Both the position numbers and the translations under genes were made by a program. This document shows, one piece after another, positions 1 through 50,672 of a stretch of 50,672 bases of DNA. Below the pieces are notes generated by a model, which was not told the origin of the DNA, ran no database searches, and was given only the letters and a program-made list of their open reading frames with translations. Position 1 is the first letter of the stretch. Each line of letters begins with the position of its first letter. Origin of the DNA: a virus; IMG/VR virus record IMGVR_UViG_3300033429_000007, positions 1 to 50,672 of that record. One strand, given 5' to 3'.

Positions 1-326
1 GGAAGCACATCAAGCTCAAGCAATTCGGCACGGACCGCATCGGCTTCACCCTCGAAGGTAATCCCGAGAAGCCCGAGCCGACCTACGCATCAATCGAATT
101 CCCCGGCGGCGAGATCACGTTAGCTCGAACGAGCGACGGCTGCTATTGGGCGCACATCAATTGCTTCCGCAGCGATGGGTTCGACGAATCCGAAGCGGGG
201 CATCGGCGCGGTCGCTTCACCGATAGCCGCATCGACACTCAGGGGCAGCACGCGAGCGAGGTCATTGGTGGCGACTTCGCTCGACCCGATACCTATCACG
301 TCGCTGTGAAGATCGAGGTCGAATGA
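1..326 (+). CDS. Hypothetical protein, 3' part only
   Basis: An open frame runs from the window edge (first full codon at base 3) to TGA at 324-326, giving about 107 residues of a C-terminal part. The start lies outside the window. The peptide is rich in short beta-type segments and charged residues (for example GFTLEG, IEFPGGEITL, YHVAVKIEVE) and has no motif that I recognise. The codon use matches the genes that follow, and the stop overlaps the next start by four bases (ATGA), so it belongs to the same co-translated early operon. Function unknown. Confidence 0.6.
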   Translation, partial: KHIKLKQFGTDRIGFTLEGNPEKPEPTYASIEFPGGEITLARTSDGCYWAHINCFRSDGFDESEAGHRRGRFTDSRIDTQGQHASEVIGGDFARPDTYHVAVKIEVE

Positions 327-601
327 TGGCGCGTCGCTCAATCGCTGACGCGATCCGCTACGCATGGAAGTCGAAACGCATCGAGGTCATCGCTGGCGTA
401 GCTGATGGGATGCGGCTCGAACACGGTTACAACTACGCGCAGATCCACCAGAGCTTCCAGCAGGTTCTAGGTATCCAGATTCCACTAGCTGAATTCGACG
501 CGATCATGTACGCCGCCGATGAGGGCGACACCGGCGTGATCGATAACATCATCATTCGACGACCCGCCGAGGAAGACGGCGAGAATAGGAACGAAATATG
601 A
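323..601 (+). CDS. Hypothetical early protein, 92 aa
   Basis: Two adjacent ATG codons (323 and 326) begin the frame; the first overlaps the stop of the preceding gene, as expected for translational coupling. The product starts MMARRSIADAIRYAWKSK, has an amphipathic basic N-terminal part and an acidic C-terminal tail (EEDGENRNEI). No domain is recognised. It ends at TGA 599-601, overlapping the next start by four bases. It is probably a small early accessory protein. Confidence 0.6.
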   Translation: MMARRSIADAIRYAWKSKRIEVIAGVADGMRLEHGYNYAQIHQSFQQVLGIQIPLAEFDAIMYAADEGDTGVIDNIIIRRPAEEDGENRNEI

Positions 602-879
602 GTGACCCTTTCGGATTGACATCTGCGATCACGGCAGCCGCTGACCGCGAAACGAAGCGGCGCGAGAATCCCAAGCGCTACACCTACGAGCGGCAGCTCA
701 TCGAGCAAGACGGACCCGGCAAGACGATCACCATGACCCGCGACGAGGTGGTGGACTCGCTCACCGACTGGGTGCTGGATCCCAATCTCTCGATCTCTTA
801 CATGGAACAGACACCCGGCGAATGGAATCGTGGAACGCCGTTCGCTTATTACCGAGCGCTGGAGGTTGACGATGAGTGA
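598..879 (+). CDS. Hypothetical early protein, 93 aa
   Basis: ATG at 598 overlaps the stop of the upstream gene (ATGA). The 93-residue product is highly charged in its first half (DRETKRRENPKRYTYERQL) and has aromatic residues near the end (SYMEQTPGEWNRGTPFAYYRAL). No family is recognised. It overlaps the following gene by eight bases, so the first genes of the window form one continuous translation unit. Confidence 0.6.
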   Translation: MSDPFGLTSAITAAADRETKRRENPKRYTYERQLIEQDGPGKTITMTRDEVVDSLTDWVLDPNLSISYMEQTPGEWNRGTPFAYYRALEVDDE

Positions 880-1570
880 ATTGAAAGTGAACGAAAAAGC
901 AGTCGAACATCTCGACGTTCAATCGAACGACATCACGATCCGAGCGGCAGCGCTCGTCGTCGAAGACAAGGCGTCGCTCGAGGTCGCTTCCTTGATGCTG
1001 CAATCGATCAAGGTTCTACTCGGTGAGGTGGACGATGTGTTCAAGCCGCCGACGCAAGCAGCTCACGCAGCACACAGATCGATCCTCGATGCTCGCCGCC
1101 GAGTTGAAACGCCTCTCAAGACGGCAGAGGTCGATGTGAAAGCAGCCGTCGCTACCTATCACAACGCGATTCGAAAAGCCGCTGAGGCTGCGAGGAAACT
1201 CGAAGCTGATCGTTTACGCAAGCAAGAGGAAGATCGTCGCCTAGAAGCGGCTCTCGCGGCTGAGAAGCGCGGTCAAGACAAAACCGCTGAGCGGATCATC
1301 GAAGCTCCGGCGCCCGTTCTCTCGAAACCGCTGATCACGACCCCACCCCCGCCGAAGGTGAAGGGCATCCAGACGCGCACGGCTTACACCGCCGAGGTGG
1401 TGGATCTCCCCGCGTTCATTCAGTGGTCACTCGACACGCTGGCGTTCTCCGAATATTTCGATCTCAAGCAATCGAAGCTCGACGCCGCGGTGCAGCGAAA
1501 GAAGGGAGACGTCACGATCCCCGGGGTGAAGATCCACGAGCAGACCGTGGTCGCATCGAGGAAGGTGTGA
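872..1570 (+). CDS. Coiled-coil phage protein of unknown function, 232 aa
   Basis: I prefer the ATG at 872, which overlaps the preceding stop, over the in-frame start at 830. The central part, about residues 75-150, is a long Ala/Glu/Arg-rich helix (KLEADRLRKQEEDRRLEAALAAE) typical of a coiled coil. It is followed by a Pro-rich hinge (APAPVLSKPLITTPPPPKVKG) and a compact C-terminal domain ending in a VTIPGVKIHEQTVVASRKV strand. From memory, this arrangement (helical AHAAHRSILDARR region, KGIQTRT hinge, PGVKI ending) is common in phage early regions next to recombination genes, without a proven role. A function in DNA recombination is inferred only from location. Confidence 0.7.
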   Translation: MSELKVNEKAVEHLDVQSNDITIRAAALVVEDKASLEVASLMLQSIKVLLGEVDDVFKPPTQAAHAAHRSILDARRRVETPLKTAEVDVKAAVATYHNAIRKAAEAARKLEADRLRKQEEDRRLEAALAAEKRGQDKTAERIIEAPAPVLSKPLITTPPPPKVKGIQTRTAYTAEVVDLPAFIQWSLDTLAFSEYFDLKQSKLDAAVQRKKGDVTIPGVKIHEQTVVASRKV

Positions 1571-1571
1571 C

Positions 1572-1763
1572 ATGGAACTCTGCACTTCATTCTGGTTCTG
1601 GTTCATCGTTCTCGGATCGTTCGCCGTGCTGCTCTGGTCAGCTTTTAATTGGGGCTGGTCGCTCGGCGCTCGTAACTCGGATCTGCAATGGCAGGGTCGA
1701 GTCAAAACTCTGTACAAGGGATGGGAGCAGGAAGCTCAGAAAGGAGATCGCGATCGTCAGTGA
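1572..1763 (+). CDS. Small membrane protein, 63 aa
   Basis: ATG at 1572 lies one base after the preceding stop. The N-terminal half is one hydrophobic, aromatic-rich segment (about residues 5-30, including FWFWFIVLGSFAVLLW), followed by a short charged tail (KTLYKGWEQEAQKGDRDRQ). It is best read as a single-pass inner-membrane protein with a cytoplasmic C-terminus. Role unknown. It is followed by a 117-base gap without a convincing gene. Confidence 0.6.
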   Translation: MELCTSFWFWFIVLGSFAVLLWSAFNWGWSLGARNSDLQWQGRVKTLYKGWEQEAQKGDRDRQ

Positions 1764-1880
1764 TTCTGGACGCATCATCGGTTACGGCGCACTCGCTTTC
1801 TGTTGTGCGAACTGCTACGATGATGTTGATCTATCGACAACGCCTGTAAAGGGCAGAACCGAAAGTCAAAGGAGAACACA

Positions 1881-2984
1881 ATGGCTAACACGATGACGCT
1901 ATCCGATCTCGCTCATGCAATCGAAGACCGCGAAGCGAACAAGCGAGATCTCATCGTTCAACCTGATCGGCTGCGAGTGACACCCGCGACCGAAGATCAT
2001 TCCGAACGACTCGTAGGTAGCGGCGTGATCAACGCGCCGCTGCTTGAGCCGATGAAGATCACGGATCTGGCGCACGATCAGATCGCCAACTGGACACCCA
2101 TCGGCAAGCGCTACTACCACCACATGAGAGACGAGCAACCGGAGCTTTGGGCTGAGAACGTGAACACGTGGCTCGATGAAGGGGAGAAGCCCCGCATGTT
2201 GAGAGCTGAGCAGATCCCCGGCAACGGCGGTCCGCAACTCAAGCTCCGCGCTTTCCTCTCAGATCAATTCGGACGCTACGAAGATCTTCACCTGATGATG
2301 CCGGTGCTGGAGAGGATCCACGACCGGGGGTGGGAAGTTCTCCATTGCGCTCTGACAGATCGCCGCATGCACATCCGGGTCGGATTCCCGAACATGAAAG
2401 CTGAGATCAAGGTAGGTGAAGAGGTTCAAGCCGGAGCCGCATTCACGAACTCCGAGGTGGGGTTCTCGATGTGGAAGTCAGAGTTCTTCGTCAAGGTTCT
2501 GACGTGCCTCAATGGGATGACCTTCACTGAGAAGTTTGCGGGATTCTCGAAGCGCCACATCACCGGGCGGCAAGCGGCGGGGTGGCTCTCCCCCTCGACG
2601 CTCGCACTTGAGAACGAGCTGCTTCAATCGCAGATCGGTGACACGCTCGACATGATGAACGACCGGACTCAGTTCGACAAGGTTCTCTCCGTGATGAGAG
2701 ACACGACCCGCGAAGAGATCGAACACCCGATGGAAGCGGTGCGAGTTCTCGCACGGCAGACCGGCCTCTCTCAAAACGAGCGCGAGGGTGTGGAACGCGA
2801 GCTGGTGATTGGTGGGGATCCGACCCTTTGGGGATTGGTGCAAGCTCTCACCGCGACGGCTCGCGAGGTCCCGAACTTCGACCGCAGATCTCAGCTCGAA
2901 ACCGAAGCCGGAAAACTTCTGAACAATCGCAGTAATTGGCAGCCGCTGATCGAGGCGACTGCGAAAACCGCCGTCGCTGCGTAG
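1881..2984 (+). CDS. DUF932-type phage protein, 367 aa
   Basis: The start is fixed by a strong ribosome site (AAAGGAG at 1869-1875) seven bases before ATG. The middle of the protein matches my memory of the DUF932 family in order: RAFLSDQFGRYEDLHLMM, a strand-rich part with FPNMKAEIKVGEEVQAG, then FTNSEVGFSMWKSEFFVKVLTCLNGM, the NSE-G...C-NGM signature. The rest is helical. DUF932 proteins are widespread in phages and plasmids, usually beside recombination and replication genes, with no settled biochemical role. Here the nearby Cas4-like nuclease and the conserved protein at 3401 make a recombination or DNA-protection role plausible, but this is inferred. Confidence 0.8.
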   Translation: MANTMTLSDLAHAIEDREANKRDLIVQPDRLRVTPATEDHSERLVGSGVINAPLLEPMKITDLAHDQIANWTPIGKRYYHHMRDEQPELWAENVNTWLDEGEKPRMLRAEQIPGNGGPQLKLRAFLSDQFGRYEDLHLMMPVLERIHDRGWEVLHCALTDRRMHIRVGFPNMKAEIKVGEEVQAGAAFTNSEVGFSMWKSEFFVKVLTCLNGMTFTEKFAGFSKRHITGRQAAGWLSPSTLALENELLQSQIGDTLDMMNDRTQFDKVLSVMRDTTREEIEHPMEAVRVLARQTGLSQNEREGVERELVIGGDPTLWGLVQALTATAREVPNFDRRSQLETEAGKLLNNRSNWQPLIEATAKTAVAA

Positions 2985-3013
2985 CGACAGAAAGGAGTGG
3001 AGGGAGTGAGCAT

Positions 3014-3088
3014 GGGGCGAGAGCTAGTTCCTGGGGAGAGCAATGATGTTCGATCCAACTACAGCGTGGATGGGGCAGCTCTCGCCCC
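3014..3088 (+). repeat. 12-bp perfect inverted repeat with 51-nt loop upstream of HTH-like gene
   Basis: GGGGCGAGAGCT at 3014-3025 is exactly complementary in reverse to AGCTCTCGCCCC at 3077-3088, and the right arm is followed at once by TTCTTTT. The gap between the genes at 1881 and 3122 therefore holds either an unusual intrinsic terminator with a long loop, an attenuator, or a small structured RNA. A possible 57-residue frame (ATG 3012, strong GGAGGG site upstream) runs through both arms, so a coding explanation cannot be fully excluded. Confidence 0.6.
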
Positions 3089-3121
3089 TTCTTTTAATGA
3101 CCGGCGAAGAGAGGAGAAGCG

Positions 3122-3382
3122 ATGCGGATTCAAGTCAAGGTCGAAACGATACGTGATGTCGCTGACGTCTCAGGTGTGCAGATGAAAGAGATCGCGGCGC
3201 ACCTGGGATTGTCGGTGACGATGACCCATCTGAAATTCAAGGGAACGCGCTCGATCTTCATCGATGAGTGCGGGAAGATCGCCGCAGCTCTCAACAGCGG
3301 CGGTAGGGTTTCGATTCAACCCGAGGACGTGATCAAGCTCATCGGGAAAAAGAACCTCAAGGTTCGCGGCTACGCGAGCTGA
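3122..3382 (+). CDS. Small helix-turn-helix-like protein, 86 aa
   Basis: GAGGAG at 3112-3117 precedes the ATG at 3122. Residues about 17-58 (VSGVQMKEIAAHLGLSVTMT, then GTRSIFIDECGKIAAALN) read like a Cro/C1-type HTH: a first helix, a turn at LGLS, a recognition helix, then two further helices with the usual KIA-AL pattern. It is shorter than full repressors and has no dimer or cleavage domain, so a Cro-like or early-gene regulator role is possible. The upstream inverted repeat could be part of its control. The HTH call is moderate; DNA binding is inferred. Confidence 0.6.
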   Translation: MRIQVKVETIRDVADVSGVQMKEIAAHLGLSVTMTHLKFKGTRSIFIDECGKIAAALNSGGRVSIQPEDVIKLIGKKNLKVRGYAS

Positions 3383-3400
3383 GCAATGAAGGAGAACACA

Positions 3401-4423
3401 ATGGCAGAGGATAAGCGTGACAGCGCACAGGAGAACGTCTCAGCGCCGCAAGCAGCGGCACCCATAGAAATAGATCAGCAAGCGGACGGCGCAGCCTCAG
3501 ACGATCCTGAGCAGCCGGAAGATGTTGACGGAGAGATCATCGAAGAGAGCGGCACGAGCGAGCTTGACGCGATAATCAATCGAGCGATCGTCGAGGTCGA
3601 GCCGACAGCACTCGCAGATCTCGCGACCGAAGAGCAGATCGAGCGAGCGATCCGTCGAATCATCGCGAGGACGGGAGCGATCAAGCGGTTCAAGGCTGCC
3701 ATGCTCTCGCTCACGAATCGGCGCGATTGGTACGCGCACGAAGCAGAGGGTGAAGAGGTCGGCATCCCCTATCTCGGAGAGAGCGGGTCCGAGAAGATAA
3801 TCAACGCATTCCAGATCGAGGTGCGACACGACGGAGGTGAGAAGCACACGGTCGATGAGGGTGGCTACGAATTCGTTTATCAGGGGCAGATGAGAGCGCT
3901 TGTCTTCTCGGAGCTTTGGTATCCAGTGATCGGTAGCAGATGGAGCGACGACGGGTTCTTCACTCGCGGTGGAACGAAGACCGCAGATCCCGGCGACGTA
4001 CGCAAAGCAGCATGGACGAACTTTATGAACCGGGGAATCAAAACCGTCTGCGGATTGAAGACGATCACGTGGGAAGAGCTGGAGCAGCTACCGGGTCTTG
4101 AGAATCTGCGACAGACGGTGAAGAAGATCACCTATGGAACGCGCTCGAAGGGTGGCGCACCGCCGCCAGCACCCGGCGAACTCAGCGATATCGAGAAGGG
4201 TGCGCACATCAAGGTCAAGATCGATAGGGAAGATCTGGAATCGAGGAACACGATCAAGAGCATCCCTCAAGCTGAACGGCTCTGGAACAAATCCCCCGGC
4301 TGTTTCTATTGGGTGGTGAAGTGGTCGAAGAAAAACTTCGGCACCATCATGGACATGCACGCCGCAAACGCGACGGTGAAATTCAAGCTCTACAACATTC
4401 CGAAAAACGAGATGCCGTCATGA
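3401..4423 (+). CDS. Conserved phage protein in recombination module, 340 aa
   Basis: The start at 3401 is chosen because GGAGAACACA immediately precedes it; the earlier in-frame ATG at 3386 lies upstream of that site. The first 60 residues are acidic and low in complexity (PEQPEDVDGEIIEES). A folded domain follows, with the strings YLGESGSEKI, ELWYPVIGSRWSDDGFFTRG and GDVRKAAWTNFMNRGIKTVC. The C-terminus ends in mixed strands. I recall related proteins as conserved but unannotated in phages. Its place between the DUF932 gene and the Cas4-like nuclease suggests a recombination partner, possibly a single-strand annealing or end-binding protein; that is a guess from location. It ends four bases into the nuclease gene. 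Confidence 0.65.
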   Translation: MAEDKRDSAQENVSAPQAAAPIEIDQQADGAASDDPEQPEDVDGEIIEESGTSELDAIINRAIVEVEPTALADLATEEQIERAIRRIIARTGAIKRFKAAMLSLTNRRDWYAHEAEGEEVGIPYLGESGSEKIINAFQIEVRHDGGEKHTVDEGGYEFVYQGQMRALVFSELWYPVIGSRWSDDGFFTRGGTKTADPGDVRKAAWTNFMNRGIKTVCGLKTITWEELEQLPGLENLRQTVKKITYGTRSKGGAPPPAPGELSDIEKGAHIKVKIDREDLESRNTIKSIPQAERLWNKSPGCFYWVVKWSKKNFGTIMDMHAANATVKFKLYNIPKNEMPS

Positions 4424-5445
4424 CAACACCCAACGATTTCACAGACGACGATCTCCGAGATGCCGAGCGCTTCTTGGAGAACAGCATCATGGAAAGCTAC
4501 GGCCCCGCGATGAAGCGACAGCCAGCGAGCAACAACGCCTCGCTGGTCGGTCATCCATGCGCGTATTATCTGTGGGCGATCCGCGCTCGACACGAAGACA
4601 TGCCGTCACCCGACGATGGGTTGCCGGGAATCTGGACGCTCGGTCGTGAAGCTGAGAACGCGGCGAAGATCGCGCTGTTGCAAGAGGGCTGGAAGCTCCA
4701 CAAAACGGAGGTGACATTTGAAGACAAGGACCTCGACATCAGGGGTCGGCTCGATTGGGAACTCAGCCACAAGACGCATCCGTTCTGGTCGCAACCGATC
4801 CCCACTGAGTTCAAAGGGGTGAGCGATAATTATTGGGGCAAGCTCTGGTCGTTCGACGACTGCTTTGAGTCATCGATGAAGTGGGTACGCATGTGGCCGA
4901 TCCAGCCGCTGACCTACGCATATCTCATGCCCGACGAACACCCCTACGTTTGCCTCTTGCTCCGCAATAAAACGAACGCTCGACCGAGAGCGATCATCGA
5001 GAGAACCGAAACGCATTTCCAGCGGCTGGTCGATATGGGTGAGGTGATTGGTGAAGTGAACCGCTGTCTTCGCGATGAGGAAGAACCCGACTCGATCACC
5101 TACTCGCCCGTGTGGTGCAAGAAGTGCGACGCCGCACACATCTGCCCGACGATGCAACACCACGCATTCGGCAACCCGATTGCAGCGCTCGAAGATCCGA
5201 GCGTGATCGAAGATCTGGCGCTGACTTGGGAAGCTGGAAACGAGACGAAGAAAGCCGTCGCCTCTGCTTGGGATGAGATGAAAGAGATCGGCCGGCACTA
5301 TGGTCTGTACGATGCCGAGCCGGGATCCGAGCGCTCGATCATCGGCAATCAATTCTCATTCAAGGTGATCATGTCAGCGAAGGGAAAGGGAACGTTCAAG
5401 GTTGAGCGGATCGTCGCTCTTGAAGGGACGGGCGATGGTGGGTAA
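4420..5445 (+). CDS. Cas4-like PD-(D/E)XK nuclease with Fe-S cysteines, 341 aa
   Basis: The ATG at 4420 overlaps the preceding stop. The features of a Cas4/RecB-type nuclease appear in order: GHPC with Cys47; IRGRLDWEL with Asp112; PTEFKG, an E-x-K pair at Glu130 and Lys132; QPLTY, the Q-x3-Y motif at Gln160-Tyr164; and CKKCDAAHIC with Cys231, Cys234 and Cys240. One N-terminal plus three C-terminal cysteines is the usual layout for a 4Fe-4S cluster in Cas4 and AddB-like enzymes. Such proteins cut or resect DNA ends. No cas1/cas2 or CRISPR array is present, so this is a stand-alone phage enzyme, probably the exonuclease of a phage recombination module. Confidence 0.85.
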   Translation: MTTPNDFTDDDLRDAERFLENSIMESYGPAMKRQPASNNASLVGHPCAYYLWAIRARHEDMPSPDDGLPGIWTLGREAENAAKIALLQEGWKLHKTEVTFEDKDLDIRGRLDWELSHKTHPFWSQPIPTEFKGVSDNYWGKLWSFDDCFESSMKWVRMWPIQPLTYAYLMPDEHPYVCLLLRNKTNARPRAIIERTETHFQRLVDMGEVIGEVNRCLRDEEEPDSITYSPVWCKKCDAAHICPTMQHHAFGNPIAALEDPSVIEDLALTWEAGNETKKAVASAWDEMKEIGRHYGLYDAEPGSERSIIGNQFSFKVIMSAKGKGTFKVERIVALEGTGDGG

Positions 5446-6343
5446 ACGACCGGCGTTTCAGTTCTACCCTGCCGATTGGAAAGCGGACGACGCTCTGATG
5501 TCTTGCTCGGCAGCCGCGCAGGGTCTTTGGATCTACATGCTGTGCGTGATGCACTATTCAGATCCGTATGGACATCTCGTCACGCGAGGTGGTGAAGCGA
5601 TGCCGTCGAAGCAGCTAGCGAAACTCGCACGGCTGACGTGGGAACAGGTTGACGAGCTGCTCGATGAGCTAGCCGACGCTCGCGTCTTCTCGATGACAGC
5701 TCAGGGCGTGATCTTCTCGCGCCGCATGGTGGCTGACTATGAGGTCTATCTCGAACGCTCAAGCTCCGGCCGTCGCGGTGGTCGAAGCTCTCGCCAAGCT
5801 ACAGCTTCAACAATTGTCGAAGCTATCGACAAGCAACAGCTTCCGCAAGAAAACAACTCTTCCTCTTCCTCTTCCTCTTCCTCTTCTACTTCATCTTCAT
5901 CATCGCAGGAAGAGCATGTGCAGATCCCATTCGCTGAGATCTGGAAGCTCGTGCCGACAGGTCGCAAGCTCGCCAAGGTGAAAGCTCAAGAGCTATGGGA
6001 AGGGAAAGACAGAACCACGACCGGCGAAAAGCTCAGCGCCGAAGATCAGCACCTGATCATGGAGCGCTACCCATTCCATGTAGCGATGTGGAAAAAGGAA
6101 GCGACACCGAAAGACAAGATCCCTCATCTGCGGACGTGGATCTACCAGCGCAGATGGGTGGACGAGATCGAGAGCGCACCTCAGATCGATGAGGACGAAT
6201 GGATGTACGGCACGGTTCGGCTCGCTGATTTCCAGAAGCACAAAGACGATCCCGATTGGGCTTGCTATGCGGATTGGGCTACGATCCACGATCCGTGCAC
6301 CGCGCCGACGTTCGATGAATTCAAGAAGGGAGAGTCATCGTGA
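5435..6343 (+). CDS. Winged-helix phage replication protein (DUF1376-like), 302 aa
   Basis: I choose ATG 5435, which overlaps the nuclease stop, over the in-frame ATG at 5402. The N-terminal 110 residues match the pattern of YdaU/DUF1376-type phage replication proteins: RPAFQFYPADWKADDALMSC, AAAQGLWIYMLCVMHYSDPY, then the helical LARLTWEQVDELLDELADA and FSRRMVADYEVYLER. A low-complexity Ser linker follows (about residues 140-160), then a C-terminal domain (IWKLVPTGRKLAKVKAQELW, IPHLRTWIYQRRW) of the type found in phage replication and helicase-loading proteins. It probably binds the phage origin or recruits host replication proteins. No primase or helicase gene is visible in the window. Confidence 0.75.
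   Translation: MVGKRPAFQFYPADWKADDALMSCSAAAQGLWIYMLCVMHYSDPYGHLVTRGGEAMPSKQLAKLARLTWEQVDELLDELADARVFSMTAQGVIFSRRMVADYEVYLERSSSGRRGGRSSRQATASTIVEAIDKQQLPQENNSSSSSSSSSSTSSSSSQEEHVQIPFAEIWKLVPTGRKLAKVKAQELWEGKDRTTTGEKLSAEDQHLIMERYPFHVAMWKKEATPKDKIPHLRTWIYQRRWVDEIESAPQIDEDEWMYGTVRLADFQKHKDDPDWACYADWATIHDPCTAPTFDEFKKGESS
5857..5907 (+). repeat. TCTTCC hexanucleotide repeat encoding a poly-Ser linker
   Basis: About four near-perfect copies of CTCTTC, followed by degenerate TCATCT/TCATCA triplets, encode an almost uninterrupted Ser run with one Thr inside the replication protein. The run separates its winged-helix and C-terminal domains. Such simple repeats can change length by slippage. Confidence 0.8.
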
Positions 6344-6696
6344 CACACAGAGATCCGCACCGCGAATTCCTCGACCAGATGCGACGAGCGATAGCGAAGC
6401 AGATCGACCGCGACATCATGGGAGATCTCTCGAAGCACAGCGGTGGATTCCTGATTCCACTCGGCCAACTCAAGGCGGTGTGGACAGAGGAAGATGAACC
6501 GATGACCGAACTAACAGAATCGGTTGTGCGTGGCAACTGGGCGAAGTCAAACGAGCAGCTCCGAAACAAACTCGCAGCTCAAACTCGCGAGTGCGATTGC
6601 CCCGCGTGCATGGCGAGGGTCGAAGACGAGCGCCGCATGTGGGCTGAGATAGGGATCGATGTCTTCGGAGAGGAGGTGAGACGAGATGGCGAGTGA
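6340..6696 (+). CDS. Hypothetical protein with CxxC pair, 118 aa
   Basis: The frame opens with GTG at 6340, overlapping the preceding stop, with GGGAGAG just upstream. The product is helical and charged, with CDCPACMARVEDERRMW near residues 88-104. This may be half of a zinc site, because no second Cys/His pair is obvious. No family is recognised. Position suggests an early accessory protein co-translated with the replication gene. Confidence 0.55.
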   Translation: MTHRDPHREFLDQMRRAIAKQIDRDIMGDLSKHSGGFLIPLGQLKAVWTEEDEPMTELTESVVRGNWAKSNEQLRNKLAAQTRECDCPACMARVEDERRMWAEIGIDVFGEEVRRDGE

Positions 6697-6928
6697 TGTA
6701 GATCGCTGCGGTCGATGCGGCCAATACATCTATCTGCTCACGCTCTGGGTGACAGGCGAGGTGATCGCGATCAATGCGGGAACGAAGCCAGCTCTGCTCG
6801 TCGAAGATCTTCACGCTGATGTTCACGGGATTCCCGCGATGAAACTCACCGAAGCCGAGCCGGTCGAGATCTTCACCCGGCACAAATGCAACGACACAGA
6901 TTGGTCGAAGCTCAAAGGAATTCGATGA
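6686..6928 (+). CDS. Small putative zinc protein, 80 aa
   Basis: ATG at 6686 follows GGAGGTGAG (6670-6678) and overlaps the end of the upstream frame by 11 bases. The N-terminus has a CGRCG knuckle (residues 8-12) and a HKC lies near residue 65, which could together bind zinc. The middle is strand-rich (LLTLWVTGEVIAINAG). No family is recognised. Confidence 0.6.
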   Translation: MASDVDRCGRCGQYIYLLTLWVTGEVIAINAGTKPALLVEDLHADVHGIPAMKLTEAEPVEIFTRHKCNDTDWSKLKGIR

Positions 6929-6944
6929 TATGGAAGGAGAGACA

Positions 6945-7190
6945 ATGTTCGTCAAGCAACTAGAGGGCGGCGGTGAGATCCGAGCGCGGATGCTCGGTAA
7001 CAACTGGACGATCTCAACCATCAATCCGAATGGGAAAGGAGTCGCGGTCGGGTTGACGCTGACCGAAGCGGGTCAGCTCGCGAGATTACTGAGGTTCGAA
7101 GACCGGCACGGATTCAGAAACGAAAACACTGGCGTCATCGACGCGAGATCTATTGACGGAGCGCAACACGAAAAGGAGAACACACCATGA
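6945..7190 (+). CDS. Hypothetical protein, 81 aa
   Basis: AAGGAGA at 6933-6939 supports ATG 6945 rather than the in-frame ATG at 6930. The product begins MFVKQLEGGGEIRARMLG and is likely a small mixed alpha/beta protein with a conserved-looking GLTLTEAGQLARLLRF helix. No recognised domain. Its stop overlaps the next start by four bases. Confidence 0.55.
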   Translation: MFVKQLEGGGEIRARMLGNNWTISTINPNGKGVAVGLTLTEAGQLARLLRFEDRHGFRNENTGVIDARSIDGAQHEKENTP

Positions 7191-7543
7191 TCGATCTCGA
7201 CGAACAGACAACCATCGAATTCTCTCCGGAGATGGTGAAGAAGATCACCCGACCGCGAGCGATCAAGATCCTCAAGATGATCGCGGAAGCACGAGAGGTG
7301 ATCATCGACACGCACCCCGAACCCGACACGCTCCGACTCACCATCAACAGCGATTGGTTCACGAAGCTGGTCGAAGCTCAGCCGGAGGTGATCGATCCGA
7401 ACGGCACGATCAGATTCCTCCAAAAGCTCGACGCTCTCTTCGTAGAGCTCGGACTCGATGACGAGCCGGGGATCGAGGATCCCAACGCAATCGAGCTGCC
7501 GCCCGGGGATGACGAAGAAGAAGGAGACGGGGGTGCTTTCTGA
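7187..7543 (+). CDS. Hypothetical acidic-tailed protein, 118 aa
   Basis: The start at 7187 lies two bases beyond the recurrent GGAGAACACA site (7175-7184) and inside the preceding stop. The N-terminal two thirds are helical (PEMVKKITRPRAIKILKMI) and the C-terminus is acidic (PPGDDEEEGDGGAF). Acidic tails of this kind occur on single-strand DNA binding proteins, but no OB-fold pattern is visible, so I do not assign one. Confidence 0.55.
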   Translation: MIDLDEQTTIEFSPEMVKKITRPRAIKILKMIAEAREVIIDTHPEPDTLRLTINSDWFTKLVEAQPEVIDPNGTIRFLQKLDALFVELGLDDEPGIEDPNAIELPPGDDEEEGDGGAF

Positions 7544-7989
7544 TGGGTGGGAAAGCAACCAAGCGCTCGCGTCACCAGATGGTGAACGATCAGAACGAAG
7601 TGATCGGAAAGCTCCTCACCGCATGGGGCGGTCACATCAAAACGAAAGACCCCAACCAGCAGCTACTCACCCATGAGGAGATCGATGCGTCATTGGGGAA
7701 GCTCGCGACTTCAATCGCTGAGGTCTACGAAGAGATCACGGAAGATCTTCACGTCGTACAGGAGCAAGTGCTGTTCAACGCGCAGCCGTTTTGGAAGCGC
7801 TGGTATCAGAAATGGCGTGACGACCGCGAGCGATTGAAGAACGCGAACCGACCGGCGCTCGAACCACTGATCACCGAAGAGATCAAGAATGGAGAGGAGG
7901 AACGAATCTTCGGGCAGCTCGCGGAGAAAGCAAGAGCCGCGCAACGGACAACCGATAAGGGAGAAGGAGAACACAATGAACCGAACTGA
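7543..7989 (+). CDS. Hypothetical protein, 148 aa
   Basis: ATG at 7543 shares one base with the preceding TGA. The product is largely helical and highly charged, with repeated Glu/Lys/Arg and a [19 protein letters not shown] segment. No motif is recognised. Its last 14 bases overlap the start of the thioester-like gene, whose ribosome site lies inside this frame. Confidence 0.55.
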
Positions 7990-9301
7990 ATTGAAACGCG
8001 ACGGGCTGTTCTGGCTCGGCGTATCGATGATGGTCTTCGGCTTGCTGATCATCGGCGGCGCACAGATCGTCTTCGGTGATACGGGCAACGAGGTGCCGGC
8101 CGAATGGAAGTGCGAAAAGGAATGCGTACGAACTCTCTACGCGGCGCAAGATATCGATGTCGGATGGGTGCGCACTCGATGGGAGTCAGATCATCTCCGT
8201 GTGGATTATCAAACGGAAGATGGGTGGCGAATTCGCGAGGTTCATTTCGGCTGGTTCGATCCGGATAACCTCCCGGCTCATCCGGCACCTGGGTCGATGC
8301 CCTACGGCTTCGAGGATCTCGATACGGATCACTTCAATTTCAACATACCGAAAGAGAATTTCTGTGACGGCGAGGATTGCGCGTGCGTGTTCGCAGCTCA
8401 CGCCGTCGTCTTCAAAGATGAATGTCCAGACGCGAGAGCGAAGACGATCTACGACGATAGCTATTCATGGCCGGATCATGCTCGCGTGAAGATCCACGAG
8501 CAAGGTCGGTCGAGCTACTTCAATGTGTGGCTCGATGGGGATCGGCCGCTCCGCGGTGATGTGTTCAACGGCTGGTGTTTGGATTCGAGGAAACCGATTG
8601 AGCGCGGCCACTGGTATGACGCGGAGGTGATCTATGAATGGGAAGAACTCTCAGGGATCATTGATCGTCCTGAGAATATGGACGCAATCGAATGGCTTGC
8701 GACACGCGGGTATGTCGGAACAACGATACGATGTGGGCAGATCATCACACGGCAACATGTCCAGAACGCTATCTGGAATCTGGCGCATGGTCGCGGAGTT
8801 GGGTGTATGGCTGGTGCGCTGGTCGATGAAGCACTCGCCGCGATCTCAGCGAAGAACCTCGTACGTCGGTGTTGGGAACGTGACGCGACTTTCGTCATCC
8901 AGCCGAAGCGCTGCTATCGAGTAGACGATGCGGTCGTTTGCACGAATGATCTTCAACCGATCTTCTCGTACAAATACGGCGTGACCGATTGCCCGACGGC
9001 GACACCAACCGCGACGGCAACGAACACGAAAACGAAAACGCCAACGCGAACCTCAACTCCCACGAGGTCAGCAACCTACACGGCAACGAAGACGGCAACG
9101 GGAACCCCGCCGCCGACGAACACCCCGACCGATACCCCGACTGCAACTCGCACCCACACGCACACCCACACGCCGACCGACACCCCGACCGCTACGCCGA
9201 CTCCGTGCGAGGGTCGAACGGAAACCGCTTGGGCATTCGGACGATACGTCTGCGCTACCTCATGGTGCTGGTATTTCGAGTGCTGCTTGGATGACGAGTG
9301 A
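7976..9301 (+). CDS. Exported protein with thioester-domain-like region and Thr/Pro stalk, 441 aa
   Basis: The start at 7976 is fixed by GGAGAACACA directly before it; the earlier frame start at 7889 gives an unrelated basic extension. Residues about 11-34 ([20 protein letters not shown]) form a signal peptide or anchor. The ectodomain has several cysteines. Residues 200-275 contain [13 protein letters not shown] with Cys201, [20 protein letters not shown], then VQNAIWNL with Gln263. A YCxD cysteine followed by a Q-x-AIW glutamine is the signature of thioester-domain adhesins, where Cys and Gln form a reactive internal bond. Residues about 340-410 are a Thr/Pro/Ala stalk flanked by Cys, and a Cys-rich tail ends the protein. 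It looks like a surface adhesin in an early phage operon, perhaps a host-modifying 'moron' gene. Homology is judged by eye. Confidence 0.7.
8994..9206 (+). repeat. Thr-Pro low-complexity repeat
   Basis: Degenerate repeats built on ACN-CCG and ACN-GCN codons (TPT, TAT, THTHTH) encode the stalk of the protein above. The stretch is bounded by a Cys codon at each end. Such stalks are typical of extracellular bacterial proteins that hold a domain away from the membrane. Confidence 0.75.
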
Positions 9302-9765
9302 TGGCATGTCTTCGCCACAATTGGTCGCAAGATCGCTGGTGTCCGTATTGCTTGATCGAGAAACTTAAACGCGAGATCTTCAACCTCAAACAACCGACGC
9401 TCCCCGACATGGAGCGAAGCAGCAAGGGTCCACCCGATGAGGGTCGGCAGCTCGCGAAGGAAGGAGCAGAGCGAGCGACCGAACATGCGGAGAAGGTAGA
9501 TCCCGGGTGGAAGAAAGAAGCGTACTCGGTGATCTACGGAATAGCTCAGCAAAACGAATTCCTCAATGCCGATGATGTATGGAAGGGAGCGAAGCGTTGG
9601 GGGCTGCCGGAGCCACCGGACAACCGAGCTTGGGGATCGATATGGGTGAGAGCGAAACGTGCAGGGGTCGTCGAGAAGACGGGCCGGTTCACCACGACCA
9701 AGCGACCCGTGGCTCATCGCATGGACATCCCGATCTATCGCTCGCTGATCTACCAAGAGAAATGA
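9301..9765 (+). CDS. Putative zinc-knuckle / winged-helix protein, 154 aa
   Basis: ATG at 9301 shares one base with the preceding stop; GTG at 9298 is an alternative. The N-terminus carries CLRHNWSQDRWCPYC, a Cys-His-Cys-Cys set that could bind zinc. After a charged linker, the C-terminal half (YSVIYGIAQQNEFLNADDVW, then AWGSIWVRAKRAGVVEKTGR) looks like a winged-helix DNA-binding domain. The architecture suggests a nucleic-acid-binding early protein, but no named family is recognised. Confidence 0.6.
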   Translation: MACLRHNWSQDRWCPYCLIEKLKREIFNLKQPTLPDMERSSKGPPDEGRQLAKEGAERATEHAEKVDPGWKKEAYSVIYGIAQQNEFLNADDVWKGAKRWGLPEPPDNRAWGSIWVRAKRAGVVEKTGRFTTTKRPVAHRMDIPIYRSLIYQEK

Positions 9766-9780
9766 AAGAGAGGAGAACAC

Positions 9781-10299
9781 ATGGGGAACACAGCGAAGAA
9801 AAAGGAGAGCGTCAATCCATTTCGGCAAGCTGTCGAATGTGCTTTGTCGCTGATCGAAAAGTTCGATGGAGATCGTGACAAGATCTTGCCAGCGCTGGAG
9901 AGCCGGATCAGAAAGAACGACGTACTCCTCAGATGGGCGATCCACGAAGGATCGCGGACGGCACTCGTCGATGCCATGCGGCTTACTCGGCTGTCGAAGC
10001 TTGGTGGCGACAGGCTCGGTTCGATGAAGCGTGATCTGGATCTGACGCCTCTCAAAACATGGCGGCTCGAAGACGGGACGCTGTTACGAGCAGCGAACCG
10101 AAGACAGCTGATCGAAGCAGCCGAATCTCTGGAGCGGGTCGCCAGCGGAATACTGAGTCGAGCGATCCTCTATCGGCGCATCGCCGGGAGACTCAAAACC
10201 GATGATGAAGAGGTCGGGCTGCGGATCAACGATGACGAACTCAAGGTTGAGATGAAGATCTCGGAAGGGCTAGCGGACAAAGCCGTGCGGGTTCTCTGA
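9781..10299 (+). CDS. Hypothetical early protein, 172 aa
   Basis: AGAGGAGAACAC lies directly before ATG 9781. The product is helical with many Leu/Arg/Asp and carries no cysteine motif beyond one Cys. Segments such as LLRWAIHEGSRTALVDAMRL and LRAANRRQLIEAAESLERVA look like amphipathic helices. No family is recognised. Its stop is shared with the next start (TGATG). Confidence 0.55.
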   Translation: MGNTAKKKESVNPFRQAVECALSLIEKFDGDRDKILPALESRIRKNDVLLRWAIHEGSRTALVDAMRLTRLSKLGGDRLGSMKRDLDLTPLKTWRLEDGTLLRAANRRQLIEAAESLERVASGILSRAILYRRIAGRLKTDDEEVGLRINDDELKVEMKISEGLADKAVRVL

Positions 10300-10553
10300 T
10301 GAGAGCGCAGCACGCAGCCGACCGTGACATGCAATCTCGGATCTTTGAACTTTGGGATCGAGCCAATCGAGGAGAGGTCACGCTGAAAGAACTCAAGTGC
10401 TATCGCGAGATCGCGGAAGTGTTCTACACCCTAGCGCAAGCAGACGAAGCGGTGGCGAGAACGGAGCGGATTCAAGTCGCGACGCACGTGGAGCTGGAGC
10501 GGCTGCAATCCGGAGCGAGCCACCCGCTGCTAGAAGGGGGTGAAGGTGATTAG
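10299..10553 (+). CDS. Hypothetical helical protein, 84 aa
   Basis: ATG 10299 overlaps the preceding TGA by one base. The product is a short, mostly helical protein (REIAEVFYTLAQADEAVART) with an acidic end. No recognised domain. Its end overlaps the next gene by eight bases if that gene starts at 10546. Confidence 0.5.
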   Translation: MRAQHAADRDMQSRIFELWDRANRGEVTLKELKCYREIAEVFYTLAQADEAVARTERIQVATHVELERLQSGASHPLLEGGEGD

Positions 10554-11166
10554 ATCTCAGCACGCGACCGCTAAATGGATCTACTCGCCGCACGAGCTAG
10601 CGAAGGCGTATGCGGGATGGCGGTGCTTCCGGCACCTGACCTATAACGGCATCCGATCTTTCTTGCTCGCTGATAGCAGTCGACATTGGGCGTTCGGGAA
10701 ACACTATCGTGATCAGCTCGACAACTCACTCGATCTGAGTGAAGCGCAATGGATCCACCGTTATCACCAGATGCTCCGTCGCGAGGGGCTGTTCAATTAT
10801 CGGCGGCGAGCAATCGAATGGAGATTCATTCCGATAACATCATGGGAAGAGTCGCCACTCTGCTCGTCGTATCGGAATCGAATTCCATTCCGGCTCGGAA
10901 CATCGTGCGTCCTCTGCGGGAAGATCCAGCGCGGCGACGATGCGCTCACCGAGAGGCGTCGAGCAGTGGAATGGCTCGGCTTCGATTACCTCCACGGAGC
11001 GTGGGTCCCAATGAGTCTACTCCGCGGACGGAGAAACGTGCCGTGGCTCGTTCCGAATCCGCTCTGCCCTGAATGTTGGAAAGCATGGGGCGGGGTGCCG
11101 CTGCCCGTCTCGAAGATCATCCTCAGGGCGGCGGCGAAACAAATACGAAAGGAGATAGCCGCATGA
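10546..11166 (+). CDS. Hypothetical protein with CxxC zinc-ribbon pairs, 206 aa
   Basis: Two GTG codons (10540 and 10546) can start the frame; AGAAGGGG at 10532-10539 is best spaced for 10546. The protein is Arg/Trp-rich, and the C-terminal half contains CVLCGK and CPECWKAWG, two CxxC knuckles that fit a zinc ribbon. No HNH histidines are visible between them, so I do not call a nuclease. It precedes the resolvase gene with an ATGA overlap and may act on nucleic acid. Confidence 0.55.
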   Translation: MIRSQHATAKWIYSPHELAKAYAGWRCFRHLTYNGIRSFLLADSSRHWAFGKHYRDQLDNSLDLSEAQWIHRYHQMLRREGLFNYRRRAIEWRFIPITSWEESPLCSSYRNRIPFRLGTSCVLCGKIQRGDDALTERRRAVEWLGFDYLHGAWVPMSLLRGRRNVPWLVPNPLCPECWKAWGGVPLPVSKIILRAAAKQIRKEIAA

Positions 11167-11660
11167 AGTTCATCGGCATCGATCCCGGCAAGAGCGGAGG
11201 CATGGCATCGATCCGCTGTGATGAAAACCTGGGCATCGTGAGCTACTCAGCGCACGGCTTCGCCACCATGACGGAGCGAGAGATCACGCGAGGTCTTCGG
11301 AAGATGATCAGGGGGTCAACGGAAGCGGAATCACTTTGCGTCTTGATCGAGAAGCAAGGGGTCCGTCCATTGACGGATCGGCCGAAGAACATCGCAACGC
11401 TGCACCATCAATTCGGAATCCTTCACGGCTGCTTGCTCACGCTCGAAGTCGGCTACGAAGATATCTCTCCTCATGCATGGCAGAAAACGTTCAAGCTACT
11501 CATGCCGAAGGGGACGGAGTCGGCAGCGAAGAAACGAAAGCACAAAGAGAAAGCACAGCAGTTCTTCCCCGAGGTGAACGTCACGCTTCAAACGTGCGAC
11601 GCGCTGCTCATCGCTGAGTACGGGCGCCGCCTTCATTACAAGGGGAAGATCGATGGGTGA
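11163..11660 (+). CDS. RuvC-like Holliday-junction resolvase, 165 aa
   Basis: ATG 11163 overlaps the preceding stop; the open frame extends further upstream but lacks sense there. The RNase H-like catalytic set is visible: FIGIDPGKSGG with Asp7, VLIEKQG with Glu63, and TCDALLIAEYGRR with Asp146 and Glu152. This is the pattern of phage and bacterial RuvC-type endonucleases, which cut four-way junctions during recombination and before packaging. The length is normal for the family. It complements the Cas4-like nuclease in the same operon. Confidence 0.85.
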   Translation: MKFIGIDPGKSGGMASIRCDENLGIVSYSAHGFATMTEREITRGLRKMIRGSTEAESLCVLIEKQGVRPLTDRPKNIATLHHQFGILHGCLLTLEVGYEDISPHAWQKTFKLLMPKGTESAAKKRKHKEKAQQFFPEVNVTLQTCDALLIAEYGRRLHYKGKIDG

Positions 11661-11871
11661 CTTCGACACGAATGTAGATGCATCGATTGTCATTCTGGTG
11701 ATGGTGATCAGCGCGGTCGTTATCGCTTGCGTCGGTCTGATCGGAGCGCTGATCTTGATCGCTGCTGGATGGGTAGACGTGGGGGGGTTGATCACATCGA
11801 CGATCATCTTCATCCTCTCGGTTTGCCTCTTCCTCTGCGCGTATCGGTTGCTCAAGCTCTTGCGTGAATGA
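11653..11871 (+). CDS. Small two-segment membrane protein, 72 aa
   Basis: ATG 11653 overlaps the end of the resolvase gene. Two hydrophobic stretches (about residues 12-38 and 44-66) are separated by a short GWVDVGG turn, and the C-terminus is basic (RLLKLLRE). It is probably a small inner-membrane hairpin protein and the last gene before the terminator. Function unknown. Confidence 0.6.
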   Translation: MGDFDTNVDASIVILVMVISAVVIACVGLIGALILIAAGWVDVGGLITSTIIFILSVCLFLCAYRLLKLLRE

Positions 11872-11903
11872 TCTAGGTCGAATACGCTGACGGCGTGTTC
11901 TCC

Positions 11904-11948
11904 GGCTCTCGGTGGTTAGCTTCGGCGCTACCGGGGGCCACTTTTTTG
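11904..11948 (+). terminator. Intrinsic terminator closing the early operon
   Basis: GGCTCTCGGT at 11904-11913 pairs with ACCGGGGGCC at 11930-11939 (ten pairs, two of them G-U), leaving a 16-nt loop that can itself form a small AGC/GCT stem. The right arm is followed by AC and six T residues (11942-11947). Position 33 bases after the last early gene and before a promoter-like sequence fits a true terminator. Confidence 0.75.
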
Positions 11949-11958
11949 TTCACCTCGT

Positions 11959-11987
11959 TTGCGTATCGTCACACCGGGTGCCATACT
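11959..11987 (+). promoter_or_regulatory. Sigma70-like promoter candidate for the accessory cassette
   Basis: TTGCGT (11959-11964), a 17-base spacer and CATACT (11982-11987) lie directly after the terminator. The predicted RNA start would fall near 11994, only a few bases before the ATG at 11997, so that gene might be leaderless or start at the downstream ATG at 12012. The match is weak and rests on spacing and location. Confidence 0.35.
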
Positions 11988-11996
11988 TATTACAGG

Positions 11997-12200
11997 ATGA
12001 ACATCACGAACATGGTCTATCTGGAAGACGAACGGCTGGCGCGTGAAGCGCGAGCGGAAGCAGCTCGCACGGGTGAGGAATCTGAATTCCATTGCCCCGA
12101 TTGCGGAGCGCTGGTGACCGTCCATCCGACTGACGATGAGAGCGTCGGCGTATGCCGCTGCTTGTGCGGGTCGTATTGGGAGGTCGAGATAGCGAGCTGA
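11997..12200 (+). CDS. Small zinc-ribbon protein, 67 aa
   Basis: The open frame begins at 11895 but that would run through the terminator, so ATG 11997 or 12012 is more likely. The product has an Ala/Glu/Arg-rich helix and then FHCPDCGALV and VCRCLCGSYW, which supply paired cysteines for a zinc ribbon. It opens the ParB/glycosyltransferase cassette. Its function is unknown; a nucleic-acid-binding role is possible. Confidence 0.55.
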   Translation: MNITNMVYLEDERLAREARAEAARTGEESEFHCPDCGALVTVHPTDDESVGVCRCLCGSYWEVEIAS

Positions 12201-12233
12201 CGATCTGGTATCGTGAAGCGGGAGGACACCAGA

Positions 12234-12653
12234 ATGTGGCGCAATCGAATCATCGGCAGCGGTGAAGCTCAGCCGTCCTCTCTCGCTGCTAACCCCTACG
12301 CCTATCGAATCCATCCACCCTACCAACACGAAGCCGTTCTAGCGGCCATCAGTGAGCTAGGATGGCTATCCCCCGTTGTTCTGAATGATCGCACCGGACG
12401 GCTCATCGATGGGCATCTCAGAACCATCGTCGCGTTGGGTCATGCACAGAGCGAGAAGATCCCCGTCGTTTACGTTGATCTCAGCGCAGACGAGGAGCGG
12501 CAAGCGCTGAACCTGATCGATCCCATCTCGGCGCTCGCTCGAATCGATCACATGAACATTTCACTCAACGGATCTATCGAGCGCTGCACCTGTCCGAGCT
12601 GCGGCTCTCATCACTTCAAAGCGAAGGAGGAAACCCATGACCAAGATGAGTGA
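12234..12653 (+). CDS. ParB-like domain protein with C-terminal zinc knuckle, 139 aa
   Basis: GGGAGGA at 12220-12226 supports ATG 12234 over the GTG at 12213. Residues about 15-105 follow the ParB N-terminal fold: NPYAYRIHPPYQHEAVLAAI, LGWLSPVVLNDRTGRLIDGH with the conserved GHLR, then VPVVYVDLSADEERQALNLI. The C-terminal 30 residues have CTCPSCGSHHF, a small zinc knuckle. Phage ParB-like domains of this type are often found next to DNA methylases and other DNA-modification enzymes (the Iyer/Aravind surveys), not in partition systems; no ParA is present. Role here is inferred: targeting or ATP/CTP-dependent support of the glycosyltransferases. Confidence 0.75.
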   Translation: MWRNRIIGSGEAQPSSLAANPYAYRIHPPYQHEAVLAAISELGWLSPVVLNDRTGRLIDGHLRTIVALGHAQSEKIPVVYVDLSADEERQALNLIDPISALARIDHMNISLNGSIERCTCPSCGSHHFKAKEETHDQDE

Positions 12654-13377
12654 TCGAGCGAAGCGGAAGCGGCAACCCGCCGTGCCGAAGAGAGCTACGG
12701 AGGTGATCGAGATCTCCAAGCTCACCGACCACCCTGATAATTATCGCGGCCACTCTCAGGATCAGCTCGACCACATCAAGTCGAGCATCCGAGCGAACGG
12801 CGTCTACCGAAACGTGATCATCGCGAAAGACAATGTGATCCTCGGCGGTCACGGCGTCGTGCAAGCAGCTCGACAGATGAAGCTCCGAAAGATCCAGGTC
12901 ATCCGGCTACCTTGGAAGTCAACCGATCCGCGCTCGCTCAAGGTGCTGACGGGTGACAACGAGATCTCGCGACTCGCTGGTGTCGATGATCGAGCGCTGA
13001 CGAATCTACTCAAGAAGATCAAGGAATCCGAAGGGGTTGATCTCATGGGTACAGGGTTCGACGAACAGATGCTCGCTGCTCTCGTCATGGTCACGCGAAC
13101 GTCAGACGAGATCGAGGATTTCGATGCGGCTGCGGAGTGGACGGGGATGCCGGAGCATGACCCCGGCAACAAGGCGTATCGATTGATTATTCAGTTCAGG
13201 AATGAAGATGACCGGCTCTCGTTTATGAAGCACGCCAACATCGATTCGGACAACCTGAAAGCATACACGCGGGGAGGTCAGCATTGGTCTACGTGGTGGC
13301 CGCCGAAAGAGCGCAACGATCTCGCGTCGGTGCGATTCGAAGATGGGGAAACGGATGCCGAAGAAACTCCGTCCTAG
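12637..13377 (+). CDS. ParB-like domain protein, 246 aa
   Basis: AAGGAGG at 12624-12630 lies six bases before ATG 12637, which overlaps the first ParB-like gene. Residues about 22-110 are ParB-like: EISKLTDHPDNYRGHSQDQL, IRANGVYRNVIIAKDNVILG, GHGVVQAARQMKLRKIQVIR, then the helical GDNEISRLAGVDDRALTNLL. The C-terminal domain (residues about 165-235) has EWTGMPEHDPGN and WSTWWPPKERND, elements I recall from ParB-like proteins beside phage DNA-modification genes. It differs clearly from the first ParB-like protein, so the two may form a heteromer. It runs into the first glycosyltransferase. Confidence 0.75.
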   Translation: MTKMSDRAKRKRQPAVPKRATEVIEISKLTDHPDNYRGHSQDQLDHIKSSIRANGVYRNVIIAKDNVILGGHGVVQAARQMKLRKIQVIRLPWKSTDPRSLKVLTGDNEISRLAGVDDRALTNLLKKIKESEGVDLMGTGFDEQMLAALVMVTRTSDEIEDFDAAAEWTGMPEHDPGNKAYRLIIQFRNEDDRLSFMKHANIDSDNLKAYTRGGQHWSTWWPPKERNDLASVRFEDGETDAEETPS

Positions 13378-14248
13378 ATATCCGATCTTCATCCCGTCGC
13401 TAGGGCGAGCGCAGAAATGCGTGAGTGCAGATATGTTCATCAAAGACGAGATCCCATTCAAGCTGGTCGTGCAACCCGATCAGGTGAAGGCGTATGCGGA
13501 GCGCTATGGAATCGAGAACATTCTCGTGCTGCCGGAAGATGGGAAGGGTCTGGTCTACGCTCGCAATTGGATCAAGGATTATTCCGTAGCGCAGGGTGAT
13601 GAGCGCCATTGGCAGTTCGATGATGACATCAAGTATTTCGACCGGCTGTATCGAGGGCATCGGATCCCATGCGCTTCGAACATCGCCGTCTCGATCATCG
13701 AGGATTTCGTCGACCGATACGAGAACGTAGCCATTGCATCTCCGAACAGCTCGTTCTTCATCGTGTCGAATGAGACGACGAATTCTCAGTGGCCACCCTT
13801 CTATCTGAACAGCCGGTGCTACACATGCTTCCTGATGATGAACTCGATACCGAATCGCTGGCGCTTCCGCTACAACGAAGACACAGACATGAGCTTGCAG
13901 GTTCTCGCTGACGGCTGGTGCACGATGCTGATCAATCACTTCCTGATCCACACGCCGGAGACGATGACCGATGAGGGTGGACAGACGGATATCTACGTAG
14001 CCGATGGTCGCTTGAAGATGGCGCGAGAGCTTGAGCGGGTGTGGCCGGGAGTGGTGAAGACGAGCAGACGATGGGGCAGACCGCAGCACGTTGTCGCTTC
14101 GGCTTGGAGGAAGTTCGACAACAAGCTCATCAAGAAGAAAGGCGTCAGCGTTGCACCGGGTGTCGACAACTACGGCATGGAACTCAAAACGAAGCAGCCC
14201 ATCGAATCGAAGCAGATCCAAAAGCTCATGGATGAGAGCCGCGAGTGA
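13355..14248 (+). CDS. TET/JBP-associated-type glycosyltransferase (TAGT), copy 1, 297 aa
   Basis: GGGGA at 13345-13349 favours ATG 13355 over 13343. The N-terminus reads YPIFIPSLGRAQKC, the start of the TAGT family as described by Iyer and colleagues. Then come GLVYARNWIKDY and WQFDDDIKYF with the metal-binding Asp triplet (89-91), and RYNEDTDMSLQVLADGWCTM, the acidic acceptor-side motif (Glu175-Asp178). TAGTs are GT-A-fold enzymes encoded by phages, often beside DNA-base oxidases, and are thought to add sugars to hydroxylated bases in DNA. No TET/JBP oxidase or hydroxymethylase is visible in this window, so the acceptor is unproven. Confidence 0.78.
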   Translation: MPKKLRPRYPIFIPSLGRAQKCVSADMFIKDEIPFKLVVQPDQVKAYAERYGIENILVLPEDGKGLVYARNWIKDYSVAQGDERHWQFDDDIKYFDRLYRGHRIPCASNIAVSIIEDFVDRYENVAIASPNSSFFIVSNETTNSQWPPFYLNSRCYTCFLMMNSIPNRWRFRYNEDTDMSLQVLADGWCTMLINHFLIHTPETMTDEGGQTDIYVADGRLKMARELERVWPGVVKTSRRWGRPQHVVASAWRKFDNKLIKKKGVSVAPGVDNYGMELKTKQPIESKQIQKLMDESRE

Positions 14249-15015
14249 TGACCTATCCCATCTACATTCCATCGCTCGGGAGAGCTGAACTCTGCACGAC
14301 GCCACAGACGCTGCTCGATGGTGGAGTTGAGAGCTTCACCATCTGCGTTGAAGCCGATGAAGCAGATGCGTACGCCGCTCGATTCGGTGAGGACAAGCTC
14401 GCCGTGATCGATCACTCGCGACAGGGGTTAGCTATGACGCGCTCGTGGATCAAGCGACACAGCGAGGGGCGGGGCGAGTCGTGGCATTGGCAGCTAGACG
14501 ATGACGTAATGTATTTCGCGATGAGAGCAGCGGGTGAGAAGAGTCGGCGCGTACCAGCTCTTGAAGCGATGACCTATGCGGAAGCGCTGACCGTGCGGTT
14601 CTCGAACCTTGCGGGTGTTTGTTTGAGCGCAATCAATTACCCGACGACGAAAGACTTCGCGATCAACCAGATGATCTACTCGCACAAGATCATCCGGAAC
14701 GGCACGCCGTTTTATTGGCGCTCGAATTGCGTAGACGACATTGACTTCTCGATCCAGCTGCTGGCTGGTGGCTGGTGCACGATAGCGGTGAAGCTCTACC
14801 GCGCCGCTACGCCATCGACGGAGAGCATGGCGGGTGGCTGCACGGAGATCGATTACCAGAACGATGAGAACCGATTGAAGAAAGTCAGAGGGTTGCAACA
14901 GAACTGGCCGTATCTCTTCGACATTCAACGCCGCGGTGGATTGCCGAGAGCAACGTCGGGTCCCGTGTGGAGGAAATTCAGAACACGCTTGGAGCTAGCC
15001 GATGGTCAGAGCTGA
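14248..15015 (+). CDS. TAGT-type glycosyltransferase, copy 2, 255 aa
   Basis: ATG 14248 shares a base with the preceding TGA (GTG 14245 is an alternative). The protein is a diverged paralogue of its neighbour: YPIYIPSLGRAELC at the N-terminus, GLAMTRSWIKRH, WQLDDDVMYF (Asp84-Asp86), and CVDDIDFSIQLLAGGWCTIA (Asp163-Asp166). The catalytic-type residues are kept, so it is probably active. It is about 40 residues shorter than copy 1 and lacks its C-terminal tail. Two intact but divergent copies side by side suggest two different acceptors, two different sugars, or successive additions. Confidence 0.75.
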   Translation: MTYPIYIPSLGRAELCTTPQTLLDGGVESFTICVEADEADAYAARFGEDKLAVIDHSRQGLAMTRSWIKRHSEGRGESWHWQLDDDVMYFAMRAAGEKSRRVPALEAMTYAEALTVRFSNLAGVCLSAINYPTTKDFAINQMIYSHKIIRNGTPFYWRSNCVDDIDFSIQLLAGGWCTIAVKLYRAATPSTESMAGGCTEIDYQNDENRLKKVRGLQQNWPYLFDIQRRGGLPRATSGPVWRKFRTRLELADGQS

Positions 15016-15871
15016 CGAGCTGCGCATCGTGCAATTCATCCACCCTGGGAAAGAGCAGACGAAGCATCGGAATGGCGTCTCACCGTGGGGTAGAACCTCG
15101 ACGCCGCACGGACGGAAGTTCATGCTCAACGAAGGGGGCTTCGTTCGCAACGGATCGAACGAGAAAGGGATGCTCTGCTTCTGGGGAGAATACGAAGGGC
15201 CCACGTTCGTTCGAGATCTCGAAAGGGTGCGAGGTCCGTGGTGGCCGCATACGGTTCACACGATTGCGTATCACGAACCGGCATCGCTCGAAGGGCTATG
15301 GGATACGGACCCGTTCGTCTTCGGTGATCGCTTCCTCTACAACGGGTGCCAGCAACATACGGCTTTCAATCGAGAGCCGCCGACCGAGACGTTGCTACGC
15401 CGACTCGCTCCCGGCAGCGTGATCCTCTTCGGCTCATCGCAGGGTGGCTACTTCATTCTCGATACGCTGCTCGTCGTGGGTAGCTTCATCGATTACCCGA
15501 ACGGCGATTACGCTGCGCTCGAGGGAAAGGTGCCGGCCGAATATTTCAACCTCGGTTTGCATCCGCAGAAATTGAGCGAGCCGACTGTGGATAGCTACCG
15601 CCTGTATCAGGGGGCGACATATAGCGAGCAGATCGGACAGATGTTTAGCTTCACGCCATGTCGAGCTGCCGATGAGGTGACGCCGGTATTTCTTCGACCG
15701 CGAATCGAGCTGGACGGAATCATCACGCAGAGCTTGACGCAGGGAAAGAAGTCAACGCTGATCCCGACGCTAGAAACGATGCACTCGCTATGGGTGAGGA
15801 TCTACGATCAGGTGTTCGCTCAAGGGCTAGCGGCAGCTCATCACATTGAGATGAAACCAAGGAGGATCTGA
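15002..15871 (+). CDS. Conserved protein of unknown function in glycosylation cassette, 289 aa
   Basis: ATG 15002 overlaps the end of TAGT copy 2 by 14 bases, so the genes are co-translated. Striking motifs are IVQFIHPGKEQ near the N-terminus, GRKFMLNEGGFV, LCFWGEYEGP (about residue 60), DTDPFVFGDRFLYNGCQQ (about 102-119), and GSVILFGSSQGGYFILDTLL (about 138-157). The pattern of clustered Phe/Gly/Asp motifs is that of an enzyme core, and I have an impression of a wider uncharacterised bacterial family with FWGEWE and DPFVFG motifs. I cannot name it. Location suggests it makes, transfers or edits the sugar or base used by the neighbouring glycosyltransferases. Confidence 0.6.
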   Translation: MVRADELRIVQFIHPGKEQTKHRNGVSPWGRTSTPHGRKFMLNEGGFVRNGSNEKGMLCFWGEYEGPTFVRDLERVRGPWWPHTVHTIAYHEPASLEGLWDTDPFVFGDRFLYNGCQQHTAFNREPPTETLLRRLAPGSVILFGSSQGGYFILDTLLVVGSFIDYPNGDYAALEGKVPAEYFNLGLHPQKLSEPTVDSYRLYQGATYSEQIGQMFSFTPCRAADEVTPVFLRPRIELDGIITQSLTQGKKSTLIPTLETMHSLWVRIYDQVFAQGLAAAHHIEMKPRRI

Positions 15872-15873
15872 TC

Positions 15874-16650
15874 ATGCAACCGTACGCAATCGTGGTGCCG
15901 TGGGTGACGATGGAAGAGATCGATGCGTTCCTCGAAGCGTGGGGAGCAGAGGATGGTGAACCGTGGCTCGTGTTACAGCATGACGAGCTCCACGAGGGTT
16001 GCGGAACTACGAAGAACAAAGGGGTTGCTCGCGCCGTGAATGAGTTCGAAGCAGATGTCGTCGTAATTCTCGACGGCGATTGCTATCCATACGCGGGGGG
16101 AGAGCAGTCGCTACCCGAGCTTGCGGAAGCTCACATCAAAGCGCTTCAACCGCAACCCGTGACGATGTTCGAAGAGGTCACGTCGCCGCCATCGCGCGGC
16201 ACACCATACGACGTTCGGGAGATCACGATGGAGGTCGCAGCGTCGATGGGATTCTGGATGGGGAATGGAGATCACTGCGCCGTGCGGCAGCTCGCTACGA
16301 AGAACGCGCAGATGAGTTTCGTACGCAAAGCAATTCACGGGCGTTACTTCCCGCTCTGTGGAATGAATCTCGCGTTCCGCGCTTGCTATTGGGACCCGTG
16401 GTGTCGCTTCATCGACATCCCGCGCTTCGACGATATCTGGATGGGGTGGCTCTGGCAGCGACACGCATACGATCTCGGCTACTGCTTCAATCTCGCGGGT
16501 CCGCTCGTGCAACACGTTCGGCAGAGCAACGTGTGGAACAACATCGTGACCGAATCTGGATATCTGGAATCGAACGAAACGCTATGGCGAGAGATCGCGA
16601 GCTGTCCGGACGATAGCTACGCAGCGTTACGAGCGTTGCTGCCATCATGA
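15874..16650 (+). CDS. GT75-like protein (reversibly glycosylated polypeptide / UDP-arabinopyranose mutase family), 258 aa
   Basis: AAGGAGG about eight bases upstream supports ATG 15874. The motifs follow plant RGP/UAM proteins: YAIVVPWVTMEEI at the N-terminus, VVVILDGDCYPY with the metal-binding Asp67-x-Asp69, FPLCGMNLAFRACYW (about 159-173), then RFDDIWMGW (184-192) and GPLVQHVRQSNVWNNI (about 209-224) near the C-terminus. In plants these proteins interconvert UDP-arabinopyranose and UDP-arabinofuranose and glycosylate themselves on an Arg; bacterial homologues exist. It is shorter than plant enzymes (about 350). In this cassette it may prepare a furanose sugar nucleotide or act as a third transferase. 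The family call is by eye. Confidence 0.68.
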   Translation: MQPYAIVVPWVTMEEIDAFLEAWGAEDGEPWLVLQHDELHEGCGTTKNKGVARAVNEFEADVVVILDGDCYPYAGGEQSLPELAEAHIKALQPQPVTMFEEVTSPPSRGTPYDVREITMEVAASMGFWMGNGDHCAVRQLATKNAQMSFVRKAIHGRYFPLCGMNLAFRACYWDPWCRFIDIPRFDDIWMGWLWQRHAYDLGYCFNLAGPLVQHVRQSNVWNNIVTESGYLESNETLWREIASCPDDSYAALRALLPS

Positions 16651-16695
16651 CCCTCTTGAATCAGCCGACACCTCATGGAAGGGGGGCGTAGCTCA

Positions 16696-17340
16696 GTGGC
16701 TCAGTGTACGGCTCAATCAAAACGGAGCGGGGTTCGATGCCGCCGTCACGCGATGAAGGGTCGCACCGTCTGTGCCAATCATGGCGGCAAGAGCTTGGTG
16801 GGTGTGGATTCACCGACGTTCAAGCACGGACGCTATTCGAAGCACCTTCCCGACTCGCTCTCGGTGCGCTACCAAGAAGCGCTGAACGATGCCAATCTGA
16901 TCTGCTTGGAAGACGAGATTGCGTTGATCGATGCACGGATCAAACGGCAGCTCGATCTCTTGGCAAAGGTGGGGATCAACGAAGCGATGTTCGGTAGATT
17001 GAAATTGTTGTACGAGCGCTTTCAGATGCACACGAACTCAGGGAAACACGGGTTAGCTATTCGAGCAATCCGCGAGCTGGGTGCGCTGCTCGATCAAGGG
17101 GCAGACGCTACGCTCGCGTGGACGGAGATCAACGAGCTGATGGAGACGCGACGCAAGATGGTGGAGACGGAACGGAAGCGATTGCTTGACGAAGATCAGG
17201 TGATCACCGTTGACCGGCTCATGGTGTTGGTGGCTGCGCTTGTTGACATCATCCGACGCAACGTCGCGAGTAAGGATGAACGTGCCGCAGTCTCGGACGA
17301 GATCCGATTGCTGGTCGAGCGCAATCCTTCGGCTAGCTGA
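16696..17340 (+). CDS. terS: Terminase small subunit, 214 aa
   Basis: I prefer GTG 16696, nine bases after GGAAGGGGGG, giving MAQCTAQSKRSGVRCRRHAM; the in-frame ATG 16675 adds only seven residues and contains the ribosome site itself. The N-terminus has a zinc-type Cys/His set (QCTAQ, RCRRHAMKGRTVCANHGG) followed by SPTFKHGRYSKHLP, characteristic of small terminases that begin with a CxxxxxxxxxC-H-C-H knuckle. The rest is helical (oligomerising region). The gene lies directly before the large subunit. Small terminases recognise the packaging site and feed DNA to the motor. Confidence 0.8.
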   Translation: MAQCTAQSKRSGVRCRRHAMKGRTVCANHGGKSLVGVDSPTFKHGRYSKHLPDSLSVRYQEALNDANLICLEDEIALIDARIKRQLDLLAKVGINEAMFGRLKLLYERFQMHTNSGKHGLAIRAIRELGALLDQGADATLAWTEINELMETRRKMVETERKRLLDEDQVITVDRLMVLVAALVDIIRRNVASKDERAAVSDEIRLLVERNPSAS

Positions 17341-17362
17341 GGGTGTCACCCCTGAGAACGGG

Positions 17363-18775
17363 GTGAAGCTCTGGACGCCGAACCCGGGTCCACAGACGGC
17401 GGCGTATGAATCGCTCGCGGACGATCTCTTCTACGGCGGCGCGGCAGGTGGAGGGAAGAGCGATCTGTTGCTCGGCTTGGGCGCGGAAGCTCATCACCGA
17501 TCCGTCATCTTCCGTCGCGAGTTCCCTGAGCTGACGGAGCTGATGGAGCGAGCCGAAGAGATGGCAGGGGGCTATGGGAGATTGAAGCGCGGCAGCCCCG
17601 GTCGGCTCTCTTTGCAGAGCGGACGGCAGATCACCTTCGGATCGTGTCCACACAATCAGAACAAGAAGCGCTGGCAGGGTCGGCCGCATGATCTCAAGTG
17701 CTTTGATGAGGTGACGCAATTCACGCGAGAGATCTTCGTGTATCTCAAGACGTGGGAGCGCTCCGCGATGCCGGGTCAACGGAAGCGAACGGTGTGTACG
17801 GGCAACCCGCCGACCGATCTCGAGGGAGCATGGGTAATCGATTATTGGGCACCGTGGATCGATCCGAATCACGAGAACCCTGCCGAGCCGGGAGAGCTGC
17901 GCTGGTTCGTCACAACGAAAGACGGGAAGACGGACACCGAGGTGCCGGATGGTGAGCCGATCTTGATGGAAGGGGAGATGGTCTATCCGAGATCGCGGAC
18001 GTTCATTCCAGCTCTGCTCAGCGATAACCCATATCTATCAGCGGACACCGATTACCTCAAGGTGATTCAAGCGACAGCGGAGCCGATGAGATCGCAACTG
18101 CTCTACGGGAAATTCGATGCGGTCACGGATGATAGCCAATGGCAAGTCGTGCCGAGCGATTGGTTCGACGCAGCCGTCTATCGATGGGAGATGAATGCGG
18201 AAGCGATCGGGAAGATGACAGCGCTCGGTGTTGATGTCGCTCGGGGCGGCGGTGATGCGACGACGCTCGCGCCGAAGCACGGCGATTGGTTCGCTGAGAT
18301 CGAAGAGATACCGGGGAAGCAGACGAAGACGGGCCGTGAGGTGGCCGGAGCGGTGGTTGAGAGGACGAGTAGAGTGCAGGGCGAGGTACGCATCGGGATC
18401 GATGTCATCGGCGTAGGAAGCTCGCCGTATGATCTGCTCGTCGATGCGGGTGCGACCGTCGATGGAATCAATTTCGGTGCGGGTGCAGGGGATACGACAG
18501 ATCGCAGCGGGAAGTACAAGATGCTCAACGTTCGAGCCGCAGCGTATTGGGGATTCCGTGAAGCGCTCGACCCTGAGTATTCGCGGATCATGTTGCCACC
18601 CGACAAAGCTCTGCGGCGCGAGATGCTAGCGGCGAAGTGGAAACTCCGCGGCGGCAAGATTCAGATCGAAGCGAAAGAAGAAGTGAAAGCTCGGCTCGGG
18701 CGCTCGCCGGATAACGCCGACGCCGTCGTGCTTGCACATTACGCTGATCGAAACGCGACTCTAGAATTCTGGTAA
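17363..18775 (+). CDS. terL: Terminase large subunit, 470 aa
   Basis: The frame is open from 17210, but the sensible start is GTG 17363 (MKLWTPNPGPQ) or possibly ATG 17276 inside terS. The ATPase half has FYGGAAGGGKSDLLLG (Walker A, residues 24-38), LKCFDEVTQF (Walker B, Asp116-Glu117) and a TGNPP coupling motif. The nuclease half has ALGVDVARGGGDAT (Asp292), RIGIDVIGVGSSPYD (Asp348) and SPDNADAVVLAHY (Asp450/Asp453), the three acidic sites of the RNase H-like headful nuclease. The length is normal. It drives DNA packaging and cuts concatemers. Confidence 0.92.
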   Translation: MKLWTPNPGPQTAAYESLADDLFYGGAAGGGKSDLLLGLGAEAHHRSVIFRREFPELTELMERAEEMAGGYGRLKRGSPGRLSLQSGRQITFGSCPHNQNKKRWQGRPHDLKCFDEVTQFTREIFVYLKTWERSAMPGQRKRTVCTGNPPTDLEGAWVIDYWAPWIDPNHENPAEPGELRWFVTTKDGKTDTEVPDGEPILMEGEMVYPRSRTFIPALLSDNPYLSADTDYLKVIQATAEPMRSQLLYGKFDAVTDDSQWQVVPSDWFDAAVYRWEMNAEAIGKMTALGVDVARGGGDATTLAPKHGDWFAEIEEIPGKQTKTGREVAGAVVERTSRVQGEVRIGIDVIGVGSSPYDLLVDAGATVDGINFGAGAGDTTDRSGKYKMLNVRAAAYWGFREALDPEYSRIMLPPDKALRREMLAAKWKLRGGKIQIEAKEEVKARLGRSPDNADAVVLAHYADRNATLEFW

Positions 18776-18821
18776 CCTTGAATCGCTCCTCCTTCCATCC
18801 CATGCGGAGCGTGGGGGGCGC

Positions 18822-18840
18822 GGCCCCGGTTGTCGGGGTC
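18822..18840 (+). terminator. Weak intrinsic terminator candidate after terL
   Basis: GGCCCCG (18822-18828) pairs with CGGGGTC (18834-18840) over a GTTGT loop, with one G-U pair. The following GTCGTCTTTA has only a short T run, so termination would be weak. It sits 47 bases after terL and before a promoter candidate, consistent with an operon boundary. Confidence 0.4.
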
Positions 18841-18851
18841 GTCGTCTTTAC

Positions 18852-18880
18852 TTGCGGATCTGTTCGCGGAGTGTTATCAA
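18852..18880 (+). promoter_or_regulatory. Sigma70-like promoter candidate for the structural operon
   Basis: TTGCGG (18852-18857), a 17-base spacer and TATCAA (18875-18880) sit in the only gap larger than 150 bases in the late region. Spacing and position are right for a promoter driving the structural genes; the hexamer matches are moderate. The same TTGCG-N17 arrangement is seen at 11959. Confidence 0.45.
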
Positions 18881-18907
18881 TGGAGGGATGAAAGCTCGCT
18901 CGTATCT

Positions 18908-18948
18908 GAGCGTCCCGTCTGCGCGGACAGGGGCGCTCTCGCTATTTT
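18908..18948 (+). promoter_or_regulatory. Strong leader hairpin with short T tract before the structural operon
   Basis: GAGCGTCCC (18908-18916) pairs with GGGGCGCTC (18930-18938), and GTC/GAC extends the stem inward, giving 12 pairs with a bulged A and a TGCGCG loop. TCGCTATTTT follows. It would be transcribed in the 5' leader of the first virion gene, about 25 bases before its start. It could be an attenuator that an antitermination step overrides, or an mRNA-stabilising hairpin. Confidence 0.5.
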
Positions 18949-18962
18949 GAGGGGGAACACCA

Positions 18963-19436
18963 ATGGCCAAGGGTGACGTAGTAATCTTCCAAGAAGCGAT
19001 GCTCAACATCTTGACCGGCGTGCACGGCGACCTATCGAGCGCAGCTCTCAAATGTGGCATCGTCGACGACACCATCACCCCGGTAGCTAACCTCGCAAGC
19101 CCTACGTGGGGTGACTTCTCAGCGAACGAGGTAGCCACCACCGGTAATTACACAGCGGGAGGTGAAGCGCTCACGACCATCGTTGCTTCGATGATCGGAG
19201 GTATTGCCAAGATCACCGCTGACGATGTGGTGGTACTCGAACACGCGAGCGGATTCACAGACGGCTATTGGGCTATCGTCTACGACGACGACGCGACGAG
19301 CGATGAAGCGCTGTACGCAATCGATCTCGGTGGACCGGAGAACGAGCAAGCGGGTGACGTGACCGTTGAGTTCACAGCGGGTGTCGTCTTCCAGCTTCCG
19401 GCCAACGCTCTGACGTGGGCGACCCCGGTGACATAA
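18963..19436 (+). CDS. Virion-associated structural protein, 157 aa
   Basis: GAGGGGGAACACC precedes ATG 18963. The product (MAKGDVVIFQEAMLNILTG, then SSAALKCGIVDDTITP, FTDGYWAIVYDDD) is a beta-rich, glycine- and alanine-rich protein with few charged clusters. From memory, proteins with this opening and the GFTNGYW-type motif are common as small structural or appendage proteins of siphoviruses. It is the first gene of the late operon. The exact location on the particle cannot be told from sequence. Confidence 0.6.
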   Translation: MAKGDVVIFQEAMLNILTGVHGDLSSAALKCGIVDDTITPVANLASPTWGDFSANEVATTGNYTAGGEALTTIVASMIGGIAKITADDVVVLEHASGFTDGYWAIVYDDDATSDEALYAIDLGGPENEQAGDVTVEFTAGVVFQLPANALTWATPVT

Positions 19437-19437
19437 G

Positions 19438-20967
19438 ATGGCGACCACGGTACTCGGTAACACCCCGACGACGATTGACGATGCAGAGTCGGCAACCGGC
19501 TGGACGCTGCTCACGACGCTCGACACCGATCTGGTCAAAGAGAACGCCAACTCAGTGTCTGGCACCATGCGTACCGCCTTGGCGATGGGCTACTACGACA
19601 TCATCACGGACGGTGGGTCGGCGCTCAACCTTGCCAGCCAGCACGTGCGGGTCTGGATCAATTTCTCGACCGTTGCGTTTCTCGACATCGAGGCCAACGG
19701 CGGCATGGAATTCTACATGTACGACGGTTCGACCACTGAGTATTTCGTAGCGTTCGGTAGCGACACCTACTCTGGTGGCTGGAAGAACTTCGTCGTCGAT
19801 GCTGATCTGTTCACCACACTCACCCTGTCCGCGATCCAACGTTGGGGGTTTCGATTCAACCGCACGGCAGCACCCGCGAACAAGATCAACACTTGGGTCG
19901 ATTACATAAGATTTGGCGACGGCTACTACGCGACTGGTGGGACCAGCGGAGACGAGATCACGCTGTCTTCGATGTTCGCTCTGGACTTCGCTGGAGGCTA
20001 CGGCATTCTCGATCTGGTCGAGGGTGTCTACTTCGGATACGGCGAGCTACAGATCGGCAACGGCAGCACCACCACATGGTGGGAGATGCTTGGTGAGGTG
20101 TTGGTCTTCACTGATCAGCCGATCGCGACGGGGTTGTATACCCTGCGAGGTCAGGGAAGCGGGTGCCGGGTTGTGATCGCTGACTCGGTGATTCAAGCTG
20201 CTGGCACGACAGACACGACTCGCTTCATCCTCGACATGGATGACGCTGATCTGGTGTCGTTCTCGATGACCGGGTCGTTCCTCAAGCGGAGCGGTGAGTG
20301 TCGATTCAAGTCGGGGCAGATTGTGACCGGCAACACCTTCAACGACTGCGGGCAGATCTTCGCCAATGGTGCAGATCTCAGCGGCTCGAAGGTGGCGGGC
20401 TATGAGGGAACCACGGACACGGGAGCGCTGAGCTGGACACCAGCGACCGATCCAAATGGTGAGCTTGACGACATGAGCTTCACGAAGGGATCGGCAGCCA
20501 CCCATGCTATCGAGTTCGGGATAGCTTCACCCACGACGATGACGCTGACCGGCATCGCGTTCAGCGGATACAACGCAGCGGACGGACAGACGGATTCGGC
20601 ATTGCTGATTCGAAGAACGACCGGCACGGTAGACATCGCGCTCGTCGGCTGCACCGGCACGATCAAGTACAAATCGCTCGGGGCCACCGTCACCCTGACC
20701 GCTTCGAAGAGTGCGACGTTCACGCCGATTGAGAACGGCTCAGCTTTCACCATCACAAAAGATAGCGACAACTCGATTCTGCTAGATGTTCCATCGACGA
20801 CGGGTGGCGAGGTCGTCTACTCATACGACGGTGCGCTGGACGGGACAGCGACGACCGTTCACATCATCATCGTTGGCAAGGAACCCATTGATTTCGCGTG
20901 GGTGATTGCCGAGGGCACCGTCCCGATAACCCAAGGCGTAGACCGGAACTATTCGAACCCGACGTAG
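19438..20967 (+). CDS. Beta-rich appendage/fibre-like structural protein, 509 aa
   Basis: ATG 19438 lies one base after the preceding stop. The protein is rich in Gly/Thr/Ser/Asp and short strands. The middle part (about residues 190-330) has repeating short strands with turns (LYTLRGQGSGCRVVIADSVI, CRFKSGQIVTGNTFNDCGQI), as in right-handed beta-helix fibre proteins. The last residues are VDRNYSNPT, an ending shared with the next gene. Its role is inferred to be a virion appendage; no enzyme motif is seen. Placement between terminase and portal is unusual for a fibre. Confidence 0.6.
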   Translation: MATTVLGNTPTTIDDAESATGWTLLTTLDTDLVKENANSVSGTMRTALAMGYYDIITDGGSALNLASQHVRVWINFSTVAFLDIEANGGMEFYMYDGSTTEYFVAFGSDTYSGGWKNFVVDADLFTTLTLSAIQRWGFRFNRTAAPANKINTWVDYIRFGDGYYATGGTSGDEITLSSMFALDFAGGYGILDLVEGVYFGYGELQIGNGSTTTWWEMLGEVLVFTDQPIATGLYTLRGQGSGCRVVIADSVIQAAGTTDTTRFILDMDDADLVSFSMTGSFLKRSGECRFKSGQIVTGNTFNDCGQIFANGADLSGSKVAGYEGTTDTGALSWTPATDPNGELDDMSFTKGSAATHAIEFGIASPTTMTLTGIAFSGYNAADGQTDSALLIRRTTGTVDIALVGCTGTIKYKSLGATVTLTASKSATFTPIENGSAFTITKDSDNSILLDVPSTTGGEVVYSYDGALDGTATTVHIIIVGKEPIDFAWVIAEGTVPITQGVDRNYSNPT

Positions 20968-20975
20968 GAGGCATC

Positions 20976-22568
20976 ATGGCAAAGATCACAGACCCAGATC
21001 AGCTAAACCTAAACACAGAGATCTACATCGACACGGCGGGACCGAAGACGGTTCAATTGGTGGCGGCTGGAAACCTATCGGACGCATCGCCGGGTGCAAC
21101 ATCTGGCGTGACCGGACAGGCGGTCTACAGCAAGTGCGTCGAGCTATGGGAATCGACGCTGAACTTCCGTCGCCACTCATTCCCGATCAAAATGTATACC
21201 CCCGGCGAGGGGGAGATGATCAACACTTGGATCTGGGACGACGCGACGACCCGCGAGTTGCTCCGCGACTTCGGCTGGATCGAGGTCGATGGCTCGTGGT
21301 GGATGGGCGTCTTTCAGCTCGGTGATGTCCCTGCCGATGCGGATCAGCTCTACAACGAGAACACCGGAGATCCAGACGGCACCGTCGTCGATTTCGTTTA
21401 CACGGGTGAGCTGAACGAAGCGGTGCAGATCAAGGGCACGGGTGGCACGCCAGACGACACTGGACACCTCAGCGTCTTCTATCGAACGCGCCCGAATTTC
21501 TACGATTATTACGAGGTGGTGGCGGGTCTCCAGATCGCATCGCTCGAACCGAAAGCGTATTCGATTCCTCTCTCGTCAACGGCTGACCCGAACATCACCG
21601 TATCGGATGCGACCATCGACGGCGCTACCGAGCCGTGGCAGTCGATGACGCTCGACTATCTGACGGGCGAGTATGGCTATCAGGGTGCGGCGGGTGGAGC
21701 GGAGACGTGGGCCATCTCACAGGTCTACGTCGCTGGTGATGCCATCGCTGATTCGACGGGCCGCTACTTCCGGGTGACGGTCGGCGGCACGAGCGCGGGT
21801 AACGATTCTGATCTCGCTGGTGGATCGGATACCGGCGTGAGCTACGAGGTGCATCCCGGCGAGTATCTGATCGGCTCGACCTACTATCTGTTCTCTCGAA
21901 TCATCGACGGCGCATCTTGCACTCTGTCTGAGGGCTATCACTGGGGCGCACGGCAAGAGCGGCAGGTCGGAGATATCAACGACGACATCAATGGCGACGC
22001 CTTCGGCACGGTCTACGGACAGCTCGCCGTTCACCTCTACGCAGATAAGGGCGCGGGATTCGACGGCACCGTCTTGAAGCTCGCGGAGGGTGTGTTCCTC
22101 TACGATCCGTCAGCATCCGAAGCGAACAACATTCTGTTCTTCCCGCACTCGCTCGACGGCACCTATCCGAATAGCGGCAACGGGGTCCAATACCCCTTCA
22201 CCGTGAATCTGAATTTCCTCTTCACTTCGAACCTCGTTGGTGGCCAATGTACGGTCTTCTTTGAGAACGATGACGCCGGTGACAACAACGGCTACGACTT
22301 CGACACCGACAACGCAATCGTCGTTGAAGATGATGTGCCGACCGATATGGATTTCGTGATCAGCTCAGCCGACATGGACAAGACATTCGACTTCGACGTG
22401 AACGTGCAGCGCGGCACCGGATCGGATGGGGAAGATGCCCCGTTGAAGGTGGTGGCGATCTACGCCGGTGGAGCTGAGCCGATTGTGGTCGATGCTCTCG
22501 TGACGCGAGTCGATAACGTCGCCATCCGGATCAACGCTTCGGACGACCGTAATTACAGCAATCCCTAA
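20976..22568 (+). CDS. Large structural protein, 530 aa
   Basis: TAGGAGG upstream supports ATG 20976; the frame is open from 20898 without good signals. The N-terminal domain contains VYSKCVELWESTLNFRRHSFPI, which resembles IWSDLIEDWEATLALRRFTFP of the gene at 22930, so the two share an N-terminal module. The rest is beta-rich with many Gly/Asp. The C-terminus ends SDDRNYSNP, as in its upstream neighbour. I read it as a virion appendage or decoration protein. No catalytic motif is visible. Confidence 0.6.
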   Translation: MAKITDPDQLNLNTEIYIDTAGPKTVQLVAAGNLSDASPGATSGVTGQAVYSKCVELWESTLNFRRHSFPIKMYTPGEGEMINTWIWDDATTRELLRDFGWIEVDGSWWMGVFQLGDVPADADQLYNENTGDPDGTVVDFVYTGELNEAVQIKGTGGTPDDTGHLSVFYRTRPNFYDYYEVVAGLQIASLEPKAYSIPLSSTADPNITVSDATIDGATEPWQSMTLDYLTGEYGYQGAAGGAETWAISQVYVAGDAIADSTGRYFRVTVGGTSAGNDSDLAGGSDTGVSYEVHPGEYLIGSTYYLFSRIIDGASCTLSEGYHWGARQERQVGDINDDINGDAFGTVYGQLAVHLYADKGAGFDGTVLKLAEGVFLYDPSASEANNILFFPHSLDGTYPNSGNGVQYPFTVNLNFLFTSNLVGGQCTVFFENDDAGDNNGYDFDTDNAIVVEDDVPTDMDFVISSADMDKTFDFDVNVQRGTGSDGEDAPLKVVAIYAGGAEPIVVDALVTRVDNVAIRINASDDRNYSNP

Positions 22569-22578
22569 GGAGTGAAAG

Positions 22579-22920
22579 GTGGAAATGATGCCAGAGGTTA
22601 GCGTGTTCGATCCGCACGGTGGTTCGGTTGATCGTGAGGTCCGCTTGCAATGGCGGGTCAATCGTCGAGCTGCGTATCGTCTTGCGTACAAGGAGCGAGA
22701 GGGGAAACAGCATCCAGCATCGAAGCAAGCAGCGGAAAAGAAAGCGGACAAGAAGTTGCTCGATGAAGTCGAGATCCCGCGAGGGATGAGCTGGAACGAT
22801 TTCGGCGTGCTGTGGGATCTTCATCCAGAGCATCCGTTCACTCCCGTTCTCAGACGCAAATCGGTTGACGCTGAATGGGCAGAGGTCACGGACGAATTCC
22901 CTGAGCTGCCGACCGAGTAA
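22579..22920 (+). CDS. Hypothetical basic protein, 113 aa
   Basis: AAGGAG (22567-22572) is well spaced for GTG 22579; ATG 22585 and 22588 are alternatives. The middle is a strongly basic helix (RVNRRAAYRLAYKEREGKQH) and the C-terminal part is acidic and aromatic. No family is recognised. It sits among virion genes and may be a small assembly factor. Confidence 0.5.
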   Translation: MEMMPEVSVFDPHGGSVDREVRLQWRVNRRAAYRLAYKEREGKQHPASKQAAEKKADKKLLDEVEIPRGMSWNDFGVLWDLHPEHPFTPVLRRKSVDAEWAEVTDEFPELPTE

Positions 22921-22929
22921 GCGGGCAGC

Positions 22930-23448
22930 ATGGGTGTCAAGCTCTACGCTGATACGACAGCGAAGCAGTTGGTCGTCACGCTCGCTCCGGACGGGAACGA
23001 TGAGGTGCGGGTCAACGCGCAGATCGATATCTGGTCAGATCTGATTGAGGATTGGGAAGCGACCCTAGCTCTGCGGCGCTTCACGTTCCCGTTGATAGCT
23101 ATCGGTGGACAGACGATCTCAGCGGGGAAGCTCGGCACGACCTACGTGCTGCTCGAACCGTGGCAGATCGCGCCATACGAAGCTGATCACGAGCTTGTCA
23201 TCGATGGGAATCTATTCACCGAATCTGCGCTGACCCGTCTCGTGCTGCCGACCGTTGGCGCGTACACGGTGACCGCTACCCGCAATCTCTCGACGCTGGT
23301 CGAGGTGGTCGAGACAGGCACCTCCGGATTGACGCCTGAGGAATCCGCTGCGCTTGCTCAGATCGATGGCAGGGTAGACGTTGCCGTATCGACCAGAGCG
23401 ACGGCTACGGGCGCCGCTGACGCCGTGTGGGATAAGACGCTGCCATGA
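22930..23448 (+). CDS. Structural protein, 172 aa
   Basis: The product begins MGVKLYADTTAKQLVVTLAP and contains IWSDLIEDWEATLALRRFTF, LLEPWQIAPYEADHELVIDG and NLFTESALTRLVLPTVG. From memory this set is typical of a small phage structural protein that often lies near head or baseplate genes. The C-terminus includes GLTPEESAALAQIDGRVD, a short helix of the kind that ends fibre-attachment proteins. It overlaps the next gene by four bases. Confidence 0.6.
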   Translation: MGVKLYADTTAKQLVVTLAPDGNDEVRVNAQIDIWSDLIEDWEATLALRRFTFPLIAIGGQTISAGKLGTTYVLLEPWQIAPYEADHELVIDGNLFTESALTRLVLPTVGAYTVTATRNLSTLVEVVETGTSGLTPEESAALAQIDGRVDVAVSTRATATGAADAVWDKTLP

Positions 23449-23720
23449 CCACGACAGGCGAACGTCTCGTGATTCTCTCGGAGCTGCTAACGGTAGAGAC
23501 GGCGATGGTTCATTACCTCGCTATCGATACCAGCGGCGGGGGAGGTCCGGGTGGAACGGTGCTGGTAGATTTCGGCTACCTAGATTTCGAACATGACGAG
23601 CTTGATCTGATCAGCGATGACGGAGAGCTAACCATCGAAGGTGACGATGATCTTGAGAGCGAGAACGGCGATGATCTGATCATCGAAGGTGATGACAATT
23701 TGGAGGTGGGTTGTGAGTGA
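23445..23720 (+). CDS. Small acidic repeat protein, 91 aa
   Basis: ATG 23445 overlaps the preceding stop. The N-terminal half is hydrophobic/mixed and carries a Gly loop (TSGGGGPGGTVLVDFGYLDF). The C-terminal half is very acidic and repeats a 16-residue unit (LTIEGDDDLESENGDD, LIIEGDDNLE), seen in DNA as a 48-base repeat at 23634 and 23682. Function unknown; it may be a spacer or chaperone for the baseplate-like protein that follows. Confidence 0.5.
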   Translation: MTTTGERLVILSELLTVETAMVHYLAIDTSGGGGPGGTVLVDFGYLDFEHDELDLISDDGELTIEGDDDLESENGDDLIIEGDDNLEVGCE

Positions 23721-24714
23721 CATTATCCGCAAGCGAGGCGATACCCGCCGTATCCAAAAGACGGTGAGGGAGAACGGCGTCGCCATCGATATCAGCGGCT
23801 GGACGTTCACGCTGACGATCAATCGAGAAGAGGATCCGAGCGATGCGAGTGAAGAGGTGGCGCAGCTCATCGGCGTGATCGTCGTCGCTGGTGACGGCAC
23901 GGTGAAGTTCACGCCGACGTTGACGGACGTAGATTGGGTCGGCACCTATTTCTACGACATCGAAGCTATCGATGCGGACGGCGGCGTCTCGACTCTCGAT
24001 AAGGGGCGATGGGTCAACACGCAAGACATCACGAAGTCAGACGAGGAGTTCATCTGGACGCCGAGCTTGACCCCGAATGACGGCGACCCGGTGGTGGTGG
24101 ATGCAACCGAGTTCTGGAGATTAACAACCTTTAACGCGGGCGACGCTTTGACCTACGAGACGAGAGACACGAGGCGGGTGATCCGGTGGGACATGGACGT
24201 GAACGAGAACGCGTGGGCCGGTCGCGACATCATGGCGCTTGGTCCCGAGTCGCCGCGACCGTCGAACCTTTGGTATCCGGTCGGGTGGGAGTTCAAGGCC
24301 ACCGCATACGTCGCCGAATCGCGGGTCGGACTCCTTCTGGTGACGCTCGGTTATTCGGACTACGTGGACAACGTCGTGAACAATATCGGCGGGATGAGCG
24401 CCGGGTGGGGTGCATTCGTCGAGGGTGCTTCCGAAGACAACAACGGCCCGACCGATGACGCGAGTTGGGTGAACCCGGACTGGTATGTGTTCGGCTTGCG
24501 AGTCGATGCGGACGGCGTGGTGTGGGGGATTCTACATCCGGAGACGGAGGTGGGAGATTACGGCACCCGAGACTGGATGAAGATCATGCCCGATGGGTGG
24601 ACATGGAACCCAGCGGTGCCGTTCTCGGTCCAGTTCGGTGGGCGACCTGACGACCCGGCTGATCCCGCTTGGGTCATCGACCTCTGGAAATATGAGTGGC
24701 GGAGGTTGTCATGA
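23713..24714 (+). CDS. BppU-like appendage protein, 333 aa
   Basis: GGAGGTGGG at 23702-23710 supports GTG 23713 over ATG 23689. The N-terminal domain (about residues 1-110) opens SDIIRKRGDTRRIQKTVREN and has IDISGWTFTLTINREEDPSD, the pattern of the BppU-type N-terminal domain of phage baseplate or fibre-attachment proteins. The remainder (EFWRLTTFNAGDALTYETRD, GRDIMALGPESPRPSNLWYP) is strand-rich and may be a binding domain. It ends four bases into the portal gene. Confidence 0.6.
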   Translation: MSDIIRKRGDTRRIQKTVRENGVAIDISGWTFTLTINREEDPSDASEEVAQLIGVIVVAGDGTVKFTPTLTDVDWVGTYFYDIEAIDADGGVSTLDKGRWVNTQDITKSDEEFIWTPSLTPNDGDPVVVDATEFWRLTTFNAGDALTYETRDTRRVIRWDMDVNENAWAGRDIMALGPESPRPSNLWYPVGWEFKATAYVAESRVGLLLVTLGYSDYVDNVVNNIGGMSAGWGAFVEGASEDNNGPTDDASWVNPDWYVFGLRVDADGVVWGILHPETEVGDYGTRDWMKIMPDGWTWNPAVPFSVQFGGRPDDPADPAWVIDLWKYEWRRLS

Positions 24715-27110
24715 GCGGTCGACTGGGATTGATCAGCCGCTTCCGAATGGCGACGGCATCGAAGCTGCTCGGGCAGATGAGTGAAGAGGAAGCGGGGATG
24801 CTGGCGCGGATCGTTCCGGGTGGCTATAAAACGGCTCCGGCTCGAGGGACGCAACAGATGCTCGCTGCGTATTCGAAGTCGCCGTGGGTGCGAGCGGTCG
24901 TCGGGAAGATCTCCGATGCTATCGGCTCGACGAAGTGGGCGCTGTTCTCTGTGAAGAACCCGAGCGGCAAGCACGTCAAGATGCCCGAGCTACAGAGCAA
25001 GGGGATCAAGCTCAAAGATTATTCGCTCGGGAACGTTGATCTGCCGGATGGATATGAGGTCACGCCGGTTCTCGATCATCCATTCCTTCGCTTGCTGAAT
25101 ACGGCGAACCCGCTCTTCCCCGGCTCGGTCGGAAGATCACAGACGAACATCTCAATGGAGCTGACCGGCGAAGCTCATTGGATCCTCGATCCAGAGTGGG
25201 CGGGGGGCCGCGCTGTGCCGGAGCGCTTCTGGTTGATCCCATCGACATGGGTGCGAGCGATGCCCTACGAGGGTGAGCCGTATTGGGATATCAAAACGCC
25301 GTCGTGGGAAGGGAAGCTACCAACCCCTGCCGTCTTCCGATTCGCTACGCCTGACCCGGTGAATCCCTATGGCAGAGGATCAGCTCACATGCGAGCGTTC
25401 GGGGATGAGATCGATACGGATGAGTACGCCGCTCAATATACGAAGAATTGGTTTCTGAATAACGCTCGTCCAGATCTCTTGATCACGAGCGAGGGGCTGA
25501 GCAAGCCGGACACCGAGCGCTTGGAGCTGAGCTGGTTGCAACAGACGCAGAGCTTCCGGCGAGCGCACAAACCTTTCTTCCTTCCGAAGAAGGTAGACAT
25601 CACGACGCTCTCACCGAAATTCAGCGATATGGAGATGCGGCCGCTGCGTTCTTGGGAGCGAGATATTTTGGTGCACGGCACGGGGATGCCGCCAGAAATT
25701 CTCGGGATCATCGAGAACTCGAATCGAGCCACCATCGAGGCAGCCGATTACCTGATGGCGAAATATGTGCTGGTGCCGCGACTCGAATTGCAACGGACGT
25801 TCATGCAATTTCTGTTGCTGCCGATCTACGATGATCGATTGATTCTCGGATACGAATCTCCGGTGCAAGAAGATCGCGAGTATCAGCTCTCCGTGATGAA
25901 AGAAAACCCACCCGCGTTCACCGTCGCAGATTGGAAGCGACAGGCGGGGATCGAGACGACCGATGCGGATGAGGTTTATCTGCACCCCTTCAACCTCAAG
26001 ATCGTTGATTCTCTCGAACCCACACCCGACCCTGCGCTGCTCGCTAGCCGAGCCGCGAGGATCGCGTCTAAGCTCACGGAAGGTAGCGATGATCGAGATA
26101 CATTGCCCTGCGGCTGCGGCACGCCTGAGTGCACGTACCAGCCGCCTGACATATACGGGAGAGCGATAGCGGCGGTCGATACCGTCAGAGGGTTGATCTC
26201 TTCCGGCGAATCGAGCAAAGCGCTACCGGACGGCTTCACGAAGCAGGTAGGTGGACCGGACACCACGCGGCTCGCTCTGAATCTCTCGGGGCAGATGCAA
26301 AAGGAGCTCGTCGAGGCGTGGGAAGCTCTCGCGAACAAGATCGATTATCGAGCGATGATGGATGCGTTCAAGAAGGGAGATCTCGACGCAGCGATGCAAG
26401 TGCTTTACGAAGCAGATCTCGCGGCAGAACTTGAGATCGCGCGGCAGACGCTACGCGAAGCAATCGTCGTGGTGGGTGAAGCGAGCGCGGAAGAGCTGGG
26501 TGCGTATCTCGGTGAATCGATTGCGTTCGATCTCAGCAACCCGGAGAGCATCGCGTTCCTCTCAGAATTCGGCGGCGAGATGGTGACGGACGTGAGCGAT
26601 GAAACCTACGCCGCTCTGAAACGGCTGCTCACCCAAGCATACGATGAAGGGCTGACGGCTGCGGAAACGGCGAAGCTCATCGGAGAAGATCCAGGCGTCG
26701 GGCTGACGGCGCGAGATATCGAGCAGCGGCGACGGCTGATCGAGGGGATGAGAGAGTCGGGTCTATCCGAAGTAGAGATCGAAGAATGGTCGAAGAAATG
26801 GACGAAGGGAAAGATCAAGTATCGAGCGCAGGTGATCGCAGATAACGAGCTGGTCGATGCCGGTAATCAAGGGCAGCGACGGCTATGGGATCAAGCGCAG
26901 AACGATGGGCTGATTCCGAAAGATACGAAGAAGCAATGGATCGTCACACCGGACGAGAAATTGTGTCAGCTCTGCGGACCGATGGGTGATCCGCAGCCGG
27001 GCGTTTCGATTGTCGGGATCAATGAGTTCTACCAGACGCCAGCGGGTGCGGTTTATATCCCATCCGAGATCCATATCCGTTGTCGATGTAGCGAACGAAT
27101 CTTGGTGTGA
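24711..27110 (+). CDS. Portal protein fused to MuF-type minor head protein, 799 aa
   Basis: GGAGG before ATG 24711 and the ATGA overlap fix the start. Residues about 1-440 are an HK97-type portal: MLAAYSKSPWVRAVVGKISD, ITSEGLSKPDTERLELSWLQ, GTGMPPEILGIIENSNRATIEA and YLMAKYVLVPRLELQRTFMQ are typical strings. A linker with CGCGTPEC follows. The C-terminal third (DARDIEQ region, YRAQVIADNELVDAGNQGQR, KLCQLCGPM, HIRCRCSERILV with Cys791/793) is the MuF minor head protein, including its zinc cysteines. The portal is the DNA gate; MuF proteins help head assembly or enter the host. Natural portal-MuF fusions are known in some phages. Confidence 0.85.
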   Translation: MSGRLGLISRFRMATASKLLGQMSEEEAGMLARIVPGGYKTAPARGTQQMLAAYSKSPWVRAVVGKISDAIGSTKWALFSVKNPSGKHVKMPELQSKGIKLKDYSLGNVDLPDGYEVTPVLDHPFLRLLNTANPLFPGSVGRSQTNISMELTGEAHWILDPEWAGGRAVPERFWLIPSTWVRAMPYEGEPYWDIKTPSWEGKLPTPAVFRFATPDPVNPYGRGSAHMRAFGDEIDTDEYAAQYTKNWFLNNARPDLLITSEGLSKPDTERLELSWLQQTQSFRRAHKPFFLPKKVDITTLSPKFSDMEMRPLRSWERDILVHGTGMPPEILGIIENSNRATIEAADYLMAKYVLVPRLELQRTFMQFLLLPIYDDRLILGYESPVQEDREYQLSVMKENPPAFTVADWKRQAGIETTDADEVYLHPFNLKIVDSLEPTPDPALLASRAARIASKLTEGSDDRDTLPCGCGTPECTYQPPDIYGRAIAAVDTVRGLISSGESSKALPDGFTKQVGGPDTTRLALNLSGQMQKELVEAWEALANKIDYRAMMDAFKKGDLDAAMQVLYEADLAAELEIARQTLREAIVVVGEASAEELGAYLGESIAFDLSNPESIAFLSEFGGEMVTDVSDETYAALKRLLTQAYDEGLTAAETAKLIGEDPGVGLTARDIEQRRRLIEGMRESGLSEVEIEEWSKKWTKGKIKYRAQVIADNELVDAGNQGQRRLWDQAQNDGLIPKDTKKQWIVTPDEKLCQLCGPMGDPQPGVSIVGINEFYQTPAGAVYIPSEIHIRCRCSERILV

Positions 27111-27128
27111 CATGATCGGAGGAAGATG

Positions 27129-28172
27129 ATGAAACGTCCGAACGAATTGCTAACCCGCGACGATTGGGTGAAACGAGTTGGGAAGCTACCGCCCGGTGAG
27201 GTTCTGCCGGAGGTGCCGAACCTCGTGAAGTTCTTCAATCCAGATATCTCGTTGAAAGATGTAGACCCCGGCACGGGGATGCGAGATATCAAGTTCGTGA
27301 TCTCGACCGGCTCTCAAGATCGCGACTCCGACATCATCGATGTCAACGGTTGGGACATCGACAACTACAAGCAGAACCCGGTCGTTCTTTGGGCGCACGA
27401 CTATTGGTCGCCGCCCGTAGCGAGAGCAACGGAGGTCGGGCTGGAAGACGATAAGCTCGTCGCGGTGGATCGCTTCACGCCGAAAGAGATCTCACCGTTC
27501 GGACACATGGTCTACCAGATGGTGGCTGCGAAATTTCTACGAGCTACCAGCGTCGGCTTCAAGCCGAAGCAATACGTCTGGAATGACGAACACAAGGGCT
27601 ACGATTTCAGCGAACAAGAATTGCTCGAACACAGCATCGTTCCGGTGCCGTCGAATCCCGAAGCGCTCGAAGCAGCGAGCGCGGTGGGGATCGATCTGCT
27701 CCCGATGAAACGATGGGCCGAAAAAATTCTCGACGATGATCCGGATGCGGATCGCGTCGCTTTGTGGCTGCCCAAGGATACGGTCGAGATCGTGCACGCT
27801 GCTCTGACGAATGTCGCTGTGAGTCTGACGGACACCAGCACTTCCGCAGATGATGCGTCATGGAAGACGATCACCGAGGGTGGGTCCACCATCGACCCGC
27901 CGGCCGAATCGGTCGACGGCAATATCAAAACGGAACCATCGGAGGCAATCATGGAAGAGGCAATCCAAGCACTCTCTGATGTCATCAAAGAGCTTCGTGA
28001 AGCGGTCGAGAAGATACCCGAGCAGGTAGCTACGGCCGTCGAGGAAAAGCTCGCGGCAGCGGTCACGAAGACGCCAGAGCCGGAAGAGCTGAGTGACGAC
28101 GACATCAAGGAAACCATCGCCAAGGCGGTAGCGGAAGCGCTCACCGCGAAGACCGGCGCGTTGCCGGATTGA
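27129..28172 (+). CDS. Prohead protease with C-terminal scaffold region, 347 aa
   Basis: CGGAGGA (27117-27123) is best spaced for the second of two ATGs (27129; 27126 is possible). Residues about 50-185 form an HK97-family serine protease: FVISTGSQDRDSDIIDVNGW, NPVVLWAHDYWSPP with His90, KFLRATSVGFKP with Ser141, and LLEHSIVPVPSNPEAL. Residues about 275-347 are a helical Glu/Ala/Lys-rich scaffold region (EAIQALSDVIKELREAVEKI). The protease cleaves scaffold and the capsid delta domain during maturation. It precedes the capsid gene, as usual. Confidence 0.88.
   Translation: MKRPNELLTRDDWVKRVGKLPPGEVLPEVPNLVKFFNPDISLKDVDPGTGMRDIKFVISTGSQDRDSDIIDVNGWDIDNYKQNPVVLWAHDYWSPPVARATEVGLEDDKLVAVDRFTPKEISPFGHMVYQMVAAKFLRATSVGFKPKQYVWNDEHKGYDFSEQELLEHSIVPVPSNPEALEAASAVGIDLLPMKRWAEKILDDDPDADRVALWLPKDTVEIVHAALTNVAVSLTDTSTSADDASWKTITEGGSTIDPPAESVDGNIKTEPSEAIMEEAIQALSDVIKELREAVEKIPEQVATAVEEKLAAAVTKTPEPEELSDDDIKETIAKAVAEALTAKTGALPD
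27951..28172 (+). CDS. Internally initiated scaffold protein, 73 aa
   Basis: Inside the protease gene and in the same frame, GGAGG (27941-27945) lies five bases before an ATG at 27951. Initiation here would give MEEAIQALSDVIKELREAV and so on, a separate helical scaffold matching the C-terminal part of the protease product. Nested scaffolds made in the same way are well known (for example Nu3 inside the C gene of lambda). The signal is as strong as those of the main genes. Confidence 0.6.
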   Translation: MEEAIQALSDVIKELREAVEKIPEQVATAVEEKLAAAVTKTPEPEELSDDDIKETIAKAVAEALTAKTGALPD

Positions 28173-28190
28173 TCGAGAAGGGAGTAGATC

Positions 28191-29369
28191 ATGACGAGAG
28201 AAGAAATTGCTGTTCTGGTAGCCGAGCAGGTGGCGCTCAAGTTGAAAGACGAAGAGCCGTCATCCGTTGCTGTTACCTATGACGACATGGTGAAAGCTAT
28301 GAGCGCAATCGGGAAGCCGCAAGCAACACCCCCCGCGCCGATGGAGCGCGGTATCGGTGCTGCTCGATTCATTCGAGCAATGGCGGCAGGGAAAGCGGAT
28401 CCCGAGCGAGCCGCGAAGTGGGCGAAGAAACAATGGGGTGATGAAGATCCCATGACCAAGATCCTCGAAGCGAGTGAGGATTCCGCTGGTGGCGTTCTCA
28501 TCCCCACACAGCACTCGACCGAGGTGATCGAGCTGCTTCGTGAGCGAGCGGTATTCCGTTCGATGGGTCCGACGACTGTGCCGATGCCGACTGGCTCGTT
28601 GCAGATTCCGAAGATCACCGGCGGCGCGACCGCGACCTATATCGGTGAGTCACAGAACATTGTGAAGACCGAGCAGACGACCGGCATGGTCAATCTGTCA
28701 TGGAAGAAACTCGCAGCGGTCGTGCCGATCTCGAACGACTTCCTGCGGTTCGAGAGCTACGGCGCTGACTCGATGGTCCGCAACGATCTCGTGGCTGCGA
28801 TGGCGCAGCGTGAAGACGTTGCGTTCATCCGTGGCGATGGCACCGAATTCACTCCGAAGGGCTTGCTGAATTTCTGCCCCGCCGCGAACAAGATCACCGC
28901 CAACGGAACGGTGACGATCACCACCATCACCGAGGAAGCGCTCGAAGCGATCCTCCTCCTCCGCAACGCGAACGTTCGCATGATCAATGTCGGGTGGCTC
29001 TGGTCGCCGCGCACCACGCTCTACCTCAAGAGCTTGCGTGACACCAACGGTAACTTCGTCTTCAAGACGGAGCTGGATGGTGGAACGTTCTTCGGCTATC
29101 CCTTCAACGACACGACCAACATTCCAGATGATCTGAATGCGTCGACCGAATCTGAGATCTACCTCTGTGATTTCGCAGATGTCATTCTCGGTGAGTCGAT
29201 GAACATGATGATCGATACCAGCACCGAAGCGAGCTATTGGGATGGCTCCGCATATCAGTCGGCGTACTCGAAAGACCTCACTCTCATGCGAGTGATCTCC
29301 GAGCACGATCTCGGCGTCCGGCACGACGCATCCATCGCGATGATCGTCGCCGTCAAATGGCACTGGTAG
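28191..29369 (+). CDS. HK97-type major capsid protein, 392 aa
   Basis: AAGGGAG precedes ATG 28191. The N-terminal ~100 residues are helical and charged (delta domain, probably cleaved near EASEDSAGGVLIP). The core then reads ERAVFRSMGPTTVPMPTGSL, IPKITGGATATYIGESQNI, WKKLAAVVPISNDFLRFESY, REDVAFIRGDGTEFTPKGLL and ends GVRHDASIAMIVAVKWHW. These are standard HK97-fold features (E-loop, spine helix, A-domain). The capsid shell is built from several hundred copies. Confidence 0.9.
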   Translation: MTREEIAVLVAEQVALKLKDEEPSSVAVTYDDMVKAMSAIGKPQATPPAPMERGIGAARFIRAMAAGKADPERAAKWAKKQWGDEDPMTKILEASEDSAGGVLIPTQHSTEVIELLRERAVFRSMGPTTVPMPTGSLQIPKITGGATATYIGESQNIVKTEQTTGMVNLSWKKLAAVVPISNDFLRFESYGADSMVRNDLVAAMAQREDVAFIRGDGTEFTPKGLLNFCPAANKITANGTVTITTITEEALEAILLLRNANVRMINVGWLWSPRTTLYLKSLRDTNGNFVFKTELDGGTFFGYPFNDTTNIPDDLNASTESEIYLCDFADVILGESMNMMIDTSTEASYWDGSAYQSAYSKDLTLMRVISEHDLGVRHDASIAMIVAVKWHW

Positions 29370-29386
29370 AAGGAAAGGAGTAGCAC

Positions 29387-29857
29387 ATGGACATCAATAA
29401 CTTTGACGCTGGCGCACCGTTCGCACTGATGGGTGCGGGTGGCGCTCGTGGTGTTGCCGGTGGAACGGGCGACAACACCGAAGCTCTCGGTACGATCGTT
29501 GACATGCAAGCTCAAGACGGCCCGATGAGCGGGTTCATCTTCTGTGCTGGCAACGTGACGCTGACCGATACCGAAACGCTCTCGCTTGTCGAGATCAAGC
29601 TGGAGCATGGCGACGCTGCGAACCTGTCCGATGCCGTCGATTACGTTGCCGAAGCGTTCACCGCTCTGGTCACGAGCGACGGCGGCGGTGCCGAGGGTTT
29701 CGCTGCAAAGGTGAGCGTTGATCTCACCGGCGTGAAGCGCTATTGGAGAGTGACGGTCACTCCGGACATTTCGACCGGAGCTACCGACACCTTCGAGTGC
29801 GGCTTCGGCTTCGCTGCGATTGGTGACAACTCGCCCATCGCTGACGGCGAAGACTAG
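29387..29857 (+). CDS. Capsid decoration or head-associated protein, 156 aa
   Basis: AAAGGAG before ATG 29387. The product is Gly/Ala/Thr-rich and strand-rich, opens MDINNFDAGAPFALMGAGGA, and carries no charged clusters. A small gene directly after the capsid gene commonly codes for a decoration protein or head-stabilising protein. FSGFIFCAGNVTLT-like strands fit a beta sandwich. The assignment is by position and composition. Confidence 0.6.
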   Translation: MDINNFDAGAPFALMGAGGARGVAGGTGDNTEALGTIVDMQAQDGPMSGFIFCAGNVTLTDTETLSLVEIKLEHGDAANLSDAVDYVAEAFTALVTSDGGGAEGFAAKVSVDLTGVKRYWRVTVTPDISTGATDTFECGFGFAAIGDNSPIADGED

Positions 29858-29874
29858 AGCCGAGAGGAGGAGCA

Positions 29875-30159
29875 ATGAGAACTCATCAACCGGATCTCGT
29901 GAAGATTGTCTTCACGAAGAACCAGCCGCCGTATAACGCCAATGAAGGAGCGCGGCGCGAACCAGCGGCAGCGATGAAGCTCGTGCTGTCTGGTGTCGCG
30001 AAGTTCCTCGACCCGCCACCCGGACTCGATGAGTTCGGTCAGCCGGTCGAGGAAAAGGCGGCAGCGAAAAAGGCGACGACGCCCAAGCCGAAAGCGAAAC
30101 CGAAAGGTAAGCCGAAAGCGAAGGCGAAGCCGAAGGGCAAGGGGAAACCCAAACCCTAA
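29875..30159 (+). CDS. Protein with Lys/Pro/Ala-rich basic tail, 94 aa
   Basis: GAGGAGG upstream supports ATG 29875. The first ~55 residues are a small folded region (LVKIVFTKNQPPYNANEGAR). The C-terminal ~35 residues are a run of KPK, AKPKG and KGKP repeats with a charge above +15, like a histone tail. Such tails occur on phage head proteins that contact packaged DNA. It is followed by a terminator-like hairpin. Function unknown. Confidence 0.6.
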   Translation: MRTHQPDLVKIVFTKNQPPYNANEGARREPAAAMKLVLSGVAKFLDPPPGLDEFGQPVEEKAAAKKATTPKPKAKPKGKPKAKAKPKGKGKPKP

Positions 30160-30168
30160 TTATCAACC

Positions 30169-30207
30169 GTGGTGGGGCTGCCCCTCGGTGGCCCCGCCAC
30201 TCATTTT
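30169..30207 (+). terminator. Intrinsic terminator candidate after the capsid block
   Basis: GTGGTGGGGC (30169-30178) pairs with GCCCCGCCAC (30191-30200), ten pairs with one G-U, over a 12-nt loop. TCATTTT follows. It would reduce transcription from the highly expressed capsid genes into the connector genes, a usual arrangement after a major capsid gene. Confidence 0.6.
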
Positions 30208-30216
30208 GGAGAGCGC

Positions 30217-30405
30217 ATGGCACAGCGATTGATCGAGATGAAATTCATCGCGTACTTCGAGAAGCACAAGCCGGGAGATGTTGAAGCTGTGACGCGAGGT
30301 CAAGCAGCGATATGGGAAGCGCTGGGTGTTGCGATCCGGGTGCGGCCACCACACTCGAATACGAAGCCGATCGGTCCGAAGCACACGGTAACGAAAGGAG
30401 AGTGA
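30217..30405 (+). CDS. Hypothetical small protein, 62 aa
   Basis: The frame is open from 30169, but that would run through the hairpin; GGAGAG at 30208-30213 supports ATG 30217. The product opens MAQRLIEMKFIAYFEKHKPG and is mixed alpha/beta with a basic C-terminus. No family is recognised. It lies between the capsid block and the head-tail connector. Confidence 0.5.
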   Translation: MAQRLIEMKFIAYFEKHKPGDVEAVTRGQAAIWEALGVAIRVRPPHSNTKPIGPKHTVTKGE

Positions 30406-30406
30406 G

Positions 30407-31051
30407 ATGGGAGTCACGGTCTCGGTCGCTGCGTCCTCAACGGACCTGACGACGACCGCCACGATCAAAGGTGTCCTCGGCGTCAGCTCCACAAAGTTCG
30501 ATGCTGAGCTGGAGCGATTGATCGGTGCCGCTACGTCTGCAATCGAAGAGTACGTACAGCACGTATTCGCAAAGCAAACGTATGTCGAGCGCGTCAATGG
30601 ATCAGCTCATCCGATGCTGATGTTGACGAACGTTCCGATCACTTCCGTGACGGGGATCGTGTGCGATTCATCGCCCATCGAGGATTACTCGATCCACGAT
30701 GCCGCAGCTGGAATTCTCTACCGCTCCGCAGGGTGGCTCGAATCAGCATGGGTCGGGTGGGGAACATCAGATTCCTATCGGGTGCAAGGGACCGGCGAAC
30801 GGATCTACGCCGTGACATACGAAGCGGGATACATCACGCCGGGGCTGCCGAATCCGGATCTCCCGAAGCACATCGAACAGGCGTGCATCGAAACGGTCGT
30901 CGATTGGTATCGGAGCAGCAAGCGAGACAGCGCTGTGAAGAGCAAGAAGGTCGGGGATCTCGCGATCAGCTACAAGGGTGCACAAGAGCTGACGCTGGAA
31001 GATCGGCTACCCGCCGGCGCCCGTGCGTTGCTCTCTCGGAGATTGCGATGA
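30407..31051 (+). CDS. Head-tail connector (gp6-like adaptor), 214 aa
   Basis: AAAGGAG before ATG 30407. The pattern is that of gp6/YqbG-type adaptors: a helical DAELERLIGAATSAIEEYVQ segment, strands around TNVPITSVTGIVCDSSPIED, YAVTYEAGYITPG, a helical PKHIEQACIETVVDWYRSSK, and an end LPAGARALLSRRLR. These proteins form a ring under the portal. Position and overlap with the next connector gene support this. Confidence 0.75.
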   Translation: MGVTVSVAASSTDLTTTATIKGVLGVSSTKFDAELERLIGAATSAIEEYVQHVFAKQTYVERVNGSAHPMLMLTNVPITSVTGIVCDSSPIEDYSIHDAAAGILYRSAGWLESAWVGWGTSDSYRVQGTGERIYAVTYEAGYITPGLPNPDLPKHIEQACIETVVDWYRSSKRDSAVKSKKVGDLAISYKGAQELTLEDRLPAGARALLSRRLR

Positions 31052-31386
31052 GTTGGGAAACGGAGTTCGAAGAGTTCTACACCGACGAGGTGATCCGCTC
31101 GGCTTACTCCGGTCAAGACGGCTACGGTCAGCCGTCGCACAGCGGCGCGAAGAAACACATGTGTCGCGTCGTCCACAAGCCGCAAGTCGTTCGGCAGGGT
31201 GGAACGGGTGAGGTTCAAGATACGATCCGCGAGGTGATCTCCAAAGCGCAGATCTACACGCACGCTGATATCGGGTGGGATCTTCGCGATGAGGTCACGC
31301 TCGCTGACGGCACCACTCCCAAGATTCTACAGATCATCAATTACCCCGACGAGACGGGGCCGCATCATTCGGTGGTGTACGTATGA
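31048..31386 (+). CDS. Head closure / stopper protein, 112 aa
   Basis: ATG 31048 overlaps the adaptor stop. The product has the strand-rich KAQIYTHADIGWDLRDEVTL and ILQIINYPDETGPHHSVVYV region typical of small head-closure proteins that prevent DNA leakage and join the tail. Length is normal for the class. The assignment rests on position and these strands. Confidence 0.65.
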   Translation: MSWETEFEEFYTDEVIRSAYSGQDGYGQPSHSGAKKHMCRVVHKPQVVRQGGTGEVQDTIREVISKAQIYTHADIGWDLRDEVTLADGTTPKILQIINYPDETGPHHSVVYV

Positions 31387-31781
31387 GCTTGACGTTCGTT
31401 TCCGGCATCCCGAAGTTGAAAGATAAGTTCGTGAAGCTCGGCGCGAACTTTGATTTCGAGATGGGTCGTGCGCTCTACCTCGAGGGGCAGCACATCATGG
31501 GAGAGAGCAAAGCGAAGTTCGTGCCCGTTGATCGCGGACCGCTCCGCGCATCCGGACACGTAATGCCGCCGCAAGCTGACGCCGGGGGAACGGTGGTGAT
31601 CATGGGCTACGGAGGTCCCGCCGTGAAATACGCCGTCGTGCAGCACGAGCGGCTGAGCTACAAGCACCGCGTTGGTCAAGCGAAATATCTGGAGCGACCG
31701 GCACTCGCTCGCGCCAAGGTCATGGACAAGAAGATCGCAGCACGGCTGCGGAAAAGGTTGAAGGAAATTGCTGCTACCTGA
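31383..31781 (+). CDS. HK97 gp10-like connector/tail completion protein, 132 aa
   Basis: ATG 31383 overlaps the preceding stop. Motifs of the HK97 gp10-like family are visible: a helical opening, SKAKFVPVDRGPLRASGHVM, YGGPAVKYAVVQHERLSYKH and YLERPALARAKVMDKKIAAR. Proteins of this family act between head closure and tail tube. It is followed by the tail terminator-like gene. Confidence 0.78.
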   Translation: MSLTFVSGIPKLKDKFVKLGANFDFEMGRALYLEGQHIMGESKAKFVPVDRGPLRASGHVMPPQADAGGTVVIMGYGGPAVKYAVVQHERLSYKHRVGQAKYLERPALARAKVMDKKIAARLRKRLKEIAAT

Positions 31782-32172
31782 CATCGTCTCCGTTATCGAA
31801 ACAGCTGCGCTTGCGTCGTTCGGTGTCGATCTGTTTTCTGGCGGCTTGCCGCCTAACCCATCTGAGTGTTGCGCCCTTGTGGAGTACGGCGGGATGCCGC
31901 CGATGAGAACGCAGAACGAAGGTGCTATCCCCTCGTCGGCGCAGGGCGCGGAGATGCCCAGATTTCAGCTCATCGTTCGATCTTCCGACTACGAAGCGGG
32001 GCGCACATTTATTCAATCGCTTTGGGATCTGCTCGACGCGATTGTCAATCGCGATGTGAACGGCACATTCTACCAAAGGGTGGCTGCGCTTCAATCGCCG
32101 TTCATGCTGGAGCGAGATGATAACGACCGCTGGATCTTCGTCGCGAATTTCCAAGCATCGAAAGTCGTCTGA
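31768..32172 (+). CDS. Minor capsid / tail terminator-like protein, 134 aa
   Basis: The best start is TTG 31768, with GAAGG just upstream inside the preceding gene. The product shows VSVIETAALASFGVDLFSGG, PRFQLIVRSSDYEAGRTFIQ and RVAALQSPFMLERDDNDRWI, a pattern I recall from phage minor capsid or tail terminator proteins. Terminators cap the tail tube at the head side. Identity is moderate. Confidence 0.6.
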   Translation: MLLPDIVSVIETAALASFGVDLFSGGLPPNPSECCALVEYGGMPPMRTQNEGAIPSSAQGAEMPRFQLIVRSSDYEAGRTFIQSLWDLLDAIVNRDVNGTFYQRVAALQSPFMLERDDNDRWIFVANFQASKVV

Positions 32173-32182
32173 GGAGGTCACG

Positions 32183-32539
32183 ATGAGCGAAAAGAAACGA
32201 GCCGCGAAAAGCCCGTCTAAGGGATCGAAGCAGAAAAGCAAGCAAGCACCCGCGCCGAAGGTCAAGAGCAGCGACGCGCGATCCTCAGAAGCCCCAGCGG
32301 TATCAGGGGAGCGACGGAACATCGATGCGTACGTCGGCAAGATCTACACGATAAGTTCGTGGAAGGGGATGCCGAATTACGAATGCATGTTCTGCGGATT
32401 CGCCACCATCAATCATCGGTCAGCGCTCGAACACGCTGCCGAGATGCACGCCCCTCCCGAGAGGGAGATCGTTGACACGGGGTTCGTCGATACGAGCGGC
32501 GCTCCGATAACCAGGGCACGTCAGCCCAAGGAGGATTGA
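32183..32539 (+). CDS. C2H2 zinc-finger protein with basic N-terminal tail, 118 aa
   Basis: GAGGAGG supports ATG 32183. Residues 2-45 are Lys/Ser/Ala/Pro-rich and disordered-looking. YECMFCGFATINHRSALEHA then AEMH gives an exact C-x2-C-x12-H-x4-H spacing with the usual hydrophobic Phe and Leu, a classical C2H2 zinc finger. Such fingers occur in some phage structural-region proteins, but their role is unknown. It sits directly before the tail tube genes. Confidence 0.65.
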   Translation: MSEKKRAAKSPSKGSKQKSKQAPAPKVKSSDARSSEAPAVSGERRNIDAYVGKIYTISSWKGMPNYECMFCGFATINHRSALEHAAEMHAPPEREIVDTGFVDTSGAPITRARQPKED

Positions 32540-32540
32540 G

Positions 32541-32984
32541 ATGACTCAACCACTCAGTTCACACGGCACGCTGTTGCAGATGGGAGCGCTCGGCGGGGGA
32601 GGTCCATACACCACCGTCGCTGAGCTGGTCGACTCGGCCGGTCCCGGCATCGAACAGGCGACGCACGATGCACCCGCTCAAGACACGGCATGGATGAAGC
32701 GGGTAGCCGGAATCACGTCGGCAGGGGATTATTCTTTCGACGTGAATTTCATCCCGAAAAACGCCACCCACGATGGCGACACGGGGTTGCTCTCGCTGCT
32801 CGGTCTACAACAGGTCACGGGCTGGAAGCTCTTGTACAACGACGCGGGAGCTGGCACGGCATCGTTCTGGACGTTCGACGCATTCTTGGTGACGTTCGGT
32901 GAAGATATCCCCGTGGATGGAATTCTCAAGTCGGCGGTCGTCTTGAAGATCAACGGTCAACCCATATTCACGAAGGGGAGCTAG
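32541..32984 (+). CDS. Major tail tube protein, copy 1, 147 aa
   Basis: GGAGG before ATG 32541. The opening MTQPLSSHGTLLQMG and strands VAELVDSAGPGIEQATHDAP, AGDYSFDVNFIPKNATHDGD and FGEDIPVDGILKSAVVLKIN follow the pattern of lambda gpV/phi-type tail tube proteins. It is followed at once by a second, longer copy. The tube is built of stacked rings of this protein. Confidence 0.75.
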   Translation: MTQPLSSHGTLLQMGALGGGGPYTTVAELVDSAGPGIEQATHDAPAQDTAWMKRVAGITSAGDYSFDVNFIPKNATHDGDTGLLSLLGLQQVTGWKLLYNDAGAGTASFWTFDAFLVTFGEDIPVDGILKSAVVLKINGQPIFTKGS

Positions 32985-32987
32985 GTC

Positions 32988-33713
32988 ATGACACAACCAC
33001 TTTCATCTCACGGAACTCTGCTCAAGATGGGCGACGGCACCGGCGTGACCGGCTCACCGACGCTCGTTGGATCAGGGCTGGATGATCTGACGATGGATGC
33101 CGCATCCGTCTATCAAGGTCATCGAACCGCAGCGTATTGGGTCGAGATCGATCTGGCCGATACGATTGACACCTTCCGCTGGTCACGAGACGGCGGCGTG
33201 ACATGGGAAGCCGAAGACGTTCCCATCGCTGGCGCAGCGCAAGCAATGGAACTCGAACTCGGGTTGCTGATCGAGTTCGGAGCCGTCACCGGTCACACCC
33301 TCGGGGATTACTGGACCATCGCCGTGAACCCGGTCTTCACCACGATTGCCGAGCTGGTCGATAGCGCGGGTCCGGGTATCGAGCAAGCTACCCACGACGC
33401 GCCATCGCAGACGACAGATTGGATGAAGCGCGTAGCGGGGATCACCTCCGCTGGCGACTATTCTTTTGATGTCAATTTCATCCCGAAAGACGCCACGCAT
33501 GACGGCACGACCGGCTTGGTGTCGCTGCTCGGTTTGCAATACACAACGGCATGGCAACTGCTCTACAACGACGCGGGTGGCGGCACGGAAAGCCAGTGGG
33601 TTTTCTCCGGCTATCTCGTCACCTTCGGTGAAGACATTCCGGTTGACGGAATTCTCAAGAGCGCTGTCGTGATCAAGATCAACGGACAACCCGACTTCAT
33701 CAAAGGATCGTAA
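32988..33713 (+). CDS. Tail tube protein paralogue with inserted module, 241 aa
   Basis: ATG 32988 is three bases after copy 1 ends. Its ends are near-identical in pattern to copy 1 (MTQPLSSHGTLLKMG; IAELVDSAGPGIEQATHDAP; FGEDIPVDGILKSAVVIKIN). It carries an extra ~94 residues after residue 15. The insert has TFRWSRDGGVTWEAEDVPIA and GHTLGDYWTIAV, a WSxDGG-type module also present in the tail-tip protein at 38287. The insert lies in a loop of the tube fold and would project from the tube surface. It may be a minor tube subunit or make a decorated segment. Confidence 0.72.
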   Translation: MTQPLSSHGTLLKMGDGTGVTGSPTLVGSGLDDLTMDAASVYQGHRTAAYWVEIDLADTIDTFRWSRDGGVTWEAEDVPIAGAAQAMELELGLLIEFGAVTGHTLGDYWTIAVNPVFTTIAELVDSAGPGIEQATHDAPSQTTDWMKRVAGITSAGDYSFDVNFIPKDATHDGTTGLVSLLGLQYTTAWQLLYNDAGGGTESQWVFSGYLVTFGEDIPVDGILKSAVVIKINGQPDFIKGS

Positions 33714-33725
33714 AGGAGGAACGCG

Positions 33726-34067
33726 ATGAGCTTGCCACGAGTACAGATCCCACTGCGTCTGGATCGGGAGAGAACCTTGGTGATCTCCTTCAATGCCCTA
33801 TGCCAAGCGGAGGAGGTGACGGGAATCAATTTCCTGATGGGCGAGTTCACCTTCTCTTCGGTGAGGGTGATGCGAGCGCTCGTGTGGGCTGGATTGATTC
33901 ACGAAGATCCGAGTCTGACGCTCCCCGAGGTCGGGGATCTGATCGAAACAGCGGGTGCCGATAAGGTCGCTCGGGTGATCATTGACGCGTTCGCTGCGGC
34001 GATGCCGAAAACGAAACCGGAGGATGAAGATGAGACGGACCCTCCGATGGAGACGGAGAACGAATAG
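33726..34067 (+). CDS. Tail assembly chaperone, G-type, 113 aa
   Basis: AAAGGAGG before ATG 33726. The product is a helical acidic protein (FNALCQAEEVTGINFLMGEF, VIIDAFAAAMPKTKPEDEDE) in the position between tail tube and tape measure where gpG-type chaperones lie. The C-terminal end is acidic. It probably continues by -1 frameshifting into the frame at 34034. Confidence 0.72.
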   Translation: MSLPRVQIPLRLDRERTLVISFNALCQAEEVTGINFLMGEFTFSSVRVMRALVWAGLIHEDPSLTLPEVGDLIETAGADKVARVIIDAFAAAMPKTKPEDEDETDPPMETENE

Positions 34068-34393
34068 GGTGGCCCGAGCTATGGGCCGTAGGTCGTTACG
34101 ATCTTCGATTGAGCGACGCCGAATTTTGGGAGCTGACGCCATACGAATTTCAGCTCTTGATGGATCGGCACATGCTCGAGGTTCAGTGGATGGAAACGAT
34201 GGCTGCCGTCCAGCCATCGCTCTATGCGGAAGCTCATCGCGACCAAGAGAAACGGAAGCAACCCTACACGCTCAACGAATTCACATTGACCGGCATGTTC
34301 AAAGCAGCGAAGCGAGCCGAAAAGCTAGCGGAAGAACAGAAGACGCCGGAAGCAATTTGGGACAAGGTCAGCAAGATGTTCGGGGGTAGGTGA
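34034..34393 (+). CDS. Tail assembly chaperone, T-frame extension
   Basis: This frame (-1 relative to the G gene) is open from 34034 to TGA 34391-34393 and has no good start codon or ribosome site; TTG 34109 is the first weak option. Its product contains WPELWAVGRYDLRLSDAEFW and ELTPYEFQLLMDRH, the conserved beginning of the T part of GT chaperones, which lies before TTG 34109. So translation must reach it from the G gene between 34034 and the G stop at 34065-34067. A CCCTCCG string (34040-34046) and a hairpin GGCCC/GGGCC (34071-34087) lie there. Confidence 0.65.
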   Translation, partial: DGPSDGDGERIGWPELWAVGRYDLRLSDAEFWELTPYEFQLLMDRHMLEVQWMETMAAVQPSLYAEAHRDQEKRKQPYTLNEFTLTGMFKAAKRAEKLAEEQKTPEAIWDKVSKMFGGR

Positions 34394-36810
34394 TGGCTAC
34401 AGCCGTAGGTGATCTGATTGTCTATCTGAGATCGAACACAGTCGCGTTCGATAAGGGGATGGCTACGGCTTCGGCGAAGCTCACGGCGCTCGGGAAGCAG
34501 ATGGTAGCGACGGGCCGCACGATGATGATGTCGATGTCGCTACCGCTCGCTGCTATCGGCGGGGCTGCGATCAAAATGTCGATGGACTTCGAAACGTCCA
34601 TGCAACATATCGTCGGGCTGGTTGGTGTCGCTCAACAGCAGGTAAACGCCTGGGGAGAGCAGATCCGCGAGCTAGCACCAGCGCTCGGGAAAACCTCCAC
34701 CGAACTCGCGAACGCGATGTTCTTCATCACCTCCGCTGGATTGAGAGGAGAGGCAGCGCTCGACGCGCTGAAAGCGTCAGCGAAAGGTGCAGCCGCAGGG
34801 CTAGGTGAAACGGCAGTTGTAGCCGATGCCGCAACGTCAGCGATGAACGCATACGGAGCTGCGAACCTCTCCGCAGAAATGGCGACGAGCGTTCTGGTCG
34901 CTACCGTTCGAGAGGGTAAAGCCGAGGCGTCAGAGATCGCGCCCGTGATCGGACAAATCATTCCCGTCGCTGCCGAACTTGGAGTTGAGTTCCATGAGGT
35001 CGGCGCGGCGCTATCGGTGATGACCCGACTCGGTTTGAACGCCGCGATTTCGGCGACGGCTCTGCGTTCTACTCTAGCTACGATCTTGAAGCCGACGAAG
35101 CAAGCAGCAACCGAGATGGCGAAGTACGGCATGTCGATGCAAGATCTCAAGCTCATCCTCAAAGAGCAGGGGTTGATCGCGTTGCTCACGAAGCTCAAGG
35201 ATACCTTCGGTGATAACGAAGAGTCGATGCAAAAGGTCTTCCGTAATGTGCGAGCGCTGAACGGCGTCCTCTCGATTGTCGGGAAGAGCGCCGAGAATAA
35301 CAAGAAGATCTTCGCGTCCCTCGCACAGACGACGACGGCAGATCTCGACAAGGCGTTTTCGACAGCAGCTGGCACCGCGAAGTTCAAACTCAACGCGGTG
35401 CTTGCTGAGATGCAAAACACTTTCCTCACTCTCGGTGATCTACTCATCCCGACGATCATCCCCGCGATTCAGAAACTCGGGAAAGCGTTCTCAGCCGTGA
35501 CGGGATTCCTCGACAAGACGAGTCCGGCTCTACGGCTGATGGTCGTTAACACCGGGTTGCTGCTCGTCGCTATCGGTCCGCTCAATTGGGCATTCGGAAA
35601 GATGGCGCTGGTAGCTGGTGCTGCGACCGGCGCGGTAGCGAAGTGGAACGCGACGGCGACGACGACCGCCATCGTTGCCGAAGGTGCTGCGCTCTCCGTC
35701 AATCAGATGGCAGCCGCGCTCGGGATGACGATCACGACGGCGACAACCGGAGGGGGCGCGGCGGCGATAGCTTCCATCGGTGTCTACATGAAAGCGTATA
35801 CAACTTGGGCGGGTGCCGCAGCGTTCGCGACCTCTGCGTTCGGCGCGGCGCTGATCGCGACGGCATTGCTGATAGGTGCTGCCATTGGGGATTACATTCG
35901 TCCGATGCTGAATGAGTTCGAATGGATGCAAACGCTGTTCGATCTCAACGCGCACAAAGCTAGCGATCTCACCGACGCGATGATGGAACACAACGAGGTG
36001 TGGGATGACGCCGTTCACCAGTTGGAGTTCTTCAAGAAAGAACTCAACCTCACCGGCAAGGAATGGGAATACAACAACGAGCAAACGCGGGTGAACGCCG
36101 GTCGGATCCAGCAGCTCACGAAGCTCGCTGTTGATCTCGCGAAGAAACGGCGCGAGGTCGTCGAGGTCGTTACGGAAGAGCTGAGCGTCTACGAAGAGAT
36201 CTTCGGCGCGTTCAAAACGGTCGGGGAAAAGGTGATGCACGGCGCGGTCGACAAAGCGAACGAAGCTCACAAAGAGAGCATCGAGCTATTGAAGGAAGAG
36301 CTAGGTCTATACACCGCTGGCGATATCCAAAAGGGTCTCGAAGACATGCTGTTCCAATACGAGAAGATGGTAGAGAAAGGCATCGACAAGAATCAGCTCG
36401 CCGGAGAATTTGGCGACAAGCTCCACCAATGGTTGAAGCTCGCGAAAGATAACAACGTCGAGCTGCCGAAGGGTACGAAAGAGATGGCCGAAAACCTCAA
36501 GGGACGGATCAACCCGGAGGTCAATAAGCTGACCGAGAATTGGGTCGTGCTGCACAACAACATCAACGCGACCGGCAAGGTGATCGAGGGCATCACGATG
36601 GGTTCCGGCGAGAAGGTCGGCAACGCGCTCGGTGAGGGTTTCTCGAAGGGTGTCCAGAAGGGGATTGATCACGGGCAGGTAGCTATCGATGCGTGGGTGA
36701 AGCGAATCGAAGACACGACGATTTATATCAAACCGCAGCTCGACCTCGAGGGATGGAACGAAGCGGTACAGGACGCGATTGACGGACGCATACCGGACAC
36801 GACGGGATGA
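34393..36810 (+). CDS. Tape measure protein, 805 aa
   Basis: ATG 34393 shares one base with the preceding TGA. The N-terminal 400 residues follow the TP901-type tail tape measure pattern (MATAVGDLIVYLRSNTVAFD, FETSMQHIVGLVGVAQQQVN, TSTELANAMFFITSAGLRGE, VLVATVREGKAEASEIAPVI). A hydrophobic, membrane-active central part follows (about 440-540), and the rest is helical. Its length sets tail length; 805 residues suggests a tail of roughly 120 nm using the common 0.15 nm per residue rule. A siphovirus is implied. Confidence 0.88.
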   Translation: MATAVGDLIVYLRSNTVAFDKGMATASAKLTALGKQMVATGRTMMMSMSLPLAAIGGAAIKMSMDFETSMQHIVGLVGVAQQQVNAWGEQIRELAPALGKTSTELANAMFFITSAGLRGEAALDALKASAKGAAAGLGETAVVADAATSAMNAYGAANLSAEMATSVLVATVREGKAEASEIAPVIGQIIPVAAELGVEFHEVGAALSVMTRLGLNAAISATALRSTLATILKPTKQAATEMAKYGMSMQDLKLILKEQGLIALLTKLKDTFGDNEESMQKVFRNVRALNGVLSIVGKSAENNKKIFASLAQTTTADLDKAFSTAAGTAKFKLNAVLAEMQNTFLTLGDLLIPTIIPAIQKLGKAFSAVTGFLDKTSPALRLMVVNTGLLLVAIGPLNWAFGKMALVAGAATGAVAKWNATATTTAIVAEGAALSVNQMAAALGMTITTATTGGGAAAIASIGVYMKAYTTWAGAAAFATSAFGAALIATALLIGAAIGDYIRPMLNEFEWMQTLFDLNAHKASDLTDAMMEHNEVWDDAVHQLEFFKKELNLTGKEWEYNNEQTRVNAGRIQQLTKLAVDLAKKRREVVEVVTEELSVYEEIFGAFKTVGEKVMHGAVDKANEAHKESIELLKEELGLYTAGDIQKGLEDMLFQYEKMVEKGIDKNQLAGEFGDKLHQWLKLAKDNNVELPKGTKEMAENLKGRINPEVNKLTENWVVLHNNINATGKVIEGITMGSGEKVGNALGEGFSKGVQKGIDHGQVAIDAWVKRIEDTTIYIKPQLDLEGWNEAVQDAIDGRIPDTTG

Positions 36811-36819
36811 GGTGAAACG

Positions 36820-37248
36820 ATGGCGTTCACGATCAACCAGACGGGATTCGAGCGAGGGGCTACGCAGCTCTTGTTTGACACAGCGCCGATCATGCTCCAG
36901 AGGCACGCTGAGGATGCTCAGGATGCCGCGTACGCGATTGCGATAGGTGGCGAACCCATTACCACGCAATTCGTGCGAACCCAAGCCAAGAGCTTTCTAC
37001 GCATTCGGCTGCGACTCATCGCCGGATCTGATCTCGGTACGCTGATCACGCTCATGGAAGGTGAAGGGCCCGTCGATGTGAAGCTGACGCCGGGTGACGC
37101 CGCGGTGATCCAATGCATGTTCGGTCCGCGAGAAGATCAAGCGCTGATCCCCTACAACGACGACTACGCTACGGGTCAAACAGACGGCTCTCCCGTCGAC
37201 CCGATCTTCGTTCAGTACAAGTGTGATCTGTTATTGCTTCGGCTATAG
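36820..37248 (+). CDS. Distal tail-region protein, 142 aa
   Basis: ATG 36820, nine bases after the tape measure. The product is strand-rich (FTINQTGFERGATQLLFDTA, LTPGDAAVIQCMFGPREDQA) with a conserved-looking RIRLRLIAGSDLGTLITLME segment. Genes at this place usually code for distal tail or tail-tip proteins. No strong family match by eye. Confidence 0.5.
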   Translation: MAFTINQTGFERGATQLLFDTAPIMLQRHAEDAQDAAYAIAIGGEPITTQFVRTQAKSFLRIRLRLIAGSDLGTLITLMEGEGPVDVKLTPGDAAVIQCMFGPREDQALIPYNDDYATGQTDGSPVDPIFVQYKCDLLLLRL

Positions 37249-37257
37249 GAGGCGACC

Positions 37258-38277
37258 ATGAGTTCAGAAATTCAATTCCGAGATGCGGCGGCACCGACAG
37301 ATCCAGATTCGTCGCTGCTCGCTCGATTCGAGAATACGATCAACGCGCCGATCGTTTCGATCTCGTGGCTGGATAACGGTGAAGCAATCGCAGGGGATTA
37401 CACCATCGCCGCGACCGGGGCATCGACGGTGAACGTGACCGGCGAAGATCCGAAGAACGAGCACACCGCGACCGGCGTGAGCGTCACGGCTGACGGAGCG
37501 ACCGTCAACAAGATGACCCTGCCGGGAGTGGGGATCGTCTTCTCGAACTCGATGGCGTCCGGCTGGACGGCGAAGGTATCTGTCGGCGCTCTGATGGACG
37601 GGGCTGGTGCTACTTCGAGACGGTTCAACGTCGGCACCATCGAGGCGGGTGATCTCTCGCCGCAGCGACAGATCGCAGCTCGCAATGTCGGCACCGAATC
37701 TTCATCCGAGACGGAGGTCTACGCGCTGCCCGGGTTCTTCATCTCAGGTTCTAACGTCGCGGATTGGATCAAGTTCGTCAAGAACCATTCCGATCCGGCG
37801 CGACATGCTCTCGCGACACCCGGAGATTACGAGCTGACGTTCGCGGATTATCAGAGCGGCACACCCGACACCGCTGATCTCTATGTCGAGAAAGACGGCG
37901 GCGGTGCGAACAAAGCAATTGAGGACGGAGATCTCGACGAGACGATGTACCAATATGGCGTCACCGGCTACATCGACGGCGGCGACTATTTGCCGGGTAT
38001 GTCGATAGCGTTCTACGACAACGGCGACCCATCTTCGAAGGTCTTCACGATCCGCGTTCGAGAGGGTGACGATTGGATTGAGTTCGCACCCGATGTGACC
38101 GGCTCTCCCGGCACGTGGCAGAGCGGACCGCTAACGCTGACCGAGAGCGGCGAGACGAGCGGCACGATCACGGCTGGTGGACACGCGCTGTTCTGGATCC
38201 GGCTGAATATTCCTGGGTCCGCTGAACCGGGTGACATGCGCTTCGCCATGCTCCGCTCTCGCGGCTTGACGGTGTAG
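37258..38277 (+). CDS. Tail-tip structural protein, 339 aa
   Basis: AGGAGG before ATG 37258. The product is beta-rich with many Gly/Thr/Ser. A repeated pattern of short strands and turns (GVTGYIDGGDYLPGMSIAFY, TWQSGPLTLTESGETSGTIT) suggests Ig-like or jelly-roll domains. It lies between the distal protein and the large tail-tip protein. No enzyme motif is visible. Confidence 0.6.
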   Translation: MSSEIQFRDAAAPTDPDSSLLARFENTINAPIVSISWLDNGEAIAGDYTIAATGASTVNVTGEDPKNEHTATGVSVTADGATVNKMTLPGVGIVFSNSMASGWTAKVSVGALMDGAGATSRRFNVGTIEAGDLSPQRQIAARNVGTESSSETEVYALPGFFISGSNVADWIKFVKNHSDPARHALATPGDYELTFADYQSGTPDTADLYVEKDGGGANKAIEDGDLDETMYQYGVTGYIDGGDYLPGMSIAFYDNGDPSSKVFTIRVREGDDWIEFAPDVTGSPGTWQSGPLTLTESGETSGTITAGGHALFWIRLNIPGSAEPGDMRFAMLRSRGLTV

Positions 38278-38286
38278 GAGGAAGCT

Positions 38287-40389
38287 ATGCGTTTTTGGGA
38301 ATGGGGCCAAGCCGATGCGGAAGCCGCCGATTGGATATCTGATCGCGGCAATTTCCGGACGACCTTTGGGCCGTGGGGTCATACGGTAAACAACGCCGAA
38401 TTCGATATGACTGCGGATGAAGATGATTTGGATATTGGTGCGCTGTCCGGGTCGGTGAACGAAGCCGTAATCCAGATCCTCATAGCGCAGATCAAAGCGA
38501 AGCTCGGACAGGTTCCGATCCTCATTCAAGCCGACATCGTCTGGACGCATACCGATCTCGGCACGGCGGGTTCGGGCGTGTGGGAAGCTCGACGGATGAT
38601 CGTCGCATTGGATCACGGCGACGCATCGACATGGCGTCGAGATAAGAGCGGTGACATTGATTGGTATCAAGATCGGCAGCACATCGTTCGAGGACAAGAT
38701 GTTGAGGAAGCGGTGTCGAATTCCGGCACGTGGGATCACGTCTATGGCAATTGGGACATCTCGCGATTCCCGATTCAGAACATCGTTGAGCGGTCGCTTC
38801 GTGATAACACCGACCTCTGGATCCACATGAGCTGCTATCACGTTCCCGGCGCGGGTCCAGCGGGGCGAACGCAGGTTCAATTCAAGCCGCCTGTGAATTA
38901 CTCATTCCGCCCGTACATCGCGTTCGCATACGTCTATCCGATTGAGTTCTACAAAGATGATGGGAGCGGCGATCTCGATCTGTCATCGGCGGTCGGTGAT
39001 AACCCCGGCGAGGAATATTATCTCGGCGCGGTTGAGCCGGGTCAGACCGGCACGCCGGTGAAAGCTCATATCAGGAATTACTCCGACGAGATCCAGCAGG
39101 TCGAGATCTTCGACGATCATCCGGAGTACAGCGATCCGATCACGCGAATCGGTAGCGGTCAGCTCGATTACGTTGCGCTGACGGAAGCAGCGGTCAGCCA
39201 GAAATACACATGCGTTTTCTACAGCGCGACTCAGTACGAGATCAAGGCCGAGGCGTATCGCGACAACGCTGTGAGCTTGCACCCGACGATCAACGCGGAC
39301 GCCGATTGGCGCGGCGACACCTCGACGCTCTTCACGGCGGTCGAGGGTGGGTTGACGATCCCCGCCGAAGCATGGCAGGGCGAGAACTTTGTGACCAGCG
39401 ATGAGGTCGAGATCGCCGTCACCGGAAACACGACCGACACGAGCTGGCCGGCCGATTCAAACGATCAGGTCGAGATGACCAACGACAACGCCGGAAGCGC
39501 TGACGCGACAGGGTGGCGACCGATCATCGGTCATCGCGAGAAGACCAAAGATCAGGTGACGGTAGATAGCACCACGAAGTTCTTCCCGACTCGCATGATC
39601 GTTCCGGCGCAATGGCCGGTCGATACGAAAGCGTTCGTGCAAGATCTGACCAACATCAATGAGGGTGAGGTCAGCGATACGCAAGAAGCGAGCATCGGCA
39701 CGCCAGCGTTCAGTGGAACGGGGAACGACGATCTGTCAGTCAGCGGCAACTTCAACGGCGTCTGGTCGAATACGCTGCGGGTCCGCATTGACGGAACGGG
39801 AACTCCAGACACGTTTGAGTGGAGCATCGACGGCGGCTCGACATGGGAAGCTCAAGACGTAGATTGCAGCACCTCACCGATTCTCCTCATGGATGGGATC
39901 TACATCACGTTCGGAGATTCTGGAAGCCATACGCTCGGTGATTATTGGGACATGGCCGTTGAGTGTTGGGGTGTCGAATTGAAAGCGCTCACGGCGAACT
40001 CGAACGTCTACGGCTCCGGCGCGAGCATCGGCACGACCTTGCCGATCCGCGGCGTCACGGCGGCGGTCTTCACGAGCGTTGATCAAGCGAGCGGGGTGAG
40101 CGAAGGGCAACCGGCTCGGCTCTATGTCGCAGATGTGACGGGATTCTCTTCGAGCGATCAAGTGTTCATCCAATCACCCGCTGATCCCAACAACTCCGAG
40201 ACGATGGTGGTCGATAGCGTCGGCGCGGATTACCTCGACCTTACGGCATCGATGACGCTAGATTATGCCACCGGAGATTTCGTCACGAAAGTCGGCGCAG
40301 GTGAAGCCGCGTTCTGGCTGCGACCCGTCGCGACCGTCGTCACCGTAGAGGAGTTGAAACGGCTGCGGCTCAACGCTCGGATGATCTGA
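38287..40389 (+). CDS. Large tail-tip/fibre protein with WSxDGG module, 700 aa
   Basis: TAGGAGG before ATG 38287. The protein is beta-rich. The N-terminal 230 residues contain many Trp/Tyr (VNYSFRPYIAFAYVYPIEFY). A middle part has Asp/Gly/Thr-rich strands. Residues about 469-560 carry FEWSIDGGSTWEAQDVDCST and SHTLGDYWDMAV, matching the insert of the second tail tube protein. A further ~140-residue C-terminal part follows. I read it as a tail-tip or side-fibre protein; adsorption role is inferred. Confidence 0.65.
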   Translation: MRFWEWGQADAEAADWISDRGNFRTTFGPWGHTVNNAEFDMTADEDDLDIGALSGSVNEAVIQILIAQIKAKLGQVPILIQADIVWTHTDLGTAGSGVWEARRMIVALDHGDASTWRRDKSGDIDWYQDRQHIVRGQDVEEAVSNSGTWDHVYGNWDISRFPIQNIVERSLRDNTDLWIHMSCYHVPGAGPAGRTQVQFKPPVNYSFRPYIAFAYVYPIEFYKDDGSGDLDLSSAVGDNPGEEYYLGAVEPGQTGTPVKAHIRNYSDEIQQVEIFDDHPEYSDPITRIGSGQLDYVALTEAAVSQKYTCVFYSATQYEIKAEAYRDNAVSLHPTINADADWRGDTSTLFTAVEGGLTIPAEAWQGENFVTSDEVEIAVTGNTTDTSWPADSNDQVEMTNDNAGSADATGWRPIIGHREKTKDQVTVDSTTKFFPTRMIVPAQWPVDTKAFVQDLTNINEGEVSDTQEASIGTPAFSGTGNDDLSVSGNFNGVWSNTLRVRIDGTGTPDTFEWSIDGGSTWEAQDVDCSTSPILLMDGIYITFGDSGSHTLGDYWDMAVECWGVELKALTANSNVYGSGASIGTTLPIRGVTAAVFTSVDQASGVSEGQPARLYVADVTGFSSSDQVFIQSPADPNNSETMVVDSVGADYLDLTASMTLDYATGDFVTKVGAGEAAFWLRPVATVVTVEELKRLRLNARMI
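39692..39965 (+). other. WSxDGG-type module shared with tail tube paralogue
   Basis: This stretch encodes a ~90-residue module with TFEWSIDGGSTWEAQDV and HTLGDYWDMAV. The same order of motifs (TFRWSRDGGVTWEAEDV, HTLGDYWTIAV) is inserted in the second tail tube protein at about 33033-33335. Modules of this kind are known as movable insertions in siphovirus tail proteins. Confidence 0.6.
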
Positions 40390-40392
40390 TCG

Positions 40393-42453
40393 ATGGGTGT
40401 CGTTTCCGTCAACGTCCCATCATCGGGTGGCTACACGCCGCGCACTCAGGTCAGCGGTAATCAATGGACCGAAGTGAACGTCCCGTCTGCTGGCAGCTCG
40501 GTGCCGGATGAGCTGCGGGTCGGGTCGGAGTTCGACGAGATCATCGTCGTCAAGACCTGGGATCCGATAGACGATGAAGCAGGGGTCGAGCATGGTCAAT
40601 CGGTGATCGTCAACCTCGAAGCGAATAACTCAGAAGAGCTTGAGATCTTGTACGACGAAGGGCAGGATTTCACGGACGGCGGCACGGTAGATCAGGTCGA
40701 GATCGTTGGTGATCTCATCCAGCTCAAAACCGATTCGCCCGATATCGACTTCGATGATTATCTGTACGCCACGCTCCTCGTCGATAGCGGTCAGCCCGAC
40801 GATTGGTACAAGATGGATCAGTCGGACGACTACGTAAAGATCTACGACAACCCCGACGAGGACGGGCAATGCGTTCGCTACGAAGGTGGCTCCGCTTTTT
40901 TGTCTCGGCGGTTCGATGAGGGCGGTCAACATTGGGGCGGCACGGTCAAGTGCAAGATCAAGTTCGACTCCGAGGGTGACATGAAACACGTCATCTTTTT
41001 CCAGACGACCGGAGGCGGCACAGGGCAGCGCGGGTTCGCCGGACAGCTGATCGCGAACAGCACCAACTTCTCGTTTCACAAGTGTCACGATTGGGATTCG
41101 TGGTCAACGATCTACAACAGCTCGCACGGCATCGATCTCCAAGATCATCTTTGGTACTGGTTCAAACTTCAATTTTGGTCGAATGTCGAAGAGACCGAAA
41201 CCTACTGCCAGTACAAAGTTTGGGTAGACGGTGACGCCGAACCCGGCTCATGGAATTGGGGCGGTGGCGATGGCACCTACACCCGCGAAGGGTACGTCGG
41301 TCACGGCGTGATCTACCCGAGCGGTTGGTATTACAACCGGATGGATGACTTCTCATTCGTGCCGTCACCGGCGACCTATTACACAGACGGCGATTGGCAG
41401 AGCGACATCATCGATGTCACGGCAGCCGAGGGGTATTCGCACGCGCTCGTCACGTGGGATGAGGTGACGCCGACCGACACGACGGTCGCGGTGAAAGCGA
41501 GGTGGCCGAACGGCAGTTGGCTTGCGTGTACGAATGACGGCGAGCTACCCGGTATCGATTACTCGGAGAAGATGGTCGCTGGCTCGGGTCACGATGAGCT
41601 TGAGTTGAAGATCGAGCTGGCGACGACCGACATTAACGCGACGCCGACGATTGAGAATCTTCGCGTATATCACGAGCCGATCAACGAAGCAGAACTCGAG
41701 CTGATCGTCGATGCGGTGCCGTGCACGATCGCGAACGGTTTGATGTTTGTGTGGGGTCGAGGGTGGATCGGATCGAGCGGCAACCCGCCGACGATAGAAG
41801 CGGATTGGAGCAACATATCGGCGCGAGCAGCGCTCAATTGGATCGGGGCGAATCGAGAGGTGATTGCGGCGACGCTGAAATACGCGAGCATCACCATCGA
41901 GGGGATCACCTTCGAAGCAGCGCCGGAGCCGCGCTATCGGCAGGGATATCTCAGGAGCTACTTCACAATGCCGATCACGCCGTTCTACACGGGCGTGAAC
42001 CTCTACGAATGGACCGCTCTGAAACCGTGGGATCCAGGCGGCAAGATCTACTCATGGGTGCTGACCGATAAAGGGTTCGCGATTCATGCCGACGCTCGGT
42101 GGCTCGTCGGTCACGCGAAGACGAATGATCACCCGCTGAGCTTCCTGATCTCGGAGGTGAATCTGACCGATCACCCGCTCTCTGTTCAGGTGCGCGGATA
42201 CCAGCGCGACGATCACCTCATGTCGATGCTGGTGCAGGGGTGGCAACGCGACGACTTCCCGCTCTCCGTTCAGGTCGGCGTCTGGACGATCAACGACCAG
42301 CCGGTGTCGATGCTCGCCGCTATCGAATACCTCGACGATCACCCGCTCTCGATTGTCGTCTACGGCGTCAGCCGAGAGGGGATGATTGAGGTGAACATCA
42401 TCGACGACGACACTTGGGCTGAGCTGGTTGCGCTCGGCTACACGAGGAGCTGA
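40393..42453 (+). CDS. Fibre-like protein with LamG-type region and 14-residue repeats, 686 aa
   Basis: ATG 40393, three bases after the preceding stop. The middle (about residues 150-320) is Trp/Gly/Asp-rich (GGQHWGGTVKCKIKFDSEGD, YWFKLQFWSNVEETETYCQY, YNRMDDFSFVPSPATYYTDG) and looks like a concanavalin/LamG-type beta sandwich that could bind sugar. The C-terminal part has six tandem 14-residue repeats. A receptor-binding or fibre role is inferred. It precedes the baseplate hub-like gene. Confidence 0.65.
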   Translation: MGVVSVNVPSSGGYTPRTQVSGNQWTEVNVPSAGSSVPDELRVGSEFDEIIVVKTWDPIDDEAGVEHGQSVIVNLEANNSEELEILYDEGQDFTDGGTVDQVEIVGDLIQLKTDSPDIDFDDYLYATLLVDSGQPDDWYKMDQSDDYVKIYDNPDEDGQCVRYEGGSAFLSRRFDEGGQHWGGTVKCKIKFDSEGDMKHVIFFQTTGGGTGQRGFAGQLIANSTNFSFHKCHDWDSWSTIYNSSHGIDLQDHLWYWFKLQFWSNVEETETYCQYKVWVDGDAEPGSWNWGGGDGTYTREGYVGHGVIYPSGWYYNRMDDFSFVPSPATYYTDGDWQSDIIDVTAAEGYSHALVTWDEVTPTDTTVAVKARWPNGSWLACTNDGELPGIDYSEKMVAGSGHDELELKIELATTDINATPTIENLRVYHEPINEAELELIVDAVPCTIANGLMFVWGRGWIGSSGNPPTIEADWSNISARAALNWIGANREVIAATLKYASITIEGITFEAAPEPRYRQGYLRSYFTMPITPFYTGVNLYEWTALKPWDPGGKIYSWVLTDKGFAIHADARWLVGHAKTNDHPLSFLISEVNLTDHPLSVQVRGYQRDDHLMSMLVQGWQRDDFPLSVQVGVWTINDQPVSMLAAIEYLDDHPLSIVVYGVSREGMIEVNIIDDDTWAELVALGYTRS
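42127..42378 (+). repeat. Six tandem 42-base (14-residue) repeats
   Basis: Counting from GAT at 42127, six units of exactly 42 bases encode DHPLSFLISEVNLT, DHPLSVQVRGYQRD, DHLMSMLVQGWQRD, DFPLSVQVGVWTIN, DQPVSMLAAIEYLD and DHPLSIVVYGVSRE. The D-x-P-x-S core with alternating hydrophobics suggests a small beta solenoid or beta-hairpin stack. Confidence 0.85.
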
Positions 42454-42455
42454 TC

Positions 42456-43217
42456 GTGCAGTACATGCTCACCGTTTATATGGATAAAAGGGACGTGACG
42501 AAATGGATCACGTCGGTTGAGATCTCGCAAGACAATTCGATCCATCGAAAGTTCCGGCTGACGTTTGCCGGGTGGCACACATTCGATGAGAGCAACCGAT
42601 GGGACATCTACGAAACCTACGACCCGAGCAACCCGCGAGCAGAGATCGTGATCCGCAACGGCGTCATCCCCGAGGATCGCAAACGGATGGTGCATGTCGT
42701 CGCTGGTGAGGTGCCGACGATCATCGCTGAGGGATACGAATATGTGTGGCTCGCAAAGCGACGGGCGCCACCCGAGACGATCATCTTCGTTCCATCCACC
42801 CGCAACGTCGAGCAAGATGTCGGATTGGCGATAGCGAACCACAAAGGGAATACCGAGATCGGCGTGTATCGAGTGTGGGCAGGAGTGCGAGATCTTCACA
42901 CAGCGATCCGTCGTTTGATGGCTGCCGCGAGGGTGCGGGTGCAGATCCGGATTCCGAATTACACGATGAACGCATACGTCGTGGATCCGACGTTCAGCTA
43001 TTGGAAAGCCGTCGAGATGCTGACCGATCCGTTTGCTCCGGTGAGGTATTACATTCGCTCGACGAATACGCTGGTGATCGCTGACCCAACTCAAACGTGG
43101 ATGAATAGCGGTTCGATCTTGAATCTACCCGAGAACGCCGTGCGGGTTCTCGACGTTCAGCCGCAGCGCTTGCGGCGAATTCGGCGCGTGATGATGAGGA
43201 AGACACAATGGCTCTAG
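42456..43217 (+). CDS. Baseplate/tail-tip hub-like protein, 253 aa
   Basis: The frame starts with GTG 42456, with GAGGAG upstream. The product (LTVYMDKRDVTKWITSVEIS, IHRKFRLTFAGWHTFDESNR, then EIVIRNGVIPEDRK, GEVPTIIAEGYEYVWLAKRR) has strands in the order of the gpD/gp27-type hub barrels, which often start with a 'DVT-WI-S-I' motif. It sits between the fibre-like and the larger tip proteins. Overlaps the next gene by ten bases. Confidence 0.6.
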   Translation: MQYMLTVYMDKRDVTKWITSVEISQDNSIHRKFRLTFAGWHTFDESNRWDIYETYDPSNPRAEIVIRNGVIPEDRKRMVHVVAGEVPTIIAEGYEYVWLAKRRAPPETIIFVPSTRNVEQDVGLAIANHKGNTEIGVYRVWAGVRDLHTAIRRLMAAARVRVQIRIPNYTMNAYVVDPTFSYWKAVEMLTDPFAPVRYYIRSTNTLVIADPTQTWMNSGSILNLPENAVRVLDVQPQRLRRIRRVMMRKTQWL

Positions 43218-44893
43218 TTCCAAACGTCATCCAGAAAGCATCGTTCGATCCCGGCCCGTCTCCTGACGATATGACGGAGGGATTGGGAGCGACGACGATC
43301 TACAGCGGCTACTATAAAAACCCGACGCGCCCCGACGAAGAGATCTTGATCGAGCGCACGAAGACGGTTCTCAATCAGAACGGTGACAAGATCCGCAGGG
43401 ATGAGGAGCGCTGGCAATACGATCTCCCCGGTGCGCCACCCCTCCGATACGATCACATTATCTACGCGACGACCTATCTGCCGGGACTCGGGCGAGCGTT
43501 CCGCAAGGTGCAAGAGGAGACGCATTATTTTTGGTGCTTCTCGCCGCTCAACGATGGCGACAATCTCGGGCGAACGCGAGTGGTCAACGCCTACGTCGTT
43601 TACGATCTGCCGGAAGATCCGACGAAGGATCTTGAGTTCTGGTCAGACGAATACATCAAGGTCGCACTCGCCGGTTACAAACCCGGCACGCTACAGGATC
43701 GAATCATCGCTACCGGTAAGCTCTGGAGCAATGCCAACGCGACCAGCGCGGTCGTTGAAGATGAGCAAGCGACGCAAGCTAGCAAGTGGATCAACGGCGT
43801 GATCGTCGAACACAATGAGGTCGAGGAAGAGTTCGATAAGTGGACGGTCTGGAATACGAAGAAGGATGCGTTGCGAGCGGGTGGCGTGGAGGTCAGCGGA
43901 CCGGAATACATTCGGAAAGAGAGCTACAGCTATAAGCTACCCGTGCCGCTCGAACCACCAAAGATCGAAGCAGCGCAGCAAGAGGGTGGAGTCAAGATCG
44001 AGATCGAGGGTGGCGGCGCGACGATCAACAATTCCTATTTCGGACCATCGGGGAAATACTCGGTCGCTCCCACCGGATACAACGTCTATCGAAAGATCAC
44101 GCAAGAGCCGGAGCGCACACCCGACGACAATCTCTATGATTGGTACGACACCCCGCCCGCTGCGCCGACGAATCGATTGATTCTCACCGACACCGATGTG
44201 ACGGATTTCGATGGCGCTCCCGCTTCGCCGTTGCCGGGTGCGACGAGCTACGACGAGCCGCATGACGCCGACCCCGAACCCGAGCCGCGCGATACGGAGT
44301 TCACGCGCATCGCTGAGGTCGAAAACACGATGGGGAAAGATGATGTCGGCAAGGGCAGTCACATCGATACGGATGTCGAGGACACCGGCGAATATGAGTA
44401 TTACGCGACGGCGGTCTATCACTCGCAGGAGTCGACGGATTCGAATCACGAATCGGTGACATTCAGCGGGGCGGGTCATCGCTCGTATCGGATTATCAGC
44501 AAGCCGGAAGTCGTCGATGCTATCGCTCCAGATGATCCGCTGCTTGGTGAAGATGATTTTGGCGAGGTCGTTGAATTCGATCTTCCGGCTGAGGATGCGG
44601 AGGAGGTAGCAGAGGAAGTAGCTGACCGGCAGTTCGCGATGAACCGCGCACCCGATTACACGATCCGATTGACCTTGCTTCATCCGGTTCTCTCGCTCGA
44701 ATGGGGACAGAAGATCAGGCTGCCGAACGTGACGTGGAACACCTACGCGAACGCGCTGCACCTCGAGACGGAAACGGACGACGACACGTGGATGCTCGTC
44801 GGGTTCTCGAAGTCGATTCGTCGCGAGAAAGACGGCTCGTGGCGCACGCCGGATACGGTTCTCACTCTGCAAGAAAGGCCGCGCCCACAATGA
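43208..44893 (+). CDS. Large tail-tip protein, 561 aa
   Basis: ATG 43208 overlaps the previous gene. The protein is rich in Asp/Glu/Thr and strands. About residues 255-420 it contains Ig/Fn3-like segments (APTGYNVYRKITQEPERTPD, YYATAVYHSQESTDSNHESV), typical of tail-tip host-specificity proteins. The C-terminus has LTLLHPVLSLEWGQKIRLPN and WMLVGFSKSIRREKDGSWRT, a barrel similar to hub domains. A role in the tail tip and host contact is inferred. Confidence 0.6.
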   Translation: MALVPNVIQKASFDPGPSPDDMTEGLGATTIYSGYYKNPTRPDEEILIERTKTVLNQNGDKIRRDEERWQYDLPGAPPLRYDHIIYATTYLPGLGRAFRKVQEETHYFWCFSPLNDGDNLGRTRVVNAYVVYDLPEDPTKDLEFWSDEYIKVALAGYKPGTLQDRIIATGKLWSNANATSAVVEDEQATQASKWINGVIVEHNEVEEEFDKWTVWNTKKDALRAGGVEVSGPEYIRKESYSYKLPVPLEPPKIEAAQQEGGVKIEIEGGGATINNSYFGPSGKYSVAPTGYNVYRKITQEPERTPDDNLYDWYDTPPAAPTNRLILTDTDVTDFDGAPASPLPGATSYDEPHDADPEPEPRDTEFTRIAEVENTMGKDDVGKGSHIDTDVEDTGEYEYYATAVYHSQESTDSNHESVTFSGAGHRSYRIISKPEVVDAIAPDDPLLGEDDFGEVVEFDLPAEDAEEVAEEVADRQFAMNRAPDYTIRLTLLHPVLSLEWGQKIRLPNVTWNTYANALHLETETDDDTWMLVGFSKSIRREKDGSWRTPDTVLTLQERPRPQ

Positions 44894-46080
44894 GGGCTGA
44901 GCTATTCGACGCCGGGTCAAAACTGATGATCGTTCCGTGGATGGATACGCCCGGGATGAACGACGGTTATTACCGAGCGCTCGATATGGAATACCAATTC
45001 CCCGGCGATCTTCAAGCGCAGATCAACAACGCGCTGAGAACGGAAGAGACGCGCGCCGATTTCTTGCCGTGGCCGCGCCCGTTCCCCGCTCGCTGCTGGA
45101 TCGATTGGACGCCGCGCTACGAAGGTGAAGATGGCGGGTTGAAGATCGAAACGGTTCGCTACGAGACGATGTTCAATCAATACTCATTCGTCAGCGGCAA
45201 GCTCACGCAGATCCCGACCGATGCCGCTTACTCGCCGTTCACCGAGATCAACGATACGAGGGTGGCTGACTCGAAGACGGTAGACGAGATCGCAGATGAA
45301 CACGATCATCCGACCGAGTGGCTACGCAAACCGGTCTACAACGAGAAGGGTGGACAGGCGTATGGCTACTGCGGTCTGGAGCAACCCGCGTCGCTCGTCC
45401 AGAATCATCACATCGGAGATGAGTTCCGAACGGTCATCAATTACTCGCCGCTCTTCGCTCCCGTAGATCTCACGCACCCCGAATGGTACAACGTCGTGAA
45501 TGAAGACGGCGACCCGGTTCACCGAGCGCTGCGCCGAATGTCGATGCGTCAAGACGGGCGATACCGACTCTATCTGCGACCGGCGAATTGGCGCTGGACG
45601 GTAACGTGCTGGGCGAATTTTTTGTACGTCTCGTTTTTCGAGATGTTCCCCACTCGACAGATCTACACGACGGCTTATTTCGACCGGCCGCCGATCTATC
45701 CGCGCCGTCACGATCTCATTCACACGACGCAGAACCCGTGGTGGGAATACCTCCACAATCTCTACTCGGTTGACGCCGGGATCTCTTGGGCGTTCGATCA
45801 TTCTCGCGGCGCAGCTCAGCTACGGCACGAGATCATCGACTCGCAATGGTGGACGCAATCCGAGGCGTTCATCTTCACCGGCAACGAACAAGCATCAATC
45901 GCGATGTGGATGTGGCCACCCGAACCGGGTGACATCGTGCTAGGAATCGGTGAGGTCGATAACGTCAGCGGAGCAGAGCAGATCGTATGGCTCATCCAGA
46001 AAGAAGATCTCACGGACGTTTACCCACGCACGGTGATAGGTAGCTACGCCGTGCCGGAATTCTCAGTTCTAGGTGGATAG
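44890..46080 (+). CDS. Tail-tip/adsorption protein, 396 aa
   Basis: ATG 44890 overlaps the preceding stop (ATGA); the frame is open from 44701 but that part is a shadow of the previous gene. The product is Trp/Tyr/Pro-rich (CWIDWTPRYEGEDGGLKIET, LRPANWRWTVTCWANFLYVS, HTTQNPWWEYLHNLYSVDAG) and mixed alpha/beta. No family is recognised. Position places it at the tail tip. Confidence 0.55.
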   Translation: MRAELFDAGSKLMIVPWMDTPGMNDGYYRALDMEYQFPGDLQAQINNALRTEETRADFLPWPRPFPARCWIDWTPRYEGEDGGLKIETVRYETMFNQYSFVSGKLTQIPTDAAYSPFTEINDTRVADSKTVDEIADEHDHPTEWLRKPVYNEKGGQAYGYCGLEQPASLVQNHHIGDEFRTVINYSPLFAPVDLTHPEWYNVVNEDGDPVHRALRRMSMRQDGRYRLYLRPANWRWTVTCWANFLYVSFFEMFPTRQIYTTAYFDRPPIYPRRHDLIHTTQNPWWEYLHNLYSVDAGISWAFDHSRGAAQLRHEIIDSQWWTQSEAFIFTGNEQASIAMWMWPPEPGDIVLGIGEVDNVSGAEQIVWLIQKEDLTDVYPRTVIGSYAVPEFSVLGG

Positions 46081-46089
46081 GAGAGAGCA

Positions 46090-46368
46090 ATGGAAGACAC
46101 GCAGGTTCTGGAGCTATTTCGAATCGTCACCCAAGCGCTCGAACGCAACACCGAAGCGCTCGGCAAGATCGAAGCCGTGATTGCGGAAGACGCTGACGCC
46201 ACTCGAAAGATGAGCGTCGAGGTCAAGGGGATGCGGAAAACGATAGCGCTCGCACAGCAGCGCGTCGGCGTAGAGCTCGGCGGGGTGATCGAGAAGTCGA
46301 AGCGCACGCTCGGCAAGCTCGAAGACGAGCGAAGGGAGGTGGCCAATGCCGGAAGTTCGACAACGTAA
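46090..46368 (+). CDS. Small coiled-coil protein, 92 aa
   Basis: AGGAGAG before ATG 46090. The product is almost all helix with heptad-type spacing (VLELFRIVTQALERNTEALG, KIEAVIAEDADATRKMSVEV), followed by a basic Ser/Thr end. It overlaps the next gene by 23 bases. It is probably a trimerising or linking protein of the tail fibre, but could be a chaperone. Confidence 0.5.
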   Translation: MEDTQVLELFRIVTQALERNTEALGKIEAVIAEDADATRKMSVEVKGMRKTIALAQQRVGVELGGVIEKSKRTLGKLEDERREVANAGSSTT

Positions 46369-47932
46369 TGCCGCCGTCCCGATGCGAGGTCATCGTCTCG
46401 ACCAGCAGGTTCGGGATGCGGCGACCGAGATCTTGGTGGACTTCTACTCGCCGATCGCGGTGGCTGGTCTGCTCTTGTGGACCTCCATCGCTGACCGGGT
46501 GCGGGTGAAGCTCGGAGCTGGTGCGTATTCGGTAGTGGGAGCGACCCGTGCTACCGCAGCCAATCTCGGGAACTTCAATATCGGAGAAGTGAAGCAAGGG
46601 ACGATCGAGGTCGAGATTCCAGCCGGGGCTGATACACGGCGTGAAGAGCTTGAACTGAATCTCGGTTATGGCGTCGAGCCGCTTGTGATCTTCCGCACGA
46701 TCTCGGGGACGATCAACGACTCTTCCGGGGCTGGACTCGACGGCGTTACCATCAACCTCACTGGTGCTGCCTCAGATTCCACCGTCACGGCTGACGGAGG
46801 CGCGTATGAGTTCACCGGGTTGGGAATTGGGTTCTACACTATAACGCCGACCTTGAGCGGCAGCACATTCCTTCCGGCTAGCGACATAGTGCAGATCATC
46901 GAAGACGACGAGGTGGCTGGGACGATGGCTCAGGTATGGCAGATCACCGGCAACATCGTTGATAGCTTCACAGCCGATCTCCCCGGCGTTCTGGTCACGT
47001 TGAGCGGCGACGCTTCGGACACCGACACCACGGACGTGAATGGTGATTATGCTTTCACCGGACTCGCAGATGGCAGCTATACCGTCACCCCGACAAAGTC
47101 AGGTTACATCTTTGATCCAGTCGACAGCGACGAGACGGTGAGCGGCGATGATGAGACGGCAGATTTCGTCGGGACCGACACGACCCAACAGTGGCCAATC
47201 GCGCACAACTACGCGGGCGATACCCTGGGCGATGTGATTGCCGACATCGACGCCAGACCCACACACTTCGAACATTTCAGCGCAGGGTCATCGATCCAAC
47301 TCGACGACGCAGCGCTCTGGAAAGCACAAGACGTGGGAAGCCCGAACATCGAGAAGTGTTGGGGTGGACCGGGCGACACGAACAATGGCGGCAGGATCAG
47401 ATGGGCTGCTGGCGAGGGTTTCGTACCTTCGGATGACGGCTACTTTTACATGGGCATGATCGGAATCGTCAACGGCACGAACAACCGCTTCGGGATGCAA
47501 CTCATGAGCGAGGACGAGGAAGAGGGTCTTGTCTGGGAGATGTACGGGAACAGCTACAACTACGTGAAGACCAAAACCGGCGGGGTGTATGACGCCTCAT
47601 GGAAGATCGGGCCGTATGGACTCGGGCGCTCCACCACGAGTAATTACTGGTGGTACTGGGGCATCCGGTACAACTTCGCGACCAACCAGTGTTACGCGAG
47701 GGTGATTCCGCTGACGGCATCGTCGCCCGAAACCGACAGCGGCTGGGTTCTGATTGGTACGGTGAGCAGCCCAAGTTTCGATCAGGATATCGAGATGACC
47801 AGAATGTACGCCTACGCGGGTGGCGGGACGACTGCGCCGTGTGCCGTTGGGCAAGTCGTCATCAGTCATTACGATGTTGACGGCGCTTCCGATGGCAACG
47901 TCTTGACTCACAACTATTACGTGCCGACATAA
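46346..47932 (+). CDS. Putative receptor-binding fibre with B-repeat domains, 528 aa
   Basis: GGGAGGTGGCC lies before ATG 46346. Two tandem Ig/B-type domains are visible at about residues 118-190 and 195-275 (ISGTINDSSGAGLDGVTINL ... YEFTGLGIGFYTITPTLSG; ITGNIVDSFTADLPGVLVTL ... YAFTGLADGSYTVTPTKSG). These match the carboxypeptidase-regulatory/SdrD-B fold. The C-terminal 240 residues are Trp/Gly/Tyr-rich and sandwich-like (FGMQLMSEDEEEGLVWEMYG, WWYWGIRYNFATNQCYARVI). This is the last virion gene before lysis, a usual position for the receptor-binding fibre. Confidence 0.65.
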   Translation: MPEVRQRNAAVPMRGHRLDQQVRDAATEILVDFYSPIAVAGLLLWTSIADRVRVKLGAGAYSVVGATRATAANLGNFNIGEVKQGTIEVEIPAGADTRREELELNLGYGVEPLVIFRTISGTINDSSGAGLDGVTINLTGAASDSTVTADGGAYEFTGLGIGFYTITPTLSGSTFLPASDIVQIIEDDEVAGTMAQVWQITGNIVDSFTADLPGVLVTLSGDASDTDTTDVNGDYAFTGLADGSYTVTPTKSGYIFDPVDSDETVSGDDETADFVGTDTTQQWPIAHNYAGDTLGDVIADIDARPTHFEHFSAGSSIQLDDAALWKAQDVGSPNIEKCWGGPGDTNNGGRIRWAAGEGFVPSDDGYFYMGMIGIVNGTNNRFGMQLMSEDEEEGLVWEMYGNSYNYVKTKTGGVYDASWKIGPYGLGRSTTSNYWWYWGIRYNFATNQCYARVIPLTASSPETDSGWVLIGTVSSPSFDQDIEMTRMYAYAGGGTTAPCAVGQVVISHYDVDGASDGNVLTHNYYVPT

Positions 47933-47946
47933 AGGGGAGGCGGTCG

Positions 47947-48411
47947 ATGGACGGGAACATGGATCGGCGTGCAACGGGGGTGCAGAGGGTGATCACGACA
48001 GGCGGCAACGGCGAGAAGGAAGACACATATCAATTCAACGTGAAGAGAGCGCGGGCGCTCGTCGGGTTCGCCACCGCCGTTGTCGTGCTATTGCTCACCG
48101 TGGGGGGCGCGGTGCTCGGTGGGGTGCGCTACGGGATCAGCTCTGAGGTTCACACCGAAGTTGAGGGGCAGATCAAGCACGAGTGCGAGCCGCAAGGAAT
48201 GATCGATCTACATGTGAAGAGGGTAGCGACCGAGCTGGTCGATGAATTCCAAGAGATCGTCGAGGACAATATCGCAGAGGCGAGCATCGAGCGAAGCGAA
48301 CAGCACGATCTCAGTATCCGGCTTGAGGAACGGCAGATCGCGATGGAGAAAAAGATGGTCGAGGATAAGGCTGATCTGATCCGCGAGATTCAAAGAGCCG
48401 GAGGTGGGTGA
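47947..48411 (+). CDS. Single-pass membrane protein of the lysis region, 154 aa
   Basis: AAAGGGGAGG before ATG 47947. One hydrophobic segment (about residues 37-60, VGFATAVVVLLLTVGGAVLG) is followed by a long charged helix (HVKRVATELVDEFQEIVEDN, then RLEERQIAMEKKMVEDKADL). Topology N-in with a periplasmic coiled coil is likely. It may be a lysis regulator or membrane anchor; no holin family is recognised. Its stop overlaps the endolysin start. Confidence 0.55.
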   Translation: MDGNMDRRATGVQRVITTGGNGEKEDTYQFNVKRARALVGFATAVVVLLLTVGGAVLGGVRYGISSEVHTEVEGQIKHECEPQGMIDLHVKRVATELVDEFQEIVEDNIAEASIERSEQHDLSIRLEERQIAMEKKMVEDKADLIREIQRAGGG

Positions 48412-48959
48412 TGAGCATCGAGAAAGTGGTTCTCGATTGCGGTCACGGCGGCAGCGATCCCGGCGCGGAGGGGCCGACTGGATTGACGGAAGCGGCTGCC
48501 GTATTGCAGATCGGGAAATACGTTCGTCGAGGTTTGCTGGATCGAGAGATCGAGGTGCTGTGTATCAGATCGAAAGATGAGTTCGTATCGCTTCCGGCTC
48601 GCTGCGATATGTCGAACGATTGGCGCCCGGATCTCTTCCTCTCGATTCACGCGAACGCATTCTCGAACCCGCTCGCTCACGGCTACGAAGTGTGGACGAG
48701 CGTAGGGCAGACGGCAGCGGATCCGATAGCCGAGAGGATCTTTCAATCCATCGGTGTAGGGTTTCCGAATCTCGCGCCGCGATTCGATAAGAGCGACGGC
48801 GATTCAGATAAGGAAGCTGGGTTCGCTGTGCTGGCCGGCACCCGCGATCCTGCCGTGCTGGTCGAGTGCGCGTTCATCTCGAACGCGCTTGAAGAACGAT
48901 GGCTCCGTGATGTCGGGTGGCTCATGCGAATGGCGGGGTCTATCGTGTCGGCGGTCTAA
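48411..48959 (+). CDS. N-acetylmuramoyl-L-alanine amidase (endolysin), 182 aa
   Basis: GGAGGTGGG before ATG 48411 (GTG 48408 is possible). The zinc amidase type 3 set is present: LDCGHGGSDPGAEG with His12, LTEAAA with Glu27, LFLSIHANAF with His80, and VLVECAFISN with Glu152. The enzyme cuts the bond between N-acetylmuramic acid and the peptide stem of peptidoglycan. It has no signal peptide and no cell-wall-binding domain, as expected for a globular Gram-negative endolysin released by a holin. Confidence 0.88.
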   Translation: MSIEKVVLDCGHGGSDPGAEGPTGLTEAAAVLQIGKYVRRGLLDREIEVLCIRSKDEFVSLPARCDMSNDWRPDLFLSIHANAFSNPLAHGYEVWTSVGQTAADPIAERIFQSIGVGFPNLAPRFDKSDGDSDKEAGFAVLAGTRDPAVLVECAFISNALEERWLRDVGWLMRMAGSIVSAV

Positions 48960-48977
48960 CGCCAGAAAGGAGCAATC

Positions 48978-49571
48978 ATGCGTCGAATGATAATCGTGCT
49001 TGTCGCAGCTCTCATGGTGCCTCTAGCTGCGCTCGCTGGATACCCCGAGGATTATTATGGTCCACCCCTTCCGAACGGTTGTATGGACGTTGAAGCGTTC
49101 GTGCCGGATGGGTGGTTCCATGATCGAAACCCGTGGTCGATGCCGTCGCCGGAAGAGAACATATTTTGGTTCGGGACCCTCTGCGTTGAATCAGGGATAG
49201 CCGTTCTCGAATTCGACCGGCTCGGCTCTCGTCGCTGCTATGAGAACCCGTGGGGATTCATCGAATGTTTCGCCGGATACACAATCGAGATCTCGACCCC
49301 TGATCGGCATGTGATGGCGTGGGATCCCGCGTTCCCCATTGACTGGGGTTTCTATCTCGCGTCCGTTCATTTCGGAAATTGGGAATGGAGCTACGAATCG
49401 TTGACGGCAGCAACGGGTCGCGACATGGTATTCGTCACCGGCGTCTTCCATTTCATCACCCCGCTTTGGTGGGTCGAGGATGATAGCTACACGCGCTGGA
49501 AATTTCTCGTCAGCCCACGAACCGCGAAAGCGTTTCCGATGCGCAGATCGGTAGGGAGGTATGGCCCATGA
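48978..49571 (+). CDS. Exported Cys-containing protein in the lysis cassette, 197 aa
   Basis: AAAGGAG precedes ATG 48978. The N-terminus is a clear signal peptide (MRRMIIVLVAALMVPLAALA, cleavage after ALA). The mature part is Trp/Phe/Tyr-rich and strand-rich with four cysteines (GCMD, TLCVE, RRCYE, IECFAG) that could form two disulfides in the periplasm. No lytic motif is recognised. It sits between endolysin and holin, so it may be a periplasmic modifier of lysis or of the cell surface (superinfection exclusion). Confidence 0.6.
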   Translation: MRRMIIVLVAALMVPLAALAGYPEDYYGPPLPNGCMDVEAFVPDGWFHDRNPWSMPSPEENIFWFGTLCVESGIAVLEFDRLGSRRCYENPWGFIECFAGYTIEISTPDRHVMAWDPAFPIDWGFYLASVHFGNWEWSYESLTAATGRDMVFVTGVFHFITPLWWVEDDSYTRWKFLVSPRTAKAFPMRRSVGRYGP

Positions 49572-49717
49572 ACGTCCCGTGGTTTTGTCTTGGCGTAGCT
49601 GCCGGGAGCGGTGGGTGTTCGCTGCTTTGGGTTCTCTACATTTCCTACTTCCTCGAAGACGCCGCGGCGATGGGAGAGAAGGTGCGCTCATGGCTCAAGT
49701 CAAAACGCCCGTGGTAG
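49568..49717 (+). CDS. Small membrane protein overlapping the holin gene, 49 aa
   Basis: ATG 49568 overlaps the upstream stop (ATGA) and the frame ends at TAG 49715-49717. The 49-residue product (MNVPWFCLGVAAGSGGCSLL, then WVLYISYFLEDAAAMGEKVR) has one hydrophobic segment with two cysteines and a basic tail (SWLKSKRPW). It overlaps the holin start by 28 bases. Without it, 118 bases between neighbouring genes would be empty, which is unusual for this genome. It may be a second holin-like or antiholin protein. Confidence 0.55.
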   Translation: MNVPWFCLGVAAGSGGCSLLWVLYISYFLEDAAAMGEKVRSWLKSKRPW

Positions 49718-49920
49718 AGAACGGAAAGAAGCGCTCGCGGAAATGGGTGCTAGCTCTATCGAGCTTGACCATCGTGACTCTGTTCACGTTCTTCGGCTTG
49801 CTCAATCTCGCGGAAGACGCGAAAGACTTCGCCCTGATCGTCGGGGTGTGGGCCGGAAGCGACACGACGATTCTCGGCTTATACGGAGCCGTCAATGTGA
49901 TCGAGAAGAGAGGAGGGTGA
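49690..49920 (+). CDS. Putative holin, 76 aa
   Basis: GAGAAGG at 49676-49682 supports ATG 49690; the upstream part of the frame (from 49561) is the shadow of the neighbouring gene. The product has a basic N-terminus (KNGKKRSRK-like), two hydrophobic segments (KWVLALSSLTIVTLFTFFGL and FALIVGVWAGSDTTILGLYG) and a short charged tail. Size and topology fit a class II/III holin that lets the amidase reach the wall. It precedes the spanins. Confidence 0.65.
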   Translation: MAQVKTPVVENGKKRSRKWVLALSSLTIVTLFTFFGLLNLAEDAKDFALIVGVWAGSDTTILGLYGAVNVIEKRGG

Positions 49921-49921
49921 G

Positions 49922-50356
49922 ATGAAGCTGATACCTCCGTGGGTGCAGCTCGCTATCGTCGTTGGTGTGTTAGCTGCGACCTTCGGCGCTGGATGGAAGA
50001 TCCACGCATGGAAGACGAGCGGGAAGATCGAACGCATCGAAGCTGAGCTACGGATCGAGCGAGCGAACGCAGAGGGTTGGATGGCAGGGCTGACGCGCTG
50101 CCAAGAGAATCGAGCGCTACTCGAAACGAAGCTCGATGATCTCGGCACGTTCTTCCAGCGGGTGGCTGACGATGCTAGCCGCCTCGAGGGATCTGCTTGG
50201 GAAGCTCGCCGTCGAGCAGCCGAGCGAGATGCTGCACGCGAAGAGCTGGCGCAGCTCGCGGCCGAACACGATGCGTTCATCGAGCGCACGAGCGACTTCG
50301 ATCTTTGTCAGACGTACGAAGCGGTGATCATCGAGCTAGCGGGAGGTGGCCCATGA
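49922..50356 (+). CDS. Inner-membrane spanin (Rz-like), 144 aa
   Basis: AGGAGGGTGAG before ATG 49922. An N-terminal hydrophobic anchor (residues about 8-28, VQLAIVVGVLAATFGAGWKI) is followed by a long periplasmic coiled coil (IEAELRIERANAEGWMAGLT, then REELAQLAAEHDAFIE). This is the classical i-spanin layout. Its stop overlaps a lipoprotein gene in the next frame, the o-spanin. Together they fuse the inner and outer membranes in the last step of lysis. Confidence 0.8.
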   Translation: MKLIPPWVQLAIVVGVLAATFGAGWKIHAWKTSGKIERIEAELRIERANAEGWMAGLTRCQENRALLETKLDDLGTFFQRVADDASRLEGSAWEARRRAAERDAAREELAQLAAEHDAFIERTSDFDLCQTYEAVIIELAGGGP

Positions 50357-50672
50357 GCTACGACAACAGCGAACGCCGGATGATCTGGGTCGCCATCTTG
50401 CTGCTCGCTCTCGGCGCGGTGCTGCTCGCTCTCTCCGGGTGTAGCTCGACCGCGACCGTCTGCCCTGAGATTGAGCCGACCATCAAAACGAAAGAGGTGC
50501 CGAAGCCGTATCCCGTGCTGGTGAAGATCAAGCCGCTCGATCCGCTCGCGCTAGAGGATTATCCAGAGCCACCCGGACACGATGCGGACGAAGCAGAATG
50601 GAAGAGCTTCGCCCAAGAGGTGAAGCGAATTGCGGAAGAGCGCGGCGCGAAGAAAGACGCACGCATCGAAGC
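50353..50672 (+). CDS. Outer-membrane spanin lipoprotein (Rz1-like), 5' part
   Basis: ATG 50353 overlaps the i-spanin stop and the frame runs open to the window edge (about 106 codons). It begins with a signal peptide (MIWVAILLLALGAVLLALSG) ending in the lipobox LSGC with Cys30, followed by a Pro-rich region (VPKPYPVLVKIKPLDPLALE, YPEPPGH). These are hallmarks of an o-spanin. The charged helical C-terminal part (KSFAQEVKRIAEERGAKKDA) is longer than in most Rz1 proteins, and the end is not in the window. Confidence 0.8.
   Translation, partial: MSYDNSERRMIWVAILLLALGAVLLALSGCSSTATVCPEIEPTIKTKEVPKPYPVLVKIKPLDPLALEDYPEPPGHDADEAEWKSFAQEVKRIAEERGAKKDARIE

Follow-up and report, generated by a model that had tools for sequence, protein, structure and literature searches.

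A phage gene cassette that couples TAGT glycosyltransferases to a ParB-like partner and a GT75-like protein, a candidate DNA-glycosylation system

The window analysed here, the whole of a 50.7-kb IMG/VR virus record, carries a compact set of genes that follows an intrinsic terminator and precedes the terminase genes. The order is terminator, ParB1, ParB2, TAGT1, TAGT2, an unfamiliar protein and a GT75-like protein, with spacings of -17, -35, -4, -14 and +2 nt from ParB1 through the GT75-like gene, and +24 nt before the candidate small terminase. The terminator (11904..11947, + strand, as are all features below) has a T-rich tail; the predicted folding energy of the RNA of 11898-11952 is -25.3 kcal/mol (z -5.15), and CUUUUUUG comes next. 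A simple scan, which detected only the inner stem, put this terminator at chance level, a result overturned by the fold of the full hairpin. The candidate small terminase (16675..17340) is assigned by a weak match to phrog_10899 and by synteny, with homologues at the equivalent position behind the cassette in four relatives, and is followed by the large terminase (17210..18775; phrog_979, 6e-36). A 67-aa Cys-rich, zinc-ribbon-like protein (11997..12200), whose zinc-ribbon matches in Pfam and PHROGs are all below threshold, may lie outside the cassette proper. PADLOC made no defence assignment for the cassette except for one ParB-methyltransferase match. The initial annotation had described a terminator and, in one block ahead of the small terminase, two ParB-like proteins, two TAGT-type transferases, a protein of no recognised function and a protein resembling plant UDP-arabinopyranose mutase; all these elements are present, nearly all the genes overlap, and each of the family assignments has been borne out by the searches described below.

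Judged by profile scores, both TAGTs are intact members of PF20691 (curated cut-off 27.5 bits). TAGT1 (13343..14248), of the GT-A type, scores 119 bits (3.2e-34; phrog_842, 3e-46) and contains DDD and DxD acidic motifs; the divergent TAGT2 (14245..15015) scores 95 bits (9.2e-27), retains the DDD motif and clusters in the tree with the second TAGTs of two relatives. Across 80 TAGTs, the acidic residues D93/D94 and D180/D182 are conserved in 95% or more. In the relatives, genes near TAGT were predicted with a composition-aware caller that replaced the first calls; two families that had seemed conserved beside TAGT in those first calls were treated as wrong-frame ORFs.

The two ParB-like proteins differ from each other. 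ParB1 (12213..12653, with a possible alternative start at the ATG at 12234 behind GGAGG) is ParB/Srx-like, retains the C-box as GHLR, ends in a Cys-rich tail and matches phrog_620 (1.4e-12) and the ParB-methyltransferase family phrog_498 (6.8e-13). ParB2 (12637..13377, AAGGAGG upstream) matches the same families more strongly (2e-27 and 1e-26, respectively) and combines an N-terminal ParB-like domain with a C-terminal domain of approximately 70 residues (aa ~165-235) that we denote GMPEF. Only these PHROG families match: against the curated ParB_N profile PF02195, ParB2 reaches 14.3 bits, below the cut-off of 26.3, and ParB1 yields no match. None of the 128 ParB2-like proteins in which the C-box can be read has its canonical arginine (GERR/GHxR). 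On account of the missing arginine and the sub-threshold score against the curated profile, we rejected the role of an ordinary, CTP-dependent partition clamp for ParB2. The N-terminal domain of ParB2 is closest to phrog_620 and to the ParB-methyltransferase fusions of phrog_498, but ParB2 has GMPEF where those fusions have the methyltransferase, and its C-box arginine is replaced. GMPEF is a previously undescribed domain and an obligate partner of TAGT. It occurs fused to ParB, as a stand-alone protein or fused to TAGT, and all 79 loci recovered with GMPEF as bait contain a TAGT. With ParB2 as bait, 77 of 80 loci have a TAGT no more than 1.5 kb downstream, and all 78 that are not cut by a contig end contain one. 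No third gene is conserved next to GMPEF/ParB2 and TAGT. In distant loci, TAGT is preceded by short genes that at first resembled mini-ParBs but align with the GMPEF domain of ParB2. Nothing on the ParB-TAGT pairing was found in the literature searched, and it is possible that the 2013 Iyer survey or the 2021 phage TET paper describes it.

The last gene of the cassette (15874..16650, AAGGAGG upstream) encodes a convincing candidate member, by sequence and predicted fold, of the GT75 family of NDP-pyranose mutases (UAM/RGP/MtdL). It matches PF03214 (RGP) at 1.3e-6, with 28.3 bits against a cut-off of 23.8, and its model aligns with the plant mutase OsUAM2 at Z 20.1 over 243 aa and with MtdL at Z 18.4, compared with 12.6 for the next-best GT-A enzymes. 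The MtdL residues D109/D111, R159, D195, R257, D260, H287 and R289 correspond in the alignment to D67/D69, R108, D133, R184, D187, H214 and R216 of the phage protein, which are invariant in 14 of 14 phage homologues; thus mapped, the DXD motif (D67/D69), the autoglycosylated arginine (R108), the general-base aspartate (D187) and the metal histidine (H214) are all present. The phage proteins share fold, metal motif, autoglycosylated arginine and general base with MtdL and plant UAM/RGP, but have 258 rather than 376 aa and a strongly shortened C-terminal region, and their genes, unlike those of MtdL and UAM/RGP, reside in phage DNA-related operons. A search for the same gene set in other phages, suggested in the initial annotation, placed the GT75 gene directly behind ParB2-TAGT in 8 of 8 testable loci. 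In the tree, this gene is concentrated in one TAGT1 clade (11 of 13 loci, versus 1 of 64 elsewhere). In some relatives, its position is occupied by NDP-sugar epimerases (PF01370, 3e-39, in one case; an epimerase-like cluster has 7 members). In the literature searched, nothing was found on a phage UDP-arabinopyranose mutase.

The protein between TAGT2 and the GT75-like protein (15002..15871) has no match in Pfam, PHROGs, NCBIfam or PDB sequences, and relatives of it are present in four other loci. Nearly all the best PDB matches of its AF2 model (pLDDT 66) are ASCH, EVE, McrB-N or YTH domains, with Z of 5.5 or less, and ASCH also ranks top among viral models. It thus weakly resembles the modified-base readers of the PUA superfamily and might be an accessory reader in the cassette.

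Building on family identities, mutase residues, the GMPEF-TAGT pairing and TAGT fusions with DNA enzymes, established by sequence, fold or synteny, we propose, with a probability of roughly 0.6, that the cassette is a post-replicative DNA-glycosylation system. The GT75 protein would convert a host NDP-pyranose into an NDP-furanose; the substrate is not readable from the sequence, and UDP-L-arabinopyranose may serve as an example only. TAGT1 would then transfer the furanose to bases of the phage DNA, recruited to it or activated on it by ParB2 through the ParB-like and GMPEF domains. TAGT2 would probably lengthen or vary the sugar, in the way that the T6 TAGT elongates glucosyl-hmC, the PUA-like protein possibly binds the modified base, and ParB1 could serve in DNA handling as an alternative subunit. 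Phage DNA modified in this way would be shielded against host nucleases ahead of packaging.

Which acceptor such a system would use is a separate matter. Neither a thymidylate synthase (TS)-type hydroxymethylase nor a TET/JBP oxygenase nor a C5-methylase was detected in the window, in agreement with the initial annotation, and Pfam and PHROG scans of nearly all its predicted ORFs yielded no further base-modifying enzyme. Among the relatives, a C5-methylase is present in merely 6 of 50 records and was dismissed as a general acceptor maker. The earlier suggestion that a gene outside the window produces the acceptor base is weakened because TS (PF00303) is absent from the matches in the window and 74 relatives, and TET/JBP (PF12851) was found in none of 49 relatives, nor in the window. 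With no recognisable base-hydroxylating enzyme, the known acceptor is therefore missing, and because the enzymes known to prepare bases for sugars were not found in the phage and its relatives, the attachment chemistry may be new. It could nevertheless be ordinary, with TAGT1 using a base hydroxylated by a host enzyme or an undiscovered, unlinked phage enzyme, a variant of the proposed system to which we assign somewhat less than even odds. Characterised TAGT-type products require a hydroxyl acceptor, the records are mostly fragments, 87% of PHROG families are of unknown function, and the radical SAM/SPASM proteins of five relatives or the methyltransferase inserted in seven could, in principle, contribute. 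Against this variant, beyond the lack of a conserved third gene, records of 40-334 kb likewise yielded neither TS nor TET in the same searches, and these searches do work on control phages, recovering the TET of P12024L at 3e-29 and TS in POP12, Kuja, henriette, phiAS5 and PTm1. The bolder alternative, tentative and rather unlikely in our estimate, is that GMPEF/ParB-TAGT is a self-contained DNA glycosylator that dispenses with any known base hydroxylase, the furanose coming, in the clade of the window, from the phage GT75 mutase; the sugar would then be placed on a canonical base position, such as an exocyclic amine, or attached after activation by TAGT's protein partner.

Known systems share parts of this arrangement. 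T-even phages produce hmdC with a TS-type enzyme and add the first glucose with GT-B enzymes; in the window phage, no TS-type enzyme was found, and TAGT is paired instead with ParB-GMPEF and the GT75 mutase. The T2/T6 TAGT (beta-glucosyl-HMC-alpha-glucosyltransferase), like the window TAGTs a GT-A-type member of PF20691/phrog_842, is associated with gentiobiosylation of phage DNA bases (PMC13216743). Mosigvirus phages RB69 and NP, with 5-ara-dC, likewise carry a pentose on DNA and sugar-nucleotide genes nearby, but employ a TS-family 5-hodCMP synthase with an isomerase/epimerase/kinase set, and the available portion of the report mentions no GT75 mutase (PMC13390438). Nonlabens phage P12024L (NC_018272) also has a small DNA-modification operon with a TAGT, but there a Tet_JBP oxygenase gene lies directly upstream, and none was found in the window cassette.

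DNA is probably the acceptor of the sugar, and we favor this target because of the GMPEF/ParB2-TAGT pairing, the fusions of TAGT with UDG and polymerase, the replication-gene context and the weak PUA-like resemblance. On a single contig, one ORF joins TAGT, UDG, exonuclease and DNA polymerase A; another relative has a GMPEF-TAGT-UDG fusion; and in five, the genes around the module look, from their sequences, like those for replicative helicase, clamp, clamp loader and RecA. The DNA-glycosylation interpretation of the initial annotation is partly supported: its family assignments are much firmer, above all that of the GT75 mutase, and the DNA target is now backed by fusions, replication context and the ParB-like partner. 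The competing view, that a furanose-containing glycan is built on a protein of the virion or host, or on a molecule of the host surface, and is further sulfated or methylated in other phages, would accord with the adjoining terminase and head genes, the failure to find an acceptor-base enzyme, and the sulfotransferases, methyltransferases, epimerases and radical SAM proteins encoded in relatives. We consider it distinctly unlikely given the fusions, the replication clusters, the obligate GMPEF partner joined to a DNA-associated ParB-like domain, the TET gene adjoining TAGT in P12024L and the fact that TAGT chemistry known so far acts on DNA (PMC13216743). Least probable is that the GT75-like protein is a glycosyltransferase or carrier that passes sugar from its self-glycosylated arginine to TAGT: GT75 members do autoglycosylate this arginine and certain plant members lack mutase activity (PMC9937993), but the residues required for mutase activity, as mapped, are all retained, and epimerases are found at the equivalent site in relatives.

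The sugars on phage DNA determine how effective host defences are, and a 2026 paper counts many phages with functionally unassigned, solitary TAGTs (288 of 753 GT-bearing genomes, without an alpha- or beta-GT), proposed by its authors to be novel transferases; its available text mentions no ParB/GMPEF partner, GT75 mutase or missing TS and TET (PMC13216743). Such TAGTs now have an obligate partner domain, a candidate pathway to a furanose donor and support for a DNA target. Should transfer proceed without a hydroxyl installed beforehand, the reaction would be new for DNA and might offer a tool for labelling it. The Shewanella/Vibrio phages 1.076.O and 1.124.O, in which GMPEF is fused to TAGT and neither TS nor TET was found, are deposited, and their DNA can be checked. 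The GMPEF partner of TAGT, the possible PUA-like reader and the accessory sugar enzymes of relatives had all escaped the initial annotation; among the accessory genes, the sulfotransferases and methyltransferases would also fit protein or surface glycans.

The cassette at 11997-16650 in this window, a complete 50,672-base virus record from IMG/VR, seems best explained as a DNA glycosylation system, a reading to which we assign a probability of about 0.6 and in which the furanose donor is the well-grounded part. The record represents a tailed phage that, by PHROG and Pfam scans, encodes a replication initiator, a RuvC-like nuclease, terminase, portal, protease, capsid and tape-measure proteins. 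All the genes named in the initial annotation are present, overlapping or nearly touching (spacings of -17, -35, -4, -14 and +2 nt); the reported terminator is a strong hairpin ahead of them, and 24 nt separate the end of the cassette from the candidate small terminase. TAGT1 (13343-14248) and TAGT2 (14245-15015) bear out their assignment, both scoring far above the PF20691 cut-off and matching phrog_842, and ParB2 (12637-13377) is indeed ParB-like, matching ParB-like PHROGs that include the ParB portion of ParB-methyltransferase fusions; the PADLOC type II methyltransferase model matches this same portion. Elsewhere in the genome, an 804-aa protein (24696-27110) matches portal and head-morphogenesis families and is apparently a portal fusion, and the interval separating the large terminase from the portal (19438-22568) contains two large ORFs (509 and 556 aa) that have no matches in the PHROG scan, the first having a relative in locus L036.

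The C-terminal domain of ParB2, GMPEF, is an apparently new obligate partner of TAGT. Among 73 relatives of TAGT1, the gene directly upstream usually shares 3-10 nt with TAGT and encodes ParB2 in close relatives and, in distant ones, a protein of ~77-93 residues that corresponds to the C-terminal part of ParB2, with the signature W..EW.GMPEF...VHF...ED...F..L......WYP. In other genomes, including the cultivated phages phiAS5, PTm1, POP12 and Kuja and, with a weaker match, 1.076.O and 1.124.O, GMPEF is fused to the TAGT N-terminus. A Pfam scan of ParB2 gives no match to the domain, and PHROGs give one weak match at most. Baiting in both directions gives near-perfect agreement: a ParB2 query places TAGT within 1.5 kb downstream in 77 of 80 loci (two others stop at a contig edge and one has TAGT at 1.7 kb), and a standalone GMPEF query finds TAGT in 79 of 79, as a fusion, as a neighbour or one methyltransferase gene away.

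The protein encoded at 15874-16650 belongs to GT75, and its mutase site is complete wherever it could be mapped: the mapped residues are invariant and its model (pLDDT 82) matches rice UAM2 (Z 20.1) and MtdL (18.4) well ahead of the next GT-A enzymes (12.6). In a profile of 14 phage homologues aligned to MtdL, with residue roles taken from PMC9937993, the DXD aspartates, the autoglycosylated arginine (MtdL R159, R108 in the window protein), D195 (D133), R257 (R184), R289 (R216), the general base D260 (D187) and the metal histidine H287 (H214) are all invariant; S228 is replaced by G163, as in plants, and D87 could not be placed in the alignment. The substrate of the putative mutase cannot be read off the sequence. 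With GT75 as the bait, ParB2-TAGT adjoins it in all 8 loci in which the upstream side is present, and GT75 occurs in 11 of 13 loci inside one TAGT1 clade (support 100/99) and 1 of 64 outside, a contrast between related loci for which the p-value is only indicative; together, these associations suggest that the donor in this clade is a furanose. A GT75-like gene is also found in an uncultured 595-kb phage (LR756511; L097:8001-8561), with no TAGT detected beside it.

Four lines of evidence favour DNA as the target. A single 1060-residue ORF, seen in one contig only (L051:7036-10215), joins TAGT to UDG, a 3'-5' exonuclease and DNA polymerase A, and locus L092 encodes a GMPEF-TAGT-UDG fusion; many modules, as read by eye, lie among helicase, clamp, clamp loader, RecA and RepO-like genes; and the ParB-like domain of the TAGT partner is elsewhere fused to DNA methyltransferases. 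The protein of no recognised function (15002-15871) adds weak fold matches (Z up to 5.5, pLDDT 66), almost all to proteins that read modified nucleic acids or to relatives of such readers, namely ASCH, EVE (THYN1 and VcaM4I, a restriction enzyme), the McrB N-domain and YTH. Cells also carry its relatives. In an Actinomycetota MAG (L094:1022-7507), a homologue has as neighbours a member of the UDG family and a large protein that matches PRTase models of PADLOC, possibly a defence against modified phage DNA; a Synechocystis plasmid carries a broken-up homologue (L095:7995-8900, ~30% identity over 3 pieces).

The cassette resembles phage DNA glycosylation, with transferases of the TAGT family, but, judged by the acceptor enzymes that define them, it is neither the TET-associated nor the T-even pathway. 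It appears to be a variant of the known systems in which the GMPEF partner and the phage GT75 mutase may be new; neither was described in the literature searched. Published studies describe solitary TAGTs of unknown role in phages (PMC13216743) and arabinosylated DNA made using a TS-family enzyme (PMC13390438).

The known phage DNA sugars depend on a hydroxyl group, which comes from an enzyme of the thymidylate synthase type or from TET. Searches of the window and 74 relatives turned up no thymidylate synthase, and those of the window and 49 relatives no Tet_JBP, many of these records being fragments and about 18 exceeding 40 kb. The searches recovered the P12024L TET, immediately upstream of TAGT, and thymidylate synthase in POP12, Kuja, henriette, phiAS5 and PTm1, though not in 1.076.O and 1.124.O; only 6 of 50 records have a C5-methylase. 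Hence, either a hydroxylase goes unrecognised or TAGT and its partner act on another acceptor. That an unlinked hydroxylase makes the acceptor has somewhat less than even odds and, being a sub-case of the DNA reading, need not sum with it to one; new acceptor chemistry has a smaller but real chance. Relatives carry genes for sulfotransferases, methyltransferases, epimerases and radical SAM proteins, which would also suit synthesis of another glycan, against which stand the fusions and replication context that favour DNA. ParB2 does not qualify as a canonical partition ParB, since all 128 readable homologues are without the C-box arginine.

Among the accessory genes, one methyltransferase family is found repeatedly next to GMPEF/ParB2 and TAGT or in between them (L227:2479-3285, L229:3215-4021, L247:3203-4051 and L254:3182-4042, and also L035, L077 and L086); its substrate may be the base or the sugar. 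Radical SAM/SPASM proteins lie in or beside the cassette in L016:10824-11831, L019:7752-8927, L036:9025-10014 (matching PF04055 and PF13186), L085 and L090. A sulfotransferase directly follows TAGT/GT75 in L025, L026, L027 (PF03567) and L034, which suggests sulfated sugars.
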